Shown here piece after piece: positions 1 to 64,000 of a stretch of DNA of 64,000 nt. The DNA is from Xanthobacteraceae bacterium (GTDB taxonomy: Bacteria > Pseudomonadota > Alphaproteobacteria > Rhizobiales > Xanthobacteraceae). The DNA is taken from assembly GCA_022844485.1 (NCBI GenBank), contig JALHLQ010000001.1, forward strand, positions 62,001 through 126,000, read 5' to 3'. The translations under genes were made by a program, and so were the position numbers. Every line of letters begins with the position of its first letter. Position 1 is the stretch's first letter. The notes beneath the pieces were generated by a model. That model ran no database searches. It was given only the letters and a program-made list of their open reading frames with translations, and was not told where the DNA came from.

Positions 1-2139
1 GGCGTCGTTGCCTGCTTCACGGCGGGGAATCTCGGACGCTTGGCGAAGAAACCTCTGCCGCAGATGATCCCGTCGCCTCTCCTGAAGCAATCCATAACCT
101 ATCACCCCTTGGCGTTCGATGAAGTTTGTCATGTCGGGGTGGCGGTCGCGGCTGTCGTGGCGGAAACGCGGACCATGGCCGAGGATGCCGCGGCGCTGAT
201 CGAGGTCGAGTACGAACCATTGCCCGCCGTGATCGATTGGCGAAGCGCGCTCGATCACGGGGCGCCGCTCGCGCATTCCGGCCTGCAGAACAATCTCGTC
301 GGCACCTTGCGCAGCCAGTTTGGCGATGTGGAGAGCGTCTTTTCCGCCGCCGCGCACGTCTTCCGGGAACGGATCGAGACGCATCGCGGCGGCTGTCATT
401 CCATGGAGGGTCGCGGCGTTCTCGCTGCAACTGACGTCGATGGCAGGCTGACGCTATGGACCTCGACCCAGGCGCCCTACATGGTGCGGCGCGTGCTCGC
501 GGAGTATCTCGAGCAACCCGAGCAAAGCATCAGGGTCGTGGCGCCCGATGTCGGGGGTGGATTCGGGCCGAAATGCGCGGTCTACCCGGAAGAAGTCTCG
601 CTTCCTTTGATGTCGCTCGCGCTCGGGCGCCCGGTCAAATGGATCGAAGACCGGCGCGAGCATTTCCTCTCGACCACGCAGCAGCGCGATCAGACCTGGG
701 ACGTGGAGGTGGCCGCGGACGCAGCGGGGCGACTGCTCGCGCTGCGCGGCCGGTGCATCCATGACAATGGCGGATACGTGCCATACGGACTCGTTGCGGC
801 AATGACGTCGCTGGTCGCGTTTCCGGGGCCCTATGCGCTGCAGGCGCTCGATATCAAGATCGATGTCGTTCTGACGAACACGGTTCCGAACACCCCGGTG
901 CGGGGCGCCGGCCGTCCGACAACCTGTTTCGTGCTCGAACGGCTGGCCGACCGCATTGCGCGGGACCTGGGGCTTGATCGCGCGGAGGTGCGCCGCAAGA
1001 GCTTCGTCGACCGCTTCCCGTATCAGACCGGGACCAAGGCCCGCGATGGGACGCCGATCTCCTACGACAGCGGGGACTATCACGCCTGTCTCGACAAGGC
1101 GCTTGCGATGCTCGGGCAAGATTTGCCCGAGCGAAAACGCAAGGCCCGCGAAGCGGGCCGCCGTCTCGGCGTCGGTCTCGCGAGTTACGTGGAAGACACG
1201 GGGCTTGCGCCCTTCGAAGGGGCGACGGTACGTGTCGAGCCGAGCGGGCATGTCGTGATCCAGACCGGGGCGGCGAGCCAGGGTCAGGGGCACGCCACCA
1301 TTTTCGCCCAGATTTGCGCCGACCAGCTCGGCGTGCCGCTGGACATGATCAAGGTGGAGTCCGGCGACACCGGGGTGTTTCCGCTTGGGATCGGAACCAT
1401 TGCCAGCCGCGTTGCGGTGACCGGCGGATCCTCGGTCCACTTGGCCGCGTCCCAAGTGAAGGCCAAAGCCGTCAGGATCGCATCGGAGATGCTCGAGGCC
1501 GCCGAGCAGGACCTGGTGGTCGAGAACGGACATGTCAGCATTGCCGGGGTCCCGGATATGAAAGTTCCGCTCGGCGCCATTGCGCTCAGGCTGAATGGCG
1601 TGTCCGGCGTGCCGATGCCGCCCGGAATCGAGCCGGGTCTTTCGGCGACCGCATACCATGAAGCGCGGAGCCCGACCTTTGCCAGCGGCACGCACGCCTG
1701 CGAGGTGGACGTCGATATCGAAACGGGAGAGGTTCGTATTCTGCGCTACGTCGTGGCCCATGATTGCGGGCGGCTGATCAATCCGCTGCTGGTCGATGGC
1801 CAGATTCGGGGCGGCGTCGTGCACGGAATCGGCAACGCGCTCTTCGAACGGATGATCTATGACGAGCAGGGCCAGCCTTTGACGACAACTTACGCCGACT
1901 ACCTGCTTCCGCTCGCATCCGAGATGCCCCGGATCGAGATCGCCCATATCGAAAGCCCTTCGCCGCTCAATCCGATTGGCGTGAAGGGAGCCGGCGAAGG
2001 CGGAACCATTCCGGCTGCTGCCTGCGTGATCGGCGCAATCGAGGACGCGCTTCGTGAGTTCGGCGCGCGGATCACCGAGCATCCGATATCGCCGGTGGCA
2101 GTGCGCGCGCTGATCAAGGGTGCGGTCGGCGGACGATAA
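1..2139 (+). CDS. Xanthine dehydrogenase/aldehyde oxidase-family molybdopterin-binding subunit, 5'-partial
   Basis: Large, Mo-cofactor-binding subunit of a xanthine dehydrogenase/aldehyde oxidase-type hydroxylase (CoxL family). The frame is open from base 1 and already reads like the family before the first start-like codon, so the N-terminus lies outside the window; 712 codons are visible. The substrate-side loop is RGAGRP (visible residues 301-306), not the AYRCSFR loop of form I CO dehydrogenase. GQGHATIF (428-435) is a cofactor-contact motif and GVKGAGEGG (660-668) carries the catalytic glutamate (666). The FeS and FAD partner subunits are not in the window and may lie upstream. The substrate cannot be told from sequence. 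It ends 76 bases before the polysaccharide island. Confidence 0.9.
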   Translation, partial: GVVACFTAGNLGRLAKKPLPQMIPSPLLKQSITYHPLAFDEVCHVGVAVAAVVAETRTMAEDAAALIEVEYEPLPAVIDWRSALDHGAPLAHSGLQNNLVGTLRSQFGDVESVFSAAAHVFRERIETHRGGCHSMEGRGVLAATDVDGRLTLWTSTQAPYMVRRVLAEYLEQPEQSIRVVAPDVGGGFGPKCAVYPEEVSLPLMSLALGRPVKWIEDRREHFLSTTQQRDQTWDVEVAADAAGRLLALRGRCIHDNGGYVPYGLVAAMTSLVAFPGPYALQALDIKIDVVLTNTVPNTPVRGAGRPTTCFVLERLADRIARDLGLDRAEVRRKSFVDRFPYQTGTKARDGTPISYDSGDYHACLDKALAMLGQDLPERKRKAREAGRRLGVGLASYVEDTGLAPFEGATVRVEPSGHVVIQTGAASQGQGHATIFAQICADQLGVPLDMIKVESGDTGVFPLGIGTIASRVAVTGGSSVHLAASQVKAKAVRIASEMLEAAEQDLVVENGHVSIAGVPDMKVPLGAIALRLNGVSGVPMPPGIEPGLSATAYHEARSPTFASGTHACEVDVDIETGEVRILRYVVAHDCGRLINPLLVDGQIRGGVVHGIGNALFERMIYDEQGQPLTTTYADYLLPLASEMPRIEIAHIESPSPLNPIGVKGAGEGGTIPAAACVIGAIEDALREFGARITEHPISPVAVRALIKGAVGGR

Positions 2140-2215
2140 CGTCGTGACCGCGGCCGGAGGTGCCACTGTAATTCCTCGACGATCAGTCCTGTAGCGCTCC
2201 TTGGAAAAGGCCGGT

Positions 2216-4150
2216 ATGGATACGGCGCGGGGGGCAGGGAGAATGGCTATACGCGTCAGCGTCAATCGACGCCGGGTTCAGATTCTGCTGCACGATTTGA
2301 TCGCGACGGCTGCGGCCGTCGTGGCCGGTTTCTTCATCCGCTTCGAGGAGGCGGGCCTCGCCCAGCGGGCCGAACTGCTGGTTTACGTCCTGCCTGCATT
2401 CGTCGCTTGGGCGGGTCTCGTTTACTGGTTCTTCGATCTCTACCGGTCGAAGTGGCGCTTCGCCTCGCTTCCCGATCTCTTCAACATCTTTCGCGCGGCG
2501 ACTGTTCTTGCACTGACGCTGCTCGTGCTCGACTACCTCCTGGTATCGCCGAATTTCTACGGCACGTTCTTCTTCGGCAAGATCACCATTCTCCTCTATT
2601 GGTTCTTGCAGATGGCGTTTCTCGGCGGGCCGCGCGTCGCCTACCGCTACTTCCGCTATACGCGCGACCGCCAGCATGCCCGCTCGATGCATGCGCTTCC
2701 CGCGCTCGTTCTGGGACGCGCAGCGGATGCGGAGATCCTCCTGCGCGCGATGGAGAGCGGCGCGGTGCAGAAGATCGCGCCCGTCGGCGTGCTGTCGCCG
2801 TCGCCCGCCGATCGTGGACAGGCCATTCGCGGCATCAGCGTGTTCGGCAATTTTGACGACCTCGAGCGCACGGTGGTCGATCTCGAGGCGCGCGGCACCC
2901 GCGTAATGCGGCTTGTCTTCACGCCGTCGGCGCTTGTGCCCGAAGCCAAGCCTGAAACCATCCTGATGCGGGCCCGGCGTCTCGGCCTCACGACGAGCCG
3001 CCTTCCGGCGCTCGATGCTCCCGGCGAGGCGTTGCGCCTGGCACCGGTGGCGGTCGAGGACCTCCTGCTGCGCCCGACAGTCAAGATCGACTATGCGCGG
3101 CTGGAATCCTTCGTCAAAGGACAGTCGATCCTGGTCACCGGCGGCGGCGGCTCGATCGGCGCCGAGATTTGCGATCGGGTGATCGCCTATGGCGCGGCGC
3201 GGCTGCTCGTCATCGAGAATTCGGAGCCGGCCCTGAACGCGGTCTTGGAGGCGCTGGCCACGAAACGCTCCGACGCCTCCGTCGCGGGGAAGCTCGCCGA
3301 TGTGCGCGACGCCGCGCGCATCAACCGTCTGATGAACGAATTCAAGCCCGATATCGTCTTTCATGCGGCCGCGCTCAAGCATGTGCCGATCCTCGAGCGG
3401 GATTGGGGCGAGGGCGTCAAGACCAACGTGTTCGGCTCCATCAATGTCGCGGAAGCCGCCGTCGCGGCCGGCGCCAAAGCGATGGTGATGATATCGACCG
3501 ACAAGGCGATCGAGCCGGTCTCGGTGCTTGGCGCCACCAAACGCTTTGCCGAGATGTATTGCCAGGCGCTGGACGCCGACCTCGCGCGGCGCGCCGTTTC
3601 GGGAGCGACCCGGCTGATCGCGGTGCGCTTCGGCAATGTGCTGGCGTCGAACGGATCGGTCGTGCCGAAATTCAAGGCGCAGATCGAAGCCGGCGGCCCT
3701 GTCACCGTGACGCATCCCGACATGGTGCGCTTCTTCATGACGATCCGCGAAGCGTGCGACCTCGTCGTCACCGCCGCTTCGCATGCGCTGGGGCCGGCGC
3801 GGCCGGACGTTTCGGTCTATGTCTTGAATATGGGGCAGCCTGTCAAAATTCTTGATCTCGCCGAGCGGATGGTCCGTCTGAGCGGACTGGAGCCGGGCGA
3901 GGACGTCCAGATCGTGTTCACCGGAGTCCGTCCAGGCGAGCGGCTGAACGAGATCCTGTTCGCCCGCGAAGAGCCGAGCGTCGAGATCGGCATTGCGGGA
4001 ATCGTCGCGGCAAAACCGGTGTTTCCCGGCACGGATGTCATGCGGGCCTATGCGGCGTCTCTTGAGCGCACGCTGGCGCGCGACGATCGCGACCTCATTC
4101 TTCGCGCCTTGCGGGAGGCGGTGCCGGATTTTCAGGGCGTTGCGGCGTAA
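2216..4150 (+). CDS. Membrane-anchored nucleotide-sugar 4,6-dehydratase (CapD/WbpM/WreV family)
   Basis: Probable UDP-GlcNAc 4,6-dehydratase making the 4-keto-6-deoxy intermediate of UDP-QuiNAc. The N-terminal third (about residues 15-130) has several hydrophobic segments typical of the long WbpM/PglF form. An SDR domain follows, with TGGGGSIG near residue 307, LKHVPILE, and STDKA near 427. In the usual Tyr-X3-Lys position it has LGATK, so the SDR tyrosine is replaced, as in large inner-membrane dehydratases. ATG 2216 is chosen because AAAAGG lies 5 bases upstream; ATG 2243 and TTG 2201 are alternatives. The next two genes, convergent, encode the matching reductase and lipid-phosphate transferase. 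The 3' end overlaps the convergent reductase gene by 19 bases. Confidence 0.88.
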   Translation: MDTARGAGRMAIRVSVNRRRVQILLHDLIATAAAVVAGFFIRFEEAGLAQRAELLVYVLPAFVAWAGLVYWFFDLYRSKWRFASLPDLFNIFRAATVLALTLLVLDYLLVSPNFYGTFFFGKITILLYWFLQMAFLGGPRVAYRYFRYTRDRQHARSMHALPALVLGRAADAEILLRAMESGAVQKIAPVGVLSPSPADRGQAIRGISVFGNFDDLERTVVDLEARGTRVMRLVFTPSALVPEAKPETILMRARRLGLTTSRLPALDAPGEALRLAPVAVEDLLLRPTVKIDYARLESFVKGQSILVTGGGGSIGAEICDRVIAYGAARLLVIENSEPALNAVLEALATKRSDASVAGKLADVRDAARINRLMNEFKPDIVFHAAALKHVPILERDWGEGVKTNVFGSINVAEAAVAAGAKAMVMISTDKAIEPVSVLGATKRFAEMYCQALDADLARRAVSGATRLIAVRFGNVLASNGSVVPKFKAQIEAGGPVTVTHPDMVRFFMTIREACDLVVTAASHALGPARPDVSVYVLNMGQPVKILDLAERMVRLSGLEPGEDVQIVFTGVRPGERLNEILFAREEPSVEIGIAGIVAAKPVFPGTDVMRAYAASLERTLARDDRDLILRALREAVPDFQGVAA

Positions 4151-5067
4151 TCCTCGGACGATGTCATCATCGCGGCGAGCCCGGCGCGAGTGTCGACCCG
4201 CGGGGTCCAGCCGGCTGCGATGAGCTTCGAGGGATCGACGACCAGCTCTCGGCCGATGCGATCCCAGAGGGCCTCGCGCCCGGCGAGCTTCAGCAGGCTG
4301 TGGACGGCATGCGGCGGCACGCTCCACAAACGCGCCGGCCGTCCCGCCGCTGCCCGCAACGTTGCGATGATCTCGCAAAGCGTGAGCGCGTCGCGATCGG
4401 CGACGACATAGGTCTCGTTCTCGGCCGCCGGCGCCTCGAGCGCAAATGTTATCGCGCCGATCATGTTGTCCAACGAAAGAAACGAGCGCCGATTGCCGAA
4501 CGCGCCGAAAGGAAGCGGCAGCGGCAAGCGCGCGAGCTGCAAGAGCCGCGCGACATTGCCCTTGGCCTGCGGCCCATAGATGACGACCGGACGAAAGATC
4601 GTGAATGGGACGCCCGATTGGCGCACCTCCGCTTCCGCGGCGAGCTTGGCGCGGTCATAGGCGGTGACCGGCCTCGGCTCGGTCTCTTCGGTCACGACGG
4701 CATCAGCAGCCGACCCGGCCTGCGCGCCGATCGACGACATGAAGATCAGCCGTCGGCCCCCCTGCGTCTTGGCGGCCCTGGCCAGCTCTGCGCTGGCGCC
4801 GCGGACAACGCGGTCATACAGCGCCTCCGTCGCGCCGCTTCGATGCGCGATTCCGGCGAGGTGAACGACCGAGGTCACCCCCTCCAGCAGCGGCGCCCAA
4901 TCGATCGGCTGAGCCAGATCGGGCAAGGTCACGCCTTCCAGATGAGGCGTCGATGCGGGCGGACGCCGTGCGGCCGCGCGCACCGCGTAACCCGCCTTGA
5001 CCAGCGCGGGCAGAAGGGCCCGCCCGACAAAGCCGGAGCTGCCGGTGACGAGAACGCGCCCTTTCAC
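4132..5067 (-). CDS. NAD-dependent epimerase/dehydratase, likely 4-keto reductase (WbpV/WreQ-like)
   Basis: Extended SDR of about 311 residues with an N-terminal TGSSGFVG nucleotide motif, a SSIGA serine strand and a YDRAK (Tyr-X3-Lys) catalytic pair. In Pseudomonas (WbpV) and Rhizobium etli (WreQ) the homologous enzyme reduces the 4-keto intermediate made by the WbpM/WreV dehydratase to UDP-N-acetylquinovosamine. The gene order here (dehydratase, reductase, MraY/WecA-like transferase) matches that pathway, so the role is inferred from context. The start is GTG at 5067, sharing GTGA with the stop of the upstream transferase gene, which means the two are translationally coupled. An in-frame extension to 6081 is only a shadow of the transferase gene. 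Confidence 0.85.
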   Translation of the reverse strand: MKGRVLVTGSSGFVGRALLPALVKAGYAVRAAARRPPASTPHLEGVTLPDLAQPIDWAPLLEGVTSVVHLAGIAHRSGATEALYDRVVRGASAELARAAKTQGGRRLIFMSSIGAQAGSAADAVVTEETEPRPVTAYDRAKLAAEAEVRQSGVPFTIFRPVVIYGPQAKGNVARLLQLARLPLPLPFGAFGNRRSFLSLDNMIGAITFALEAPAAENETYVVADRDALTLCEIIATLRAAAGRPARLWSVPPHAVHSLLKLAGREALWDRIGRELVVDPSKLIAAGWTPRVDTRAGLAAMMTSSEDYAATP

Positions 5068-6101
5068 TGCGTCTGCCGCTGCTTCAGCGGGCCGCGTGCG
5101 AGCACGAAGAGAAGCAGGGCCACGAGGACCGCGCCGATCGCCAGGGCGGCGGCCGCAACCGGCGTGCGCGGATAGGCCACGGTCCCGATCGCAAGACCGG
5201 CAAGCGCAACGTTTACGATGAAGACGCGGGCGATGATTTCGCTCACCGTGTAGCCCTGCGCGAGCGCCCGCTGGTAGAAATGCGTGCGGTGCGCTTCCCA
5301 GAATTTCTCGCCGTTCCGCACGCGCCGCAACAGCGTGATCGTGGCGTCGGCGAGATAGTAGAGCGGCAGCAGGATCGCCGCCGCGATATGCCCGGAGCCG
5401 GCGAGGAGCAAGAGCATCCAGCCGACGAGCAAGCCGATCGGCAGACTTCCCACATCGCCGAGAAACAGTTTCGCCACCGGCCGGTTGAACGGCGCAAAGC
5501 CCAGCATCGCCCCAAAGAGCGACAAGGAGACGACGGCCGCGGTGCCTGGGAGCCCGCCCATCGCTCCGATCACGGCAAGCGCGCCGGTGACGGGAACGAC
5601 GGTCGCAACCGTCATCCAGTCGATGCCGTCCATGAAGTTGACGAGATTGACGAACCACACGCCGGCGACGATCAGGAGCAGGATCTGCGGCCCGGCCGGG
5701 ATCCCCTGAATCGTCGGAAGCTCCGGAAGGGTCACAATCACGACGGCGATCACTGCTGTCTGCAGCGCGATGCGCGGGAAAACGCCGACAGTCCTGATGT
5801 CGTCGACGGCGCCGAGAACGGCAAGCACGAGCGCCCCGGCCATCACCGGAAGAAGGGCGGCTGAAGCGCCCGGATTCGGGATGAGAACAAGGAGCGATGC
5901 CAGGGCGGTTGCGGACAGCACCGCAATCCCGCCGCCCTGCGGCGTCGGGATGGTGTGCGAGGAGCGGGCGTTGGGACGGGCCAGGGCGTATTGCGCGAGA
6001 AGCGGGCGGAGCAGCACGATCAGCCCCGCGGCGATTGCGGCCGCGAGAGCCACGGCTCCAGCCGCGAGCGCGCCGTTCCAATCGTGCAGGCTGCTGCTCA
6101 T
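5064..6101 (-). CDS. Undecaprenyl-phosphate HexNAc-1-phosphate transferase (MraY/WecA/WbpL family)
   Basis: Polytopic inner-membrane enzyme of about 345 residues that transfers a sugar-1-phosphate from UDP-sugar to undecaprenyl phosphate and so starts a lipid-linked glycan. Visible motifs are a HTIPTPQGGG cytoplasmic loop (family HxxPTPxGGG), NFMDGID for Mg2+ and substrate binding, and FLGDVGS, set among about ten hydrophobic segments. By context its donor is probably UDP-QuiNAc, as for R. etli WreU. ATG 6101 is preferred because GGGAG precedes it by 4 bases; GTG 6125 is possible. It overlaps the downstream reductase gene by 4 bases. The oppositely oriented glycosyltransferase starts 81 bases away, so the intervening DNA probably carries divergent promoters. 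Confidence 0.88.
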   Translation of the reverse strand: MSSSLHDWNGALAAGAVALAAAIAAGLIVLLRPLLAQYALARPNARSSHTIPTPQGGGIAVLSATALASLLVLIPNPGASAALLPVMAGALVLAVLGAVDDIRTVGVFPRIALQTAVIAVVIVTLPELPTIQGIPAGPQILLLIVAGVWFVNLVNFMDGIDWMTVATVVPVTGALAVIGAMGGLPGTAAVVSLSLFGAMLGFAPFNRPVAKLFLGDVGSLPIGLLVGWMLLLLAGSGHIAAAILLPLYYLADATITLLRRVRNGEKFWEAHRTHFYQRALAQGYTVSEIIARVFIVNVALAGLAIGTVAYPRTPVAAAALAIGAVLVALLLFVLARGPLKQRQTQ

Positions 6102-6182
6102 GATGCTCCCGGGCGCGGTCGCCACTCCGCCGCTTTTAGGCTAAACCAAGCCTGCCCGTCGACAACCACGTATCCGCCCTGA

Positions 6183-7301
6183 ATGCCCAAACTGCTTTTT
6201 CTGATTACGGAGGATTGGTGGTTCTGTCGCCATTTCCTGCCGGTCGCAAGCGCCGCGCGCGAAGCCGGGTTCGATGTGACGGTGGCGACGCGCGTCCGGC
6301 GCCATCTCGAGCAGATCACCGCGCAGGGCTTCCGCGTCATTCCGCTCGAGAGCGAACGCGGAAGCCTCGGAATTCTTCAGGCGGCTGCGACGGTCTGGCA
6401 AGTCGCCCGCATCATTCGAGCGGAAAGGCCCGACGCGGTCCATTGCATTGGCTTGCGCATGGTCTTGCTGGGCGGGCTCGCGGCGAAGCTGGCCCGGGCG
6501 CGGACGCTGATCCTCGCGCCGACCGGCCTCGGCCATCTGTGGATTGCGAACGGACCCATGGAGCGGACATTGCGGCCGCTGCTCCGATGGCTGATCGGAA
6601 AGGTGCTGGCGGGAAAAGAAACCCGGTATCTTTTCGAGAACGAAGAGGACCCGCGCGAGTTTGGTCTTGATCCAAACAGTGCAAGCGTCTGGCTGATCGG
6701 CGGCGCCGGTGTCGATCCGAAAGACTTTCCGCAGACGCCGGAGCCTCCGAGCCCGCCGGTCAAGGTCGCCGTCGTCTCCCGCATGCTCGAGCCGAAGGGC
6801 ATCGCCGAGTCGGTCTTGGCCGTCCGCCGCGCGCGCGATCGGGGCGCGCCGGTCGAGCTTCATCTCTTTGGCGCGACCGATCCCTCCAACCGCACCTCGC
6901 TCTGCGAAGACCAGCTTGTGGCCTGGACAAACGCGGGAGACGGGGTCTTCTGGCACGGACCTGTCGAGGACATAGCGCGGGTTTGGCGCGAGCATCATAT
7001 CGCGATGCTCTTGTCCTGGCGCGAGGGTCTGCCGCGCGCGCTTGTGGAGGCGGCGGCCTCGGGACGCCCGATCGTGGCGACGGATGTCACCGGTTGCCGG
7101 GAAGTCGCAAGGAATGACATTGAAGGGCTGCTCGTGCCCAAGGGCGACATCGACGCCTGCGCGAAGGCGCTGCTTCGTCTGTCGTCGGATCCGGACCTGC
7201 GGGCGCGGCTCGGGAAAGCCGCGCATCGACGATTTGCCGAGCGGTTCACCGAACAAGCGGTGACGGTGCGCGCCGCCGGGCTGTTTCGGGCGCTGATCTG
7301 A
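6183..7301 (+). CDS. Glycosyltransferase family 4, GT-B fold
   Basis: Retaining GT-B glycosyltransferase of 372 residues. The N-terminal half begins PKLLFLITEDWW and continues as an acceptor-side Rossmann domain. The C-terminal GT1/GT4 domain has VSRMLEPKG and the E-X7-E motif starting EGLPRALVE (Glu281 and Glu289), which binds the donor nucleotide-sugar. It is transcribed away from the QuiNAc reductase/transferase pair and lies next to them, so it may add the second sugar to QuiNAc-PP-lipid; that is inference from position. It ends 19 bases before the convergent methyltransferase gene. ATG 6183 follows an open, AT-richer 81-base spacer. Confidence 0.87.
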   Translation: MPKLLFLITEDWWFCRHFLPVASAAREAGFDVTVATRVRRHLEQITAQGFRVIPLESERGSLGILQAAATVWQVARIIRAERPDAVHCIGLRMVLLGGLAAKLARARTLILAPTGLGHLWIANGPMERTLRPLLRWLIGKVLAGKETRYLFENEEDPREFGLDPNSASVWLIGGAGVDPKDFPQTPEPPSPPVKVAVVSRMLEPKGIAESVLAVRRARDRGAPVELHLFGATDPSNRTSLCEDQLVAWTNAGDGVFWHGPVEDIARVWREHHIAMLLSWREGLPRALVEAAASGRPIVATDVTGCREVARNDIEGLLVPKGDIDACAKALLRLSSDPDLRARLGKAAHRRFAERFTEQAVTVRAAGLFRALI

Positions 7302-7320
7302 CGAAGCATTGCGCCGGAGG

Positions 7321-8121
7321 CTACCGTGATGCCGGCTTTCGGGCGACGGCGAGGATCATGTGGGCGATCACGCGCTTCGGCGCGAGCGGCGACAGCATGA
7401 CGCCAAGCGCTTTCGTGACGTTGGACGCGGGGTCTAATCTCAAGTTCTGTTGGAGGAATCGCTGAATGCCTTGCCTGCGGTGGATCATCCGCACGTCGTC
7501 GACCGCGAAGCCGTGCCGCGCGAGGATCGTCGCCAGTTCGCCTCGGGTCAGCCGCCACTGATAGAAGCGCGTCGGCTTGGCTTGCGGCGGAAGCCGAACG
7601 CGATCCAAAAACGTGGCCCGCAGCGCGTGGCGGAGATTGTCGAACGGCGTCGAGACGAACAGCAGTCCGCCCGGCTTGAGGATGCGGAAGGCTTCGCTGA
7701 CCACGGGCGCAAATCCTTCCTCGAAGTGCTCGAACGTGCCCCAGGAGAAATAGGCGTCGAAGGAATCGTCCGAAAATCCGGTCGCCCGGATGTCGCCGAC
7801 GGCGAAGCTCGTGTCGGGAAACATCTGCTTGAGCTTGGCGATCGTGGCCTTCGAGATGTCGAGGCCGATGGTGGGATACCCGGCCCGCGTCAGCCAGAGA
7901 ACCCAGTCTCCCAGTCCGCAGCCGCCGTCGAGCAGGCGGCTGCCTTTCGGGAACTGCCGGATATAGGGCCACATGATGCGAAACTCTTCGCGCCGCCTGA
8001 TGCGTTCGGCGCGCCCCTGCGGGCCGCCTTGCGCCTCCCAGATGCGCGTCCACTGGCTCTCGATGGCGGCGATCTCGTCTCGACCCTCCGTCTCGTCGTA
8101 GGCGCGCTCGTCACGGCGCAT
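7321..8121 (-). CDS. Class I SAM-dependent methyltransferase
   Basis: Methyltransferase of 266 residues. Motif I is LLDGGCGLGDWVLWL (residues 63-77), followed by the acidic strand GLDISK, then GDIRATGFSDDSFDAYFSWG and LKPGGLLFVSTP, the order of a standard Rossmann methyltransferase. The start ATG 8121 has GGGGAGAA about 7 bases upstream. The acceptor is unknown; the surrounding genes suggest a sugar of the surface glycan. It is transcribed in the same direction as the small secreted-protein gene 202 bases upstream. Confidence 0.87.
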   Translation of the reverse strand: MRRDERAYDETEGRDEIAAIESQWTRIWEAQGGPQGRAERIRRREEFRIMWPYIRQFPKGSRLLDGGCGLGDWVLWLTRAGYPTIGLDISKATIAKLKQMFPDTSFAVGDIRATGFSDDSFDAYFSWGTFEHFEEGFAPVVSEAFRILKPGGLLFVSTPFDNLRHALRATFLDRVRLPPQAKPTRFYQWRLTRGELATILARHGFAVDDVRMIHRRQGIQRFLQQNLRLDPASNVTKALGVMLSPLAPKRVIAHMILAVARKPASR

Positions 8122-8323
8122 CGCATTCTTCTCCCCGCAAGTGATCGGTCGCCGTCGGTCTGCGGCGTTGGACCGGTCATATCAAGCCGGGAGAACAAAG
8201 ACACGCTTGATGCCTGGAAAGCGCCCAGGTCGGGAATTCAGTCGGCCGCGCACGCGTCCGCAATCCGCAGGACGGCCTCGGAGCCTTACGCGTTGCAAGA
8301 AAACTGTTTAGCGGCCGCCGGGA

Positions 8324-8713
8324 TTACCACAATCCCAATTCGATACATTGTCGGCGAACACTGATCGGGGTCTGCGACCCCAGACCGCAGTAGTAATGCA
8401 ATTCTTGCAGACTCAACGGCCGCCCGCGATGACGCCCATAGTAGCCGCGACGCTCCTCGTAGCCTCCTCCGCGGCGGAAACCGTATTCCCGGCAATAAGG
8501 CCGCACCGAGAGGGGTGTCTGCGACCCCAGACTGCAGTAGTATTCCAACTCGCGCGGGCTCAATTGTTGCCGGCGATTGTAATATTGCGCCTTTGAAAAT
8601 TGAGCGGGGGCGACATCCGGAGCTTTCGGAGCAATCGGAATTGCCGAAGCCTGGGAGGCGACGCTCGTGCAAATCAGTGCAAGAGCGGGGAGAAGAAGCC
8701 GTCTGAGGGACAT
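8324..8713 (-). CDS. Small secreted protein with two 28-residue Cys-containing repeats
   Basis: Unrecognised 129-residue protein. An N-terminal signal peptide is clear: MSLRRLL, a hydrophobic core, then ASA before residue 25. Residues 51-78 and 100-127 are two copies of a 28-residue unit sharing about 19 positions, including YYC, LGSQTP and SVR, with cysteines at 60/74 and 109/123 (C-X13-C). The linker between them is rich in Gly, Arg and Tyr. The spacing suggests one disulfide per repeat in the periplasm or on the surface. ATG 8713 is preceded by AGAGGT with 5-base spacing. Function unknown; it lies between the glycan start genes and the regulatory module. Confidence 0.78.
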   Translation of the reverse strand: MSLRRLLLPALALICTSVASQASAIPIAPKAPDVAPAQFSKAQYYNRRQQLSPRELEYYCSLGSQTPLSVRPYCREYGFRRGGGYEERRGYYGRHRGRPLSLQELHYYCGLGSQTPISVRRQCIELGLW

Positions 8714-8958
8714 CTGTTACCTCTAATGCAAGACTTTGACGGTCTTTGAAGCAGAATCTTCTTGAACGGAGCGTGAACAACCTGGCTGCACTGAAAGTCT
8801 ACCATGGGACGCGACGGCTTGCGGCCCTGGGGAAGGCATTTTTTCGCGCTCGCGTGTCGCGAGATACCTCGATCGCCTCATTCTGGTCATGTGCGTCTCG
8901 TTCTAAGGGGCGGACTATTCCTGCGGGTTAGACACAGCTCACGCGGGCACATCAGCGA

Positions 8959-8988
8959 TTGACGTTCATGCGGTGAACAAGCTAAGAA
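8959..8988 (+). promoter_or_regulatory. Putative promoter of the regulator-nusG transcript
   Basis: TTGACG at 8959-8964 is a good -35-like hexamer. TAAGAA at 8983-8988, 18 bases downstream, is a weak -10 candidate. The first palindromic operator fills the spacer and the second lies just after the -10, the classic geometry for repression. Inferred from sequence only. Confidence 0.45.
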
Positions 8989-9007
8989 AGCTGTTCATGC
9001 GATGAAC
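8964..9007 (+). promoter_or_regulatory. Tandem palindromic operators (two 15-bp sites)
   Basis: Two sites differ at one base: GTTCATGCGGTGAAC (8964-8978) and GTTCATGCGATGAAC (8993-9007). The second is a perfect palindrome, GTTCAT-N3-ATGAAC; the first has one mismatch. Centres are 29 bp apart, near three helical turns, so two dimers could bind cooperatively. They lie 21-64 bases upstream of a winged-helix regulator gene, which points to autoregulation. Binding is not shown. Confidence 0.6.
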
Positions 9008-9027
9008 GCCGGGGGGCGGGGGCTGGA

Positions 9028-9666
9028 ATGCCGGTGGGTGGAGCGGACGTTCCGCGACGCGAACTCTCCAAGGACGAGATCTTGCTCGAAGTGCTCGACG
9101 TGGTCGAGCGCAATCCCTCGGTCACGCAACGCTCGGTCGCCGTCGAGCTCGGCATCGCGCTTGGGCTGGCCAACGCTTATTTGCGGCGCTGCGCGCGCAA
9201 GGGCTGGATCAAGGTTCGGGAAATCCCGCCGCGCCGCTACGCCTATTATCTGACGCCGCAGGGTTTTTCCGAGAAGTCTCGCCTCACCGCGCAGTATCTC
9301 TCGCATTCCTTCTCGTTTTTCCGCAAGGCCAGGGCGCAGTACAGCGACCTTTTTGCGCTCGCCTCCGCGCGCGGTCACCATCGGCTTGTTCTGATCGGAA
9401 CCGGCGACTTGGCCGATGTGGCGAGCCTGGTCGCGCATGAGCAGGGCGTGCAGATCGTCGGAATCCACGACGTGCAGAACAGCCGCTCGGTGAGCGCCGC
9501 GATGATGGGCAGCGCCGACGCTCTCGTCGTCACCTCGATGTCAAATCCGCAGGCCATTTTCGACTCCGCGGTGGCGATATTTGGAATCGACCGCGTTTAC
9601 GCGCCGGACCTGTTGCGGCTTCGCCTATCGGCGGGCGCGCCGGCGGCAAAGCGGGCGTCGCAATGA
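9028..9666 (+). CDS. Winged-helix transcriptional regulator with C-terminal Rossmann-like sensor domain
   Basis: DNA-binding protein of 212 residues. Residues 15-82 form a winged helix-turn-helix: EILLEVLDVVERNP, then a recognition region around QRSVAVELGIALGLANAYL, then a wing ending YAYYLTPQGF. A helical linker (88-110) leads to a Rossmann-like domain at 118-196 with IGTGDLAD (123-130) followed by GVQIVGIHD. That pattern resembles the nucleotide-binding half of NeuD/PglD sugar acyltransferases or CoA-binding domains. It may sense a sugar-nucleotide or related metabolite; this is inference. The gene lies just downstream of two palindromic operators and shares ATGA with the nusG-like gene, so the two are co-translated. 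ATG 9028 follows a G-rich stretch; ATG 9002 is in another frame. Confidence 0.8.
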   Translation: MPVGGADVPRRELSKDEILLEVLDVVERNPSVTQRSVAVELGIALGLANAYLRRCARKGWIKVREIPPRRYAYYLTPQGFSEKSRLTAQYLSHSFSFFRKARAQYSDLFALASARGHHRLVLIGTGDLADVASLVAHEQGVQIVGIHDVQNSRSVSAAMMGSADALVVTSMSNPQAIFDSAVAIFGIDRVYAPDLLRLRLSAGAPAAKRASQ

Positions 9667-10172
9667 GCGCGGGCCCGCATTGGTACGTCGTTCACACGCA
9701 GCCCCACAACGAGGGGCGCGCGGAGGAGCATCTTCGGCGGCAGAGCTTTGCGGTTTACCTGCCGCGATACCTTCGGCAGCGGCGCCATGCGCGCAAGAGC
9801 GAGATCGTGTCTCGGCCGCTGTTTCCGCGCTATCTATTCGTCCTCTTGGATCTCACGAAGGATCGTTGGCGCAGCATCCAATCGACTTTCGGCGTCAGTC
9901 ATCTCGTCACCGCCGGCGACGAGCCGCTTCATGTGCCCGATCGGGTGGTGGAGGAAATCCGCGCGCGCGAGGATTCCGAGGGTTACGTCCAGCTGGGGTT
10001 GCCGGCCGGCGTCGGCCCGGGCAGCCAAATTCGGCTTCTCGATGGGGTCTTCGCCGACAGCAAGGGCGTGCTCGAGCGCATTTCGGATGAGAGACGCGTC
10101 GCCGTGCTGCTTCAGCTGCTCGGCCGCGAAGTGCGGGTTTTTGTTCCGGTGACTTCGGTCGGGGTGGCCTGA
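9663..10172 (+). CDS. NusG/RfaH-family transcription antiterminator
   Basis: Specialised NusG paralogue of 169 residues. The NGN domain (about 6-100) begins HWYVVHTQPHNEGRAEEHL and carries the FPRYLFV strand that contacts RNA polymerase. A KOW domain follows (about 118-145, GSQIRLLDG and KGVLERIS). RfaH, UpxY and LoaP relatives let RNA polymerase read through long polysaccharide operons. Its place here, immediately before a run of about 40 kb of glycan genes and 57 bases before an ops-like DNA element, fits that role. It overlaps the regulator gene by ATGA. Housekeeping NusG, which normally sits with secE and ribosomal genes, is not in this window. Confidence 0.9.
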   Translation: MSAGPHWYVVHTQPHNEGRAEEHLRRQSFAVYLPRYLRQRRHARKSEIVSRPLFPRYLFVLLDLTKDRWRSIQSTFGVSHLVTAGDEPLHVPDRVVEEIRAREDSEGYVQLGLPAGVGPGSQIRLLDGVFADSKGVLERISDERRVAVLLQLLGREVRVFVPVTSVGVA

Positions 10173-10197
10173 AGTCGTAAGCGTCAAGTCCGGCTTG

Positions 10198-10240
10198 CAC
10201 TCGGGTGGACAGTGGATTCACCCGAAGTGCGGTAGCGTGC
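10198..10240 (+). promoter_or_regulatory. JUMPstart-like hairpin and ops-like element
   Basis: GCGGTAGCGTGC at 10229-10240 matches the ops sequence that recruits enterobacterial RfaH (core GGCGGTAGCGTG) at 11 of 12 core positions, with T in place of the first G. Immediately upstream CACTCGGGTG (10198-10207) pairs with CACCCGAAGTG (10219-10229) as a 10-bp stem with one bulged A and an 11-base loop, like the RNA hairpin part of JUMPstart leaders. It lies between the nusG-like gene and pseB. The match is seen directly; recruitment of the local NusG paralogue is inferred. Confidence 0.7.
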
Positions 10241-10269
10241 CCGAGTCATCAAACCGAGCGTATTCATCA

Positions 10270-11310
10270 ATGACCAATCATCGAAGTTTCGACGACCCTT
10301 CCGTCGATCTCTCGCATCTGTCGGTGCTTGTGACCGGAGGCACGGGATCGTTCGGCCGCGCCTTTGTGCGCAAGCTGTTGAGCGACAAGCCGCCGCGTCG
10401 TCTGATCGTGCTCTCGCGCGACGAGCAAAAGCAGGAGACGATGGCGCGCGAGCTCCAGGCTGCGATGCCTGACAAGTTCGACCGGCTGCGCTTCTTCATC
10501 GGCGACGTTCGCGACGCATCGCGGCTCGAACTCGCCATGCGCGACGTCGACACCGTCGTTCATGCGGCGGCCCTGAAGATCGTGCCGACGGCTGAATACA
10601 ATCCGTTCGAATGCATCCTCACCAACGTGCATGGCGCGGAGAATGTGGTGAAGGCCGCGCTGCGCACCGGGGCCATGCGGGTCGTGGCGCTCTCGACCGA
10701 CAAAGCGGCCAGCCCGATCAATCTCTACGGAGCGTCCAAGCTCGCCTCCGACAAGATCATGGTGGCGGCCAACAATCTCTCCGGCGATACCGGAGCGCGC
10801 TTTGCCGTCGTGCGCTATGGGAACGTCATCGGCTCCCGCGGGTCGGTGGTGCCGCTCTTTCAGGATATGATCCGGCGTGGCGCGAAAGTGCTGCCGATCA
10901 CCGATCCGCGCATGACCCGCTTCTGGATCACCATCGAGCAGGGGGTCAGCTTCGTTCTGTCCTCCCTCGCCATGATGGCGGGCGGCGAGATCTTCGTGCC
11001 GAAAATTCCCTCGATGCGGATTACCGATCTGGCGAAGGCCGTTGCTCCGCATCTTCCCCAAGAAACGATCGGGGTGCGGCCCGGTGAGAAGCTGCACGAG
11101 GTCATGATTACGGAAGACGACGCGCGCGTGACGGTCGAGCTCGACGACCGTTATGTCATCTGTCCCTCGAATCAGGGCTGGACGCGCGATCATCTCGATC
11201 GGCTCGGCGCGCGAGCGGTGGCCGAAGGCTTCCGATACTCATCCGACCTCAATCCCGAGTGGCTCGATCCCACCGGCTTGAACTATCTGATCGCCCGCAA
11301 GGCCGCATGA
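10270..11310 (+). CDS. pseB: UDP-N-acetylglucosamine 4,6-dehydratase (inverting), PseB
   Basis: First step of pseudaminic acid synthesis: UDP-GlcNAc to UDP-2-acetamido-2,6-dideoxy-L-arabino-hexos-4-ulose. The 346-residue soluble SDR has VTGGTGSFG near the N-terminus, AAALKIVP, and the catalytic segment STDKAASPINLYGASK, with Asp-Lys and a retained Tyr-X3-Lys. ATG 10270 is chosen over an upstream in-frame extension because the extension runs through the hairpin/ops leader and does not look coding. It shares ATGA with pseC. PseB, PseC, PseG and PseI all lie between 10.3 and 19 kb, so the assignment is strong. Confidence 0.93.
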   Translation: MTNHRSFDDPSVDLSHLSVLVTGGTGSFGRAFVRKLLSDKPPRRLIVLSRDEQKQETMARELQAAMPDKFDRLRFFIGDVRDASRLELAMRDVDTVVHAAALKIVPTAEYNPFECILTNVHGAENVVKAALRTGAMRVVALSTDKAASPINLYGASKLASDKIMVAANNLSGDTGARFAVVRYGNVIGSRGSVVPLFQDMIRRGAKVLPITDPRMTRFWITIEQGVSFVLSSLAMMAGGEIFVPKIPSMRITDLAKAVAPHLPQETIGVRPGEKLHEVMITEDDARVTVELDDRYVICPSNQGWTRDHLDRLGARAVAEGFRYSSDLNPEWLDPTGLNYLIARKAA

Positions 11311-12488
11311 GCGATTTCCTGCCCTATGGTCGGCAGACGATCGAGGACGACGACGTGAGCGCCGTCGCCGCGGCTTTGCGCGACGATCTTCTCACGACCG
11401 GTCCGAAGGTCGACGAGTATGAGCGCGCTTTCGCGCGCATGACGGGCGCGGCGCACGCAGTGGCCTGCAACAGCGGAACGGCGGCGCTGCATCTCGCCTG
11501 CCTGGCGATGGATATGGGACCGCAGGACGCCGCCGTCGTTCCGACGATGACCTTCCTTGCAACCGCCAATGTCGTGCGCATGACCGGCGCCGAGGTGATT
11601 TTCGCCGACGTCGATCCGGAGACCGGGCTCATGACGGCGGAAACATTCGAGGCGGCGCGCGAACAGGCGGGGCGCGCTGGCCGCATCAAGGCCGCGCTTC
11701 CGGTCCACCTCAACGGCCAGGTTTGCGATATGCCGGAGCTCGCCGCCGCCGCGAGCGCCAAGGCGATCGCCTTGACCGAGGATGCCTGTCACGCGCTTGG
11801 GATCGAGAATATCGGCGCAACATCCCATTCGCGCATGGCCTGTTTCTCGACGCATCCGGTGAAGGCGATCGCGACCGCGGAGGGCGGCATGGTGACGACG
11901 GCCGACGCCGGACTCGCAGCCCGCATGCGCAGCTTGCGTTCCCACGGCATGGTGCGTGATCCGTCCGCCTTCGCCAACCGGGACCTGGCCTTCGCCGGCG
12001 TCGATGGGGCCAATCCCTGGTATTACGAGATGCCCGAGGTCGGCTGGAATTATCGCCTGCCCGATGTTCTCTGCGCGCTGGGCCTCAGCCAACTTGCGAA
12101 GCTCGATCGTTTTCACCGCCGCCGCATCGAGATCGCGCGGCTCTACGATCGTCTGCTGTCGCCGCTGTCCCCGCGGCTGCGGCCCGTGACGCACGGCAAT
12201 CGACCGCATGGCTGGCATCTTTACGCGGTGCTGATCGATTTCGCTGCGCTGGGGACGACGCGCGCCCGCGTCATGAATGCACTCCGTTCGCAAGGAATTG
12301 GGACGCAGGTGCACTACATCCCCGTCCATCTGCAGCCTTACTACCGCAACCGCTACCCGAACGTGAGCCTTCCGGGGGCGGAGTCCTATTATTCTCGCTG
12401 CCTGTCCCTTCCGATCTTTCCGGCGATGACGGATGGCGACGTCTCGCGTGTGGTGGAGGCGCTGGCGCATCTCCTGCGGGGCGGCTGA
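11307..12488 (+). CDS. pseC: UDP-4-amino-4,6-dideoxy-N-acetyl-L-altrosamine transaminase, PseC
   Basis: PLP-dependent DegT/DnrJ/EryC1-family aminotransferase of 393 residues that aminates C4 of the PseB product. It opens LPYGRQTIEDDDV and has a NSGTAALHLA phosphate-binding turn. EDACHALG supplies the Asp contacting the PLP pyridine nitrogen. The Schiff-base lysine is Lys186 in STHPVKAIATAEGG. The ATG overlaps the pseB stop (ATGA). It ends 4 bases before the GTG start of the amidotransferase gene. Highly PseC-like throughout, including VGWNYR and IGTQVHYIPVH. Confidence 0.93.
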   Translation: MSDFLPYGRQTIEDDDVSAVAAALRDDLLTTGPKVDEYERAFARMTGAAHAVACNSGTAALHLACLAMDMGPQDAAVVPTMTFLATANVVRMTGAEVIFADVDPETGLMTAETFEAAREQAGRAGRIKAALPVHLNGQVCDMPELAAAASAKAIALTEDACHALGIENIGATSHSRMACFSTHPVKAIATAEGGMVTTADAGLAARMRSLRSHGMVRDPSAFANRDLAFAGVDGANPWYYEMPEVGWNYRLPDVLCALGLSQLAKLDRFHRRRIEIARLYDRLLSPLSPRLRPVTHGNRPHGWHLYAVLIDFAALGTTRARVMNALRSQGIGTQVHYIPVHLQPYYRNRYPNVSLPGAESYYSRCLSLPIFPAMTDGDVSRVVEALAHLLRGG

Positions 12489-12492
12489 TCTC

Positions 12493-13641
12493 GTGATCAA
12501 GTTCTGCAAGCGCTGTCTTTATCCCGATACGAAGCCGGATCTTTTCTTCGATGACCGCGGCGTGTGCGCGGCCTGCTCCGGCTTCGAGCGGCGCAAAGAG
12601 GTCGATTGGCCCGCCCGCGGCGAGGAATTCCGCCGCATCACGGATCGCTACCGCGCAAAGGACGGGTCCAACTATGATTGCATTGTGCCGGTGTCCGGCG
12701 GCAAGGACTCGACCTACCAGGTCATTCGTCTGCTCGAGCATGACCTCAAGCCTCTCTGCGTGACCGCGACGACCGACTCGCTCTCGGACATCGGCCGGCG
12801 AAACCTCCAAAACATCGGCAAGCTCGGCGTCGACCACATCGAGATCACGACCAATCCGGTGCTGCGCAGGCGCATCAACCGGATGGCGCTGACCGAAATC
12901 GGCGACATCTCCTGGCCGGAGCATGTCACGATTTTCACGGTGCCGGTCCGCCTGGCGGTCGCCATGCGCGTGCCGCTTCTGGTCTGGGGCGAGAATTCGC
13001 AAAACGAATATGGCGGGCCGGCCGCGGCTCAGGAGGGCCATGTGCTCGACCGGCGCTGGCTCGAGGAGTTCGGCGGGCTCCTCGGATTGCGTGTGTCCGA
13101 TCTCGTTGGACTTGACGGGATCTCCCGCCGCGACCTCGTGCAGTACAGCTATCCGAGCGACGACGAGCTCAAGTCGGCCGGCGTGACCGGCGTCTATCTT
13201 GGATACTTTTTTCCGTGGGACGGATACCAGAACGCGCTCATAGCCCAGGGTTACGGGTTCGAGACGCTGCCCCACATGGTCGAGGGATCGCTCGCCGCCT
13301 ATGAGAACCTCGATAATTACCAGACCGGCATCCATGACTATTTCAAGTTCCTGAAATACGGGTTCGGACGCGCGACCGACATCGCCAACAATCACATCCG
13401 GCGCGGCCGTCTCTCCCGCGCCGATGCGGTGGCGCTGGTCAAGCGGCATGACGGCAAGTTTCCCTGGACCTATCTCGGCCGGCCGATCGAAGACATCCTG
13501 CGCGAGATCGACATGAGCCTCGACGAGTTCCAGACGATCTGTGACCGCTTCACCAACAAGACGCTGTTCAAGGTCGATAACCGCGGCAAGCCGGTCCGCG
13601 ACCGAGGCGGCAATCTCATCCCGCTGTTTGAGCTGAACTGA
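12493..13641 (+). CDS. N-acetyl sugar amidotransferase (WbpG/PseA family)
   Basis: ATP-dependent enzyme of about 382 residues that converts an N-acetyl group on a sugar to an acetamidino group. Four cysteines, Cys5-X2-Cys8 and Cys25-X2-Cys28, form a zinc-knuckle-like site. SGGKDS (68-73) is the PP-loop ATP pyrophosphatase motif. WGENSQNEYGG and YFFPWDGYQN are conserved further on. The next two genes, HisH- and HisF-like, supply ammonia, as in WbpG/HisH2/HisF2 of Pseudomonas. In a pseudaminic acid cluster this suggests 5- or 7-acetamidino-Pse. GTG 12493 is preferred because the conserved CKRC segment begins at residue 5. Confidence 0.88.
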   Translation: MIKFCKRCLYPDTKPDLFFDDRGVCAACSGFERRKEVDWPARGEEFRRITDRYRAKDGSNYDCIVPVSGGKDSTYQVIRLLEHDLKPLCVTATTDSLSDIGRRNLQNIGKLGVDHIEITTNPVLRRRINRMALTEIGDISWPEHVTIFTVPVRLAVAMRVPLLVWGENSQNEYGGPAAAQEGHVLDRRWLEEFGGLLGLRVSDLVGLDGISRRDLVQYSYPSDDELKSAGVTGVYLGYFFPWDGYQNALIAQGYGFETLPHMVEGSLAAYENLDNYQTGIHDYFKFLKYGFGRATDIANNHIRRGRLSRADAVALVKRHDGKFPWTYLGRPIEDILREIDMSLDEFQTICDRFTNKTLFKVDNRGKPVRDRGGNLIPLFELN

Positions 13642-13643
13642 AC

Positions 13644-14285
13644 ATGGCGGCAGGCCTCACCGTCGTTGTCGATTACGGCTTGTGCAATATCGATTCGATG
13701 GTGCGCGCTCTCGAGGAATGCGGCGCGAGACACGTCGAGCCCACGCGCGATCCCCGTGTCGTCGACCGTGCAGACCGCATTGTTCTGCCGGGGGTCGGCA
13801 ATTTCGCATCCGCGATGCGCAATCTGGCGGCCTGGGGCTTGCTCGACTCCATCCGCCAGCGAAGCAGCACAAGCGAAGTGCCGTTCCTCGGAGCCTGCCT
13901 CGGCATGCAGCTCATGGCGAGCGCCGGCGCCGAAGGCGCGACCAACGGCAAGCTGGACGGTCTCGGGCTCGTCGAGGGCATGGTCGTCAGGCTCGAACGG
14001 CAGAATGCCGATGAGCGGATTCCTCATATCGGGTGGAACGAAGTCGTGACGGGACCCGGCTCCGTGTTGTTTGCGGGCGTGCCGGAAGCGAGCGATTTCT
14101 ACTTCGTGCACAGCTATCACCTGAAGCTGCGCGACGCCGCTGACGAGGCTGGCCGCACACCGTATTGCGGCGGCTTCACCTCGGCGATCGCGGCGGGCGG
14201 CAGGCCGATCTTCGGCACCCAGTTCCACCCGGAAAAGAGTCAGAAGAACGGCTTCCGGTTGCTGCGGAATTTCCTGGCCGTCTGA
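13644..14285 (+). CDS. hisH: HisH-type glutamine amidotransferase for acetamidino transfer
   Basis: Class I glutaminase of 213 residues. Nucleophile Cys85 lies in GACLGMQL and the His195/Glu197 pair in FHPEKS, so the catalytic triad is complete. It makes ammonia from glutamine for its HisF-like partner. It starts 2 bases after the amidotransferase stop and ends 3 bases before the HisF-like gene. Context argues that this is the second, surface-glycan copy (HisH2 type) and not the histidine-biosynthesis enzyme: no other his gene is nearby and its partner lacks a histidine-specific catalytic residue. Confidence 0.88.
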   Translation: MAAGLTVVVDYGLCNIDSMVRALEECGARHVEPTRDPRVVDRADRIVLPGVGNFASAMRNLAAWGLLDSIRQRSSTSEVPFLGACLGMQLMASAGAEGATNGKLDGLGLVEGMVVRLERQNADERIPHIGWNEVVTGPGSVLFAGVPEASDFYFVHSYHLKLRDAADEAGRTPYCGGFTSAIAAGGRPIFGTQFHPEKSQKNGFRLLRNFLAV

Positions 14286-14288
14286 ATC

Positions 14289-15047
14289 ATGTTGAAGACC
14301 CGGATCATTCCCACCCTGCTGTTCAAGGGCGTCGGCCTCGTCAAAGGCAAGTCGTTCGATTCCTCACGGCGGGTCGGCGCGGCCCTCCAGTCGATCAGGG
14401 TCTATAATCTGCGGGAGGTCGACGAGCTGGTCTTTCTCGACATTCTGGCGACCCCCCAGGGCGCGCGCCCGAACTTTCGCGAGATCGACGAACTGGCCGA
14501 CAACTGTTTCATGCCGATGACCGTCGGCGGCGGGGTGAGGTCGGTCGACGACATCGGCGAGCTGCTCGCTGTCGGGGCCGACAAGGTCGCCATCAACACC
14601 GCCGCGGTGGAGACGCCGGAACTGATCCGCGAAGGCGCCCGCGAATTCGGTTCGCAATGCATCGTGGTCTCGATCGATGCGATGCGCGGGAACGGCGGCG
14701 CGCCCGAGGTCATGACGCACTGCGCGCGCCGGACGACCGGGCGCGATCCGGTTCAATGGGCGAAGCAGGCGGAAGAGCTCGGCGCTGGAGAGATTCTGCT
14801 CACCTCGGTCGATCGAGATGGCACGATGAGCGGCTACGACGTCGATCTCGTGCGCGACGTCGCGGCCGCCGTGAACATTCCGGTGATCGCCTCGGGCGGC
14901 TGCGGCGATTACAACCATATGGCCGAAGTCCTTCATGGGACGCGCGCAAGCGCTGTCGCGGCGGCGTCCATCTTTCATTTCACCGAGCAGACGCCGCGGG
15001 AGGCGAAGCGCTATCTCGCCGAGCGCGGATTCAAGGTGAGGCTGTGA
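14289..15047 (+). CDS. AglZ/HisF2-family acetamidino modification protein
   Basis: (beta/alpha)8-barrel protein of 252 residues resembling imidazole glycerol phosphate synthase subunit HisF. Authentic HisF has Asp11 in a CLDV segment; here the aligned segment is PTLLFK with Leu11. Asp130 is kept (VVSIDAMRG). Loss of Asp11 means it probably cannot make imidazole glycerol phosphate. It probably acts as the barrel that passes ammonia from HisH to the WbpG-type amidotransferase. TVGGGVRS and IPVIASGGCGD are the phosphate-binding loops. It overlaps the next gene by GTGA. Confidence 0.9.
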   Translation: MLKTRIIPTLLFKGVGLVKGKSFDSSRRVGAALQSIRVYNLREVDELVFLDILATPQGARPNFREIDELADNCFMPMTVGGGVRSVDDIGELLAVGADKVAINTAAVETPELIREGAREFGSQCIVVSIDAMRGNGGAPEVMTHCARRTTGRDPVQWAKQAEELGAGEILLTSVDRDGTMSGYDVDLVRDVAAAVNIPVIASGGCGDYNHMAEVLHGTRASAVAAASIFHFTEQTPREAKRYLAERGFKVRL

Positions 15048-15787
15048 CGACCGCGGTCATCGTGCAGGCCCGGATGGGCTCGACCCGGTTGCCGGGGAAA
15101 GTGATGGAGGCGGTTCAGGGGCGCCCCGTCCTCGCGCATGTTCTTGGCCGCTGCGCCGAGATCCGCGGCGGCGACGTCGTTGTATGCGCCGTGCCGGATT
15201 CGGAGGAGAGCGCGCCGCTCGAGACGGTGGCCCGCGCACGCGGCGCGCAGGTCTATCGCGGGTCGGAACAGGATGTGCTTGGCCGCTACCTCGCCGCTGC
15301 GCGGATGGTCGGCGCCGACGTCGTCATGCGCATCACCTCCGACTGCCCGCTGATCGATCCGGACGTGTGCGGCGCCGTTCTGGCGTTGCGCGCGCGCGAG
15401 GGCGCCGACTACGCCACGAACAACATGCCGCGCAGCTTTCCGCTTGGGCTCGATTGCGAAGCGTTCACGACGGCTGCTCTCGCCGAAGCCGACAGGATGA
15501 CGCGCGAGCCCTATGACCGCGAGCATGTCACGCCGTGGCTGCGGCGGGCCCCGCATTTGAAGCGTGCGAATCTGGCGAGCGATCGCGCGGGCCTGGAGCA
15601 GCACCGCTGGACCCTCGATTATCCCGAGGATCTCGACTTTTTCCGCGCCGTCTTCGCCGCTTTGCCGGCCGGCAGCCGCGGCCGCATGGATGACGTGCTC
15701 TCCGTCATGGCCCGGCATCCGGCCCTTGCCGGCATCAACGCGCGACATAACCAGCCAAGTGACGCGCAGGAACGGGCGACCGCATGA
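15044..15787 (+). CDS. SpsF/NeuA-like cytidylyltransferase, candidate PseF
   Basis: Nucleotidyltransferase of about 247 residues of the SpsF (COG1861) type. The N-terminal nucleotide-binding loop is IVQARMGSTRLPGKV, followed by VMRITSDCPLIDPDV with the metal-binding Asp. SpsF-like proteins occur in pseudaminic acid clusters and are taken to activate the sugar with CMP, the PseF role. Two other cytidylyltransferases in this window (near 26.6 and 39.3 kb) belong to the NeuA branch, so this one is the best Pse candidate by position. GTG 15044 overlaps the upstream stop; an in-frame extension to 14657 is a shadow of the HisF-like gene. It overlaps the next gene by ATGA. Confidence 0.82.
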   Translation: MTTAVIVQARMGSTRLPGKVMEAVQGRPVLAHVLGRCAEIRGGDVVVCAVPDSEESAPLETVARARGAQVYRGSEQDVLGRYLAAARMVGADVVMRITSDCPLIDPDVCGAVLALRAREGADYATNNMPRSFPLGLDCEAFTTAALAEADRMTREPYDREHVTPWLRRAPHLKRANLASDRAGLEQHRWTLDYPEDLDFFRAVFAALPAGSRGRMDDVLSVMARHPALAGINARHNQPSDAQERATA

Positions 15788-16413
15788 CGACGTCAACGCC
15801 GCAGGCTGAATTCTGGCGGGGCGAGTTCGGCGACGCCTATACCGATCGCAATGCCGCCTCGGCGGAGCAGATGCAGGCGCGCATCGCGCTTTGGGCGGAT
15901 ATTCTGGCGCGAACGATTTCGGGGCCGCCGAAGACGATTCTCGAAATCGGCGCGAATCTCGGCGTCAATCTTCGCGCGCTCCGGCAACTGTCCCCGGCGC
16001 GCCGGCTGGCCGTGGAGCCCAACGACAAGGCGCGCGCCGTTTTGGTGCGCGACGGCGTCGTGGCGGCCGACGACGTGCGGGGCGGGCTTGCCTCGCACAT
16101 CGACTTTCCCGACGGCGTCGCCGATCTCGCCTTCACCTCCGGCGTTCTCATCCACATCCACCCCGATCATTTGCCTCAGTCGCTGAAGGAAATTCATCGG
16201 TGCGCCAATCGCTGGATCGGCTGCATCGAATACTTTTCCGACAAGCCGGAAATGATCCCCTATCGCGGGCACGAGGATCGGCTGTTCAAGCGCGACTTCG
16301 GCGGGCTGTGGCTCGATTCGTTCCCGGATCTCAGGATCGTGGCCTACGGTTTCGCCTGGAAGCGCGTGACCGGGCTCGACAACCTGACCTGGTGGCTGTT
16401 CGAAAAGCGCTGA
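15784..16413 (+). CDS. Pseudaminic acid biosynthesis-associated methylase
   Basis: SAM methyltransferase of 209 residues. It opens with EFWRGEFGDAYTDRN, the characteristic start of the methylase family found in pseudaminic acid clusters. Motif I is ILEIGANLGVN, with AVEPN as the acidic strand. The site of methylation is not known. It is translationally coupled on both sides: ATGA with the cytidylyltransferase gene and TGATG with the PseG fusion gene. Confidence 0.87.
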   Translation: MTTSTPQAEFWRGEFGDAYTDRNAASAEQMQARIALWADILARTISGPPKTILEIGANLGVNLRALRQLSPARRLAVEPNDKARAVLVRDGVVAADDVRGGLASHIDFPDGVADLAFTSGVLIHIHPDHLPQSLKEIHRCANRWIGCIEYFSDKPEMIPYRGHEDRLFKRDFGGLWLDSFPDLRIVAYGFAWKRVTGLDNLTWWLFEKR

Positions 16414-17882
16414 TGCCGCGTGCGACTTCCTCAGCCTGCGCCGTGTTTCGCTGTGATGCGTCCACGACTCTTGGCATCGGACATGCGATGCGGTGTCTCG
16501 CGTTTGCGGAGACCTTGCGTTGGGCAGGTTGGTCTTGCGGCTTTGCGATGAAACGCGAAGGGGCCGAATTCCTGCCGGCCCGCGCGATGGATGCCGTCGA
16601 GATGCATGCGCTCGACGACGATGCCGGCTTCGATGTTGCCGGCGCGACGCTTGCGGTCGTCGATCACTATGGTCTGGACGCCGCATTTGAACGGCAAGCG
16701 TCCGCGCAGGGAGCGAGGGTGATCGTGTTCGACGATCTGGCGGACCGTCCGCACGATTGCGCGGTGCTGGTCGATCCGACACCTGGCCGCACCCGGGACG
16801 ACTATCGCGCCTGGGTCCCGGAGGATTGCCGTCTTATGCTCGGCCCCAAGCATGCCCTCGTTGGGCGCCGCTGGCTGGCGCATCGTGCGGCGATGCGTGA
16901 GCGGATGGCTTCGGGCTCGCCGGTCGAGCGGATCATCGTCTCGATGGGCGGCACCGATCCGCAGGATGCCACGAGCCGCGTACTGTCGGCTTTGAGCGTG
17001 ACCGGTCTCGACGCGCATGTCGATGTGGTGCTCGGGTCGGGCGCGCAGCATCGGGAACGGGTCGCAAGTGCCCTCGGGCCCTCAGCCACGCTTCACGTCG
17101 ATCCGCCGGATCCGGCTGCGCTTGCAGCAGGGGCGGACTTGGCCATTGGTGCGCCTGGGAGTTCGAGCTTTGAGCGCGCGGCGTTGGGGCTGCCGGCGAT
17201 TCTGATCCCGCTGGCCGACAATCAACGCGGGATTGCCGACGCTTTTGCGGCCGCAAGTGCGGCCGAGATCGTGCCGACCGCGATGCTTGACGATCCCCCG
17301 GCACTCGCCGCGCGCGTTACGGCGCTCGCAGCCGACCGTTCTCGCCGCGCCGCCATGTCGCGCAACGCGGCGCGCCTGACCGATGGGCGCGGTTGTCGCC
17401 GGCTCCTCGCCGCGGTTGCCGGAGATATAGTCGCAAAATCGGAACGATCCGTCCGGCTCCGTCTCGCCGAGGCCGAGGACGAAGGCTGGCTGCTCGAGCT
17501 CCAGCGCCAGGAGCCTACGCGGCGTTTTGCACGAGATCCGGCAATCCCGTCGGCTGCCGAGCATGCCCGCTGGTTTGCGCGCGTTCTGGACGACTCCGAG
17601 CGGTTGCTGATGATCGTCGAGACCGATGACACTCCGTCCGGCATGGTGCGGCTCGACCGGCTGTCGGACCAGCCGACCGCGTTCGAGGTGTCGATCGCCG
17701 TCGACGTCGTGCGGCAGGGCGAAGGCATCGGCGCGGCCGCGCTCGCGCTGTTGCGGCGGCTTGCGCCGGGCGCCGATTTCGTGGCCACCGTGAAAGCGGA
17801 GAACCGCCCCTCGCTCGCGTTGTTCGCCGCCGCCGGCTACCGGCCGGACGGCGACGACCGCTATCGGCTGCAAGCGGCATGA
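16413..17882 (+). CDS. pseG: PseG sugar hydrolase fused to a GNAT acetyltransferase (PseH-like)
   Basis: Bifunctional protein of 489 residues. Residues 10 to about 335 match PseG, the GT-B-like hydrolase that removes UDP from UDP-2,4-diacetamido-2,4,6-trideoxy-L-altrose: FRCDASTTLGIGHAMRC holds the catalytic histidine and SMGGTDPQD the nucleotide loop. From about 343 onward is a GNAT domain with RRFARD, EHARWFARV and a QGEGIGAAAL acetyl-CoA loop, as in PseH, which acetylates the 4-amino group just before PseG acts. The two consecutive steps are therefore joined in one chain, in reverse order of action. Starts at ATG 16413 (TGATG overlap) and overlaps pseI by ATGA. Confidence 0.9.
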   Translation: MPRATSSACAVFRCDASTTLGIGHAMRCLAFAETLRWAGWSCGFAMKREGAEFLPARAMDAVEMHALDDDAGFDVAGATLAVVDHYGLDAAFERQASAQGARVIVFDDLADRPHDCAVLVDPTPGRTRDDYRAWVPEDCRLMLGPKHALVGRRWLAHRAAMRERMASGSPVERIIVSMGGTDPQDATSRVLSALSVTGLDAHVDVVLGSGAQHRERVASALGPSATLHVDPPDPAALAAGADLAIGAPGSSSFERAALGLPAILIPLADNQRGIADAFAAASAAEIVPTAMLDDPPALAARVTALAADRSRRAAMSRNAARLTDGRGCRRLLAAVAGDIVAKSERSVRLRLAEAEDEGWLLELQRQEPTRRFARDPAIPSAAEHARWFARVLDDSERLLMIVETDDTPSGMVRLDRLSDQPTAFEVSIAVDVVRQGEGIGAAALALLRRLAPGADFVATVKAENRPSLALFAAAGYRPDGDDRYRLQAA

Positions 17883-18955
17883 GCGGCCGTGTCAACATTG
17901 CGGGGCGATCGATCGGCGGCGGGCAGCCGCCCTACATCATCGCCGAATTGTCCGGAAACCATAATGGCCGGATCGAGCGCGCCTTCCGGCTCATCGAAGC
18001 GGCGAAAGAGGCCGGCGCCGATGCGGTCAAGCTGCAGACTTATACCGCCGACACCATCACGATCGATCATGCCGGCCCCGGCTTCGTCATCGAGGGGGGA
18101 CTGTGGCACGGCCGGAAACTGTATGAGCTTTATCGCGAGGCGCATACGCCGTGGGAATGGCATCCCGCTCTGTTCGAGCATGCGCGCAAGGTCGGCATCG
18201 CCTGCTTTTCGTCGCCGTTCGATTCGACCGCGATCGATCTCTTGGAACAACTCGGCGCACCGGCCTACAAGATCGCCTCCTTTGAAGTTGTCGACACCCC
18301 GCTGATCCGTGACGCGGCGAAGACGGGTAAGCCGCTGATCATCTCGACCGGCATGGCGAATGCGGATGAGATCGGGGAGGCGCTGGCGGCGGCGCGCGAG
18401 GGCAATCGCGATTGCGAGGTCATTCTGCTCCATTGCGTTTCCGGCTACCCGACGCCGCACGAGGAGGCGAATCTCGCGCGCATTCCGGCGCTGGCGGCGC
18501 GGTTCGGCGCGCCGGTTGGACTCTCCGATCACTCGCTCGGCACGGAAGTGGCGATCGCCGCGGTCGCGTTGGGCGCCGTCGCGATCGAGAAGCATGTGAC
18601 GCTCGCGCGCGCCGACGGCGGCCCGGACGCGGCCTTCTCATTGGAGCCGCATGAGCTCAAGGCGCTGGCGACATGCGCGAGGACCGCGCATGCGGCGCTC
18701 GGCCGGCCCGACTACGGACGCGCGGAAAGCGAAAAGGGCAATATGGTCTTCCGCCGCTCCCTTTACGCCGTGAAGGATATTCCGGCCGGCGCGCATTTCA
18801 CCGCCGACAATGTTCGCTCGATCCGTCCCGGATATGGGATGGCGCCGAGGGAGCTTCCCAACGTGCTGGGACGCCGCGCGGCCCGTGCGGTCGCGCGCGG
18901 CACGCCGCTCGCCTGGGACCTGGTCGCGCAAGAGAATCGGGCGGCCGATGGTTGA
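17879..18955 (+). CDS. pseI: Pseudaminic acid synthase, PseI
   Basis: NeuB-family aldolase-like enzyme of 358 residues that condenses 2,4-diacetamido-2,4,6-trideoxy-L-altrose with phosphoenolpyruvate. N-terminal barrel: YIIAELSGNHNG, KLQTYTADTIT, SSPFDSTAI, STGMANADE and GLSDHSLG. The C-terminal SAF (antifreeze-like) domain reads RSLYAVKDIPAGAHF and SIRPGYGMAP. ELSGNHNG and LQTYTADT are PseI-like and set it apart from the two other NeuB-family proteins in this window. It overlaps the following large gene by 8 bases. Confidence 0.93.
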   Translation: MSGRVNIAGRSIGGGQPPYIIAELSGNHNGRIERAFRLIEAAKEAGADAVKLQTYTADTITIDHAGPGFVIEGGLWHGRKLYELYREAHTPWEWHPALFEHARKVGIACFSSPFDSTAIDLLEQLGAPAYKIASFEVVDTPLIRDAAKTGKPLIISTGMANADEIGEALAAAREGNRDCEVILLHCVSGYPTPHEEANLARIPALAARFGAPVGLSDHSLGTEVAIAAVALGAVAIEKHVTLARADGGPDAAFSLEPHELKALATCARTAHAALGRPDYGRAESEKGNMVFRRSLYAVKDIPAGAHFTADNVRSIRPGYGMAPRELPNVLGRRAARAVARGTPLAWDLVAQENRAADG

Positions 18956-20588
18956 CCTCCTGCGCTACGTCTCGCCGCACCGCTGGCGGCGCGCCATCGC
19001 GAGCCACGTCGAGGGTCTGCGCCGCAACCGCGGCGACGATGAGCTTGACCGGCAGTTCGCCGCGCTCGGGCCGGTGCGGTTCGCCCCGGGCGAACAGACC
19101 GTCATCGCCGACGGCATGTGGTGCAACCCAAACCATTTCCTGCGCCTGCGCCTGTTCCTCGAGGCGATAGCTGAGCAGGGCGGCTACCGCCTGCTCGGCC
19201 TGCTTCGCAGCCGCACGAACCGGCGCGAGCGCCGAGCGCTCGAGCGCATCGGCTTTTCCGAGTTCGTGTTCATCGACGAGGACGAATTCCGCACCGAACA
19301 TTTCCTCGACGCGGCGGACGAATTGCTCCGCGGCGTGCGCTCGCATACCGACCTGCTCGCGCTGGACCTGCCCGAGGGCATTCCGGCCTACACCTATTAC
19401 GATACGGTGCTGAAACTCGCCCGCCATCCGCAGCCAGCGCTCGATCGTCCGCTGTGGCGCGTCGCGCTCGCCGAGGTGCTGCGCAACGCCGCGATCTATC
19501 GGCGCGAGCTCGACACGCGCCGCGTCGCCCATGTGGCGCTCAGCCACCCATGGAAGAGCGAGTGGGCGGACCTGGTCTGGCTCGCGCTCGCGCGCGGCGT
19601 CCCGGCCTATCACCTCACGGGCTTCACCGACGGGCTGCGCATTCGTCGCTTCCGCACCCCCGCCGACTACCGCAATCCGGTGGAGCATCTGCCCTACGCG
19701 GCCTACCGCCAACTCGCCCCCAAGGTGCAGGCGCATCTCGCCCGCTTCGGACATGCGGCGCTCGCCGCGCGCGCGAGCGGCGGCTCGACCGACATCAACA
19801 CGCGCCACGCCTATCGGCCCGACGCGCGTGTCGCGGAGCGGAAGGCCGCGCGCCTTGCGATCTCGGGACAGACCGAGCGGCCCGTCGTCGTGGTGTTCGG
19901 GCATGTCTGGTACGACTTCCCGCACACCTTCGCGATGTCGCATTTCACCGACTTCCTGGATTGGACCAAGCTCACGCTGGAGGCGATCAAGGGCCTCGAT
20001 GATGCGATCTGGGTGCTCAAGCCGCATCCGACCGAGGAATGGTACGGCGGCTTCGCGCTCGCCGACATCGCGCGCGACTTGCCGCCGCATGTGAGGCTCT
20101 TGCCGCTGGGCGGCGACACCGTGACGGCGCTCACGGCTGCGGACGCGGCCGTCACGGTGCACGGCACCATCGGTTTCGAAGCCGCCGCCGCCGGCATCCC
20201 GGTGCTGCTTGCCGACCGCAGCTATTATTCGGGCTGGGATATTGGCCCGGTGGCGGCGAGCCGCGATGATTATGTGCGCCTGCTCGGCGAGGCGCATCGT
20301 CTGCCGCGTCCCGACCGCGCGATGCGCGATCGCGCTGCGGCTTGCTTTGCGCTGGCGCTTGCCGCCCCTCCTGCCGAGGCGGGCGCCCTTGCGCTCGAAT
20401 GCGATTCGGGCGGTTCAAATTTGTATAGGCATGTCGCGGAGCAGATCCTCGATTCCGAGCGGCTTCTGGCCGAGCGCCGCCGCATTGAACGTTTTCTTGC
20501 GCAGCAGGACGTCGATTCGTTCGCTACCTTCCATCTTCTCGACCTCGCACGACATGCAGTCGCGCAGATGGACAGCGAGGCCGCGTGA
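18948..20588 (+). CDS. Putative capsule-type glycosyltransferase
   Basis: Protein of about 546 residues, not closely recognised. The C-terminal half looks like the nucleotide-sugar half of capsule/CDP-glycerol-type GT-B enzymes: VVVFGHVWYDFPHTF, WVLKPHPTEEWYGG, then TVHGTIGFEAAAAGIPVLL. The N-terminal half is rich in Arg and may be the acceptor domain. Since it follows pseI directly, with the ATG inside the pseI end, it is a candidate pseudaminosyltransferase; that is inference. An in-frame extension to 18810 is a shadow of pseI. Its C-terminus (from about residue 490) is helical with no recognised motif. Confidence 0.72.
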   Translation: MVDLLRYVSPHRWRRAIASHVEGLRRNRGDDELDRQFAALGPVRFAPGEQTVIADGMWCNPNHFLRLRLFLEAIAEQGGYRLLGLLRSRTNRRERRALERIGFSEFVFIDEDEFRTEHFLDAADELLRGVRSHTDLLALDLPEGIPAYTYYDTVLKLARHPQPALDRPLWRVALAEVLRNAAIYRRELDTRRVAHVALSHPWKSEWADLVWLALARGVPAYHLTGFTDGLRIRRFRTPADYRNPVEHLPYAAYRQLAPKVQAHLARFGHAALAARASGGSTDINTRHAYRPDARVAERKAARLAISGQTERPVVVVFGHVWYDFPHTFAMSHFTDFLDWTKLTLEAIKGLDDAIWVLKPHPTEEWYGGFALADIARDLPPHVRLLPLGGDTVTALTAADAAVTVHGTIGFEAAAAGIPVLLADRSYYSGWDIGPVAASRDDYVRLLGEAHRLPRPDRAMRDRAAACFALALAAPPAEAGALALECDSGGSNLYRHVAEQILDSERLLAERRRIERFLAQQDVDSFATFHLLDLARHAVAQMDSEAA

Positions 20589-20658
20589 CGATCACCGCGT
20601 TCAGCAATTGTCCTACGCAATTGCGCAGCGTCATCGCACTTCGACAGACCGGACTCGC

Positions 20659-22404
20659 GTGACTTTCAATCTCGATCGTGTCTCCACCGGAATATTCCGC
20701 CGGCTGCAGCGGCCGATCGACCGCTATTATCGCGCGCGCCATCCGGGAGCCTTGGCGCGCGGCATGATCCGCGTTGCGGCTCCGCTGGTCCGGCGCATGG
20801 TGCCGGTCGACAAATGGTCCCTCGGCGTCCATGCCCCTTATTGGATGCGTGCCGCCTCCGCGCCGCCTGTCGAGCCGCTTCCGAAGCCACGGCGGATTTT
20901 CCAGTTCTGCGCCTATCGCGGACAGTTCTCCCTCGAACTGTCGCTCGCGGCGCTGTTGGCGTGGCGCGGCCACGAGGTGACCATCGGATATCTTCCGCGG
21001 CTCGGCAGCCCGATCAAGCCGCCGCGGACCGATCATGCATCGGCAGGGCCCTACCTTGCGTCGGCCCTGTCGCGCATCGAGGCAGCGAGCAGGGGCAGGG
21101 TGCGCGCGCTCGATTTGTCCTGCTTCGCCGGCGAGGATACCTCGATCGATGTCGCATTCGTGGAGGATCAGGCTCGTGCGGACACGATGATGTTCAGCGG
21201 TCGTGAGACGATGTCGGAGGCTGAACCCGAGATGATCGAAGCCTTGGCATATTATCGCGACATGGGTCTGCGCGCTCAGAGAATGGCGCGCAACTTCTTC
21301 GCATCCCATGCCGGGGCGTTCGACTTGGCGCTTATCGCGAACGGCATGACCTTCGAGAACGCGCACGTCGCCCATGTCGCGCGACTGTTTGGGATTGACC
21401 TCGTCACTTATGAGAAGTTTGCTTTCCGGCATGTGCGAGTTGCGACGCATGGCGATACCATCTTCTCCTTTCGCGATCTCGCGATGCTCTGGAAACGGCG
21501 GGCGGAACTGGGCTTCGAAAGCGAGCCTTTCCGGTCGATGGCCGTCGCGCGCTCGCAGGCGCTCTTGAACGAGAGGCGCCGTGCTTCCGTCCAGAACTGG
21601 GCCTGGAAATACCAGTTTGCGCCGAACCAGACGGACGAGGCCTGTCTTGCCGCAGTCGGGTTGAAGCCGGACCAGCCATACATCCTGGTCTGTACGAACG
21701 TGCCCTATGACGCCGGTTTTCTGCGGCTGACGACGATCTTCCCGTCGATGCGGGACTGGCTGATCGAGACGGTGCGCTATCTTTTGGATCAGACGCAGTT
21801 GACGGTCGTTGTTCGGGTTCATCCGGGCGAGATGCTGCACTACTCGGGCCGCGAGAAGAGCGTTACTAATCTTGCAGCGGCGGGACTGTCCTCGCACCCC
21901 CGCCTGCGCGTGATTGGCCCTGAGGAGAAGATCAATACCTATCCGCTGATGCAGCGCTGCCGGGCCGGCGTGGTCTTTTCCTCGACGGCCGGCGTCGAGA
22001 TGGCCATGCTGGGCCGTCCCGTTCTTGTCGGCTCGAAGATCTACTACGCCGATCAGGGCTTCACCTATGACAGCGTCGACCGCGAAAGCTATTTCCGCGC
22101 CCTGTCAAATGCGGCGTCAAAAGACATCAGCTCGGAGCGGAGCCGCGAACTCGCGCAGGCCGCGCAACTCTATTATTACTTGCTTCACTTCGTCCTGCAG
22201 CAGCCTTATCCCTACGATAAGGCCGAGGATTTGCGGCGCCTTCCGCCGCACGAGCTCGTCGGGAGTTCGGAGGTCCGCCGCTACATCGACACGATCGATC
22301 TTCTTGCCACGCCCTTGGCCGAATTCCCTGACGATGCAGCAAAGGTCTTTGGCGTGCGCACGCGGAGCGACGCAAGTACTCGTTATGAGCTCGTGAGCGG
22401 ATGA
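20659..22404 (+). CDS. Putative surface-polysaccharide glycosyltransferase, GT-B-like
   Basis: Protein of about 581 residues. Residues 75-160 read IFQFCAYRGQFSLELSLAALLAWRGHEVTIGYLPR, broken here only as a description of an N-terminal Rossmann half. Later YILVCTNVPYDAG, VVRVHPGEM and FSSTAGVEMAMLGRPVLVG resemble the donor half of KpsS/capsule-synthesis GT-B proteins. No exact family is recognised. The start is uncertain: GTG 20659 gives a protein beginning VTFNLDRV but has no clear ribosome-binding site, and the frame is open further upstream inside the preceding gene. 97 bases separate it from the next gene. Confidence 0.65.
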   Translation: MTFNLDRVSTGIFRRLQRPIDRYYRARHPGALARGMIRVAAPLVRRMVPVDKWSLGVHAPYWMRAASAPPVEPLPKPRRIFQFCAYRGQFSLELSLAALLAWRGHEVTIGYLPRLGSPIKPPRTDHASAGPYLASALSRIEAASRGRVRALDLSCFAGEDTSIDVAFVEDQARADTMMFSGRETMSEAEPEMIEALAYYRDMGLRAQRMARNFFASHAGAFDLALIANGMTFENAHVAHVARLFGIDLVTYEKFAFRHVRVATHGDTIFSFRDLAMLWKRRAELGFESEPFRSMAVARSQALLNERRRASVQNWAWKYQFAPNQTDEACLAAVGLKPDQPYILVCTNVPYDAGFLRLTTIFPSMRDWLIETVRYLLDQTQLTVVVRVHPGEMLHYSGREKSVTNLAAAGLSSHPRLRVIGPEEKINTYPLMQRCRAGVVFSSTAGVEMAMLGRPVLVGSKIYYADQGFTYDSVDRESYFRALSNAASKDISSERSRELAQAAQLYYYLLHFVLQQPYPYDKAEDLRRLPPHELVGSSEVRRYIDTIDLLATPLAEFPDDAAKVFGVRTRSDASTRYELVSG

Positions 22405-22501
22405 ACCGAGAAATGCTGCACGTTGGGTCAAGGCGATGGCGAGTCGTTGCCTACTTGTCTCAGAGCGACGGACCGCAAACTCGTATCCAAAGCAGAGTCG
22501 C

Positions 22502-23905
22502 ATGACAGTGAATGCAGTTCGTCAGAGTCGACCCGGCCGTCTGATCCGATACGGTCAGTTTGTGCTCGCGCTTTCGCGTGCAAAGAGTGTCTTGGAGTTC
22601 AGCTTGAAGCTTCTTCCAATTCTTTCAAAGGTCGGACTTGCCTGGCCGGCTGCATTACTCGTCCAACGCACAATCCAACCGCTCACCGCGATCCAACCGC
22701 TCACCGCGCCGGCTGCACGCCGCGTGCTCATAATCGAGAAGGCGGTGTTCAACGACGACGCGCTGGAAGCGCTCGACGGCTCGCGCGAGCTGCAGGTCTT
22801 CGGCGTCAAGCGCGCAATCGTCAAGGCCATGGCCGTCGGCCTCCTGCCGCGCCATATCCGCGGGGACGACACCTACATCTCTGACGATCCCGCCGCGCAG
22901 CGCGCCAAGGCGCGCTATCGCGACTTCTGCCGCGCGATGGCACGCCATCTGATACGCATGGGAGGCTACGACCTTGTGCTCACCGGCAACTGGGCCTATT
23001 GGGCGGAGCGCGAGCTCGGCGCCGCCTTGGAAGAAATGGGCACGCCTTTTGTCGTGCTGCACAAGGAAGGTATCAAACCGCCCGCACGCAGCGAACTCTT
23101 GCGCCACCTGTTCCGCCGCACGCGCGGCCAGTTCATGGGCCGGTCGATGTTGGTTTACCAGGAGGCCGAGAAGGAGCATCAGGTGTACGGCGGTATCACG
23201 CGCGAGGACCAGATCACCATAGTCGGAATGCCGCGCATGGATCGCATCCATGCCTGGCGCCGCCGCGCTGCCGGTGGCGAGGTGCCGGCCTGCGCACCGC
23301 GTCCGATGGTGTTGTTCCTCGCCTTCCTGCCGAACAACTTCCTGCCGAGCTATTCCGGGATCGATTCCGATCTCGCCTGGGACGAGCTCTGCCGCGGCTC
23401 GTTGCGCGCGCTGTATCGTCTCGCCCGCGAGAACCCCGAGATCGACGTGATCATCCGCCCGCGCGGTCAGGAGGTTGAGGAAACTGAGGCGCTCGCCGCC
23501 GCCTGCAGCTCAAGGCCTGCGAACCTGCGCATCTCGGCCGATGGCGACGTGCAGCCACTGGTGCAGGCCGCCTGGGTGGTGGCCGGTCACAACACCACAG
23601 TGCTGCTCGAAGGCTTGGCGTCCGGCAAGCCCGTGGTCGTGCCGCATTTTGCAGAGGCGCTCGATCAGCGCTACGCCGGCTATCTGGTCGATCTCGGCAG
23701 CGCTGCGGAGCATCCAACCAGCGAAGAGGAGTTCGGCGCGCGTTTGAAGGCGCACTGCGCCGCGCCGCCGCGCATAGCGGCCGAGCTATCGCCCGCCGCC
23801 GTCGCGGCGCTCGATTACTGGACCGGCAACAGCGATGGCTGCGCCGCCGAACGAGTGCGGCAGGCGATCCTGCGCGAGATTGGCAAGTGTGCTGGCGGCA
23901 ACTGA
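22502..23905 (+). CDS. Putative CDP-glycerol/capsule-type GT-B glycosyltransferase
   Basis: Protein of about 467 residues of uncertain family. A short N-terminal hydrophobic stretch (about 20-55) is followed by RRVLIIEKAVFNDDALEAL. GGYDLVLTGNWAYWAER and PFVVLHKEGIKPP resemble the acceptor half, and VVAGHNTTVLLEGLASGKPVVVP the donor half, of GT-B enzymes related to CDP-glycerol glycerophosphotransferases. ATG 22502 has AGAG a few bases upstream and lies 97 bases after the previous gene. An exact 18-bp tandem duplication in the N-terminal part encodes IQPLTA twice. Confidence 0.65.
   Translation: MTVNAVRQSRPGRLIRYGQFVLALSRAKSVLEFSLKLLPILSKVGLAWPAALLVQRTIQPLTAIQPLTAPAARRVLIIEKAVFNDDALEALDGSRELQVFGVKRAIVKAMAVGLLPRHIRGDDTYISDDPAAQRAKARYRDFCRAMARHLIRMGGYDLVLTGNWAYWAERELGAALEEMGTPFVVLHKEGIKPPARSELLRHLFRRTRGQFMGRSMLVYQEAEKEHQVYGGITREDQITIVGMPRMDRIHAWRRRAAGGEVPACAPRPMVLFLAFLPNNFLPSYSGIDSDLAWDELCRGSLRALYRLARENPEIDVIIRPRGQEVEETEALAAACSSRPANLRISADGDVQPLVQAAWVVAGHNTTVLLEGLASGKPVVVPHFAEALDQRYAGYLVDLGSAAEHPTSEEEFGARLKAHCAAPPRIAAELSPAAVAALDYWTGNSDGCAAERVRQAILREIGKCAGGN
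22673..22708 (+). repeat. Perfect 18-bp tandem direct repeat inside a coding region
   Basis: ATCCAACCGCTCACCGCG occurs twice in a row (22673-22690 and 22691-22708). It keeps the reading frame and adds six residues (IQPLTA twice) to a linker after the hydrophobic segment of the surrounding gene. Likely a slipped-strand duplication; copy number could vary between strains. Confidence 0.85.
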
Positions 23906-23938
23906 CGGACGATTTCAGCTCAAACCGAAGGGGCGAAC

Positions 23939-24814
23939 ATGAGCAGAGACAGCATCACGATCGGCGGCCGCAAGGTCGGAGCAGGCGAGCCTTGCTACCT
24001 GATCGCCGAGATCGGCATCAACCACAATGGCGACATGGGCATCGCCAAGAAGTTGATAGACAAGGCAGTCGATTTTGGCTTCGACGCCGTCAAGTTCCAG
24101 AAGCGCACGGTGGAGGTCGTCTACTCACCGGAGGAGCTTGCGCGCCCACGAGAGAATCCGTTCGGGCAGACGAACGGCGATCTAAAGCGCGGCCTGGAGT
24201 TCGGTCTCAACCAGTATCGAGACATCAACCGCTACTGCCGCGAAAAGCACATCCAGTGGTTCTGCTCGCCCTGGGACGAGGGCAGCGTGGACTTCCTCGA
24301 GCCCTTCGACCCGGTCTGCTATAAGGTTGCGTCGGCTTGCCTCACCGATGCGGGCCTACTGGAGCGGATCAAGAAAACCGGCCGGCCCATTATTCTTTCC
24401 ACCGGCATGAGCACGCTCGACGAGATCGACTGGGCGGTGCGCCGGCTGAACGGCACCGAGCTCATGCTCATGCACACGACCTCAACCTATCCGTCGAAGG
24501 ATCACGAGCTGAACCTTGCGGTCATCGGCACGCTGCGCCAGCGCTTCAATCTGCCGATAGGCTACAGCGGTCACGAGGTCGGCTTGATGCCGTCCATCTT
24601 TGCCGTGGCTGGGTTCGACGCCTGCGCGGTGGAGCGCCACATCACGCTCGACCGGGCGATGTGGGGCAGCGATCAGGCGGCGAGCCTCGAGCCGCGCGGC
24701 ATGGAACTACTCGTCAAGTACGTCCGCTCGTGGCCCGTCGCCCGGGGCAGCGCCGAGAAGCGGCTGCTCGAGAGTGAGGTGCCGGTGAAGCAGAAGCTGC
24801 GCCGGGTCGGCTGA
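23939..24814 (+). CDS. NeuB-family nonulosonate synthase lacking the SAF domain
   Basis: Sialic acid synthase-type barrel of 291 residues: LIAEIGINHNGDMGIAK, VKFQKRT, WFCSPWDEG, STGMSTLDEID, TSTYPSKD and GYSGHEVG. It ends straight after the barrel, so the C-terminal SAF domain that closes the active site in NeuB/PseI is missing. The enzyme two genes downstream carries a KdsC-like phosphatase, so this synthase may make a 9-phosphate product (Neu5Ac-9-P or Kdn-9-P route); this is inference. ATG 23939 has AAGGGG six bases upstream. It overlaps the pyruvyltransferase-like gene (TGATG). Confidence 0.88.
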   Translation: MSRDSITIGGRKVGAGEPCYLIAEIGINHNGDMGIAKKLIDKAVDFGFDAVKFQKRTVEVVYSPEELARPRENPFGQTNGDLKRGLEFGLNQYRDINRYCREKHIQWFCSPWDEGSVDFLEPFDPVCYKVASACLTDAGLLERIKKTGRPIILSTGMSTLDEIDWAVRRLNGTELMLMHTTSTYPSKDHELNLAVIGTLRQRFNLPIGYSGHEVGLMPSIFAVAGFDACAVERHITLDRAMWGSDQAASLEPRGMELLVKYVRSWPVARGSAEKRLLESEVPVKQKLRRVG

Positions 24815-25995
24815 TGAACGCGCCGGTTTCACGCCCGCACGCCGCCATGACGGGCTCAGCGCGTCCGCTCTCGCTTGTCCATCTGGTGAACGCCCGCAGT
24901 GCCAATGTCGGCAATGGGGCGCTCAGCGATGGAGCGGAGTTTGTGCTGAGCGAGGACCTCGGTCGGCCACTCGCGTTTCGGCGCGAGGCATGGGATGATT
25001 ATACGTTCGGCGTGAAGCCGTTTGACGCGCGCTTTGTCGATCTAATCAATGCGGCGGACGCGATGATCGTCGGCGGCGCCGTCGCGCTCAACGGCCAGCC
25101 CCATTATCAGAGCACCGGCATGCGCTTTGACCTGCCGCAGGAACTGTGGGCGAGTATCCGGCGGCCGGTTGTGTTCTACGGCCTGTCGCACCGGCATTGG
25201 GCCGGGCAGCCCTATCACCACGGTGACAAGCTGCGCTGGGCGTTGAAACACATCCTCGATCGCGACGACATGCTGCTCGCGGTGCGTAACGACGGCACGC
25301 GCGAGTGGCTGCAGAAGACGCTCGGCTTCGGGGACGAGCGGATGCACATCGTCCCGGACCCTGGCGTGTTCGTGCCGGCTGAGCGCGACGGCACCTACCA
25401 CGAGTTCATCGACGGCAAGCTCAACGTCATCCTGGCCTTCAATGACGAGGACCGCGAGCATCGCTTCGGCACGCCAGAGGTGCGTACGCGCATCATCCAG
25501 GGCATCGCTTGCGCGATCGAGAACATGCTGGCGGAGTACGACGCCAACGTCGTGATCGTGCCGCATTACTTCGACGACTTCCGCATGGCTGCCGAGTTCA
25601 TCGACGCCTGCAAGCCGCAGCTCGCGCACCAGTGCATGACCGCCAGCGGCCTGTCTGGCCTCGCGAGCAGTCGCCATTTCTATGGGCGCTATCTCAAGGC
25701 CGATATCGCGATCAGCATGCGCGTGCATTCCATGTCGCCTTGCATCGGCCTCGGCGTGCCCATGGTCCCGCTGGTCACCCAGGCGCGCATGACCGATTTC
25801 CTGGCCGATTGCGGGCTCGCCGATCTTGCGGTCGATGCCTTCGCGCCAGATCTGACGGAGCGCCTGCTCGCCGCGATCCGCCGCACCGTGGCCGAGCGCC
25901 AGGAGATCCGCCGCCGCTTCCTCGACGCGCGCGCGTCGCTGCGCGAGCGCGCGCGGACCTTCAACGGCAAAGTTGCGCAGTTGCTCGCTGCCTGA
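24814..25995 (+). CDS. Polysaccharide pyruvyl transferase-family protein
   Basis: Protein of 393 residues of the CsaB/WcaK-like family that transfers pyruvate from PEP to make ketals on sugars. The opening LVHLVNARSANVGNGALSDG is the family's N-terminal glycine loop. MIVGGAVALNG, VPDPGVFVP and a C-terminal ISMRVHSMSPCIGLGVPMV match the second GT-B-like half (compare SMRLHALI in CsaB). It lies between a synthase and a sugar-activating enzyme, so it may modify a nonulosonate or a neighbouring residue. The first ATG (24814) is coupled to the upstream stop; a second ATG at codon 12 is possible. Confidence 0.8.
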   Translation: MNAPVSRPHAAMTGSARPLSLVHLVNARSANVGNGALSDGAEFVLSEDLGRPLAFRREAWDDYTFGVKPFDARFVDLINAADAMIVGGAVALNGQPHYQSTGMRFDLPQELWASIRRPVVFYGLSHRHWAGQPYHHGDKLRWALKHILDRDDMLLAVRNDGTREWLQKTLGFGDERMHIVPDPGVFVPAERDGTYHEFIDGKLNVILAFNDEDREHRFGTPEVRTRIIQGIACAIENMLAEYDANVVIVPHYFDDFRMAAEFIDACKPQLAHQCMTASGLSGLASSRHFYGRYLKADIAISMRVHSMSPCIGLGVPMVPLVTQARMTDFLADCGLADLAVDAFAPDLTERLLAAIRRTVAERQEIRRRFLDARASLRERARTFNGKVAQLLAA

Positions 25996-25997
25996 TC

Positions 25998-27233
25998 ATG
26001 CAGACGCTTCGCGGACAGATCGACCTGCTGGTCTTCGACTTCGACGGCGTGCTGACCGATAACCGCGTGATCGTCGCAGAGGACGGCGCCGAGTCGGTCG
26101 TCTGCAATCGCGCGGACGGACTCGCCTTTGACATGTTCCGTGCCGGCGGCCTTCCGGTGCTGATCCTCTCCACGGAACACAATCGCGTGGTGGCGGCGCG
26201 CGCTGCCAAGCTCAAGGCGCCGGTGCTGCAGGGGGTCGGCGACAAGGCGCATGTGCTCGCCGAGCACTGCCGGAAGGGCGGTCTTGACCTGCGCCGCGTC
26301 GCCTTCGTGGGCAACGACCTGAACGACGTCGCGGTGATGCGCGTCGTAGGCTTTCCAATTGCGGTCGCAGATGCGCATCCGAATGCGCGGGCTGCGGCGA
26401 GCCTCGTCCTCACGACCAAAGGCGGCGACGGCGTTGCGCGTGAGCTTGCTGAGAAGCTCCTCGCGCTGCCTTATGGCGAGGCGGTGAGTGCCACAGTGTC
26501 GGGCCAGCCGATCGCGTTCAATGAAGCGGGCAAGGGCGTCCTCGCACTGGTTCCGGCGCGTAGCGGTTCGAAAAGCGTGCCGCGCAAGAATCTCCGCGTG
26601 GTCGCCGGCAAGCCACTGATCGCCCATTCGGTCGATCATGCGCGCAAGGCCTCAACGGTGACGCGCGTGATCGTCACCACCGACGATCAAGAGATCGCCG
26701 AGGTCGGCCGCGCCGCCGGCGCCGAGGTGCCGTTTATGCGGCCCACCGAGTTCGCCCAAGACTTGAGCACGGATTACGAGTTCGTGCGCCACGCGCTGGA
26801 GTGGCTCAAGGAAAACGAGGGCTACGTGCCCGAACTGGTGGTCCAGCTTCGACCCACCACGCCGGTACGCGACGTGTACCTTATCGATCGCGCCGTCGAG
26901 GCGATCCGCGCAAGGCCCGAGGCGGACTCGCTGCGCGCTGTCGTCGGGGCCTGCTTCACGCCTTACAAGATGTGGCATCTCGGCGCGGACGGCTTCCTGG
27001 TGCCGCTGCTTACCCTCAATGGCATCGAGGAGTCATACAATCAGCCGCGCCAGATCCTGCCGGACGTCTATCAACAGGACGGCTTCCTGGACATAGCTCG
27101 CCCGCGCACAATCTTTGAGCAGGGCTCGATCACGGGACGGAAGATCCTGCCGTTTATCATCGATCGCGAGTCAATCGACATCGATCATGAGCACGAGTTC
27201 GCCGAGGCGGAACAGCAGTTGCAGAGAGAGTGA
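25998..27233 (+). CDS. HAD phosphatase-CMP-nonulosonate cytidylyltransferase fusion
   Basis: Two-domain enzyme of 411 residues. Residues 8 to about 165 are a KdsC-like HAD phosphatase: FDFDGVLTD with Asp14 and Asp16, and GNDLNDVAVM for the metal. Residues 181-411 are a NeuA-like cytidylyltransferase: LVPARSGSKSVPRKNL, QLRPTTPVRD, and a C-terminal IDIDHEHEF. Such a protein could dephosphorylate a nonulosonate 9-phosphate and then load it onto CMP. Animal CMP-sialate synthetases carry the same pair in the opposite order. ATG 25998 follows the previous stop by 2 bases; the frame stays open upstream only as a shadow. Confidence 0.88.
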   Translation: MQTLRGQIDLLVFDFDGVLTDNRVIVAEDGAESVVCNRADGLAFDMFRAGGLPVLILSTEHNRVVAARAAKLKAPVLQGVGDKAHVLAEHCRKGGLDLRRVAFVGNDLNDVAVMRVVGFPIAVADAHPNARAAASLVLTTKGGDGVARELAEKLLALPYGEAVSATVSGQPIAFNEAGKGVLALVPARSGSKSVPRKNLRVVAGKPLIAHSVDHARKASTVTRVIVTTDDQEIAEVGRAAGAEVPFMRPTEFAQDLSTDYEFVRHALEWLKENEGYVPELVVQLRPTTPVRDVYLIDRAVEAIRARPEADSLRAVVGACFTPYKMWHLGADGFLVPLLTLNGIEESYNQPRQILPDVYQQDGFLDIARPRTIFEQGSITGRKILPFIIDRESIDIDHEHEFAEAEQQLQRE

Positions 27234-27237
27234 GAGC

Positions 27238-28728
27238 ATGGCGCGGATCCTCTTCATCAATCCTAACCGCTGGGGTAGGGGCATCACGCCGATCTGGATC
27301 GCGAGCCATGCGGCCGCGTTGAAGGCGTGCGGCCACGAGGTCGGTTTGTTCGACGCCACTTTCATAGCCGACTGGTCGCAGAACGAGAACGCGTTCAATA
27401 CCGCGAACCTGCAATACAAGCCCTCGCCCTATGAGAGCATGGTCCGCTTCGACACGCGCCCGGCGCGCGAAGTGCTGCAACAGAAGCTCGACGCCTTTGA
27501 TCCCGACATAGTTTTCTGGGCCGCGATCTCTTCGCATATCCACGGCGAGGGCGAGTATGCGGCAATCCAGTTCGGCCACGAACTGATGAAAAGCGTCACT
27601 ACCCGCGCCGTGAACGTCGCGGGCGGCCTGCAGCCGACCGCGGCGCCGGCCGACACGGCAGAGCGGTTTCCCGAGATCGACTATTTCATTCGCGGCGAGT
27701 CCGAGTTCGTTTTGGTCGAGCTCGTGGAGGCGCTGATGAGCGGAGCCTCGACGCGCGAGATCAAGGGCGTCGTGACGCGCGACGGCGACAAGGTCGCGGT
27801 CGCGCCGCCGCAGCCGATCATTTCCGACCTCGATCGCATCGGTCCCTACGACTACAGCCTGTTCGACGATCAGGTGTTGCTGCGCCCCTACAACGGGCAG
27901 GTCGTGAAGGCGGTCGACTATGAGCTCTCGCGCGGCTGTCCCTTCACCTGCAGCTACTGCGTCGAGACCGTGATCCAGCGCTATTACGATCTCGCTGAGC
28001 GCACCCCGCGCGGCGCGCTGCGCCAACCGGCGCGCTACCTGCGCAACAAGAGCGCGGCGCGTATCTTCGAGGAAATCTCCAGCCTTTACCGCGAGCGCGG
28101 CGTCACCTTGTTCCGCGCCCAGGACACCAACTTTCTCACTATCGAGCGCAAGGTGCTGCTTGCGCTCGCCGAGATGGTCGATAGGGCGGATCTGCCGATC
28201 CAGCTTTACATCGAGACGCGGCCCGAGGGCATCAATCCGAGTTCGGTGCAGATGCTCAAACGGCTGAAGGTGGACGGCGTCGGCATGGGTATCGAGCTCT
28301 CGACCCAGCAGTTCCGAGAGTCCAAGCTCAACCGCTTCAGCGACCAGAGCGCGATCGAGCGCGCCTTCCAACTGCTGCGCGAGAACGGCATCCGCCGCAC
28401 GGCCTACAACATCATCGGCATTCCGGACCAGAACGAAGACTCGATCATCGAGACCATCGAGTTCAACCGCCGGCTCGATCCCGACAACGTCACGGTTGCG
28501 TTCTACTCGCCTTATCTCGGCACGAGCCAGCAGCAGGTCGGCACCGAGAAGAACTACTTCCTCGACTACGAGTTCGATCTCGACAGCCAGCTCCGGACCA
28601 TGACGCGCCATTCGGTTCTCACGCCCGAGCTGCTTGCCTTCTACAAGCAGAACTTCGTCGGGCTGGTGCGCGACGGAACGAGTGCAGTCGACCTCCTCAA
28701 GCGAGCCAAAGGAATGAGAGTTGCCTGA
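27238..28728 (+). CDS. B12-binding-domain radical SAM enzyme
   Basis: Protein of 496 residues. The N-terminal part (3-180) is a cobalamin-binding-like Rossmann domain beginning RILFINPNRWGRG and including VAGGLQPTAAP and FIRGESEFVLVEL. The radical SAM core has Cys234-X3-Cys238-X2-Cys241 in SRGCPFTCSYC to hold the 4Fe4S cluster. LYIETRPEGINP and YNIIGIPDQNED follow. This class does C- or P-methylation, ring contraction and other radical chemistry. In this cluster it may C-methylate or rearrange a sugar; no specific reaction can be assigned. It is 4 bases after the HAD-NeuA fusion gene and coupled (TGATG) to the exonuclease gene. Confidence 0.87.
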   Translation: MARILFINPNRWGRGITPIWIASHAAALKACGHEVGLFDATFIADWSQNENAFNTANLQYKPSPYESMVRFDTRPAREVLQQKLDAFDPDIVFWAAISSHIHGEGEYAAIQFGHELMKSVTTRAVNVAGGLQPTAAPADTAERFPEIDYFIRGESEFVLVELVEALMSGASTREIKGVVTRDGDKVAVAPPQPIISDLDRIGPYDYSLFDDQVLLRPYNGQVVKAVDYELSRGCPFTCSYCVETVIQRYYDLAERTPRGALRQPARYLRNKSAARIFEEISSLYRERGVTLFRAQDTNFLTIERKVLLALAEMVDRADLPIQLYIETRPEGINPSSVQMLKRLKVDGVGMGIELSTQQFRESKLNRFSDQSAIERAFQLLRENGIRRTAYNIIGIPDQNEDSIIETIEFNRRLDPDNVTVAFYSPYLGTSQQQVGTEKNYFLDYEFDLDSQLRTMTRHSVLTPELLAFYKQNFVGLVRDGTSAVDLLKRAKGMRVA

Positions 28729-29342
28729 TGCCAACCTTGGAACTGCCAGCCGACTCTGCCCTGCCCAAGTGGCCGCGCGTGGGGCCGGTCGCCATCCTTG
28801 ATCTTGAGTACACAGCGTGGGAGGGGTCGGTCGCACGATCCTGGAGCGAGCCGTGGGAATGGCGTGAGATCGTGCAGATCGGCGCACTCACCGTGGATGC
28901 GCCGCGCTTCACGCCGCGCGACGAACTCGAGATCCTGGTGAAGCCGCAGCGCAATCCTTCGCTCTCGGACTATTTCCAGAAGTTGACCGGCATCACGCAG
29001 GCCGATGTCGATGCGGAGGGCGTGACCTTCGTCGCGGCGCTCGAGAAGCTCGTATCGTTCCTCGCAGCCGTCGAAATAGTTATGTTTAACGGCTACGATG
29101 GCCGGATTCTGCGCGAGAATTGCGCCTTCAATGGCGTAGCCTTCCCACTGGCGGCCGAGCGTATGTTCGACTTCCGCTCGCTGCTCGCCAGCACCTTGTC
29201 GCTGCCGCTGCAGGCACTGGTCTCCTCGCGCTTGCCCAAGCTCGCCGGCATTGAAGTCAACGGGTGCGCGCATTCGGGATTGCACGACTGCCGCGCCATC
29301 GCGGCTTCGCTCGGCCACTGGCGTGCGTCAGGTGTACTGTGA
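28728..29342 (+). CDS. DEDDh-family 3'-5' exonuclease-like protein
   Basis: Protein of 204 residues with all five residues of the DnaQ/RNase T superfamily: Asp25-X-Glu27 in ILDLEYTAW, Asp124 in FNGYDGRIL, and His182 with Asp187 in AHSGLHDCRA (His-X4-Asp). It should be an active single-strand 3'-5' exonuclease fold, with DNA or RNA substrate unknown. Its presence inside a polysaccharide gene run, overlapping the radical SAM stop codon, is odd. It may have been co-opted or may be a passenger. The next gene is convergent and ends 19 bases away. Confidence 0.85.
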   Translation: MPTLELPADSALPKWPRVGPVAILDLEYTAWEGSVARSWSEPWEWREIVQIGALTVDAPRFTPRDELEILVKPQRNPSLSDYFQKLTGITQADVDAEGVTFVAALEKLVSFLAAVEIVMFNGYDGRILRENCAFNGVAFPLAAERMFDFRSLLASTLSLPLQALVSSRLPKLAGIEVNGCAHSGLHDCRAIAASLGHWRASGVL

Positions 29343-29361
29343 GATCCAAATGATTGGCTTT

Positions 29362-30117
29362 TCAGATCAGGCCTTTGGCGAGCCAGCCGCCGTCTACCAC
29401 AACGTCCTGGCCCGTGACATAGGCCGAGGCCTCGGAGGCGAGGAAGATCGCGGCGCCAACGAGGTCCGCAGGCTCGCCCCAGCGGCCGAGCATGGTATGA
29501 TTGCGGCGTCGCGCATGCTCCTGTGGGTCGGTGTGGCTCGACTGCGTCATGCGTGTCGCAATGTAACCCGGGACCAGGTTGTTGACGCGAATCCCATCAT
29601 TGCCGAGATCGAGCGCCAGCGCACGGCTGAGCTGGCTCAGCCCGCCCTTGGCCGCCACGTAGCCCGGATTGCCCGGGAAGCCGCGATGGGCGCCGAGGCT
29701 CGTGACATTGATGATCGAGCCGCGGCGCGCGGCGCGCATCGCCGGCGAAACGGCGCGCGCGCAGAGGTAGGGGCCGCGCAGGTTGACGGCGAGCGTCTCG
29801 TCGAAATTCGCGACATCGTCGCCTGGACGCGTGACGCCGGCCGCGTTGACGAGAATGTCGATGCGCCCGGTGCGCGCCAGCAGCGCGTCGCGGCAGCGTT
29901 CTATCGCGGCGGCGTCGACCACGTCGCAAGCCGCGTAGGCAGCGCCGTGAGGCAGCGGCCGCTCGGGCGCGGCGGAGCGGGCGAGCGCCAAAACGGTGGC
30001 TCCGGCGCGCACAAGCCCGTCGGCGATCGCCCAGCCGATGCCGCGCGAGGCGCCCGTCACCATGGCGGTGCGTCCCGTAAGCGAGAACAAGGTTAGGTCC
30101 GGTGCGGTAGAGATCAT
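29362..30117 (-). CDS. SDR-family oxidoreductase
   Basis: Classical short-chain dehydrogenase/reductase of 251 residues. TGASRGIG is the NAD(P) loop, NAAGV the NNAG-type motif, with catalytic Ser in NVTSLGAH and Tyr-X3-Lys in YVAAKGG. The C-terminal GQDVVVDGGW is typical of FabG-like members. Substrate unknown; PtmA-like SDRs occur in nonulosonate glycosylation clusters. It is the only minus-strand gene between 10 and 51 kb, so it interrupts the run and needs its own promoter in the 81-base divergent spacer before the dioxygenase gene. Confidence 0.87.
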   Translation of the reverse strand: MISTAPDLTLFSLTGRTAMVTGASRGIGWAIADGLVRAGATVLALARSAAPERPLPHGAAYAACDVVDAAAIERCRDALLARTGRIDILVNAAGVTRPGDDVANFDETLAVNLRGPYLCARAVSPAMRAARRGSIINVTSLGAHRGFPGNPGYVAAKGGLSQLSRALALDLGNDGIRVNNLVPGYIATRMTQSSHTDPQEHARRRNHTMLGRWGEPADLVGAAIFLASEASAYVTGQDVVVDGGWLAKGLI

Positions 30118-30166
30118 GATCGGGCTTCGTGCTCAGCGCTGCCACAACGGCTAGCCGCGCTTGGGC

Positions 30167-30198
30167 TATAAGGTCTGGACGAAGGGAAGGGAAGCGAC
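30167..30198 (+). promoter_or_regulatory. Candidate -10 box and strong ribosome-binding site
   Basis: The 81-base spacer between the divergent SDR and dioxygenase genes has TATAAG at 30167-30172 as a candidate -10 for rightward transcription, without a clear -35. AAGGGAAGGGAAG just before ATG 30199 is one of the strongest Shine-Dalgarno-like stretches in the window. An internal promoter for the downstream half of the island is plausible. Confidence 0.35.
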
Positions 30199-31119
30199 AT
30201 GACTACGATGAGTTTCGGAGACAAGCTGGATCGCTGGATCCTGAAGAAGGGCTTCCGGGCTAACTGGCCCTTGTCGACACTCCGATTGATCGAGACCCGC
30301 AGGGCCGCGACCCAACCCATCGCACTCCTCAAGGCCAGGCGCGCGGCCGCGAAGGTGACATCCGGCTCGCGATGGGCCGACTTTATCCCGCGCGCCAGCG
30401 GCTACAAACTGTTCGCGCCGGACACCTTTCCACGCCTCGACGAAGTGGTCGCGGCCTGTCGGGCCGTCTATCAGCGGCACGAGAACGAGCTGAACAAGTC
30501 GGTCAACAAGGTCTATTTCTTTAACTTGCTGAACGCGGGGGATCTTCAGCAATATCCGGTTCTGCTGGACTTCGCGCTTAGCGCCCCGATCACCGAGGCG
30601 GCGACGGGTTACATGGGGCAGATCCCGCGTCTCAACTCGATCGGCGTGTTCTATTCCTCGGTTAACGACACGGTGTCGGGCAGCCAGATGTACCACGTCG
30701 ACGGCGACGCCCTGGCGCAAGTGAAGGGATTCATCAACGCCTGGGAAGTCGCGCCAGGCGGCGGCGAGTTCACCTTCGTGCCGAAGCCGCGCACCACCGA
30801 AACCATGCGCAGTCGCGGCCTGCAGAAAATGCTGTCCGATACCGATCTCACCACGATTGTGCCCGACTCGGAGCAAATCCGCGTGTTCGGTCCGCCCGGA
30901 AGCGGCGTCCTCTGCGACACCAGCCGCTGCCTGCACCAGGGCAGTCGCGCGCGCGAGCGCCCGCGACTGCTCTTCCAATTCCAGTACGTGAGCCGGCCGG
31001 ACGCCCTGGTTGCAAAGGCTAGCAACAAGCCTGTTCCGGGCGGTCATCTGCTGATCACCCGTGACCTGCTGTGCCGCTTCACGCTCAGCAATCCGAACGC
31101 TGCGATGTTCGTCGATTGA
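30199..31119 (+). CDS. Putative Fe(II)/2-oxoglutarate dioxygenase (PhyH-like)
   Basis: Protein of 306 residues with a double-stranded beta-helix signature. His166-X-Asp168 (MYHVDGDAL) and His246 (CLHQGSR) form the iron-binding facial triad, and Arg256 ten residues later would bind 2-oxoglutarate. GVLCDTSRC precedes the distal histidine as in phytanoyl-CoA hydroxylase-type enzymes. It probably hydroxylates or otherwise oxidises a small molecule; a deoxysugar of the glycan is the natural guess. It follows a strong ribosome-binding site and reads in the same direction as the two methyltransferase genes after it. Confidence 0.72.
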   Translation: MTTMSFGDKLDRWILKKGFRANWPLSTLRLIETRRAATQPIALLKARRAAAKVTSGSRWADFIPRASGYKLFAPDTFPRLDEVVAACRAVYQRHENELNKSVNKVYFFNLLNAGDLQQYPVLLDFALSAPITEAATGYMGQIPRLNSIGVFYSSVNDTVSGSQMYHVDGDALAQVKGFINAWEVAPGGGEFTFVPKPRTTETMRSRGLQKMLSDTDLTTIVPDSEQIRVFGPPGSGVLCDTSRCLHQGSRARERPRLLFQFQYVSRPDALVAKASNKPVPGGHLLITRDLLCRFTLSNPNAAMFVD

Positions 31120-31154
31120 TCGCGACCTGAACTCACCTCCGGCAATCCAGCACC

Positions 31155-31865
31155 ATGAAATCCATACTTCGTGCGGTCTACAACCGCGCCCGCGGTGTGA
31201 TCAAGACGGCGCGCGCCAATTGGTCGACTCGGCGACGCGCAGCCGAATGGCGGTCCGATGCATGGGAGCATGACCCCGCATATTCACGCCGCACTACAAT
31301 CGGCGAATACTCGACTTATCGCCAGACGCAGATCTCCAAGATGGAGGCGATGATCGCCGCCGGACAGACGCAACGTTCGCCCCGCGATCTCGCTCTGTTT
31401 CTCGACCGGTTCGAAAACCTGCCGCTGCCTCATGCGGCTTCCGTGCTGTGTCTCGCCGCGCGGCTTGGGTCGGAAGTGGAAGCCTTCATCAAGCTCGGCC
31501 ACTTCGCGGTCGGCGTCGACCTGCACCCTGGGCCGGCCAATTCCTTCGTCGTCACGGGCGACTTCCACGCCTTGCAATTCGCGGACGGCTCCGTCGACTG
31601 CATCTATACCAACAGCCTCGACCACGCCTACGATCTGGACAAGATTGTCGCGGAGGTTCGGCGTGTGCTGAAGCCGGGCGGTTTTTTCGTGCTAGATGCT
31701 GTCGATGGATACGAAGAAGGTTTCATGGTCGGGCCGCGCGATACCACGCATTGGCCGACCGCGCAGGCGTTTGCCGGCATGATCGCCGAGCGGGGGTCGT
31801 TCGCGATCGAGCGGCACACGCGACCCGATCAGCACTGGCAGCAATTCGTCCTACGTAAGTCATGA
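31155..31865 (+). CDS. SAM methyltransferase with unusual motif I
   Basis: Methyltransferase-fold protein of 236 residues. In place of a glycine-rich motif I it has VLCLAARLGSEVEAF, then AVGVDLHPG, GDFHALQFADGSVDCIY and LKPGGFFVLDAVDG. The same pattern recurs in the minus-strand gene at 51220-51942, so the two are paralogues. Substrate unknown. It overlaps the following methyltransferase gene by ATGA. Confidence 0.78.
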   Translation: MKSILRAVYNRARGVIKTARANWSTRRRAAEWRSDAWEHDPAYSRRTTIGEYSTYRQTQISKMEAMIAAGQTQRSPRDLALFLDRFENLPLPHAASVLCLAARLGSEVEAFIKLGHFAVGVDLHPGPANSFVVTGDFHALQFADGSVDCIYTNSLDHAYDLDKIVAEVRRVLKPGGFFVLDAVDGYEEGFMVGPRDTTHWPTAQAFAGMIAERGSFAIERHTRPDQHWQQFVLRKS

Positions 31866-32827
31866 GCGCCGGCAACGTGACGACACGTCCCACTGTTGCA
31901 CTGGCTACGCTGGGCACGGAGAGCTTTGTGGTGCCGGATCGCGCCATTGAGGAGGTGCTGCGGTGCTATACGCGCCGGACCTTCGACACGACGGGTCCCG
32001 AATGGCAGGAGGAACGCGCGCGTTCCATCAGCACGCGGCGCCTCGGGCTGCGGCGCTGGCTGAGCCGTCTCCTCGTCTCCGGCCGCAATGCGCGCAATCA
32101 GGGTGAGGTGCGCAGCGGCTACGAGACCCATTGGACGCAGAAGGACGCGCTCGAGCGCTACGTGATCGGCCAGGAAGAGCGTGTGCTGACGGTCGCGTGG
32201 CGCCATCGCGGCATGCAGGTCGCGGCGCAGGTGCTGCGGCATGTCCATCTGCTCTACCTCATGCGCGCTATCGAGGCGCTCGAAGCCAAGAGTGTGCTCG
32301 AGGTTGGCTTCGGAAACGGCAATATGGTGCTCACGCTCGCGCCGCTGTTTCCGGAGGTGGCGTTCAGCGGCGTCGAGCTGACGCAGTCGGGGCTTGCCAT
32401 TGCGCAGGCGCTACAGGCCCAGCCGGTGTTGCCGGCCTCCTTCGCGGGGTGCGCGCCATCGCCGCCGCGCGATCTGACGGCGCATCGGCGCGTAGACCTC
32501 CGGATCGGCGATGCGCGCGCGCTGCCGTTCCCGGACCAGTACTTCGATCTCGTCTACACGCGCCTCGCGCTCGAGCAGATGGAGGCGATCCGCCACGAGG
32601 CGCTGCGCGAGGTGACGCGGGTCGCGCGGCGCGCCGTGGTTCTGATCGAATGCTGGCGCGACTTCAACCGGGACGGACCGGGCCGCGATTACGTGCGGCG
32701 GCAGGGGTACTTCGCCGGGCAGGTGGCGGATCTCGAGAATCACGGCTTCCGCGTCGTGCTCGCGACCGATGACCTGCCGCAGAAGGTGCAGTTCAGCTCC
32801 GGGCCCGTGATCGGGCTGCGCAAATGA
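31862..32827 (+). CDS. Class I SAM-dependent methyltransferase
   Basis: Protein of 321 residues. The first 130 residues are an N-terminal extension rich in Arg. The methyltransferase core has VLEVGFGNGNMVLTLA as motif I, FSGVELTQSG as the acidic strand, IGDARALPFPDQYFDLVYT and VVLIECWRD. It shares ATGA with the preceding methyltransferase gene and lies 111 bases before the ABC transporter. Acceptor unknown. Confidence 0.83.
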   Translation: MSAGNVTTRPTVALATLGTESFVVPDRAIEEVLRCYTRRTFDTTGPEWQEERARSISTRRLGLRRWLSRLLVSGRNARNQGEVRSGYETHWTQKDALERYVIGQEERVLTVAWRHRGMQVAAQVLRHVHLLYLMRAIEALEAKSVLEVGFGNGNMVLTLAPLFPEVAFSGVELTQSGLAIAQALQAQPVLPASFAGCAPSPPRDLTAHRRVDLRIGDARALPFPDQYFDLVYTRLALEQMEAIRHEALREVTRVARRAVVLIECWRDFNRDGPGRDYVRRQGYFAGQVADLENHGFRVVLATDDLPQKVQFSSGPVIGLRK

Positions 32828-32938
32828 CGGGTCAGCCGGCAATCGACATTCCTGGTTTGCACTTTGCTCTCTGTCGCTGTTGCGTCGCGGACGATCCGCA
32901 CGCGCCGGGCCGCCGCGGCGACGGCTGATCAGCTCAAA

Positions 32939-34759
32939 ATGCGCATCCAGATCCGCAATTTTGCGAGCGGCGTCTCCAAGGGACTTGCCTTGATGACGCG
33001 CCGCGAGCGGCGTTTCGCCGGGCTTTTAGTCGCCTCAGCCATCTTCAACGGCTTCCTCCAGACCGCCGTGCTCGTGCTGATTGTTGGGCTCGTGCAGTGG
33101 ATGATCAATCCGAGCACGAGGCTGCCCGCTTGGGCGGTTGACGTGTCGGCGTCGGTCGAGGGTGCCGGTGGCCGCACCTTTACCATGCTCGCCCTTGCCG
33201 CCATTCTCGCCGCGCTGGTGCTTTTCAAGTCGCTGTTCAACTGGCTGCAGGTAGGCTGGATGTCGCGTTTCTCAGCGGGATGCGAGAAGCGGATGAGTTC
33301 GTTGCTAATGCGGCGCGTCCTGTTCGCCCCCTATGGCTGGCTCGTGCGCCAGAATTCCGGCCGCCTTCGCGAATTGCTGTTCGGATTCGTCGCGGTGTGG
33401 TCGCGCGAGTTCGTCCGCGCCCTCATGCGCATCCTGAATGATGCCGCCATTGCGCTCTTTATCATCGTGGCGCTGGTCTGGTCGAGCCCGCTGGTGGGGC
33501 TCGGTGCCGGCCTGTTGGCGGCGCTGCTGGGCGGTGCGGTCTTTCTGGTCGTGCAGCCGCGCCTCCGTACGCTCGCGGAGACCAAGCGGCGCGGCATCAT
33601 GGAGGCAAACAGCATCAGCATAGAATGCGTGCTGGGTGCCAAGGACGTGAAGATGGCGAGCGCCGAGGAACGCTTCCTGGCGCTGTTTGACAAGCACGTG
33701 CGGGTCTATGCCGATGCCGATGCGCGCGCCCAACAGTGGGCGCAGCTGCCACGCAACGCCATGGAGCTCGTGGCCTACGGCTTTCTCATCCTCGCCTCGG
33801 TCTATGTGACTCTGACCGGTGGTCAGAACACGGAGCTCGCCGGCCTGCTGCTCCTGTATGGACTCGCGGCCGTCCGCCTGCTGCCGGTGTTTTCGACTGC
33901 CGTCGGCGGGCTCGGCGCCCTCGTCGGAGCATTTCCGGTGATCCGCGACATCGAGAAGCTGCTTGTCGACACCGTCAGCGCCGAGAGCGACGTGCCCGTG
34001 GGCGCCGCGCAATGGCCATGGCAGCTGGTGACCATGCAGGGCGTCTCCTTGCGCTATCAGGACGCCGAGCAGGACGTTCTACGCGATGTGTCGCTCTCAA
34101 TCCAGCGTGGCGGCAGCTACGCGATCGTCGGCCCATCGGGAGCCGGCAAGAGCACCCTGATCGACGTGGTCGCGGGGCTGCTCGAGCCGACCGCGGGCGC
34201 GGTGCTGATCGATGGAGAGCAACTCGACTACGACCGCAGACGAGCCTGGCGCCACCGCTTCGGCTACGTGGCTCAGCATCCCTTCCTGCTCGACGGCACG
34301 TTGCGCGATAACATCGTGTTCCATGCCGACAAGAAGCTCGACACGGCGCGCCTGCAGCAGTCGATCAGGCTCGCGCGCCTCGAGACCGTGGTCGAGCGTC
34401 TTCCCAACAGGCTGGACGGCCGGGTCGGCGAGCGGGGGGGGCTTCTGTCGGGCGGCGAGCGGCAGCGGGTTGCGATCGCGCGCGCGCTCTATCGCGGTGC
34501 GGATCTGCTCATCCTCGATGAGCCGACGAGCTCCCTCGACACGCTGGTCGAGCAGGAGATCAAGGACTCGCTCGCTATGCTGCGTGGCCAGGTGACGACG
34601 CTCATCGTCTCGCACCGCCTCGGCCTTGTGCGCGACTGCGACGAGATTTGGCTGCTCGAGGATGGAAAGCTGAGGGCCCGCGGCGCGCACCCGGTCCTCA
34701 TCGAATCCTCGGAACTCTACCGGCGCATGGTCGCTCCGGGCGAGCGGGCCGCCGCATAA
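32939..34759 (+). CDS. ABC transporter, fused permease and ATPase (PglK-like flippase)
   Basis: Half-transporter of about 606 residues. About six membrane segments (30-320) precede an ATPase domain: Walker A GPSGAGKST near residue 398, signature LLSGGERQRVAIARAL near 501, Walker B LLILDEPTSSLD and the VSHRL switch histidine. The layout is that of homodimeric lipid-linked oligosaccharide flippases such as PglK or of MsbA-type exporters. It is the only exporter seen in the island, and no Wzx/Wzy pair is visible. The start is uncertain: ATG 32939 lacks a clear ribosome-binding site, and TTG 32864 and a later ATG are alternatives. Confidence 0.87.
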   Translation: MRIQIRNFASGVSKGLALMTRRERRFAGLLVASAIFNGFLQTAVLVLIVGLVQWMINPSTRLPAWAVDVSASVEGAGGRTFTMLALAAILAALVLFKSLFNWLQVGWMSRFSAGCEKRMSSLLMRRVLFAPYGWLVRQNSGRLRELLFGFVAVWSREFVRALMRILNDAAIALFIIVALVWSSPLVGLGAGLLAALLGGAVFLVVQPRLRTLAETKRRGIMEANSISIECVLGAKDVKMASAEERFLALFDKHVRVYADADARAQQWAQLPRNAMELVAYGFLILASVYVTLTGGQNTELAGLLLLYGLAAVRLLPVFSTAVGGLGALVGAFPVIRDIEKLLVDTVSAESDVPVGAAQWPWQLVTMQGVSLRYQDAEQDVLRDVSLSIQRGGSYAIVGPSGAGKSTLIDVVAGLLEPTAGAVLIDGEQLDYDRRRAWRHRFGYVAQHPFLLDGTLRDNIVFHADKKLDTARLQQSIRLARLETVVERLPNRLDGRVGERGGLLSGGERQRVAIARALYRGADLLILDEPTSSLDTLVEQEIKDSLAMLRGQVTTLIVSHRLGLVRDCDEIWLLEDGKLRARGAHPVLIESSELYRRMVAPGERAAA

Positions 34760-34811
34760 TGGGGCAGCAGGCCCGCGTGACATGTACGTGCAGTGACAGA
34801 AAGACCTTTCG

Positions 34812-35906
34812 GTGAAACTCAAAATCCTCGGTGCCGGCTCGATCGGCAATCATCTCTCCAATGCGTCGCGGCGCCTGGGCTGGCCGGTCGATCTCGTCGA
34901 CACCGACCCGAAGGCGCTCGAGCGCACGCGGACGTCGATCTATCCGAGCCGCTACGGCCGCTGGGACGAGGCCATTCGCCTCTTCGCCGCGGCCGATGCG
35001 CCTGTGGGCGGCTACGACCTGATCTGCATCGGCACGCCGCCCGACAGCCATGTTCCGCTCGCCCGCGCGGCGATTGCGGAGAAGCCGAAGGCGATCCTGG
35101 TCGAGAAGCCGTTGTGCGGGCCCGATCTTGCCGGCGCGCAGGAATTGGCTGACGAGGCCAAGGCCGCGGGCGTCGCCGTCTTCGTCGGCTACGATCATGT
35201 GGTTGGGCAGGCCAGCCGCCTCGCCGCCGATCTTCTGCGCGGCGGCGATTTCGGCGAGGTCGCGACCATCGACGTCGAATTCCGCGAATACTGGGGCGGC
35301 ATCTTCGCGGCGCATCCCTGGCTCGCCGGCCCGTGGGAAAGCTATCTTGGCTTTTGGCAGCGGGGCGGCGGCGCTTCGGGCGAACACTCGCACGCGGCCA
35401 ATCTCTGGCAGCATTTCGCGCTCGCCGCCGGCCTCGGCCGCGTCGTCGAGGTGCAGGCAACGCTCGATTTTGTGAAAGACGATAAGGTGAATTACGACCG
35501 CCTCTGCATGATGCACTTGCGCACCGAGCGCGGCGTGGCGGGGCGCTGCGTGCAGGATGTCGTGACGCAGCCGCTGCGCAAATGGGCGCGCATTCAGGGG
35601 GCGAACGCCTATCTCGAGTGGTCGTGCGGCCGCGAACCGGGCGTCGACGCGGTCTATGCCGGATTGCCCGGAAAGGCCGCGATCGAGCATAAGGTGAGCA
35701 AGACGCGGCCGGACGATTTCATCGAAGAGCTGAATCATGTCGCCGCGGCGCTTGCTGGCGACGCCGCAGCGTCGCCGATCGCGCTCGCGCGCGGGCTCGA
35801 CACGATGCTCGTCGTGGCCGCCGCGCATCTGTCGTCGCAAACCGGCCGGCGCGTGCGCATCGATTATTCCAAGGGCTGCCGCCCGGCGGCCCTTGCCGTG
35901 GATTGA
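34812..35906 (+). CDS. Gfo/Idh/MocA-family sugar dehydrogenase
   Basis: NAD(P)-dependent oxidoreductase of 364 residues. ILGAGSIGNHL is the dinucleotide loop, CIGTPPDSH and LVEKPLC (the EKP motif lysine) mark the family, and the C-terminal beta-sheet domain contains EHSHAANLWQHF. Such enzymes oxidise or reduce sugar or nucleotide-sugar hydroxyls. It opens the third nonulosonate module: 15 bases later comes a NeuB-family fusion gene, then two methyltransferases and a cytidylyltransferase. GTG 34812 is the first suitable start. Confidence 0.86.
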   Translation: MKLKILGAGSIGNHLSNASRRLGWPVDLVDTDPKALERTRTSIYPSRYGRWDEAIRLFAAADAPVGGYDLICIGTPPDSHVPLARAAIAEKPKAILVEKPLCGPDLAGAQELADEAKAAGVAVFVGYDHVVGQASRLAADLLRGGDFGEVATIDVEFREYWGGIFAAHPWLAGPWESYLGFWQRGGGASGEHSHAANLWQHFALAAGLGRVVEVQATLDFVKDDKVNYDRLCMMHLRTERGVAGRCVQDVVTQPLRKWARIQGANAYLEWSCGREPGVDAVYAGLPGKAAIEHKVSKTRPDDFIEELNHVAAALAGDAAASPIALARGLDTMLVVAAAHLSSQTGRRVRIDYSKGCRPAALAVD

Positions 35907-35921
35907 GGTGGGGCAGTCGAC

Positions 35922-37487
35922 ATGATCGAAACGATCGCAGGCTTCGATTTCCGTAATCTGTTCGTGCTGGATCTCGCCAACAATCATCAGGGCTCGCTCG
36001 CGCACGGAAAGGCGATCGTCGAAAATTGCGCCGAGGTCGCGGCCAGGCACGGAGTCCGCGCCGCGGCGAAATTCCAGTTCCGCGACCTGCCGCAGTTCGT
36101 TCACAAGGATGAGCGCGCGAACCCGACCAACAAGCATGTTCCGCGATTTCTCTCGACCCAGCTCGGCTGGAAGGAGTTCGAGGAACTGCTGGCCACCGTC
36201 AAACGGAGCGGCTTGATCTCGATGTGCACGCCGTTCGACGAACCCTCGGTCGATCGGATCGTGGACATGGGCTTCGAGGTGATCAAGATTGCGAGCTGTT
36301 CCGCCCGCGACTGGCCGCTGCTGGAAAAGATCGCGAGCTGCGGCCTGCCGGTCATCGCATCGACCGGCGGGCTGACCCAGGACGAAGTCGACGATCTCGT
36401 CAGTTTTCTCGGCCACCGCGCCTGCGACTTCGCCTTGATGCATTGCGTTTCGATCTATCCGACCCCGGACGAGGCCTGCGAGCTGGGCAACATCGCCGCC
36501 TTTCGCGACCGCTATCCAGGGCGGGTGATCGGCTGGTCGACGCACGAGCCGCCCTCCGAGACGGCGCCGGTGATGATCGCCGCCGCGCTCGGCGCCGAAA
36601 TGTTCGAGCGCCATGTCGGGCTTGCGACCGACGCGATCAAGCTCAATGCCTATTCGTCCACGCCTGCCGAAATCGACGCCTGGATGGCCGCCTGGAAGAA
36701 GGGCCGAACCCTGATCGGCTCGCGCAAGCGCGGCGAGCCGTTGCCGGTCGAACGCGCCTCGATCGACGATTTGAAGCGCGGCGTGTTCGCCCGCGAGCCG
36801 ATCAGCGCCGGCGAGCCGATCCGGGCCGACCAGATCTATTTCGCCTTTCCCTATCGTCCGGGGCAATTGGCCTCCGGCGAGTGGCGGGAGGGCATCGTCT
36901 CCACGGTCTCGATCATGCCCGACGCGCCGCTGCCGCGCGATGCGCTGGAGGTGCCGAGCGACCCCGACGTGAAGACCATCAAGAGCGCGATCCATGAGGT
37001 GAAAGCGCTTCTGTCCTACGCGCGGGTGCCGCTCTCGCACGAGTTCACGACGGAATACTCGCATCATTACGGCGTGGCGCATTTCCGCAAAGTGGGAGCG
37101 GTGCTGATCACCATGATCAACCGCGACTACGCGAAGAAGGTGCTGGTGCAGCTCCCGGGCCAGCTTCATCCGTGGCACTTCCACAAGCTCAAGGAAGAAA
37201 CCTTCCAGGTCTTGTGGGGCGAGTTGCACATCGAATTGGATCAGCGGCGGAAGCTCTTGCAGCCGGGCGACACGCTCACGGTGCTTCCGGGCGTGTGGCA
37301 CCGGTTCTGGACGGAAACCGGCTGCGTCTTCGAGGAGATTTCCACGACCGCCTATCCGAACGACAGCACCTACCGCGACCCGGAGATCAACAAACTGAGC
37401 TCCACTCAGCGTAAGACGGTGGTCGATCACTGGGGGCGGTTCCAGTTGAACGAGCAGGTCCGCACGGCCCGCGTCGCGGCCCAATGA
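35922..37487 (+). CDS. NeuB-family synthase with SAF and C-terminal cupin domain
   Basis: Three-part enzyme of 521 residues. Residues 10 to about 255 are a NeuB-like barrel: LDLANNHQGSLAHGK, AKFQFRDL, MCTPFDEPSVD, STGGLTQDEVDD and GWSTHEPP. Residues about 270-335 are a SAF domain (RGVFAREPISAGE, FPYRPGQLASGEW). After about 400 a cupin barrel follows, with HPWHFHKLKEE near 415 and LPGVWHRFW, giving a His-rich metal site like those of sugar isomerases of the D-lyxose isomerase/phosphoglucose isomerase type. It could supply or isomerise its own substrate. It overlaps the next gene by ATGA. Confidence 0.87.
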   Translation: MIETIAGFDFRNLFVLDLANNHQGSLAHGKAIVENCAEVAARHGVRAAAKFQFRDLPQFVHKDERANPTNKHVPRFLSTQLGWKEFEELLATVKRSGLISMCTPFDEPSVDRIVDMGFEVIKIASCSARDWPLLEKIASCGLPVIASTGGLTQDEVDDLVSFLGHRACDFALMHCVSIYPTPDEACELGNIAAFRDRYPGRVIGWSTHEPPSETAPVMIAAALGAEMFERHVGLATDAIKLNAYSSTPAEIDAWMAAWKKGRTLIGSRKRGEPLPVERASIDDLKRGVFAREPISAGEPIRADQIYFAFPYRPGQLASGEWREGIVSTVSIMPDAPLPRDALEVPSDPDVKTIKSAIHEVKALLSYARVPLSHEFTTEYSHHYGVAHFRKVGAVLITMINRDYAKKVLVQLPGQLHPWHFHKLKEETFQVLWGELHIELDQRRKLLQPGDTLTVLPGVWHRFWTETGCVFEEISTTAYPNDSTYRDPEINKLSSTQRKTVVDHWGRFQLNEQVRTARVAAQ

Positions 37488-38425
37488 TGCCGCTGCGGGA
37501 CGGGCAGCAAGCCATGGCCGCCCTTGACGACCGCGATTTTCCGGATTGCCCGGTCTGCGGCGCCGCGTCCTGGACGATCGTCCATGACGGTCCTGTGCGA
37601 GACGGCGGCTTCGGATCGGGCAGGCCGGGGCGCGTCGCACGCTGCACAGGATGCGGCATCGATCGTCTTGCCGAGAGCCTATGCCTCGATGAAACGGCCT
37701 ATCGCACGGAAGGCTACCGGCGGCATGTCGGCCAGGATCACGATCTGCTCAAGCACTACGCCGTGCATGACGAGTTGCAGCGCTTTACGTTGGATGCGAT
37801 ATGGCCCATGTCGTTGCGCGGCAAATGCGTCGCCGACGTCGGTTGCGGAGGAGGATCGCTGCTCGATCACGTCCGCGGGCTTTGCGGCGAATTGATCGCG
37901 ATCGATCCCGACCCGGGTTTTGCCCCGTCGCTGCGGCAACGCGGATATAAATGGTTTGCGGCGGCGAGCGACGCCGCGCGCGAGCGAAGCGGAGCGGTCG
38001 ATGTCGCGTTTTCGATCCAGGTGATCGAGCATGTCCGCGATCCGGTCGCTTTCCTGACCGAGATCCGCGCTCTGCTGAAGCCGGAGGGATGTCTCGTCCT
38101 CTCCACGCCCAACCGCGCCGACATTTTGATGGACCTGCTGCCGGTCGAGTTTCCGTCTTTCTTCTATCGGACTCAGCATCGTTGGGCTTTCGACGCCTCC
38201 GCCCTGGCCAGATGCGCGCAAGCCGCAGGGCTGCGGGTCGCCGGCATGCGGCACATCCATCGTTACGGCATCGCCAATACGCTGCTCTGGCTTCGCGACC
38301 GAAAACCGTCCGGCCGCGCGGCGCTCCTGCCTCTGGACCGCACGGCCGATGACCTTTGGCGAACCTGGCTGGAGCGTTCAGGCCGGGCGGACAACCTGTA
38401 CGCCGTGCTGGTGCCGGCATCGTGA
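37484..38425 (+). CDS. SAM methyltransferase with N-terminal zinc-ribbon-like motif
   Basis: Protein of 313 residues. The N-terminus has CPVCGAASW and, some 30 residues later, CTGCGIDRL, a CxxC...CxxC zinc-ribbon pattern. The core has VADVGCGGGSLLDHV (motif I), IAIDPDPG and LKPEGCLVLSTPNRAD. This arrangement is common among sugar C- or O-methyltransferases of glycan clusters. Two ATG codons are adjacent (37484 and 37487); the first overlaps the upstream stop. It overlaps the next methyltransferase gene by GTGA. Confidence 0.85.
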   Translation: MMPLRDGQQAMAALDDRDFPDCPVCGAASWTIVHDGPVRDGGFGSGRPGRVARCTGCGIDRLAESLCLDETAYRTEGYRRHVGQDHDLLKHYAVHDELQRFTLDAIWPMSLRGKCVADVGCGGGSLLDHVRGLCGELIAIDPDPGFAPSLRQRGYKWFAAASDAARERSGAVDVAFSIQVIEHVRDPVAFLTEIRALLKPEGCLVLSTPNRADILMDLLPVEFPSFFYRTQHRWAFDASALARCAQAAGLRVAGMRHIHRYGIANTLLWLRDRKPSGRAALLPLDRTADDLWRTWLERSGRADNLYAVLVPAS

Positions 38426-39303
38426 AAGTGTTTCCGGACGAAGCCAGAAAGGCGCTTCCTGTGCCTTTCCGCAACGCCGAGTTCCAGTTCCTGCGTCGCG
38501 GCATCGCCGACGACCCGGAGGTTGAGGTTTTTGTCGATCGCGACCTGAGCTTTGCCGTCCTCCAGCCGCGGCCCATCGTCGACTATTCGAATTATATGCC
38601 GCGTCAGAGCAAACTGGGTCTGTCGAAATACAAGCAGAACTTGAACGTGGTGGACCGGCGTTTCAGCCGCATCCGCGACCAGTTTCCGCCTTCGGGAACG
38701 CTTCTTGAAATCGGCGCGTCCGACGGCGCCTTCCTGGCGAAGCTCCGCACCGAGCGTCCGGCGCTGAAGCTTGTTACCGTGGAGCCTGATCAGTCGACGC
38801 TCGAAAGCCGGCGGGCCGTGCCGCTGCACGGCGACTATTCCGATTTCGTCGAAGCCGAGCAGGCCGGACTGCAGGCCGACATCGTGTGTCTCTTTCACGT
38901 CTTCGAGCACATCGCCGAACCCGACATCTTTCTGTCCGCGATCGACCGCTTGCTGTCGCCGGGAGGCCGCCTCATCATCGAGGTGCCCTCGCTCGACGAC
39001 CCGCTTCTGTCGCTCTATCAGTCGGAGAGCTATCAGGCCTTCTATTTTCAGAGACAGCATCCGCAGGTCTATTCGGCTCGCTCCTTGCGCCTGGTTCTTG
39101 AGTCCCTGGGATGGCGCGTGCGCGAAATGCGCCCCTACCAGCGCTATGGGATCGAAAATCACCTCACATGGCTCAAGGATCATCGGCCGGGCGGGAATCC
39201 TCTGTTCAGCGAAATCTTCTCGGAGGTTGACGGCGCCTATCGCGCCGCGCTCGAAGCCCATGGAAGCACGGACACCGTGTTTGCCATCGCAGAACGCGGA
39301 TGA
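38422..39303 (+). CDS. Class I SAM-dependent methyltransferase
   Basis: Protein of about 293 residues. An N-terminal region with VDYSNYMPRQS precedes motif I (LLEIGASDGAFLAKL), VTVEPDQST, FHVFEHIAEPDIFL and LSPGGRLIIEVPSLDD. The closing RYGIENHLTWLKDHRPGG resembles the end of the preceding methyltransferase (IANTLLWLRDRKPSG), so the two adjacent genes may be distant duplicates. GTG 38422 overlaps the upstream stop. It shares ATGA with the cytidylyltransferase gene. Confidence 0.83.
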   Translation: MKVFPDEARKALPVPFRNAEFQFLRRGIADDPEVEVFVDRDLSFAVLQPRPIVDYSNYMPRQSKLGLSKYKQNLNVVDRRFSRIRDQFPPSGTLLEIGASDGAFLAKLRTERPALKLVTVEPDQSTLESRRAVPLHGDYSDFVEAEQAGLQADIVCLFHVFEHIAEPDIFLSAIDRLLSPGGRLIIEVPSLDDPLLSLYQSESYQAFYFQRQHPQVYSARSLRLVLESLGWRVREMRPYQRYGIENHLTWLKDHRPGGNPLFSEIFSEVDGAYRAALEAHGSTDTVFAIAERG

Positions 39304-40022
39304 TCCAGGGGCAATCCGTTCTGGCGGTCGTGCCGGCGAGGGGCGGCTCGAAGGGCATCCCGCTCAAGAACCTGCGCAAAATCGGGGGCAAGTCGCTCGT
39401 CGCCCGCGTCGGCGAGGTCGTACGATCGGTGCCGGAAATCGATCGCGCCGTGGTGTCGACCGATCATCTGGAGATCGCGCAAGCTGCGCGCGAAGCGGGC
39501 CTCGGCGCGCCTTTCATGCGGCCGGAGGCGATCTCCGGCGATCGCATCGGTGATTTCGACGTCCTGATCCATGCGCTCGAGGCGACCGAGGCGGCCGATG
39601 GACGGCGCTATGATATTGTCGTCATGCTGCAGCCGACCTCGCCGCTGCGCACCTCGGCCGACGTGTCGTCCACGATCCGCATGCTGGCCGAAGGCGGCTG
39701 GGACTCCGTCTGGACCGTGTCGGCAACGGACTCGAAATCGCATCCGCTCAAGCAATTGACGCTCGATGAGGAGGGCCGGCTCGGCTACTACGACCGCCGC
39801 GGCGCCGAGATCATCGCGCGCCAGCAGCTTCAGCCGGTCTACCATCGCAATGGCGTGGCCTATGCGATGACACGATCCTGTCTCGTCGAGCAACGCACGA
39901 TCATGGGCCGCAAGTCCGGCGCGCTGGTGACAGCGGGAGAGCATGTTTCCATCGACACGGAGGCCGATATCGCGCTGATCGAGTGGCTGCTCGCGCGCGG
40001 CACCGCGGAGCACGCCCGGTGA
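39300..40022 (+). CDS. Acylneuraminate cytidylyltransferase-family protein (NeuA-like)
   Basis: Cytidylyltransferase of 240 residues. AVVPARGGSKGIPLKNL is the CTP-binding P-loop of CMP-sialic acid synthetases, MLQPTSPLRTSAD follows, and HVSIDTEADIALIEW closes the domain with its metal-binding Asp. It probably makes the CMP-form of the product of the NeuB-SAF-cupin enzyme three genes upstream. It shares ATGA with the preceding methyltransferase gene and GTGA with the following GT-B-like gene. Confidence 0.9.
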   Translation: MIQGQSVLAVVPARGGSKGIPLKNLRKIGGKSLVARVGEVVRSVPEIDRAVVSTDHLEIAQAAREAGLGAPFMRPEAISGDRIGDFDVLIHALEATEAADGRRYDIVVMLQPTSPLRTSADVSSTIRMLAEGGWDSVWTVSATDSKSHPLKQLTLDEEGRLGYYDRRGAEIIARQQLQPVYHRNGVAYAMTRSCLVEQRTIMGRKSGALVTAGEHVSIDTEADIALIEWLLARGTAEHAR

Positions 40023-41473
40023 AGGTCCTGGTCTTTATCGATCACGACATTATTTGCCGCCATTTCGTATTGAACGGCGCGTTGTCGGTGCTCGCGAAGC
40101 AGGCCGACCTTCGGTTCGTCTTCCCGGACGACGGCGGCAAGCGCATGAAGCTCGATCCGGCCGCGCTTGCTCTGGGGGCACCTTTTGAAAGGCTGCCTAT
40201 CGAAGCTGCGCGTCAACAGGCGTGGCGTTGGTTGCTTTACGCCGACCAGTTGCGGCCGCGCCGCGGAGCGCACGAGGCTGCGATCCGCCACGTTCGCTGG
40301 CAAACGCTTGGCTGGAAGGCGGCACTGTTGCTGACACTCGGCGGATTTGCACCTGGCTCGCTTGTCCTGCGCCGCGTCGTCGAGCGTCGCTTGGCCAAGC
40401 AACCGAACCGTGCGCTTGCAGCGCTCTTCGAACGGGAGCAGCCGGATATCGTCCTGCATCCGACGGTACTCGACGGCGTCTTCGTCAATGATCTTGTGCT
40501 TGAGTGCCGCACACGGAGAATTCCGCTCGTGCTCGCCATGAACTCCTGGGACAATCCCTCGACCAAGCGGGCCGTTGTCGGCCAGCCCGACTGGCTGTTG
40601 GCGTGGGGACCGCAAACGGCCGAGCACGCGATCCGGTTCATGCGCATCGATCCAAAACGGGTAGTTCCATTTGGCGCGGCGCAGTTCGATGTTTATCGCG
40701 AGCCTGCACGAATCGATCGAGCGTCCTTTTGCGAGGCGCACGGTATCGACCCTGGCCGGCGAATCATTCTCTTCGCCGGTGCCAATGCGCAGATGGACGA
40801 GTTTGCCGTTCTACAGGCACTCGACAGTGCGCTTGCAAGTCAAAGGCTCGACAATATCTCGATCGTTTATCGTCCACACCCTTGGGGCGGCGGAGGCCGA
40901 GGCGGCGCCCGGCTTGCTAACGCCAGATTCAAGAATATCGCAATCGATCGCACGATGCGCGACTACCTCACGCGAGTAGCAACGCAGGGCTACAACATTT
41001 CCTTGCCGGACTATCGCGACACGCACGACCTTTTGTGCGCCGTCGATGGCGTAATCTCGCCTATGTCGACAATCCTTATCGAAGCCGCTCTGCACGGAAA
41101 ACCGGTTGCCGCTTATCTGCCGACGGGAGTAGAAACCTCGGACATCCTGGCAAACAGCGGCTCGTTGCTCCATTTCAAAGACTTCCTTGCGCTTTCTGAG
41201 GTGTTGCAGCCACGAAATATAGAAGCCTTGATTGGCAGCATCGCAATCCTGGCCGATCCAGTCGAGGGCCCGATACGCGGCGCCCGCCTTAAGGCAGCCG
41301 CGGATGAATTCGTAACTCCTTTCGATAGGCTGTGGCGTGAGCGGATCGTCACGTTTATCGAGCATTCCGCCGGTAAACCGCTCCAGAATGCCGCGCTGGT
41401 GGGACATCATGGGATTACTTCGGTGATCGTGCATGAGGCCAAGCTTGGTCATGCGGTGATCTCGAAAGCATGA
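40019..41473 (+). CDS. Putative GT-B glycosyltransferase (CDP-glycerol/capsule type)
   Basis: Protein of about 484 residues, not assigned to a precise family. VLVFIDHDIICRHF opens an N-terminal Rossmann half. VLAMNSWDNPSTKR, LLAWGPQTAEHAIR, IVYRPHPWGGGG and MSTILIEAALHGKPVAAYLP match features of nonulosonate or capsule-type transferases. It follows a cytidylyltransferase gene directly, so a CMP-sugar donor is plausible. Base composition is less GC-rich than that of its neighbours, which may indicate a different origin. GTG 40019 overlaps the previous stop. Confidence 0.68.
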   Translation: MKVLVFIDHDIICRHFVLNGALSVLAKQADLRFVFPDDGGKRMKLDPAALALGAPFERLPIEAARQQAWRWLLYADQLRPRRGAHEAAIRHVRWQTLGWKAALLLTLGGFAPGSLVLRRVVERRLAKQPNRALAALFEREQPDIVLHPTVLDGVFVNDLVLECRTRRIPLVLAMNSWDNPSTKRAVVGQPDWLLAWGPQTAEHAIRFMRIDPKRVVPFGAAQFDVYREPARIDRASFCEAHGIDPGRRIILFAGANAQMDEFAVLQALDSALASQRLDNISIVYRPHPWGGGGRGGARLANARFKNIAIDRTMRDYLTRVATQGYNISLPDYRDTHDLLCAVDGVISPMSTILIEAALHGKPVAAYLPTGVETSDILANSGSLLHFKDFLALSEVLQPRNIEALIGSIAILADPVEGPIRGARLKAAADEFVTPFDRLWRERIVTFIEHSAGKPLQNAALVGHHGITSVIVHEAKLGHAVISKA

Positions 41474-42642
41474 TTTACGCGAGCGGCGCCCGGACTGAGG
41501 CTCCGGACGTGATCCTTTTCAACAAGGGCGGCCGGGAGGCGCGCCTGAAGAAACTGTCGCGCGGCGAGGAAGTCCCCCGCGAGTTTTTCTACGGTTTCTT
41601 CGATCTCCAGAAGGCCGGCATCCGGGCAGCCATGATGCCCATCGCGGGCCGCCAAGCGGGCATTTCAGGCTTGCTTGCCGACACGCTCGAGCGCGGCTTC
41701 GCGCGCCTGACCGCCCTCGGCGCTCGGCCGCTCTCGGCGAAGCTTCTTGCTCGCCAAATCCAAGGCGCAAAGGTGCTGATCAGCAACACCGATGGGTTTT
41801 CACTGAGCATGGGCTTGGGCCTTTCGCGCCATCGACCTCGGCCTGTGCTGATCGGCGGGTTTCAGGGCTTGTCCGACATTGAGGAACGATCGCGCCGCTT
41901 CATGCGGCCGCTGGTGAAAAGGATTATCCGTCAGGCGCTTTCTGGATTGGACCACGTAACCTTTCTCAGCCCCGCCGACCGGACTGTCGCTCTGGCGTCG
42001 TACGGCGTCGATGCAGGAAAGACCAGTCTGTTTGACTTTGGCGTCGATACGGAGTTCTGGCGCCCTTGTCCCGATGTTCCGCAAGAGGATTTCGCATTCG
42101 CGATAGGCCAAGATTGGAACCGCGATTTCGACTGCCTTGTTCGCACTCCCGTGCGTTGTCGAATCCGTATCATCTCGTCACTGCCGATCAAGCGGCCTCC
42201 TGGTGCAAATCATGTGGAAATCTCACCGGGCGGATTTGCAGACAGCCAGATCACTGACCGAGAGCTGCGACGGCTCTACAACGCCGCGCGCGTCGTTGTT
42301 GTGCCATGCAAAGACGTTTATCAACCGACCGGCCAGAGCGTCACGCTGCAAGCGATGAGCTGCGGAAAGCCGGTCATCCTGTCGCGCATCCGAGGCCTTT
42401 GGGCTCCCGAACTGCTGCGCGACGGCGAGAACTGCCTGCTGGTGCCGCCGGGCGACGTGGGCGCGCTAGGCGCCGCAATCGAACGGATTTTCAATAATCC
42501 CGAACTCGCGGCTCAATTGGGCCGCGCCGCCCGCGAAACTGCGATAGCACACTTCGGTCTCGACAAGCTTGGCGCCGCAGCCGTTCGCATTGCGCGCCTT
42601 GGGCTCAAGCTGCACGCGCAAAGACAGGAGTCGGCGCTCTGA
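41470..42642 (+). CDS. Glycosyltransferase family 4
   Basis: GT-B enzyme of 390 residues. The N-terminal domain is diverged. The donor domain has FDFGVDTEFWRP, FAIGQDWNRDFDCLV, and a GT4-like TGQSVTLQAMSCGKPVIL where Gln replaces the second glutamate of E-X7-E. DGENCLLVPPGD is the usual final loop. Donor and acceptor unknown. Like the preceding gene it is somewhat AT-richer than the surrounding DNA. It shares CTGA with the next gene if the unusual CTG start there is right. Confidence 0.8.
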   Translation: MIYASGARTEAPDVILFNKGGREARLKKLSRGEEVPREFFYGFFDLQKAGIRAAMMPIAGRQAGISGLLADTLERGFARLTALGARPLSAKLLARQIQGAKVLISNTDGFSLSMGLGLSRHRPRPVLIGGFQGLSDIEERSRRFMRPLVKRIIRQALSGLDHVTFLSPADRTVALASYGVDAGKTSLFDFGVDTEFWRPCPDVPQEDFAFAIGQDWNRDFDCLVRTPVRCRIRIISSLPIKRPPGANHVEISPGGFADSQITDRELRRLYNAARVVVVPCKDVYQPTGQSVTLQAMSCGKPVILSRIRGLWAPELLRDGENCLLVPPGDVGALGAAIERIFNNPELAAQLGRAARETAIAHFGLDKLGAAAVRIARLGLKLHAQRQESAL

Positions 42643-43379
42643 GCGAACTCGCCTTCGACAAATACGCGGTCAAGGGCGCCTATCATTGGACCGAGTGCTT
42701 CGGCCCGCCGCACCGGATCAACGCCTATACGCTCGGCCGCTATGAAATGGTTCTCACGGCGCTCGAGCGCGCGCGAATGGCCAAAGGGTCGCGCGTGCTC
42801 GATGTCGGTTGCGGCGACGGCGCGCTGACCGGCCTGATCGCGATGCGGTTCAACGCAAATGTCGAGGGCGTCGATGTCGAGCCCTTGTCGATCGAGCTTG
42901 CCTGCAAGGAGTTCGAAAAGCGCGGCCTTCGCGGTCGGTTCGCCGTGATCGACGGTTACGCTTACCCTTTCGATAATGCTTCCTTCGCCGCAGTCGTCTG
43001 CTCTGACGCGATCGAGCACGTGCAGAAGCCGGAAGCCATGCTGCGCGAAATGTGGCGCGTGCTTGCTCCGGAAGGAGTCCTGGTCCTGACTACTCCGATC
43101 CGCTACACGGAAGCGCCGCTGGATCGCATGCATGTCCAGGAGTGGTTTCCGGAGGCCTTTCGGCAGTTCTGCGAAAACGTTCTCGACGTGAAGGTGCAGC
43201 TTGAATTGTCTCACCCCGTGGCGCTCGCGGAAATCTATGCCTCTCCGACCCCGATCATGGGGCGTTTCGGTCGGATGGGGATGAACGTGCTCGCCAAGAT
43301 CGGCCGAAATCCGTTCACGCGCGCGACCAGCTTTCGCGCCTTCTCGACCCAGACCATGATCGCAAAGAAACCGGCGTGA
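42639..43379 (+). CDS. Class I SAM-dependent methyltransferase, probable CTG start
   Basis: Protein of about 246 residues if started at CTG 42639. No ATG, GTG or TTG lies in a suitable place upstream of ATG 42747, yet codons 42642-42746 clearly read as protein (FDKYAVKGAYHW, a usual opening of this methyltransferase group). AGGAG at 42626-42630 sits 8 bases before the CTG, and CTGA would overlap the previous stop just as GTGA and ATGA do elsewhere in this run. Motif I is VLDVGCGDGALTGLI, with EGVDVEPLS and SDAIEHVQKPEAML after it. Overlaps the next gene by GTGA. Confidence 0.8.
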   Translation: MSELAFDKYAVKGAYHWTECFGPPHRINAYTLGRYEMVLTALERARMAKGSRVLDVGCGDGALTGLIAMRFNANVEGVDVEPLSIELACKEFEKRGLRGRFAVIDGYAYPFDNASFAAVVCSDAIEHVQKPEAMLREMWRVLAPEGVLVLTTPIRYTEAPLDRMHVQEWFPEAFRQFCENVLDVKVQLELSHPVALAEIYASPTPIMGRFGRMGMNVLAKIGRNPFTRATSFRAFSTQTMIAKKPA

Positions 43380-44401
43380 AAGTCGCGATCGGCAGCAGGC
43401 CCTATGATGGTCCCTGGGGCGGGGGGAATCGGTTTGTCGGCGCGCTCTGCGAGGCGCTTGCGGCGAAGGGGCATGCCGTCGTTCACGCTCTGGAGGACGA
43501 CGACATCGACGTCATCCTGTTGACCGACCCGCGGGTCCGCTCGCCCAATGTCTGTTTTGGCGCCGGCGCCATTTTCCGCTATTTGGCGCTCCGCAACCCG
43601 AATGCGATCGTCGTTCATCGCGTCAACGAATGTGACGAGCGCAAGGGCGAGCCGTTCATCAACCACAGGCTCGTGCGCGCGAATTATGTGGCGGATGCGA
43701 CCGTCTTTGTCGGCGAATGGCTGACCCGGCTTCCGGTTTGGCGGAAAAATCTCCGGCAGCCATGGTTCGTGGTGCGCAACGGCGCCGACGCGCGGCTGTT
43801 CAACCGAGCGAAATTCGTCCCTTGGAACAGGCAGGGCCCGCTTCGTCTCGTCACCCACCATTGGGGTTATCACCCGATGAAAGGTTTCGACGTCTACGCC
43901 GAGCTCGATCGGATGATGGCTGCGCCGGACTGGCGGGACCGCATCGCGTTCACGTATGTCGGCAATCTTCCAAAAGGCTTTTCATTCGCCAACGCGCGCT
44001 ATGTGCCGCCGCTGGACGGCGAAGCGCTCGCGGCCGAGCTGCAGCGCCACCATGCCTATGTCACGGCTTCCATCAACGAGCCCGGCGGGAATCATCAGAA
44101 CGAAGGCGCCCTGTGCGGTCTCCCGCTGCTTTATCGCGAATCCGGCTGCATGCCGGAATACTGCAAGGGTTTTGGCGTGGGTTTTTCGGGACCCGCCGAT
44201 CTCGACCGAGGACTCAAGGCGCTCATGGCTGATTACGAAGCCCTCATTGGGATGATGCCGCACTATCCGCATACGGCGGAGCGAATGACGCAGGAATGGA
44301 TCGCTCTGCTGGCATCTCTGGTCGAGAACCGGGCCGGAAAACTCGCCGGACGCAATCTGTGGCGCAGCCCATGGACCGCGCTGCTCAATCAGGTCGCCTG
44401 A
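43376..44401 (+). CDS. Putative glycosyltransferase, GT-B-like
   Basis: Protein of 341 residues. AIGSRPYDGPWGGGNRF is an N-terminal glycine-rich loop, ATVFVGEWL and VVRNGADARLFN match the interdomain region of GT4 enzymes, HHWGYHPMKGFDVY is close to the donor-domain start, and NEPGGNHQNEGALCGLPLL resembles the E-X7-E region. Donor and acceptor unknown. GTG 43376 overlaps the methyltransferase stop. It is followed by 37 bases without a gene. Confidence 0.76.
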   Translation: MKVAIGSRPYDGPWGGGNRFVGALCEALAAKGHAVVHALEDDDIDVILLTDPRVRSPNVCFGAGAIFRYLALRNPNAIVVHRVNECDERKGEPFINHRLVRANYVADATVFVGEWLTRLPVWRKNLRQPWFVVRNGADARLFNRAKFVPWNRQGPLRLVTHHWGYHPMKGFDVYAELDRMMAAPDWRDRIAFTYVGNLPKGFSFANARYVPPLDGEALAAELQRHHAYVTASINEPGGNHQNEGALCGLPLLYRESGCMPEYCKGFGVGFSGPADLDRGLKALMADYEALIGMMPHYPHTAERMTQEWIALLASLVENRAGKLAGRNLWRSPWTALLNQVA

Positions 44402-44438
44402 TGGCGCATCGGGCAGACGAGCGGACGCAGGCCAAGCC

Positions 44439-45557
44439 GTGATCGCGCGCGCGATCGTGTCGCGGCTGAAACCGGCCGGCTATGCGGCGACCGCCTTCGG
44501 CCATCGTGCCCTGGCGCGGGCTGGTCTGTCCCGAAACCGGCCACCGGTCGGGATCGTCATCGAGCGGGCCGATTGGGCGATCCGCTGGTGGGGCACATTC
44601 ACCGCCGAGGAAGCGAACAGGATCGAGCCCGGCATGGCGCAGGTCACGACGGATCCGGCGTGCCTCACGTCCGGCATTGTGCAATTCGGCTCACAGTATC
44701 ACTGGGTGGCATGGCGCCGCTTCCTCTCGCCCCGCTGCAAATTCGTGACGACGTTCTTCCACGGCAAGCCCGAGGATGGCCCCGAGGTGGCCCGGCACAT
44801 CGACGCCTTTCTCAAGAGCGTCCCAAAGCTCGACCGCATCGTGGCGTCCGCCTCGCTCGCGCGGGATCGCCTGCTTCGGTGGGGCGTTCCCGGCGACAAG
44901 ATTTCCTTGATTCCGATCGGATGCGAGACCTCGCGCTTCGTTCCGCCGACGCCGGCCGAGCGGGACGCGCAGCGCGTGCGCTTCGGAATCGCCCCGCACG
45001 AGGTCGTGATCGGATCCTTCCAGAAGGATGGCGAAGGGTGGGGCGAGGGAGACGTGCCCAAGCCGATCAAGGGACCCGACGTGTTTCTCGCCGCCGTCGA
45101 GCGGCTGGCGAAACGCAATCCGATCTTTGTTCTGCTTTCCGGACCCGCCCGCGGCTACGTGAAGCGTGGGCTCGAGACGCTCAATGTCCGCTACGCCCAC
45201 GACTATGCGCAAGACCGCGACGCGCTGGCCAGGCTCTATCATGCGCTCGATCTCTACCTGATCACGAGCCGCGAGGAAGGCGGTCCGATGGCGCTGATGG
45301 AGAGCATGGCCTCGGGCGTGCCGGTGGTTTCGACCCGGGTGGGCATGGCTCCCGATCTCATCGCCGACGGCGTCACCGGTGCCCTGGTTGACGTCGATGA
45401 CATCGATGCGCTGGTCCGCCGCGCGGAAGCGATGCTCGAAGCACCCGACAAGACGGTGATGACCGCAGCGGCGCGGAACGCCGTGCAAGCGACGGACTGG
45501 TCGGTTGTCGCGCGGCGGCATATCGACGACGTGTGGCGGCCGCTCCTGGCGAGATAG
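44439..45557 (+). CDS. Glycosyltransferase family 4
   Basis: GT-B enzyme of 372 residues. TTFFHGKPEDGPEV and IGCETSRFVPP lie in the first half; the donor domain has GSFQKDGEGWGEG, FLLLYL-like hydrophobic strands, and E-X7-E as EEGGPMALMESMASGVPVV. The insertion DGEGWGEGD after the first donor-domain strand is typical of some polysaccharide GT4 enzymes. GTG 44439 has GCAGG upstream. The next gene begins 2 bases after its stop. Confidence 0.84.
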   Translation: MIARAIVSRLKPAGYAATAFGHRALARAGLSRNRPPVGIVIERADWAIRWWGTFTAEEANRIEPGMAQVTTDPACLTSGIVQFGSQYHWVAWRRFLSPRCKFVTTFFHGKPEDGPEVARHIDAFLKSVPKLDRIVASASLARDRLLRWGVPGDKISLIPIGCETSRFVPPTPAERDAQRVRFGIAPHEVVIGSFQKDGEGWGEGDVPKPIKGPDVFLAAVERLAKRNPIFVLLSGPARGYVKRGLETLNVRYAHDYAQDRDALARLYHALDLYLITSREEGGPMALMESMASGVPVVSTRVGMAPDLIADGVTGALVDVDDIDALVRRAEAMLEAPDKTVMTAAARNAVQATDWSVVARRHIDDVWRPLLAR

Positions 45558-45559
45558 TA

Positions 45560-46387
45560 ATGGATCGAGCAAGACAGGCGACCAACGAATTGAACGGCGA
45601 CTTGCGCCTGTCGTTCGGCGAACGAGTTCGTTATCTCTGCTCGAACGCGCGCCGCAACATGGTGGCGATCGGCACCGGACCCGCCACACGGGCGTTTGTG
45701 CCGCCGCGTTCAGCGTCCGGAAAACGCTTTGTCGGACAGTCTCCGAGCCGTTTCTTGACGGAGGTCTTTATCGACTCCGAGCTGCCACAGCTCTTGACGC
45801 AAAAGCAGGTGGAGGTCGTCGAGATCGGCTGCGGATCGGGCTCGATGAGCGCGCGGCTCGCAACGCTGGGCTTTGGAGGACGCTATACCGGAATTGATAT
45901 TGTCGATCAGTTTAGACCACAGGCGTTGCCCTCTTCGTTCACGAGCAACTTCATCGAGAGCGACGCTCACCGGTTTATCCCCGAGCGGCCAATCGATCTT
46001 TTGATCTCCGTGTCTGCTCTTGAACACATCCCTGACGACGCCAAGCTGATCAAACGACTTGCAACTCACATGGCGCCCGGCGGCTTGGAGTTGCACGTCG
46101 TGCCCGGTGCAGCAAGCCTATTCACGTATCTTTGGCATGGTTATCGCCAATATACCCCGAAGGGTTTGGCAGACCGGTTCGGCGAAGGACGTACGTCAAT
46201 CGTCCGGCTCGGCGGCCTGGGCACTTTTCTTCTGCATCTGTGCTTCATCACGTCCGAGGTTCTCGTCGGGCGGTCGCTGCGCACGTTTGCGCCGCGTCTC
46301 TACGGGCGAATGCTTCGCGGGGCTCTCATGTTGGACCGCTTTGCCCCGGTCTGCGCCACGGCCTATGCCGTGATCCGCAGGCACTGA
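45560..46387 (+). CDS. Class I SAM-dependent methyltransferase
   Basis: Protein of 275 residues. VVEIGCGSGSMSARLA is motif I, YTGIDIVDQ the acidic strand, and LISVSALEHIPDDAKLI and APGGLELHVVPG follow. About 60 residues precede motif I and a long, partly hydrophobic tail (205-275) follows the core. The gene is less GC-rich than its neighbours. Acceptor unknown. A 126-base spacer separates it from the next gene. Confidence 0.82.
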   Translation: MDRARQATNELNGDLRLSFGERVRYLCSNARRNMVAIGTGPATRAFVPPRSASGKRFVGQSPSRFLTEVFIDSELPQLLTQKQVEVVEIGCGSGSMSARLATLGFGGRYTGIDIVDQFRPQALPSSFTSNFIESDAHRFIPERPIDLLISVSALEHIPDDAKLIKRLATHMAPGGLELHVVPGAASLFTYLWHGYRQYTPKGLADRFGEGRTSIVRLGGLGTFLLHLCFITSEVLVGRSLRTFAPRLYGRMLRGALMLDRFAPVCATAYAVIRRH

Positions 46388-46513
46388 GACTTGCCGTCCC
46401 GAACATTAGCGCGTGATCGCGAAAGTGGATGCTGGTTCAAAGATCAGGTGCAAAACAAAAGGTCGGCGAGGCGACGTGATCGAACGAAAAACAATCCTGC
46501 TCCGGAGATCTTA

Positions 46514-47614
46514 ATGTATCCGTCTGCCGCCCTGCGCGACGCCGCCCGCGATCTCTGGCGCGTCACGACCGGCGCGGCCGTCTTGGCGACTCTGCCCTTG
46601 CGGTCGCGGGCGAATGCGCCTCGCGTGTTCTACGGCGGCGCGCGTTCTGGCGATGTCGGCGGTCCGCTGGTCAAGGTACGCCTTCTGTCGGAGCGGTTTC
46701 CGGAGCACCGGATCGGCTATTCGATCGTCTACCTTCTCTCGAACGCCATTTACTTGCCGCAATGGGCCGTCGACGCCATTCATCAGGCGCAGATACCGAT
46801 CGTCTTGAATCAGAACGGCGTGTTCTATCCGGCCTGGTATCCCGACCGATGGGAGCAGGAAAACGCGCGAATGGCCCGGGTTCATGCGGCCGCGTCGCAC
46901 GTCTTCTATCAAAGCGAATTCTGCCGGCTCTGCGCCGATCGCTTTCTGGGTCATCGAACCGGGCCGGCGGAAATCTTGTACAATGCGGTCGATACCGCGC
47001 GATTTACGCCGGAGCGCGCGCGCCGAGCGGCTCGTCCGTTCACGTTTCTGGTGACCGGAAAGATTACCGAAGCCACGGCCTATCGCGTCACCGCGGCGAT
47101 CCAAGGCTTGGCCGCCGCTCGAAAAGGCGGGCTCGACGCGGCATTGCGGATTTCCGGAGTTTTGTCGCCTGCTGTCGCCGCCGCCGCCGAAGCGTTGGCC
47201 GCGCGCCTCGATATGTCCGGCCGGATCACCTTCACGGGCCCTTATTCCGGGGCTGAGGCTCCGGGCATTTATCGGTCGGCGGACGCCTATCTCATGCTCA
47301 AGCACAACGATCCGTGCCCGAACGTGGTGATCGAGGCGATGGCGTCAGGCCTGCCGGTTCTCTACTCCGCTTCGGGCGGCGTTCCCGAACTTGTTGGCGA
47401 GCATGCGGGGCTTGGCCTGGCCGTTCGTGAGAGCTTTGATGCGGCCTCGATTCCGGCGCCGGAGGCCATTGCCGAGGGGATGGGGCGGGTGATCGCAAAC
47501 TGCGACGCGATGGGCGCCGCCGCGCGACGGCGGGCTGAAGCTCATTTCGATCTTTCTTCTTGGCTCGACCGGCATGAAAAGCTCTTTGCCGAATTGACCC
47601 GCGCGCGCGCATGA
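46514..47614 (+). CDS. Glycosyltransferase family 4
   Basis: GT-B enzyme of 366 residues. GGARSGDVGGPLVKV is the acceptor-side glycine loop, NQNGVFYPAWYP and YNAVDTARFTP lead into the donor domain, and the C-terminal segment NDPCPNVVIEAMASGLPVLY supplies the second glutamate of E-X7-E, with Asp at the first position. ATG 46514 is well supported by GGAG six bases upstream; the frame is open further upstream through AT-richer spacer DNA. It shares ATGA with the HAD gene. Confidence 0.84.
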   Translation: MYPSAALRDAARDLWRVTTGAAVLATLPLRSRANAPRVFYGGARSGDVGGPLVKVRLLSERFPEHRIGYSIVYLLSNAIYLPQWAVDAIHQAQIPIVLNQNGVFYPAWYPDRWEQENARMARVHAAASHVFYQSEFCRLCADRFLGHRTGPAEILYNAVDTARFTPERARRAARPFTFLVTGKITEATAYRVTAAIQGLAAARKGGLDAALRISGVLSPAVAAAAEALAARLDMSGRITFTGPYSGAEAPGIYRSADAYLMLKHNDPCPNVVIEAMASGLPVLYSASGGVPELVGEHAGLGLAVRESFDAASIPAPEAIAEGMGRVIANCDAMGAAARRRAEAHFDLSSWLDRHEKLFAELTRARA

Positions 47615-48285
47615 TCAAGGTCGTCGTGTTCGATTTCGACGGCACGCTGGTCGACTCGAATGCCATCAAGCAGGGCTGCTTGCAGGCCGTGGTCGCGAAT
47701 TGGCCGGGCGGCCCGGCGGCGCTGAAGGAAGCGCAAGTGATCGGAGGCGACCGTTACCGTATCTTTGCTGAAGTGGCGCGCCGTCTTGCGCGAGGCCGCG
47801 ACGACGTCGACGAGCGGGCGCTTGGCCGGCGGCTGGTCCAGGCCTATAGCCAATGCTGCGCGCGTGGAATCATGGCGGCGAAGGAACGCCGGGGAGCGCA
47901 GAATGCGCTCATGCGGCTCAAGCGGCGCGGTTTGAAGCTTTGGATCGCCTCCGCTACCCCCGCCAACCATCTGCCGGAATTGCTGCGCCACCGCGATCTG
48001 CTGCGGTACATCGACGGCGCGCTCGGCGGGCCGGCATCGAAACATGACAACCTCCGCAAGATCATGAAACGCGAGCGGGCGGTCTCCTCCGAAGTGATCA
48101 TGGTCGGCGATGGCGAAGACGATCTCTCGGGCGCGCGCGCAGCCGGCATCCGCTTCATCGCCGTTCACGCCGAGCGGCGCATCGGGACGCCGTGCCCCTT
48201 GAGCATTCCGGATCTCACGACGCTGGTGCCGCTGATCGACCGGCTGCGGGCGAGACCCGCGCGGAGAGGCGGCGGCAAACGATGA
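47611..48285 (+). CDS. HAD-superfamily hydrolase (phosphatase)
   Basis: Protein of 224 residues. VVFDFDGTLVDSN gives the nucleophile and acid/base Asp pair (DxD), WIASATPAN the second motif, and MVGDGEDDLSGARAAG the metal-binding acidic motif. A helical cap lies between the first two motifs (about 20-105). It resembles phosphoglycolate-phosphatase-like and sugar-phosphate phosphatases. Its place between a GT4 and a methyltransferase gene suggests sugar-phosphate dephosphorylation, perhaps in GDP-heptose or CMP-sugar supply; not resolved. Confidence 0.83.
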   Translation: MIKVVVFDFDGTLVDSNAIKQGCLQAVVANWPGGPAALKEAQVIGGDRYRIFAEVARRLARGRDDVDERALGRRLVQAYSQCCARGIMAAKERRGAQNALMRLKRRGLKLWIASATPANHLPELLRHRDLLRYIDGALGGPASKHDNLRKIMKRERAVSSEVIMVGDGEDDLSGARAAGIRFIAVHAERRIGTPCPLSIPDLTTLVPLIDRLRARPARRGGGKR

Positions 48286-49040
48286 AGGCGATCGCGCTGG
48301 CACTGGCGAATGTTCTCGCGTCGTTGTGGCGTCTCGTTCCGCAGCGGCTGCGGCATGTCTTTCTGAAAGGCCTGTTCGTGCTCGAATCCCGCGGCGACGC
48401 CAAGTCGGGGCTGGCGCGCCTGTTTTCCATTCAGGATGATCTCGAGCATGTCGTCAACGAACGCGCGCTCGCCTATGGCGGCGGCGAGCACCCGAAGCAC
48501 CGCCTGATGCGGTATCATGATTTCTTCGTCGATCGCATTCGCGACGGCGAGCGCGTCCTTGATATCGGGTGCGGCTATGGCGCGGTCGCGCGGTCGATCG
48601 CGCAGGCTCGGCCTCGTTCGGTCGTGATCGGGGTCGACAATGACAACGGCCGCCTGGGACAAGCGCGATCCGCGAAAAATCCGGACAATCTCAGCTTCGT
48701 CGAAGCCGACGCCACCCGTTCGGTGCCGCCCGGCGCCTGGGACGCCGTGGTGCTGTCGAACGTGCTGGAGCACATCGCCGATCGCGAAGGCTTTCTGAAA
48801 TCCCTCATCAGGACCACGCAAGCAAAACGATTTTTGATCCGTGTTCCGCTGTTCGAGCGCGATTGGAAGCTGCCGATGCGGCGCGAGGTCGGCGCCAACT
48901 ACTATTCCGACCCGGATCACAAGATCGAGCCGATGCTTTCGGAATTCCAAGCCGAAACGCAAGCGGCCGGCTTGGCCATCGACGAACTGATCACCCCGTG
49001 GGGGGAGATCTGGGCGAGCCTGCATCCCAAAAACCCATGA
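48282..49040 (+). CDS. Class I SAM-dependent methyltransferase
   Basis: Protein of 252 residues. VLDIGCGYGAVARSIA (motif I), IGVDNDNG, FVEADATRSVPPG and LSNVLEHIADREGFL are in standard order. The N-terminal 30 residues are amphipathic (AIALALANVLASLW). It is coupled to both neighbours by 4-base overlaps. Acceptor unknown. ATG 48282 is chosen; the open frame to 48192 is a shadow of the HAD gene. Confidence 0.84.
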   Translation: MKAIALALANVLASLWRLVPQRLRHVFLKGLFVLESRGDAKSGLARLFSIQDDLEHVVNERALAYGGGEHPKHRLMRYHDFFVDRIRDGERVLDIGCGYGAVARSIAQARPRSVVIGVDNDNGRLGQARSAKNPDNLSFVEADATRSVPPGAWDAVVLSNVLEHIADREGFLKSLIRTTQAKRFLIRVPLFERDWKLPMRREVGANYYSDPDHKIEPMLSEFQAETQAAGLAIDELITPWGEIWASLHPKNP

Positions 49041-49918
49041 CCGTGCCGGCCGTCAGCATCGTGGTGCCGTGCTTCAATGGGGGCCGGTTTCTCGACGGGC
49101 TTTTTGCAAGCCTCGGCCGGCAGACTTTCCGCGACTTCGAAACGATCATCGTCGACGACGGATCGACGGACGAGGGCACGCGCAAGACGCTCGATTCGCT
49201 TGCGCGCGACATCCGGATCGTCCGACAGGGGAATCGGGGCCTCCCGGCCGCGCGCAACACGGGCTTTGCGGCGGCGCGAACCGACTTCGTGTTGCCGCTC
49301 GACTGCGACGACGAAATAGAGCCGGCTTTTCTGTCCAAAACGGTGGATGCGCTTCGCAACGCCCCGCCGGAAGTCGCCTTCGTCTTCACCGATATCCGTC
49401 TCGTCGGCCGCATGAAGGGCGTCCTGACGCGCGATCTGTGCCCCTTCGATCAGCTCTTCATCAACCGGCTGCCCTATTGCATGCTGTTTCGCAAATCGGC
49501 CTGGCGGGACGTCGGCGGGTACGATGCAACGATGCGCGATGGTTATGAGGATTGGGATTTCAACCTGCGGCTCATTCAGGATGGCTTTCGCGGGATCAAG
49601 ATCGCCGAGCCGCTGTTCGTCTACCGGGTCAGCCGCGATGGCATGTTGTTCAGCCGCTCGGCGCACCTTCACTTCCGCCTTTGGCGGCGCATCCGCAATT
49701 GCAGGCCCCATCTCTACCGCCCGGCCGCCTTGCGGCGTCTCCACGCGGCCTGCAAGGATCCGCGCCCGCATATCGGACTCGCCGCCGCGCTGTCGGTATT
49801 GTACGCGGAAAAGGTTCTGCCGGACCGCGTGATGAACTCCATTTTCTATTTCGGCTTGCGGGCCAAGCATGCGCTCCAGCGGGGCAGGTTCAAGGAGTCG
49901 TCCCGGCATGACGTGTGA
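49037..49918 (+). CDS. Glycosyltransferase family 2
   Basis: Inverting GT-A enzyme of 293 residues. SIVVPCFNGGRFL opens the domain, IIVDDGSTDEG and NRGLPAARNTG are standard, PLDCDDEIEP is the DxD-type metal site and GYEDWDFNLRL the ED motif near the catalytic base. A tail of about 90 residues rich in Arg and Leu may lie on the membrane. It is the only GT2 in the window. ATG 49037 overlaps the methyltransferase stop; 84 bases without a gene follow. Confidence 0.88.
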   Translation: MTVPAVSIVVPCFNGGRFLDGLFASLGRQTFRDFETIIVDDGSTDEGTRKTLDSLARDIRIVRQGNRGLPAARNTGFAAARTDFVLPLDCDDEIEPAFLSKTVDALRNAPPEVAFVFTDIRLVGRMKGVLTRDLCPFDQLFINRLPYCMLFRKSAWRDVGGYDATMRDGYEDWDFNLRLIQDGFRGIKIAEPLFVYRVSRDGMLFSRSAHLHFRLWRRIRNCRPHLYRPAALRRLHAACKDPRPHIGLAAALSVLYAEKVLPDRVMNSIFYFGLRAKHALQRGRFKESSRHDV

Positions 49919-50002
49919 GCGGCGACGGCGAATGACGAGAAGGGTTGCGCCTGAGAAGGGACGGCGGTCCATTTTCGAGCAAAGGGGAGCTCGCGAACGA
50001 CA

Positions 50003-50980
50003 ATGCTAGACAAATCATCGCCGGGGCCGCATCCGCTCCTCTTCGATCTTGCCGGGAAGAAGGTGTTTGTGGCCGGCCATCGCGGACTGGCGGGTTCGGC
50101 TATCGTCCGCCGGCTTCAATCCGAGCGTTGCGACATTCTCACCGCCGGGCGCCGATCGCTCGACCTGACCAACCAGGAGATGACGTGGCGTTGGCTGGCC
50201 GATCACAAGCCGGATGCCGTTTTCCTGGCCGCCGGCCGCGTCGGCGGAATTCACGCCAACAGCAGATATCCGGCCGATTTCATCGGCGATAATCTTGCGA
50301 TCGCATTGAACGTCATCCATGGCGCCCATCGGGCCGGAGTGAAGAAGCTCCTCTTTTTAGGATCGTCCTGCATCTATCCGAGGCTTGCGCCGCAGCCGAT
50401 GACAGAGGATCTCCTCCTCACCGGCCCGCTCGAGCCGACCAACGAGTGGTATGCGGTCGCCAAGATCGCCGGGATAAAGCTCTGCCAGGCCTACCGCCGT
50501 CAGCATGGCGCCGACTTCATCTCGGTGATGCCGACCAATCTCTACGGCCCCGGCGACAACTATCATCCCGAGAACAGCCATGTCCCGGCGGCGCTGATCC
50601 GCCGCTTCCACGAGGCGAAGCTGGCGAATGCGCCGTCGGTGACGGTCTGGGGCACCGGAACGCCGCGTCGCGAGTTCCTGGCGGCCGACGATTTCGCCGA
50701 CGCCTGCGTCTTTGTCATGCAGCACTATTCCGGCGACGAATTCCTGAACATCGGCACCGGCGAGGATGTCGGCATCGGCGAGTTCGCGCAGATCGTCTCC
50801 GACGTCGTCGGATTTCGGGGCGAGATCGTCTTCGACACGTCGCGTCCCGACGGCGCTCCCCGCAAGCTGCTCGACGTCACGCGCCTCCATGCGCTCGGCT
50901 GGAAGGCCAAGATGCCCCTGCGCGAGGGCCTGGCCAGGGCCTATGGCGATTTCCTCGACGGTGGCGGCCGCGGCGTCTGA
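50003..50980 (+). CDS. fcl: GDP-L-fucose synthase
   Basis: Extended SDR of 325 residues that epimerises and reduces GDP-4-keto-6-deoxy-D-mannose to GDP-L-fucose. [18 protein letters not shown] is the NADP loop, [19 protein letters not shown] and [15 protein letters not shown] are diagnostic, and Tyr-X3-Lys lies in [30 protein letters not shown] completes the family pattern. The GDP-mannose 4,6-dehydratase (Gmd) that would feed it is not in this window. It is the last plus-strand island gene and is followed by a terminator-like palindrome. Confidence 0.92.
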
Positions 50981-51007
50981 TTGCGCCCTCTGAGCACAGT
51001 CAACGTC

Positions 51008-51042
51008 TCATGGCTGGGCTTGTCCCGGCCATGAACGTTTTT
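51008..51042 (+). terminator. Terminator-like palindrome, possibly a rhizobial REP-type repeat
   Basis: TCATGGCTGGG (51008-51018) pairs with CCCGGCCATGA (51024-51034) in an 11-bp stem with one G-U pair and a CTTGT loop; TTTTT follows after three bases. It lies 27 bases beyond the fucose synthase stop, so it could end island transcription. The core GGGCTTGTCCCGGCCAT is also close to a palindrome scattered through Bradyrhizobium-type genomes (from memory, not checked). Confidence 0.5.
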
Positions 51043-51219
51043 GAGTCCTGTGATGCTGCATGACGATCCCCATAACCAGTGACACGCAAAGCTCAACAAT
51101 CCGACCGACGGGCGCGATGTCGGGGGCGGCCCACTATGCGAGTGGAGAAATGCGTCTGCATACTGATGACTGTTGATATGTCGCCGGGGACGGAGTCCAG
51201 GACAGAAAACCAGAAAAAT

Positions 51220-51942
51220 TTAGTTCGATTTCCGCGCGGTGACCTGCATCCAAGCACGCCACCGCCTGACCTCGATCAATTCGTCTGCAAACTCCAGCAA
51301 GGCAATCAGAGCGATCTCTGGGCGCTTCCACTCAAGCGCCTCAAACGTGCCCCCGCTTCCGATTGATACGTCGTAAACGAAAAGCCCGCCCGGTTTCAGG
51401 ACGCGCTTTGCCTCGGCGAACATGGCGTGAAGTTCGAAGGCATGGTCTATGCAATTTGAATAGATCGCATCAACTGTGCCGTCCCCGAGCGGAAGCCTAT
51501 TGAAGTCCCCCTGTTTGACGAGCGGATTGTCAGAGCCCGGGTTCAGATCATAGCCGATAGCATTCCGGAAGCCGAGATCGCGCCAAACTTCGACTTCCGT
51601 GCCATCGCGCGCGCCGGCGCAAACGATCAGGCTATCCTTCGCGAGAAGGCGGGCAACGCGGCGAAACCTCAGCCAGAACTTAATGCGATAAACGACCAGG
51701 GTGCGTCTATCAAAGCCGCCGCACTTCTCCAGCACAACAGCATATTTGTTGGCTTGGTGGCTGAGATAATGGTCATAATCCGCATACTGCCTGGCACGCA
51801 CGCCAGCCCGGTCGCTTTGACCGAAGTTTGGCCGCTCCACGCGACCTTGGGGAGCGCCGCGCAAGGCGCGAGCACCACGAATGCGACTCAATGCCTGCGG
51901 GTAGAGTGCGACTGCCAGTGTTTTCGCGAGGAATGTGAACAC
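51220..51942 (-). CDS. SAM methyltransferase with unusual motif I, paralogue of 31155-31865
   Basis: Methyltransferase-fold protein of 240 residues. LIVCAGARDGTEVEVW stands in the motif I position, then IGYDLNPGSDN, GDFNRLPLGDGTVDAIYSN, CIDHAFELH and LKPGGLFVYDV. The pattern matches the plus-strand gene at 31.2 kb over most of the core. GTG 51942 has GAGAGG four bases upstream. It faces the island from the right edge and lies beside a transposase remnant, so it may be a displaced copy. Base composition is lower in GC than that of the liv operon. Confidence 0.78.
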   Translation of the reverse strand: MFTFLAKTLAVALYPQALSRIRGARALRGAPQGRVERPNFGQSDRAGVRARQYADYDHYLSHQANKYAVVLEKCGGFDRRTLVVYRIKFWLRFRRVARLLAKDSLIVCAGARDGTEVEVWRDLGFRNAIGYDLNPGSDNPLVKQGDFNRLPLGDGTVDAIYSNCIDHAFELHAMFAEAKRVLKPGGLFVYDVSIGSGGTFEALEWKRPEIALIALLEFADELIEVRRWRAWMQVTARKSN

Positions 51943-52008
51943 GGAGCCTCTCTTGGCGGACTGCGCCAGCCAACGATTGCGCGATCACATGACTACCTTT
52001 TCTCGCTC

Positions 52009-52500
52009 TCACTCTTCAAGCATCTTCACGATGTCTGCCGCTTCGCAGAACCGATCGGCAACGCCTGCAGCCATAGCAGGCGTGAAACGATTCGCTTTGT
52101 GCAGTTTGAAGAAGTTGTAAAGCATTGGGTGCAGCGCGACCGCGTGAGCGTAACTCTCGGCCTTCTTTGGGGATGCATTCGTCAGCCTTGTGACGCTGCG
52201 CATGTGCATTTGCATCGTGAAGTCGTCGCGCTCGGCAAAGCTTGTTGAAATGTGCTTCTTTTCAGGTTCACCCGTGGGGATACGCCGCTCGCAGCCGGCG
52301 CACTCGGCGGGGCTGTAGCGCTTCTCGGCCTCTGGCGCCCCGCCGCAAATCTTCTGCAACATCGCGCAGCCGACGTCGTCTCCAAACACGGTCTCGACGG
52401 AATCGAGCAGGGCTTATTGCATCGCCACGTGAGCTGTACGCGGTTGGCGAGGCGCGTGGCGAGTTTCAAACCTCCCGCTACCCCACAATTCGCCCTTGCC
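52009..52500 (-). pseudogene. IS1-like DDE transposase remnant
   Basis: The C-terminal part of a transposase is readable from 52389 to 52009: KRYSPAECAGCERR, KKHISTSFAERDDFTMQMH, RLTNASPKKAE and FTPAMAAGVADRF match the IS1-like transposases common in rhizobia (HISTSxxER, RxTRLTNxxSKK, TPAMAAG). Upstream coding continues only in a second frame (TRLANRVQLT at about 52440-52470), and a stop lies in the first frame at about 52420, so at least one frameshift is present. The N-terminal half is missing and no terminal repeats were identified. It is therefore inactive. It marks the right edge of the glycan island. Confidence 0.75.
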
Positions 52501-52553
52501 CGACAACGATCATGCCGGGCAGATTATCGCCCGCACATCCGAGGAGAACGATC

Positions 52554-53747
52554 ATGCGCATAGCGAAATCTTTGGTCTTGGCCGGCGCGCTCGCCCTCTG
52601 CGGGCCGCACGCCGCCTTAGCGCAGGATGTGATCCGTGTCGGCGCTCCGCTGCCTTTGACGGGCCCGCTCTCGCCGGAGGGCATCAAGCAGAAACAGGGC
52701 TACGATCTGTGGGCGGAGGTGGCCAACGCCAAGGGCGGGATCAAGGCCGGCGGGAAAAACTACAAGGTCGAGATCGTCTATGTCGACTACGCTTCGAACA
52801 CGCCGCGCGCGGTGCAGACGGCGGAGCGGCTGATCACCGAGGACAAGGTGAATTTCCTCTTCTCGCCCTTCGGCTCGGGCGCCGCCAAGGCGGCGAGCGG
52901 CGTTTCGGAGAAATATGGGATTCCGACCATCGCCGCGACGGCCTCGTCGGCTCAAGTCTATGACCAGGGGTACAAGTTTCTCTTCGGGACCTTCACGCCG
53001 AACGACACCTTGACGGAGCCGCTGGCCAACATCGTGACCAAGCGCAACGCGAATGTGAAGCGCGTGGCGATTCTTGCGCGCAACGACCTGTTTCCGCTCG
53101 CCATTGCGGAAGAGATGCAGAAATCCGCCAAGGCGCGCAATCTCGAGGTCGTGATGTTCGAGAAATACGCGATCGGGACCATGGACCACGCCTCGGCGAT
53201 CACGCAGATGCGCGCGGCCAGGCCGGATTGGATCTTCGCGACCGGCTACATCAACGATCTCGCTCTCATCCGCAAGCAGATGAAGGATCTCGGTCTCTCC
53301 GCGCCGGTCGTCACCATGATCGCCGGTCCGGCCTATAAGGAATTCATCGACGCCTCCGGGCCGCTGGCGGAAAACATCTCCAGCGCCGCCTGGTGGCATC
53401 CGGCCGTGCGCTACGAGGGCAAGGACGTGTTCGGATCGACGGAGAACTTCAACAAGATCTGGGCGGCCAAGCATGGCGGCGACGTGGATTATGCGCAGGC
53501 CTCGGCGGCAGCCGCAGGCGCCATTCTGCAGCTTGCCATCGAGGCGGCCGGCTCCCTCGATCCGAAAAAGGTTCGCGACGCGCTGGCGGCGATGGACGCA
53601 ATCACCTTCTATGGACGCGTGAAGTTCGGTGCGACCGGACAGATCACCTCGCTCGACCCGCCGGTGTTCCAGATCCAAAAGGGAAAGCCGGTGGTGATCT
53701 ATCCGGATTACATCAAGCAGGCGGACTTCCAGTTCGGCGTGCAGTAA
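52554..53747 (+). CDS. ABC transporter periplasmic substrate-binding protein (LivK/amide-binding type)
   Basis: Secreted receptor of 397 residues. The signal peptide (MRIAKSLVLAGALALC, cleaved after ALA near residue 23) is followed by VIRVGAPLPLTGPLSPEG, the type I periplasmic-binding fold of LivJ/LivK relatives. GGKNYKVEIVYVDYASN and FGSGAAKAASGVSEKYG are conserved. ATG 52554 has GAGGAG seven bases upstream. It heads an operon of two permeases and two ATPases, but a 587-base structured gap separates it from the first permease gene. The ligand is not necessarily a branched-chain amino acid; the deaminase gene at the operon end hints at an amino-substituted organic acid. Confidence 0.9.
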   Translation: MRIAKSLVLAGALALCGPHAALAQDVIRVGAPLPLTGPLSPEGIKQKQGYDLWAEVANAKGGIKAGGKNYKVEIVYVDYASNTPRAVQTAERLITEDKVNFLFSPFGSGAAKAASGVSEKYGIPTIAATASSAQVYDQGYKFLFGTFTPNDTLTEPLANIVTKRNANVKRVAILARNDLFPLAIAEEMQKSAKARNLEVVMFEKYAIGTMDHASAITQMRAARPDWIFATGYINDLALIRKQMKDLGLSAPVVTMIAGPAYKEFIDASGPLAENISSAAWWHPAVRYEGKDVFGSTENFNKIWAAKHGGDVDYAQASAAAAGAILQLAIEAAGSLDPKKVRDALAAMDAITFYGRVKFGATGQITSLDPPVFQIQKGKPVVIYPDYIKQADFQFGVQ

Positions 53748-54334
53748 CCCGGCGCGATGCAGGCGGGCAGCGGCTTCGCGCGCATGAGGAGACATTCTTT
53801 GCGCGTATCTCTTGCCCCTCGTCCGATGCTTATGTTACGCGGAATCCGTCTCGCCCGGCTTGGAGCGCGCTCATGAGGCGCTCAAGGCTCGAGCGACAAG
53901 GAAGAGGGAAGCGTCGATCGGGCTTTCCGTCTTCCGCAAGGCTGGTGCCGGAATCCGGCATCGGCCGCCGGTTGCGGGGACACCCGACAATCGGCACGGG
54001 CGGTCCGCGCTCGGCGTCACGCCGGTCTCGGCTGTCCGAGGAGCGCCGGGAGGCGCCGAGCCCTTGCGCCAAGGGCTCGCACGCCTCCGTCAATGGCGTG
54101 CGGCGGGGTCCGTCAATCCCGCCAAAGGGTGCCTCGCAAGCGCCCTGGGCGCCTCCCGGCGCTCCTTGTCCGCCCGTGCGGCGGCACTGCTCAAAGCCTC
54201 GGGGGCGCATCGCCTTGCGAGGATGCTCGCACGTGGCCGTGAACAATGCATACTCGTCCGGCGAAAAAGTCACGCGCCTGCCGATGCGCTGGAAGCGGCG
54301 TGATCGGCATGCAAGTCGTCCGGCTCCAGACCGC
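53748..54334. other. 587-base intergenic gap within the ABC transporter operon
   Basis: No convincing gene: open frames here lack ribosome-binding sites and have low-complexity Arg/Ala/Gly/Pro translations. The stretch is rich in inverted repeats, for example TGCCGG-AAT-CCGGCA near 53946-53960, CCGC-CCGT-GCGG at 54170-54181, and CCTCG...CGAGG enclosing GGCG-CAT-CGCC around 54198-54223. The central 54039-54166 segment is listed separately. It could be structured RNA between the receptor and permease cistrons or a degenerate repeat insertion. Confidence 0.6.
54039..54166 (+). repeat. Closed five-way-junction element (four contiguous hairpins inside a 19-bp stem)
   Basis: An exact 19-bp inverted repeat (54039-54057 with 54148-54166) encloses four hairpins laid end to end. 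A: GAGCCCTTG/CAAGGGCTC, loop CGC (54058-54078). B: GCACGCC/GGCGTGC (54079-54101). C: GGCGGG/CCCGCC (54102-54123). D: AGGGTGC/GCGCCCT (54126-54146). Only three junction bases are unpaired. Loops B and C both contain TCCGTCAAT. One pair in D is U-G on the plus strand and would be A-C on the minus strand, which favours a plus-strand RNA. No known RNA family is recognised. Confidence 0.6.
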
Positions 54335-55201
54335 ATGATCTACTTCCAGGTTCTCGCCAACGGACTGGTGCTCGGCGGCCTCTATGCCTGCATCGCGGTC
54401 GGCTTCTCGCTCGTCTGGGGCGTCCTCAATGTCATCAATCTGCTGCACGGCTCCTTCATCGTGCTCGGCGCCTACATCGCCTTCTTTGCCTATGCGCTGC
54501 TCGGCCTGCATCCGTTTCTGACCGTTCCCATCGCCGGAGCATTGCTCTTTGCGCTCGCCTATCCGATCCAGGGAGTGATCATCAACCGGGTGATCGCCGC
54601 GCCGGTGCTGATGACGCTGACGCTGACCTTCGGGCTCGACCTCGTTCTCAACAATGCGATGCTGGTCGCGTTCAAGGCCGATTATCGCAAGCTGATCTTG
54701 GCCAATCCGCTTGGGTCTCTCGAGATCGGCCCGGTGTTTCTGCCGCTCGACCGCGTGGCGGCCATGGTTCTCGCGCTCTCCTTGACCGTTCTGCTCTATC
54801 GGCTGTTGCGGGACAGCCGGATTGGCCGGGCGATCGTCGCGGTGCGCATGGATCGCGAGGCGGCGGCGCTGATGGGTGTCAATGTCGAGCGCATCAACGC
54901 CGTCACCTTCGGTCTGGGAGGTTTCATGGCGGGCGCGGCGGGAACGCTGCTGAGCCTGATCTATCCGATTTCACCTTTGAACAGCCCGCTCTTTCTCGGC
55001 AAGGCCTTCGTCATCTGCGTGCTCGGCGGGCTCGGCAGCGTGCCCGGCGCGATGGCCGGCGGCATCGCTCTGGGCATCATCGAGAGTTTTGGTGCGCTCT
55101 GGTTCGGGCCCGAGCACGCCATGACCTTGTCCTTCGCCATCCTGATTGCGATTCTCGTGTTCCGGCCCACGGGGCTGTTCGGCAAGCGAGGCTTCGAATG
55201 A
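54335..55201 (+). CDS. Branched-chain amino acid-type ABC transporter permease (LivH family)
   Basis: Inner-membrane permease of 288 residues with about eight hydrophobic segments. QVLANGLVLGGLYACIAVG, FSLVWGVLNVINLLHG and VLGGLGSVPGAMAGGIALG are LivH hallmarks; GRAIVAVRMDREAAALMG is the cytoplasmic coupling loop that contacts the ATPase. ATG 54335 starts exactly at the conserved N-terminus. The frame stays open back into the structured gap and the receptor gene, but that sequence does not look like protein. It overlaps the second permease gene by ATGA. Confidence 0.92.
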   Translation: MIYFQVLANGLVLGGLYACIAVGFSLVWGVLNVINLLHGSFIVLGAYIAFFAYALLGLHPFLTVPIAGALLFALAYPIQGVIINRVIAAPVLMTLTLTFGLDLVLNNAMLVAFKADYRKLILANPLGSLEIGPVFLPLDRVAAMVLALSLTVLLYRLLRDSRIGRAIVAVRMDREAAALMGVNVERINAVTFGLGGFMAGAAGTLLSLIYPISPLNSPLFLGKAFVICVLGGLGSVPGAMAGGIALGIIESFGALWFGPEHAMTLSFAILIAILVFRPTGLFGKRGFE

Positions 55202-56121
55202 GGGAATGGGTGACGCTGGTCATCGGCGCGGCCGCTCTCGCCAGCCTGATGCTGACCGGCGACAACTATGTCCTGCGGCTTGCGACCACGCTCGCCATGT
55301 ATGCCGTTCTCGCCATGAGCTGGAACTTCATCGGCGGCATGGCGGGTTACCCCTCCTTCGCGACCGCGGCCTTCTTCGGCCTCGGCGCCTATGCGTCAGG
55401 GATTTTGCAGGCGAGGGGAGTGCCGATGGTGGCGGCCTGGGGCGGAGCCGGCCTGATCGCCATGCTCTTCGCCGGGCTGATCGGCGCCGCGATTCTGCAT
55501 CTCAAGGGACACTACTTCGCCATCGCGAGCCTCGTCATCGGCGAGATGCTGCGCGAGATCGTGAACACCTCGGGCGATCTGACCGGCGGCGGAATGGGTT
55601 TGAACATTCCGGTCCTGCGGCTCGCCGTCGGTGCGCAGGCAAAGTTGTTCTTCATCGCCATGCTCGCGCTCGCAATCCTGACCATGGCCACGGCCATCCT
55701 TCTCCATCGCAGCAAGCTCGGCTTCGGCCTGCGCTGCATCCAGCAGAACGAGGACGCCGCCGTCATGCTGGGCGTCGATGCGCGGCGCGCAAAGACATCC
55801 GCCTTCATGCTCTCGGCTGTTTTTGTCGGCATCGCCGGCGGGATCTATGCCAACTGGGTGAATTATATCGAGCCGGCCGATGTTTTCGACGTGCTGCTAT
55901 CCGTCAAACCGCTGGTGATGGTGCTGCTCGGCGGGCTTGGCACCCTGTTCGGTCCGGTGATCGGGGCGGCGATCTTCCTTCTGCTCGAAGAAGTCGTGTG
56001 GCGAAGCTTCCTGACCATCCATGCCGCGGTGCTGGGGATCATCATCGTGGCGCTTGTCCTCTTCCTTCCCAACGGGCTGGTTTCGTTCCTGATGCCCCGC
56101 AGAAGGCTTTCGGCCTCGTGA
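55198..56121 (+). CDS. Branched-chain amino acid-type ABC transporter permease (LivM family)
   Basis: Second permease of 307 residues. YAVLAMSWNFIGGMAGYPSF near the N-terminus, GGGMGLNIP, GFGLRCIQQNEDAAVMLGVD as coupling loop and MVLLGGLGTLFGPVIGAA are the standard LivM pattern over about nine to ten membrane segments. It pairs with the LivH-type protein as a heterodimeric channel. It is coupled to both neighbours by 4-base overlaps (ATGA before, GTGA after). Confidence 0.92.
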   Translation: MREWVTLVIGAAALASLMLTGDNYVLRLATTLAMYAVLAMSWNFIGGMAGYPSFATAAFFGLGAYASGILQARGVPMVAAWGGAGLIAMLFAGLIGAAILHLKGHYFAIASLVIGEMLREIVNTSGDLTGGGMGLNIPVLRLAVGAQAKLFFIAMLALAILTMATAILLHRSKLGFGLRCIQQNEDAAVMLGVDARRAKTSAFMLSAVFVGIAGGIYANWVNYIEPADVFDVLLSVKPLVMVLLGGLGTLFGPVIGAAIFLLLEEVVWRSFLTIHAAVLGIIIVALVLFLPNGLVSFLMPRRRLSAS

Positions 56122-56864
56122 CCGGGCTCTTGAAACTCGTCGATGTCACGCGGCTGTTCGGCGGCCTGCGCGCGATCCAAGGCGTTTCGCTGGACGTTCA
56201 TGAGGGCGAGATCGTGGGGCTGATCGGCCCGAACGGCGCGGGCAAGACGACACTGATCAATGTCGTCACCGGCGTTCACCGCGCCAACCATGGACAGGTC
56301 TATTTTCGCGGGGCGGACATCACGCGCGCGCCGCCGCATCGCATCGCCTCGCTCGGCATCGCCCGCACCTTCCAGATCGTGCAGCCTTTTCCCAAGATGA
56401 CCGTGGGCGAGAACATCGCGGCGGGCGCCCTGTTCGCCGGCGGCGCGGACTCGGTTGCGGCGGCAACCGAAGCGGCGCGGGAACTGGCCGAGCGCGTCGG
56501 CCTCGCGGACGTGTTCGGCGCGCCGGCGAACACGCTGACGCTCGCGCGCCGCAAGCGGCTCGAGCTCGCCAAAGGTCTTGCGATGCGGCCGAAGCTCCTC
56601 TTCCTCGACGAGGTGAATGCCGGCCTCAATCCGGTGGAGATCGACGACGCATTGGCGCTGATCCGCACGGTCGCGGCATCCGGCGTCACCATCGTGCTGG
56701 TTGAGCACTTGATGAAGGTCGTGATGTCGGTGTCGACGCGCATCGTGGTCTTGCATCACGGGCAGCTCATCGCCGAAGGTGAGCCGCAAAAAGTCGTGCG
56801 CGAGGCGCGCGTGGCGGAAGCCTACTTGGGCAAGCGCTACGCCGCGGCGCTCGGGGGGAATTGA
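56118..56864 (+). CDS. ABC transporter ATP-binding protein (LivG family)
   Basis: Cytoplasmic ATPase of 248 residues. Walker A is GPNGAGKTT. The signature region is unusual: LTLARRKRLELAKGLA in place of LSYGQQRRLE, and Walker B reads LLFLDEVNAGLNP with Val-Asn in place of Pro-Ala after Asp-Glu; both variants are familiar in a LivG subgroup. Switch histidine in LVEHLMK. GTG 56118 overlaps the LivM stop. It shares TGATG with the LivF-type gene. Confidence 0.9.
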   Translation: MTGLLKLVDVTRLFGGLRAIQGVSLDVHEGEIVGLIGPNGAGKTTLINVVTGVHRANHGQVYFRGADITRAPPHRIASLGIARTFQIVQPFPKMTVGENIAAGALFAGGADSVAAATEAARELAERVGLADVFGAPANTLTLARRKRLELAKGLAMRPKLLFLDEVNAGLNPVEIDDALALIRTVAASGVTIVLVEHLMKVVMSVSTRIVVLHHGQLIAEGEPQKVVREARVAEAYLGKRYAAALGGN

Positions 56865-57586
56865 TGGCCGCTCCGCGAAAGCTCGAGGTTCAAGGGCTGC
56901 AGTCGGGCTACGGCGACGTCCAGGTTCTCTGGGGCATCGATCTCGATGTGCGGCCGGGAGAGATCGTCTGCGTGATCGGGTCGAACGGCGTTGGCAAGAG
57001 CACGCTCTTGAAGACGATCTCGGGCCTTGTTGCGGCGCGCGCCGGCCGCGTCCTTGTCGATGGACGCGAGGTGACGAATGCCGGTCCGGCGGCGATGCTC
57101 GGCGCCGGCGTCGCCCAGGTGCCGGAGGGACGGCGTCTTTTCGGCGCCATGACGGTCGAGGACAACCTCAAAATGGGGGCGTTCCTGCGCAGCGACGCCG
57201 CGCAGATTCACGCCGACCTCGATCGGATCTACGCGCTGTTTCCCATTCTCGGCGAGCGGCGCCGGCAGGACGCCGGCACTTTGTCCGGCGGCGAGCAGCA
57301 GATGTGCGCGATCGGTCGCGGGATCATGAGCCGGCCCTCGCTCCTGATGATCGACGAACTGTCGCTCGGGCTCGCGCCCAAAGCGGTCGAAATCCTGAGC
57401 GAGGCGCTGCTTCGCATCCGGGCTGAGGGTTTGGCCATCCTCTTGGTGGAGCAGGACGTGCTGGCGGCGCTCGAGATTGCCGACCGCGGCGCGGTGATCG
57501 ATCGCGGGCGCGTCGTCCTGGTTGGCTCGAACAAGGAATTGGAACACAGTCCGCGTGTGCGCGAAGCCTATTTGGGCCTGGTTTGA
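56864..57586 (+). CDS. ABC transporter ATP-binding protein (LivF family)
   Basis: Second ATPase subunit, 240 residues. Walker A is GSNGVGKST, the signature LSGGEQQMCAIGRGIM, Walker B LLMIDELSLGLAP and switch VEQDV, the normal LivF pattern with VPEGRRLFGAMTVEDNL between. ATG 56864 is used; a TTG one codon upstream is also in frame. It overlaps the LivG stop. The deaminase-like gene follows after 11 bases with its own strong ribosome-binding site. Confidence 0.92.
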   Translation: MAAPRKLEVQGLQSGYGDVQVLWGIDLDVRPGEIVCVIGSNGVGKSTLLKTISGLVAARAGRVLVDGREVTNAGPAAMLGAGVAQVPEGRRLFGAMTVEDNLKMGAFLRSDAAQIHADLDRIYALFPILGERRRQDAGTLSGGEQQMCAIGRGIMSRPSLLMIDELSLGLAPKAVEILSEALLRIRAEGLAILLVEQDVLAALEIADRGAVIDRGRVVLVGSNKELEHSPRVREAYLGLV

Positions 57587-57597
57587 GGGAGCAACGA

Positions 57598-58353
57598 ATG
57601 TCCGTCGTCGAGTTTGGGCCCGGCAATTATCGATACATTCCAGGCATCCTTGCCTACTCGGGTGGCGTGGCCGCCGCGGCCGGATACGAGATCATGCGCG
57701 CTCGTTTCCGCACGCCTGTTCCGCTTGTGCAAGGTTTCGCGCGCATCAAGAGCGCGCTCGAGGCAGCAGGGCGGCCGCTGACTGCATTCTGCGCCTGCGA
57801 ACTCCGTTCGCCCGCGCCCTTCACCGAAGACGGTTTCCGTGCCTTCAATGCGGTCTATGCCGGCACGCTGCAGTCATGGGGAATCGTGAGCGGCAGCACC
57901 AATCCCGTGGCGCGCAGCAATGTGTGCCCCGCCATCGATCCTCCGGCAGAACCGTCGTTCCACGCCTTCAGCTTCACCGTTCCCGCAAGCCAGGCTCAGG
58001 CCTCTTTCGTCGTTGCGGGGAGCGCCGAGGCGCCGGAAGGCAAAGGCAATTACAAGGATTTCATCGTGCGGCGCGGCGACGTGAGCCGGGACGGCATGCG
58101 CGAGAAGGCGCGGGCGGTCCTTGGCGAGATGGAGCGCCGGTTGGGTCTGCTCGGCTTCTCCTGGGCGGATACGACGGCCACGCAGGTCTATACCGTTCAT
58201 GACATCCACCCGTTCTTGGCCGAGGACGTCGTGCGCCGAGGTGCGGCTCGCGCCGGGATCGATTGGCACTATTGCCGCCCGCCCGTGGTGGATCTCGAGT
58301 TCGAGATGGACTGCCGCGGGATTTCAAGCGAGCGCGTGCTGCACGCTGAATAG
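57598..58353 (+). CDS. RidA-like protein of the CnbZ (2-amino-5-chloromuconate deaminase) family
   Basis: Protein of 251 residues. YRYIPGILAYSGGV at the start, FNAVYAGTLQSWG, FHAFSFTVPAS and the closing WHYCRPPVVDLEFEMDCRG closely follow CnbZ-type proteins, a two-lobed branch of the RidA/YjgF fold that deaminates aminomuconates or other enamine/imine compounds. ATG 57598 has GGGAG six bases upstream. Lying at the end of a Liv-type uptake operon, it suggests that the imported compound is an amino-substituted aromatic-derived or amino-acid-like acid. The exact substrate is unknown. Confidence 0.82.
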   Translation: MSVVEFGPGNYRYIPGILAYSGGVAAAAGYEIMRARFRTPVPLVQGFARIKSALEAAGRPLTAFCACELRSPAPFTEDGFRAFNAVYAGTLQSWGIVSGSTNPVARSNVCPAIDPPAEPSFHAFSFTVPASQAQASFVVAGSAEAPEGKGNYKDFIVRRGDVSRDGMREKARAVLGEMERRLGLLGFSWADTTATQVYTVHDIHPFLAEDVVRRGAARAGIDWHYCRPPVVDLEFEMDCRGISSERVLHAE

Positions 58354-58413
58354 AGCGTGGCCGCGACCTGGCGGCTTGCAAAGCCTGTCCGGAAAACCGT
58401 GTCCGAGGCGGGC

Positions 58414-59934
58414 TTACGGCTTCATCCGGAATACGACGATGCGATCGCCGCGCCGGTTCTCGAATGTCGCCACGGGGTCGACGCCGGCTTCACGCCGCAC
58501 CTCATCCCCGAAATACAGCCGGCTTTGGCGGAGCTGGAGGACGACATAGTCGTATTCCCTCCAGTTTCGCAGGTAAGAAATCGAGTTGCGCCGAGCAGCC
58601 GTAATGGCGAAATCCTGGTCCCAAAGGGGAAAGCCCGCGTAGAACGTGATCTGCCCGTTATTGGTCAGCACGCTCGCGTCTTGCGGCGCGTTCGTTTTCA
58701 GCCAGTCGACGGCGCTCCAGACGAAGCGATGCGGATCGTAGAAACGCACGCCGCCAAAAAACCCGTAAAGCAACAGGCCGCCGATCGCGCAGCCGAATAT
58801 CGCAACAGCGCGGTCGCGCTGCGCGCTCCAGAAGCGGCGGTGCAGTTCCACAAGCCCGAAGGCGGCTGGCACGGTGAGCACGAGCGACATCAGCAACCCG
58901 TGCCGAGGATCGAATATGAAGTTGAAGAATATTTGCACTGACGCCAACAAGAACCCGGTCAAGACATACAGCAGGGCCAGATGAAGAACACGAGGTGGAA
59001 GTTGCTTGGATTGTCTTGCGGCATAGGCAGAGAGCGCAATGTTCGCCACGCCGAGCGCTTTGACGAACTTGAAGAGAATGATCCCCGCCGCCATGGAGAC
59101 GTAGCCGACCAACGCCATTCTGCCTTCAAGGAACGGATCCAGGATCTGCTCCCGAATAATGCCGACGCGCTCACCCACGCTCTCGAAGAGTTGGGACAGC
59201 CCGGCCGAACTCTTCCAATAGACGAGGCCGTAAGGCGAGAGGACTGCTACGGCGGCGATGATGCCGAAGGTCAGGGTGCGCACGCGCCGGTCTGAGCATT
59301 CCAGCAGGATCCGCGTCAGAGGAATGATGGCGACGAAGAGCAACGCCTCGAAGCGAAACAACGCCGCTGCGCATCCGGTCGCGACAAAGACGATCCAATT
59401 CCGCCAGCTTGCGGCGTGAAGATCGCGCACCATGGAGTGGAAGCCAACAAGCATCAGCAGCAGGAACAGATGCTCGCGAATGACCGTTCCGCGCAGCTCG
59501 TTCCACCAGAGATTGCCAAAAACCAGAACGGCGGCGGCGATCCACACCGATCGCTCTTTCGACGCCTCGGACACCGTCGCAAGCACGACGATCATGCACA
59601 ATGTATGCGCGACGGCGTTCAGCGCGGCGCCCACATGCAGCGCATCCACGCCGGTCAGCATCGACAAGGTCCCGATCAGGATCGAGTAGGCCGGCCAGTC
59701 GTAGAGGAGGAGAGCTTCGGCATAGCGCCCCGCCGCGACCATGCGGGCCTGGGTGATGTAGAGAAAGCCGTCCGGGTTGATGGTGAATTGCGCGCTGGTC
59801 CAAAGCCACAGGGCCAGATTGAGAACAACGAGCCCGCTCAGGATCGCCCGCTTCGATGGCCGCTCCGCGGCTCGCTCCAACCCAAGGCGCAGGTCCTCGA
59901 GCCAATGGCTTCGGGCTCTGGAAAGCATGGTCAT
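58414..59934 (-). CDS. Polytopic membrane glycosyltransferase-like protein (GT39/ArnT-like)
   Basis: Integral membrane protein of 506 residues with about eleven to twelve hydrophobic segments. After the first segment comes INPDGFLYITQARMVAAG, where the Asp and its context resemble the catalytic periplasmic loop of GT39/GT83 lipid-linked-sugar transferases. NELRGTVIREHLFL continues the pattern. The C-terminal 120 residues (from about 385) are a soluble domain. It probably transfers a sugar from a polyprenyl carrier at the outer face of the inner membrane. ATG 59934 is chosen; ATG 59928 is possible. It converges on the CnbZ-like gene with 60 bases between. Confidence 0.75.
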   Translation of the reverse strand: MTMLSRARSHWLEDLRLGLERAAERPSKRAILSGLVVLNLALWLWTSAQFTINPDGFLYITQARMVAAGRYAEALLLYDWPAYSILIGTLSMLTGVDALHVGAALNAVAHTLCMIVVLATVSEASKERSVWIAAAVLVFGNLWWNELRGTVIREHLFLLLMLVGFHSMVRDLHAASWRNWIVFVATGCAAALFRFEALLFVAIIPLTRILLECSDRRVRTLTFGIIAAVAVLSPYGLVYWKSSAGLSQLFESVGERVGIIREQILDPFLEGRMALVGYVSMAAGIILFKFVKALGVANIALSAYAARQSKQLPPRVLHLALLYVLTGFLLASVQIFFNFIFDPRHGLLMSLVLTVPAAFGLVELHRRFWSAQRDRAVAIFGCAIGGLLLYGFFGGVRFYDPHRFVWSAVDWLKTNAPQDASVLTNNGQITFYAGFPLWDQDFAITAARRNSISYLRNWREYDYVVLQLRQSRLYFGDEVRREAGVDPVATFENRRGDRIVVFRMKP

Positions 59935-60188
59935 GATGCGTTGCGATCAACCCCTCGACGGCGCGGCCGGCGGCGCGCCTGACCATCTTCGTGCGCGACC
60001 ATAGTTGTGCGCGGATGCGAGAACAAGCCGCAGCGCGGCCAGGGCAGCCGCAGGCGCGGAGCGCCAGTTCGGGCGCTCCGGCCCGCCAGGTTCACGAGAA
60101 TACAACTCGCGAAGGGACCTCGCGGCCGCTTCCAGAGTTGACCTCCGAGCCGAAGATGGGCGGCCATGAACCATTCCCGTGAGCGGCG

Positions 60189-61301
60189 ATGAGCTTGACG
60201 ATCCTGAGCGTCGGGTATCCGTTCGCGTTGCTGAGCCGCGACTCCGTCGGTGGAGCGGAACAGGTCCTGAGCCGGCTGGACCGGGCTCTCGCGGCCGCGG
60301 GATACCGGTCCGTCGTGATCGCACCGCCTGGTTCGAAGTGCGCGGGCGAGCACATCGCAGGCCCTGCGGTCAGTCAGCGGATCGACGGCGCTTTTCGCCG
60401 GCGCGTCTATCCCGAGCTGCGGCGAACGATTCGGCAAGCCATCGACGACATCCGTCCTGATCTCCTGCATTTTCATGGCGTCGATTTTCACGAGTATTTG
60501 CCGCCCCCCGGAGATCCGGTTCTCGTGACGTTGCACCTGCCACTTGGATGGTATCCGCCGGAGGCCCTGCGGCGAGCCCGGCCCGAGACCTGGCTCCTTC
60601 CGGTCTCGCGAGATCAGGCCTCTCGCGCGCCGGCTGGTGTCGATCTGCTTCCGGAGATCGAGAACGGAATCGACGTCGACGAGTTCGAATGCGCACCCCG
60701 CAAGCAGCCGTTTGCTCTCCTCCTGGGGCGCATCTGCCCGGAAAAGGGTTTCCATCTCGCCATGGGCGCCGTCAAGCAAGCGGGCATCCGTTGCGTGCTG
60801 GCCGGGTCTGTCTCTCCTTATCCCGAACACCTTGCCTACCTGAGAAACGAAATCCTTCCCCGGTTGGATCATCGGCTGCGATGGATCGGCCCTGCGTCGG
60901 GCGCACAAAAGAAGCGCCTGCTTGCAAGGGCGCGCTGCGTGCTTGTGCCGAGCCTCGTGCCGGAAACATCCTCGCTGGTCGCGAGGGAGGCCCTTGCGGC
61001 CGGCACTGCGGTGGTGGCTTTCCGGGCCGGCGCGCTCTGCGAGGTTATCGACCATGGTCGCACGGGATATCTGGTGGAAACCGTTGCGGAAATGGCCGAA
61101 GCGATCTCCTTGGCGGATCGGATCGATCCTCGGGCGTGCCGGGACACGGCCCGGCGCCGGTTCGCTGTTCGCCCAATGATCGCCAGCTATTTCCGTCTTT
61201 ACCAAGAACTCGCCCGAAACCGCTCCTCCAGGTTCCAAGCGCAGCCTTGTCAGAGCCCGATTGCGCCTGATCCCTGGTCCGCCGTGTGCCTGCGCGGTTA
61301 A
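60189..61301 (+). CDS. Glycosyltransferase family 4
   Basis: GT-B enzyme of 370 residues. The N-terminus ILSVGYPFALLSRDSVGGAEQVL has the GGAEQ donor/acceptor loop of many GT4 enzymes. LLHFHGVDFHEYLPP follows. The donor domain has LLGRICPEKGFHLAM and, as an E-X7-E variant, PETSSLVAREALAAGTAVVAF. The last 25 residues are rich in Pro, Ser and Gln. It stands between a divergent membrane transferase and two cell-wall enzymes and is outside the main island, so it may act on a different glycan. Confidence 0.84.
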   Translation: MSLTILSVGYPFALLSRDSVGGAEQVLSRLDRALAAAGYRSVVIAPPGSKCAGEHIAGPAVSQRIDGAFRRRVYPELRRTIRQAIDDIRPDLLHFHGVDFHEYLPPPGDPVLVTLHLPLGWYPPEALRRARPETWLLPVSRDQASRAPAGVDLLPEIENGIDVDEFECAPRKQPFALLLGRICPEKGFHLAMGAVKQAGIRCVLAGSVSPYPEHLAYLRNEILPRLDHRLRWIGPASGAQKKRLLARARCVLVPSLVPETSSLVAREALAAGTAVVAFRAGALCEVIDHGRTGYLVETVAEMAEAISLADRIDPRACRDTARRRFAVRPMIASYFRLYQELARNRSSRFQAQPCQSPIAPDPWSAVCLRG

Positions 61302-61386
61302 CGAGCCGGGCCAAAGAGCCTGGACAGGTCTCTGGAGGACGGTAAAGTCGGGCCTTGTTTGGGGCTTTCGTTTCAGTTGGGAGACA

Positions 61387-62304
61387 ATGCGGTCGCGGTT
61401 CTCACCGTCCCGTGGGTTGGAGGTTGGCCGCAGCGTTCGGCCCGCGCGGCTGCGGTTGCTCGCGGCGGCGAGTCTATGGCTGCTCGTATCGACGGCCGCT
61501 TGGTCGGAGCCGGCACCGGAGGCGGGACGCAGGGACGCAAACTGCGTCCGTTCGCAGTTTCGCGTCGTTCTCGATATCGGGCACACGGCTGAAGCGCCCG
61601 GTGCGAAGAGCGCGCGCGGCGTGTCTGAATACGAGTTCAACGCCCAGCTTGGACGGCGCCTGGAGAAGGCGCTCCTCGATGCGGGATTCGACAAGACGGT
61701 CTTGCTGATCACGGCCGGTCCTGCGAGGCGTGGTCTCTACAGCCGCGTAAAGCGGGCGAACAAGGCGCCGGCGCATCTTCTGGTGTCCATTCATCACGAC
61801 TCTGTGCCCGAGCAGTTCAAGCAGGATTGGGAATATGGCGGTGTGCAGCACCGCTTCAGCGACCAGTTCAAGGGGCACTCGATCTTCGTGTCCAACGATA
61901 ATCCGGATCGAAAAGGGAGCCTGCTTTTCGGCCGGCTGCTCGGCAAGCAGCTGAAGCAAAGGGGGCTGCAATATACCCCGCATTACACCGAGGCGTTCAT
62001 GGGGTCGCGGCGTCGCCAGCTTCTCGACGCGGAGGCCGGCGTCTATCGCTTTGATCAATTGATCGTGCTGCGGGCCACGCGGATGCCCGCCGTTCTGTTC
62101 GAAGCAGGCTCGATCATAAACCGTGACGAGGAGCTCAAGGCGGGTTCCGGGGAGCGCCAAAGGCTGATCAGCGACGCCGCTGTCGAGGCCATCGCCGCGT
62201 TTTGCGACGCGCGTTCTCCCGCCAGACGGCGCTCAGCCTCGGTCGCGAGCGCCGGCCGCGATACCCCGATCGAAACCGTCGCCCCGTCTGCAAACCCGCA
62301 ATGA
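61387..62304 (+). CDS. N-acetylmuramoyl-L-alanine amidase (Amidase_3)
   Basis: Exported zinc amidase of about 305 residues. An Arg-rich N-terminus and hydrophobic segment ending near STAAWSEP look like a signal peptide. The catalytic domain has VVLDIGHTAEAPGAK (first zinc His), SEYEFNAQLGRRL (Glu), LVSIHHDS (second zinc His) and VLFEAGSIINRDEE with the catalytic Glu. It cleaves the bond between muramic acid and L-Ala in peptidoglycan. ATG 61387 has GGGAG close upstream; upstream in-frame codons belong to the spacer. It shares ATGA with the dipeptidase gene, so the pair is co-translated. Confidence 0.85.
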   Translation: MRSRFSPSRGLEVGRSVRPARLRLLAAASLWLLVSTAAWSEPAPEAGRRDANCVRSQFRVVLDIGHTAEAPGAKSARGVSEYEFNAQLGRRLEKALLDAGFDKTVLLITAGPARRGLYSRVKRANKAPAHLLVSIHHDSVPEQFKQDWEYGGVQHRFSDQFKGHSIFVSNDNPDRKGSLLFGRLLGKQLKQRGLQYTPHYTEAFMGSRRRQLLDAEAGVYRFDQLIVLRATRMPAVLFEAGSIINRDEELKAGSGERQRLISDAAVEAIAAFCDARSPARRRSASVASAGRDTPIETVAPSANPQ

Positions 62305-63212
62305 TTTCTCGCCGTCCTGCGTTGGACTTTGCGCTTGCGTCCTCATTGGCGATCACGCTCGTCTGGCTGGCCGGCCGCGCCCATGCACAAACGCGCCTGC
62401 CTGAGAGCTTCGTCTATCTCCGCGGCCTCGACGGCACGATCGAGCAGGACATCCGCTACGCCTCGTATGACAACTTCGTCGGGCGGCCGCTCGCAGGATA
62501 TGAAGCCGCCGAATGCATTCTCAAGCGAGAGGTCGCGGCCGCCCTCGGCGCCGTGCAGTCGGACCTGCGGGCATCAGGTTTGGGCTTGAAGGTTTACGAC
62601 TGCTACCGCCCCCTTCGCGCGGTGAGGATGATGCTGGAGTGGACCCGGGACGGGCGTGCCGAAGGCCCGACAAAGCGTTTCCATCCGAGAATTGACAAGC
62701 GCGCGCTGCTGGCCGGCTATCTTGCGGCCAACTCGCGGCATTCCGCCGGGACCGCCGTCGACGTCACCCTTGTCAAGCTGCCGGTTGCGGCGGCGCCCCC
62801 TTTCGACCGCTTTGCGCGATACGGCCCCTGCACGGCACCGGCCGCGCAGCGCTCGCCCGACAATAGCGTCGACATGGGAACGGGCTTTGACTGTTTCGAT
62901 GCAGAGAGCCGAACCTCCAGCCGCTCGGTTGGCGCCGAGCAGCAGCGCTGGCGCGCGCTATTGGCCGGCGCGATGGCCAAACGCGGGTTCAGAAACTATC
63001 ACCGCGAATGGTGGCACTTCGTGTACGCGAAGACAGGACCAGCCGCGTACTTCGATTTTCCGATCCGGCCGATGTCCGCAAAGGAGAAGATGAGCGAGGC
63101 TGTATCGGATCACAGGGATGAAAGGACGAGATACGCCGCCAGCATGACGGTGGTCCAGAACGCCATCCAACCCGTCGGCCACGTGCGCGCAAGGATTCCG
63201 CCCGGACCGTGA
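62301..63212 (+). CDS. VanX/DdpX-like D-alanyl-D-alanine dipeptidase (M15D)
   Basis: Exported zinc dipeptidase of 303 residues. The signal peptide ends around GRAHAQT (residue 30). KVYDCYRPLRAV carries the Arg of the active site, SRHSAGTAVDVTL is the S-x-H-x6-D metal motif and YHREWWHF gives the catalytic Glu and last zinc His. It is longer than VanX (about 200 residues), with an insertion between 175 and 225. The last 45 residues follow the domain end and overlap the convergent membrane gene by 103 bases; they may be read-through sequence. Together with the amidase it points to peptidoglycan turnover, not proven glycopeptide resistance. Confidence 0.87.
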   Translation: MISRRPALDFALASSLAITLVWLAGRAHAQTRLPESFVYLRGLDGTIEQDIRYASYDNFVGRPLAGYEAAECILKREVAAALGAVQSDLRASGLGLKVYDCYRPLRAVRMMLEWTRDGRAEGPTKRFHPRIDKRALLAGYLAANSRHSAGTAVDVTLVKLPVAAAPPFDRFARYGPCTAPAAQRSPDNSVDMGTGFDCFDAESRTSSRSVGAEQQRWRALLAGAMAKRGFRNYHREWWHFVYAKTGPAAYFDFPIRPMSAKEKMSEAVSDHRDERTRYAASMTVVQNAIQPVGHVRARIPPGP

Positions 63213-64000
63213 TACTGCCGGACTAACAATGCAATGCTGCGCGCTCCGCTCGTGCCGGCGTTCTGAGTGAGGTTCCAAGCGCGCTCATATGTCCGGTCGA
63301 AGGATTGCGCGAGCACCACGCCGAGTCTTCTATAGAGCCAGTCCACATCGAGCGTAATGGTGAGCGTCCGCTTCAGCCAGTCGAGCATGAGGAAGAACGC
63401 AAGCCCCGAGAACAGCAGAAGCTGCAGTTGGGAGATCACGTGGCTTGCAGTGTACGGCACAAAACTGACAGGGAACGGAAGGATTGCGTAGAGCACGCCG
63501 GGAAAAACGCCGAAACCGATGCAGAGCGCAGCGAACAGGAGCATCGCCGCTCGCATGTTCCACGGAGGATCGGTCGGGCGCAGCCCGCAATCCCGCTGGA
63601 AGAACACGAACCACGGAAACTTGATGCCGGCATGCAGAAATACGCCGGCCGAGGCGGCAGCAAGCAGGTACCAGACGATGTCCAGATGCTGAAGTCCGGC
63701 CGCTTCCGAAATCATCGACTTCGAGATGAAGCCTGAGGTCAGCGGAAAGGACGAGATCGAAAGAGCTCCGACAATGCCGCAAACCGCCGTCAGCGGCATC
63801 GTGCGGTAAAGGCCTCCGAGATCACTGCATTTGCGCCGTCCGGTCATGAAGAGAACCGCCCCCGCCGACATGAGCAGCAGCGCCTTGTAGATGATGTGCG
63901 TGAAGGCGTGCGCGGCGGCGCCGTTGAGCGCCATCTCCGTGCCGATGCCGACCCCGACCACCATGAATCCGACCTGATTGACGATCGAGTAGGCAAGGAT
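63110..64000 (-). CDS. Proton-conducting NuoL/MrpD-family membrane subunit, 5'-partial
   Basis: C-terminal 296 residues of a complex I/Mrp-antiporter-type membrane subunit; the frame is open to the window edge, with ILAYSIVNQVGF before the first internal ATG. HAFTHIIYKALLLMSAGAVL is the lysine-bearing helix of the proton channel, and KCSDLGGLYRTMPLTA and SSFPLTSGFISKSMI are standard. About seven membrane segments are visible. NuoL, NuoN and MrpD cannot be separated safely from this part, but the MrpD-like Na+/H+ antiporter branch is likely. Its 3' end overlaps the VanX-like gene by 103 bases on the opposite strand. Confidence 0.85.
   Translation of the reverse strand: MLAYSIVNQVGFMVVGVGIGTEMALNGAAAHAFTHIIYKALLLMSAGAVLFMTGRRKCSDLGGLYRTMPLTAVCGIVGALSISSFPLTSGFISKSMISEAAGLQHLDIVWYLLAAASAGVFLHAGIKFPWFVFFQRDCGLRPTDPPWNMRAAMLLFAALCIGFGVFPGVLYAILPFPVSFVPYTASHVISQLQLLLFSGLAFFLMLDWLKRTLTITLDVDWLYRRLGVVLAQSFDRTYERAWNLTQNAGTSGARSIALLVRQYHGPGGILARTWPTGWMAFWTTVMLAAYLVLSSL

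What the first reader, a model, noticed from the sequence alone, without database searches (positions are those of the whole stretch)
54039..54166. 128-base element folding as a closed five-way junction between receptor and permease genes
An exact 19-bp outer stem encloses four hairpins that tile the interior with only three unpaired bases. Two hairpin loops share TCCGTCAAT. G-U pairs at 54130/54142 and 54038/54167 exist only in plus-strand RNA, the strand of the operon. It could be a structured RNA that stabilises the receptor message and lowers permease expression, a new cis-acting RNA, or a palindromic mobile repeat. The tiling is far tidier than the background of short GC-rich inverted repeats.
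Basis: seen in the sequence. Interest (0 to 1): 0.72.

Follow-up and report, generated by a model that had tools for sequence, protein, structure and literature searches.

The report
Dispersed multi-hairpin RNA element, Xanthobacteraceae bacteria
The palindrome between two transporter genes is one copy of a scattered intergenic element, found in one family of soil and water bacteria, that probably makes a free-standing RNA folded into four hairpins on one stem; no earlier description of it was found.

Summary
In detail: a 19-bp stem encloses four hairpins with three unpaired bases (z -9.9, 0/200 shuffles). It is not a cis element of the receptor-permease operon. It is the core of a ~430-nt intergenic element with a second copy in this genome (90% identical over the core). 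Relatives with the same outer stem occur in 88 of 297 genomes of the family (22 of 47 genera, among them Afipia, Tardiphaga, Rhodoplanes, Pseudolabrys), with up to ~33 arm pairs per genome. A sister family ('type B', >=11 copies) is also here.

The stems covary strongly: 26 of 48 pairs change on both sides among 27 diverse copies (shuffles 16.4 +/- 1.7, 0/500). Hairpin loops repeat UCGCAA or CGUCA. In many relatives a sigma-70-like promoter opens the element and points through the junction (36/88 versus 0.9 in shuffles).

Copies lie between genes in all four orientations, and congeners show empty sites. Rfam, plasmid, phage and viral collections gave no match, and no paper was found.

Best reading: a dispersed family of free-standing structured RNA genes, perhaps multi-loop binding scaffolds. 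Transcription, ligand and dispersal mechanism are inferred, not shown. The strand bias supporting RNA is modest.

The parts
53803..54230 (+). approximate extent of the whole element (type A copy), in the gap between receptor and permease genes
   Evidence: alignment with copy 2 at G000:C1:359578-359847; the ends are approximate
53806..53840 (+). promoter-like region, TATCTCTTGCC...TTATGTTACG; the upstream motif TCTCTTGC is shared with copy 2 and with the type B copies
   Evidence: it sits where other genera have CTTGAC-N15/17-TATATTCC. The consensus scan finds no sigma-70 site in this copy, so promoter function here is inferred
53863..53883 (+). 5' hairpin GAGCGCGCTCATGAGGCGCTC, the counterpart of GCGCTCATGACGC in Afipia copies
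53900..53935 (+). second 5' hairpin, GGAAGAGGGAAGCGTCGATCGGGCTTTCCGTCTTCC
   Evidence: fold; largely shared with copy 2
53936..54036 (+). about 100 nt present here and missing from copy 2, including a CCCGACAAT hairpin region like that of other genera
54039..54166 (+). five-way junction core: outer stem 54039-54057/54148-54166 with H1-H4
   Evidence: covariance-model hit 93 bits, E 1.5e-13, on + against 50.6 bits on -
54058..54078 (+). H1, 9 bp, loop CGC
54079..54101 (+). H2, 7 bp, loop TCCGTCAAT
54102..54123 (+). H3, 8 bp, loop CCGTCA (TCCGTCAAT counting the inner pairs)
54126..54146 (+). H4, 7 bp with a T.G pair, loop CTCGCAA, the commonest loop of the whole family
54170..54184 (+). 3' hairpin following the junction (CCGCC-CGTGC-GGCGG); relatives have CCCCTC...GAGGGG here
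54200..54229 (+). last 3' hairpin region shared with copy 2 (CGGGGGCGCATCGCCTTGCGAGGATGC...)

Best explanation
The sequence is one copy of a dispersed, intergenic family of free-standing structured RNA genes confined, as far as searched, to one bacterial family (Xanthobacteraceae in the GTDB sense). The RNA would be read from the window's + strand, starting near a promoter at the 5' end of the element. It would fold into one or two 5' hairpins, a long stem closing a five-way junction with four (2-5) hairpins, and one or two 3' hairpins. Stem sequences change freely but stay paired, while the closing stem and the loops (UCGCAA, CGUCA) stay the same. That pattern suggests a rigid scaffold offering several copies of one loop to a protein or RNA partner, in the manner of a titrating 'sponge'. 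Copies spread to new intergenic sites and exchange modules by an unknown route. Shown by computation: structure, covariation, dispersal, empty sites, loop conservation, promoter-like sequence in relatives. Inferred: transcription, strand, the binding role, the means of dispersal.
For: Fold far better than shuffles. Covariation in 27 diverse copies: 26 of 48 pairs and 114 cells changed on both sides, against 16.4 and 45.6 in shuffles, 0/500 reach it, slid controls at most 18 and 42. In 14 Afipia copies: 17 pairs and 50 cells against 7.8 and 17.6. Outer stem with a compensating extra pair in L006/L007 and an A-U to C-G change in type B copies L291/L292. Promoter-like TTGAC-N14..19-TANNNT in 36 of 88 upstream regions, 0.9 in (mononucleotide) shuffles, 0 antisense, 0 downstream, and CTTGAC...TATATTCCTA kept in most Afipia copies. 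Always intergenic, all orientation classes. Element kept as an alignable island between lepA and a small-protein gene in about 11 of 29 Afipia genomes where the rest of the gap does not align. 246 of 356 hairpin loops hold UCGCAA or CGUCA. Window strand more stable than antisense in 73 of 91 copies.
Against: No transcript data were available. The copy in the window has no clear sigma-70 consensus and no intrinsic terminator. G-U over A-C, the direct sign of RNA selection, is modest: 19:7 and 44:24 in all copies, 77:39 in Afipia, but only 50:34 (p 0.10) and 27:16 (p 0.13) in the diverse set, and copies are not independent. Covariation alone cannot separate RNA from hairpin-forming DNA. The sponge role rests only on loop repetition.
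Confidence: 0.58

Rival explanations
1. A purely DNA-level mobile palindromic element (MITE or BIME kind): the hairpins are recognised as single-stranded or cruciform DNA by a transposase or host factor, and any transcription is incidental.
For: Dispersed copies, five empty sites of matching size (exact breakpoints blurred by divergence), modular mosaics, sharp left boundary TTAGCCAACGCT in copies of G158, GTAG-type REPs next to 8 of 10 type B copies and Y1-type transposase genes in the genome. Covariation would be expected for DNA hairpins too.
Against: No terminal inverted repeats at the ends of the whole element were seen, no transposase lies with it, no target duplication could be resolved, type A copies have no REP next to them, the element opens with a promoter-like sequence in one fixed orientation, and the strand bias leans to RNA.
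Confidence: 0.25
2. A cis-acting RNA of the receptor-permease operon that stabilises the upstream message or damps the downstream one.
For: Here it lies between two co-directional genes of one transporter operon on the coding strand; any strong hairpin can have such a side effect. Elements lie somewhat more often downstream of a co-directional gene (53 against 28).
Against: The downstream gene is co-directional in only 36 of 77 cases, about half; neighbours are mostly unrelated; many copies have their own promoter-like sequence.
Confidence: 0.09
3. A remnant or non-coding part of a larger genetic element (insertion sequence, integrative element or phage) not yet recognised, for example a guide or bridge RNA of a transposase.
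For: Multi-copy structured RNA with near-invariant ~250-nt body in type B and swapped hairpins.
Against: No protein-coding partner between the boundaries in any inspected copy; no match in plasmid, phage or viral collections; neighbours are ordinary chromosomal genes such as lepA.
Confidence: 0.08

Closest known systems
REP / BIME / REPIN elements (GTAG- and CGTC-tagged palindromes; PMC3733652, PMC3116915)
   Same: dispersed, intergenic, palindromic, mosaic, many copies per genome
   Different: REPs are 20-40 bp with a tetranucleotide tag at the foot (PMC3733652). This element is ~350-450 nt with a covarying multi-way junction, a promoter-like start, fewer copies, and no tag at its ends
Br-REP1 and Br-REP2 of Bradyrhizobium (PMC5082802)
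   Same: intergenic stem-loop repeats in a related group; Br-REP2 is said to be part of a larger repeat also in Afipia and Oligotropha (data not shown there)
   Different: the published consensus sequences (CCGGAATCTCGAGATTCCGG; CGAGATTCCGGGTTCGGCTCTT-CGAGCCGCCCCGGAATGA) do not appear in the element described here
Titrating RNAs with repeated hairpin loops, such as CsrB/RsmZ (own knowledge)
   Same: free-standing RNA with several hairpins carrying the same loop motif
   Different: the loops are UCGCAA/CGUCA, not GGA; closed by one long outer stem; dispersed in many copies
Large ornate bacterial RNAs (OLE, GOLLD, ROOL, HEARO; own knowledge and Rfam)
   Same: long, highly structured, covarying RNAs of unknown or partly known function
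   Different: no Rfam 15 match at gathering scores or at E up to 1 that covers the element convincingly

Membership tests
REP/BIME (GTAG or CGTC) | 20-40 bp single palindrome with GTAG or CGTC tag at its foot | tested here: not met
   core is 128-182 nt with 2-5 hairpins inside a 17-19 bp stem; the feet read A/GGT|GGAGC...GCTCC|AT
REP/BIME (GTAG or CGTC) | flanks a RAYT transposase gene | tested here: not met
   the three Y1_Tnp loci of the genome lack the element; one is flanked by GTAGGGTGGGC REPs instead
MITE | terminal inverted repeats of an autonomous IS | tested here: inconclusive
   left end TTAGCCAACGCT and right end GTCAAG or GGGGATAAG are not inverted repeats by eye; no IS library was available
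MITE | target site duplication | tested here: inconclusive
   empty sites found, but too diverged to place the break to the base
Rfam 15 families | score at or above a family's gathering score | tested here: not met
   no match on the element (only a neighbouring tRNA and TPP riboswitch)
cis-acting leader or intercistronic RNA | conserved association and orientation with a particular downstream gene | tested here: not met
CsrB/RsmZ-type sponge RNA | repeated loops of one motif | tested here: met
   246 of 356 loops with UCGCAA or CGUCA
CsrB/RsmZ-type sponge RNA | the loop motif is GGA (CsrA site) | tested here: not met
   loop list
free-standing ncRNA gene | own promoter | tested here: inconclusive
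   strong in relatives; no clear consensus site in the window copy
free-standing ncRNA gene | detected transcript | not testable with these tools
   no expression data

The most novel reading that the evidence does not exclude
A bacterial counterpart of a SINE: a self-promoted, highly structured non-coding RNA gene that multiplies through the chromosomes of a whole bacterial family, keeps its fold by compensatory change while swapping hairpin modules, and works as a multi-loop scaffold or titrator of a common protein or RNA.
Probability: 0.3. Interest if true: 0.82.

Novelty: new variant of a known kind. Interest (0 to 1): 0.66.

Why it matters
Dispersed bacterial repeats are usually taken for short palindromes moved as DNA. 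This one has the marks of an RNA gene: a promoter-like start, a large junction kept by compensatory change, and repeated conserved loops. If it is transcribed, it would be an undescribed, widespread RNA family whose copies differ between close relatives. Cultured carriers (Afipia, Tardiphaga) make it directly testable, and the repeated loop gives a bait for finding its partner.

Tried and rejected
Cis-regulation of the transporter operon: rejected on dispersal and orientation. Carriage by plasmids, phages or viral contigs: no match. Known RNA families: none. Protein coding in the type B ~300-nt block: open frames are short and without clear starts, and the copies are too similar to test. A possible type B copy in the window near 34961-35260: it lies in a dehydrogenase-like coding region and is a short chance match. 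Clean target duplication: G273 has lost or replaced the whole gap, and the G158 empty sites are too diverged. Loop read as a tRNA anticodon-loop mimic (CU-CGC-AA): noted, but frequent variants such as CTCGCCA and TCCGTCAAT do not fit. Pairing of the H4 loop with CTTGCGAGG in the 3' hairpin: seen in the window copy, not kept in copy 2. The covariance-model scan of 297 genomes of the order scored few candidates per genome, so absence there is weak evidence.

Full report
Observation. The 128 bases 54039-54166 are as described: an exact 19-bp stem around four hairpins, with three unpaired bases. The RNA fold of 54030-54175 is -112.9 kcal/mol against -71.2 +/- 4.2 for dinucleotide shuffles (z -9.9, 0/200). 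The gap runs from the end of a receptor gene (53747) to a permease start at about 54336.

It is a repeat. The genome holds a second copy, 90% identical over the core, at C1:359652-359792, with similarity also in the flanks. Copies with the same outer arms and different interiors occur in relatives. The exact 17-base arm is found in 88 of 297 genomes of the family and 22 of 47 genera, with almost no hits for the reversed-pattern control; counts reach 34 forward and 33 reverse in one genome. A two-arm pattern in 84,980 species genomes returned 87 stretches. Those listed are titled Afipia, Tardiphaga, Rhodoplanes, Pseudorhodoplanes, Pseudolabrys, Bradyrhizobium sp. or unnamed Hyphomicrobiales, Xanthobacteraceae, Alphaproteobacteria or Proteobacteria bins, plus one bin titled Marinimicrobia, probably misassigned. 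A covariance model found matches only inside the family among 297 genomes of the order and among 40 relatives, with limited depth. Plasmids, phages and viral contigs gave none.

Anatomy. Reading in the orientation of the window's + strand, relatives share an order of parts: a promoter-like CTTGAC...TATATTCCTA (in Afipia and several other genera), one or two 5' hairpins such as GCGCTCATGACGC, the closed junction, a hairpin such as CCCCTC...GAGGGG, then GGAAAA.GGGA and a last hairpin. Thirteen copies aligned from one genus, twelve of them from one genome, share a sharp end TTAGCCAACGCT and show modules exchanged between copies. The window's own lineage also carries a sister family ('type B', at least 11 copies) with a near-invariant ~250-nt 5' body, a junction closed by the same kind of stem with different hairpins, and a following hairpin. 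The window copy shares the promoter-proximal motif with type B and carries ~100 nt that copy 2 lacks.

Structure is kept by compensatory change. In 27 diverse copies 26 of 48 pairs have changes on both sides (shuffles 16.4 +/- 1.7) and 114 cells (45.6 +/- 4.9), 0/500 shuffles reach either, and sliding the partners by 1-3 columns drops pairing from 89% to 37-49%. In 14 Afipia copies 17 pairs and 50 cells change on both sides against 7.8 and 17.6. The outer stem is invariant in both sets partly because it was used to find the copies; independent sign of its constraint comes from a compensating extra pair in L006/L007 and an A-U to C-G change in two type B copies.

RNA or DNA? For RNA: promoter-like sequences in 36 of 88 upstream regions against a mean of 0.9 in mononucleotide shuffles, none antisense, none downstream; + strand fold more stable than antisense in 73 of 91 copies, mean 11 kcal/mol; G-U exceeds A-C 19:7 and 44:24 and 77:39 in Afipia. 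Caution: copies are related and were oriented by their loops, and in the diverse set the excess is only 50:34 (p 0.10) and 27:16 (p 0.13). The window copy itself has no consensus promoter or terminator. So RNA is favoured, not proved.

Mobility and context. All copies but a few lie wholly between predicted genes, in all four orientation classes, with fewest between divergent genes. One copy of G158 is missing from the same gene pair in five congeners, with gap differences of ~441-455 nt, the size of the element. In Afipia an element persists between lepA and a small-protein gene in about 11 of 29 genomes as an alignable island, which suggests that at least this copy is under selection. The mechanism of spread is unknown. 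GTAG-type REPs adjoin 8 of 10 type B copies and a Y1-type transposase gene, but not the two type A copies.

Function. The repeated loop (CTCGCAA 116 times; UCGCAA or CGUCA in 246 of 356 hairpins) on freely changing stems points to several copies of one binding site on a rigid scaffold. A titrating or assembly RNA is the simplest model; the partner is unknown. This step is inference.

Known? No Rfam 15 match. The literature searched describes short REPs in this group (PMC3733652, PMC5082802) and none of the other searches returned this element. Subscription journals and preprints were not searched, so an earlier description cannot be excluded.

Noticed in passing
L285-L288, L290-L292, L294 (own genome), beside the type B copies: Eight of ten type B copies have GTAG-tagged palindromes (GTAGGGTGGGC...GCCCACCCTAC) within the fetched stretch, mostly just upstream; the same palindromes form an array by a Y1-type transposase gene at G000:C25:4572-4862.
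   Followed up: partly
type B copies, e.g. G000:C6:179933-180332: A sister family with a near-invariant ~250-nt body and swapped junction hairpins, at least 11 copies in this genome.
   Followed up: partly
L060 (Afipia), lepA downstream gap: Besides the element, the gap holds short repeats (query 1399-1446 and 1484-1524) found at many places in Afipia genomes.
   Followed up: no
54205-54222 and 54131-54140: The H4 loop region CCTCGCAAG is the exact complement of CTTGCGAGG in the last 3' hairpin of the window copy, a possible pseudoknot not kept in copy 2.
   Followed up: partly
L294:1347-1459: A TPP riboswitch lies near one type B copy, and a tRNA gene near another (L285:1371-1441).
   Followed up: no
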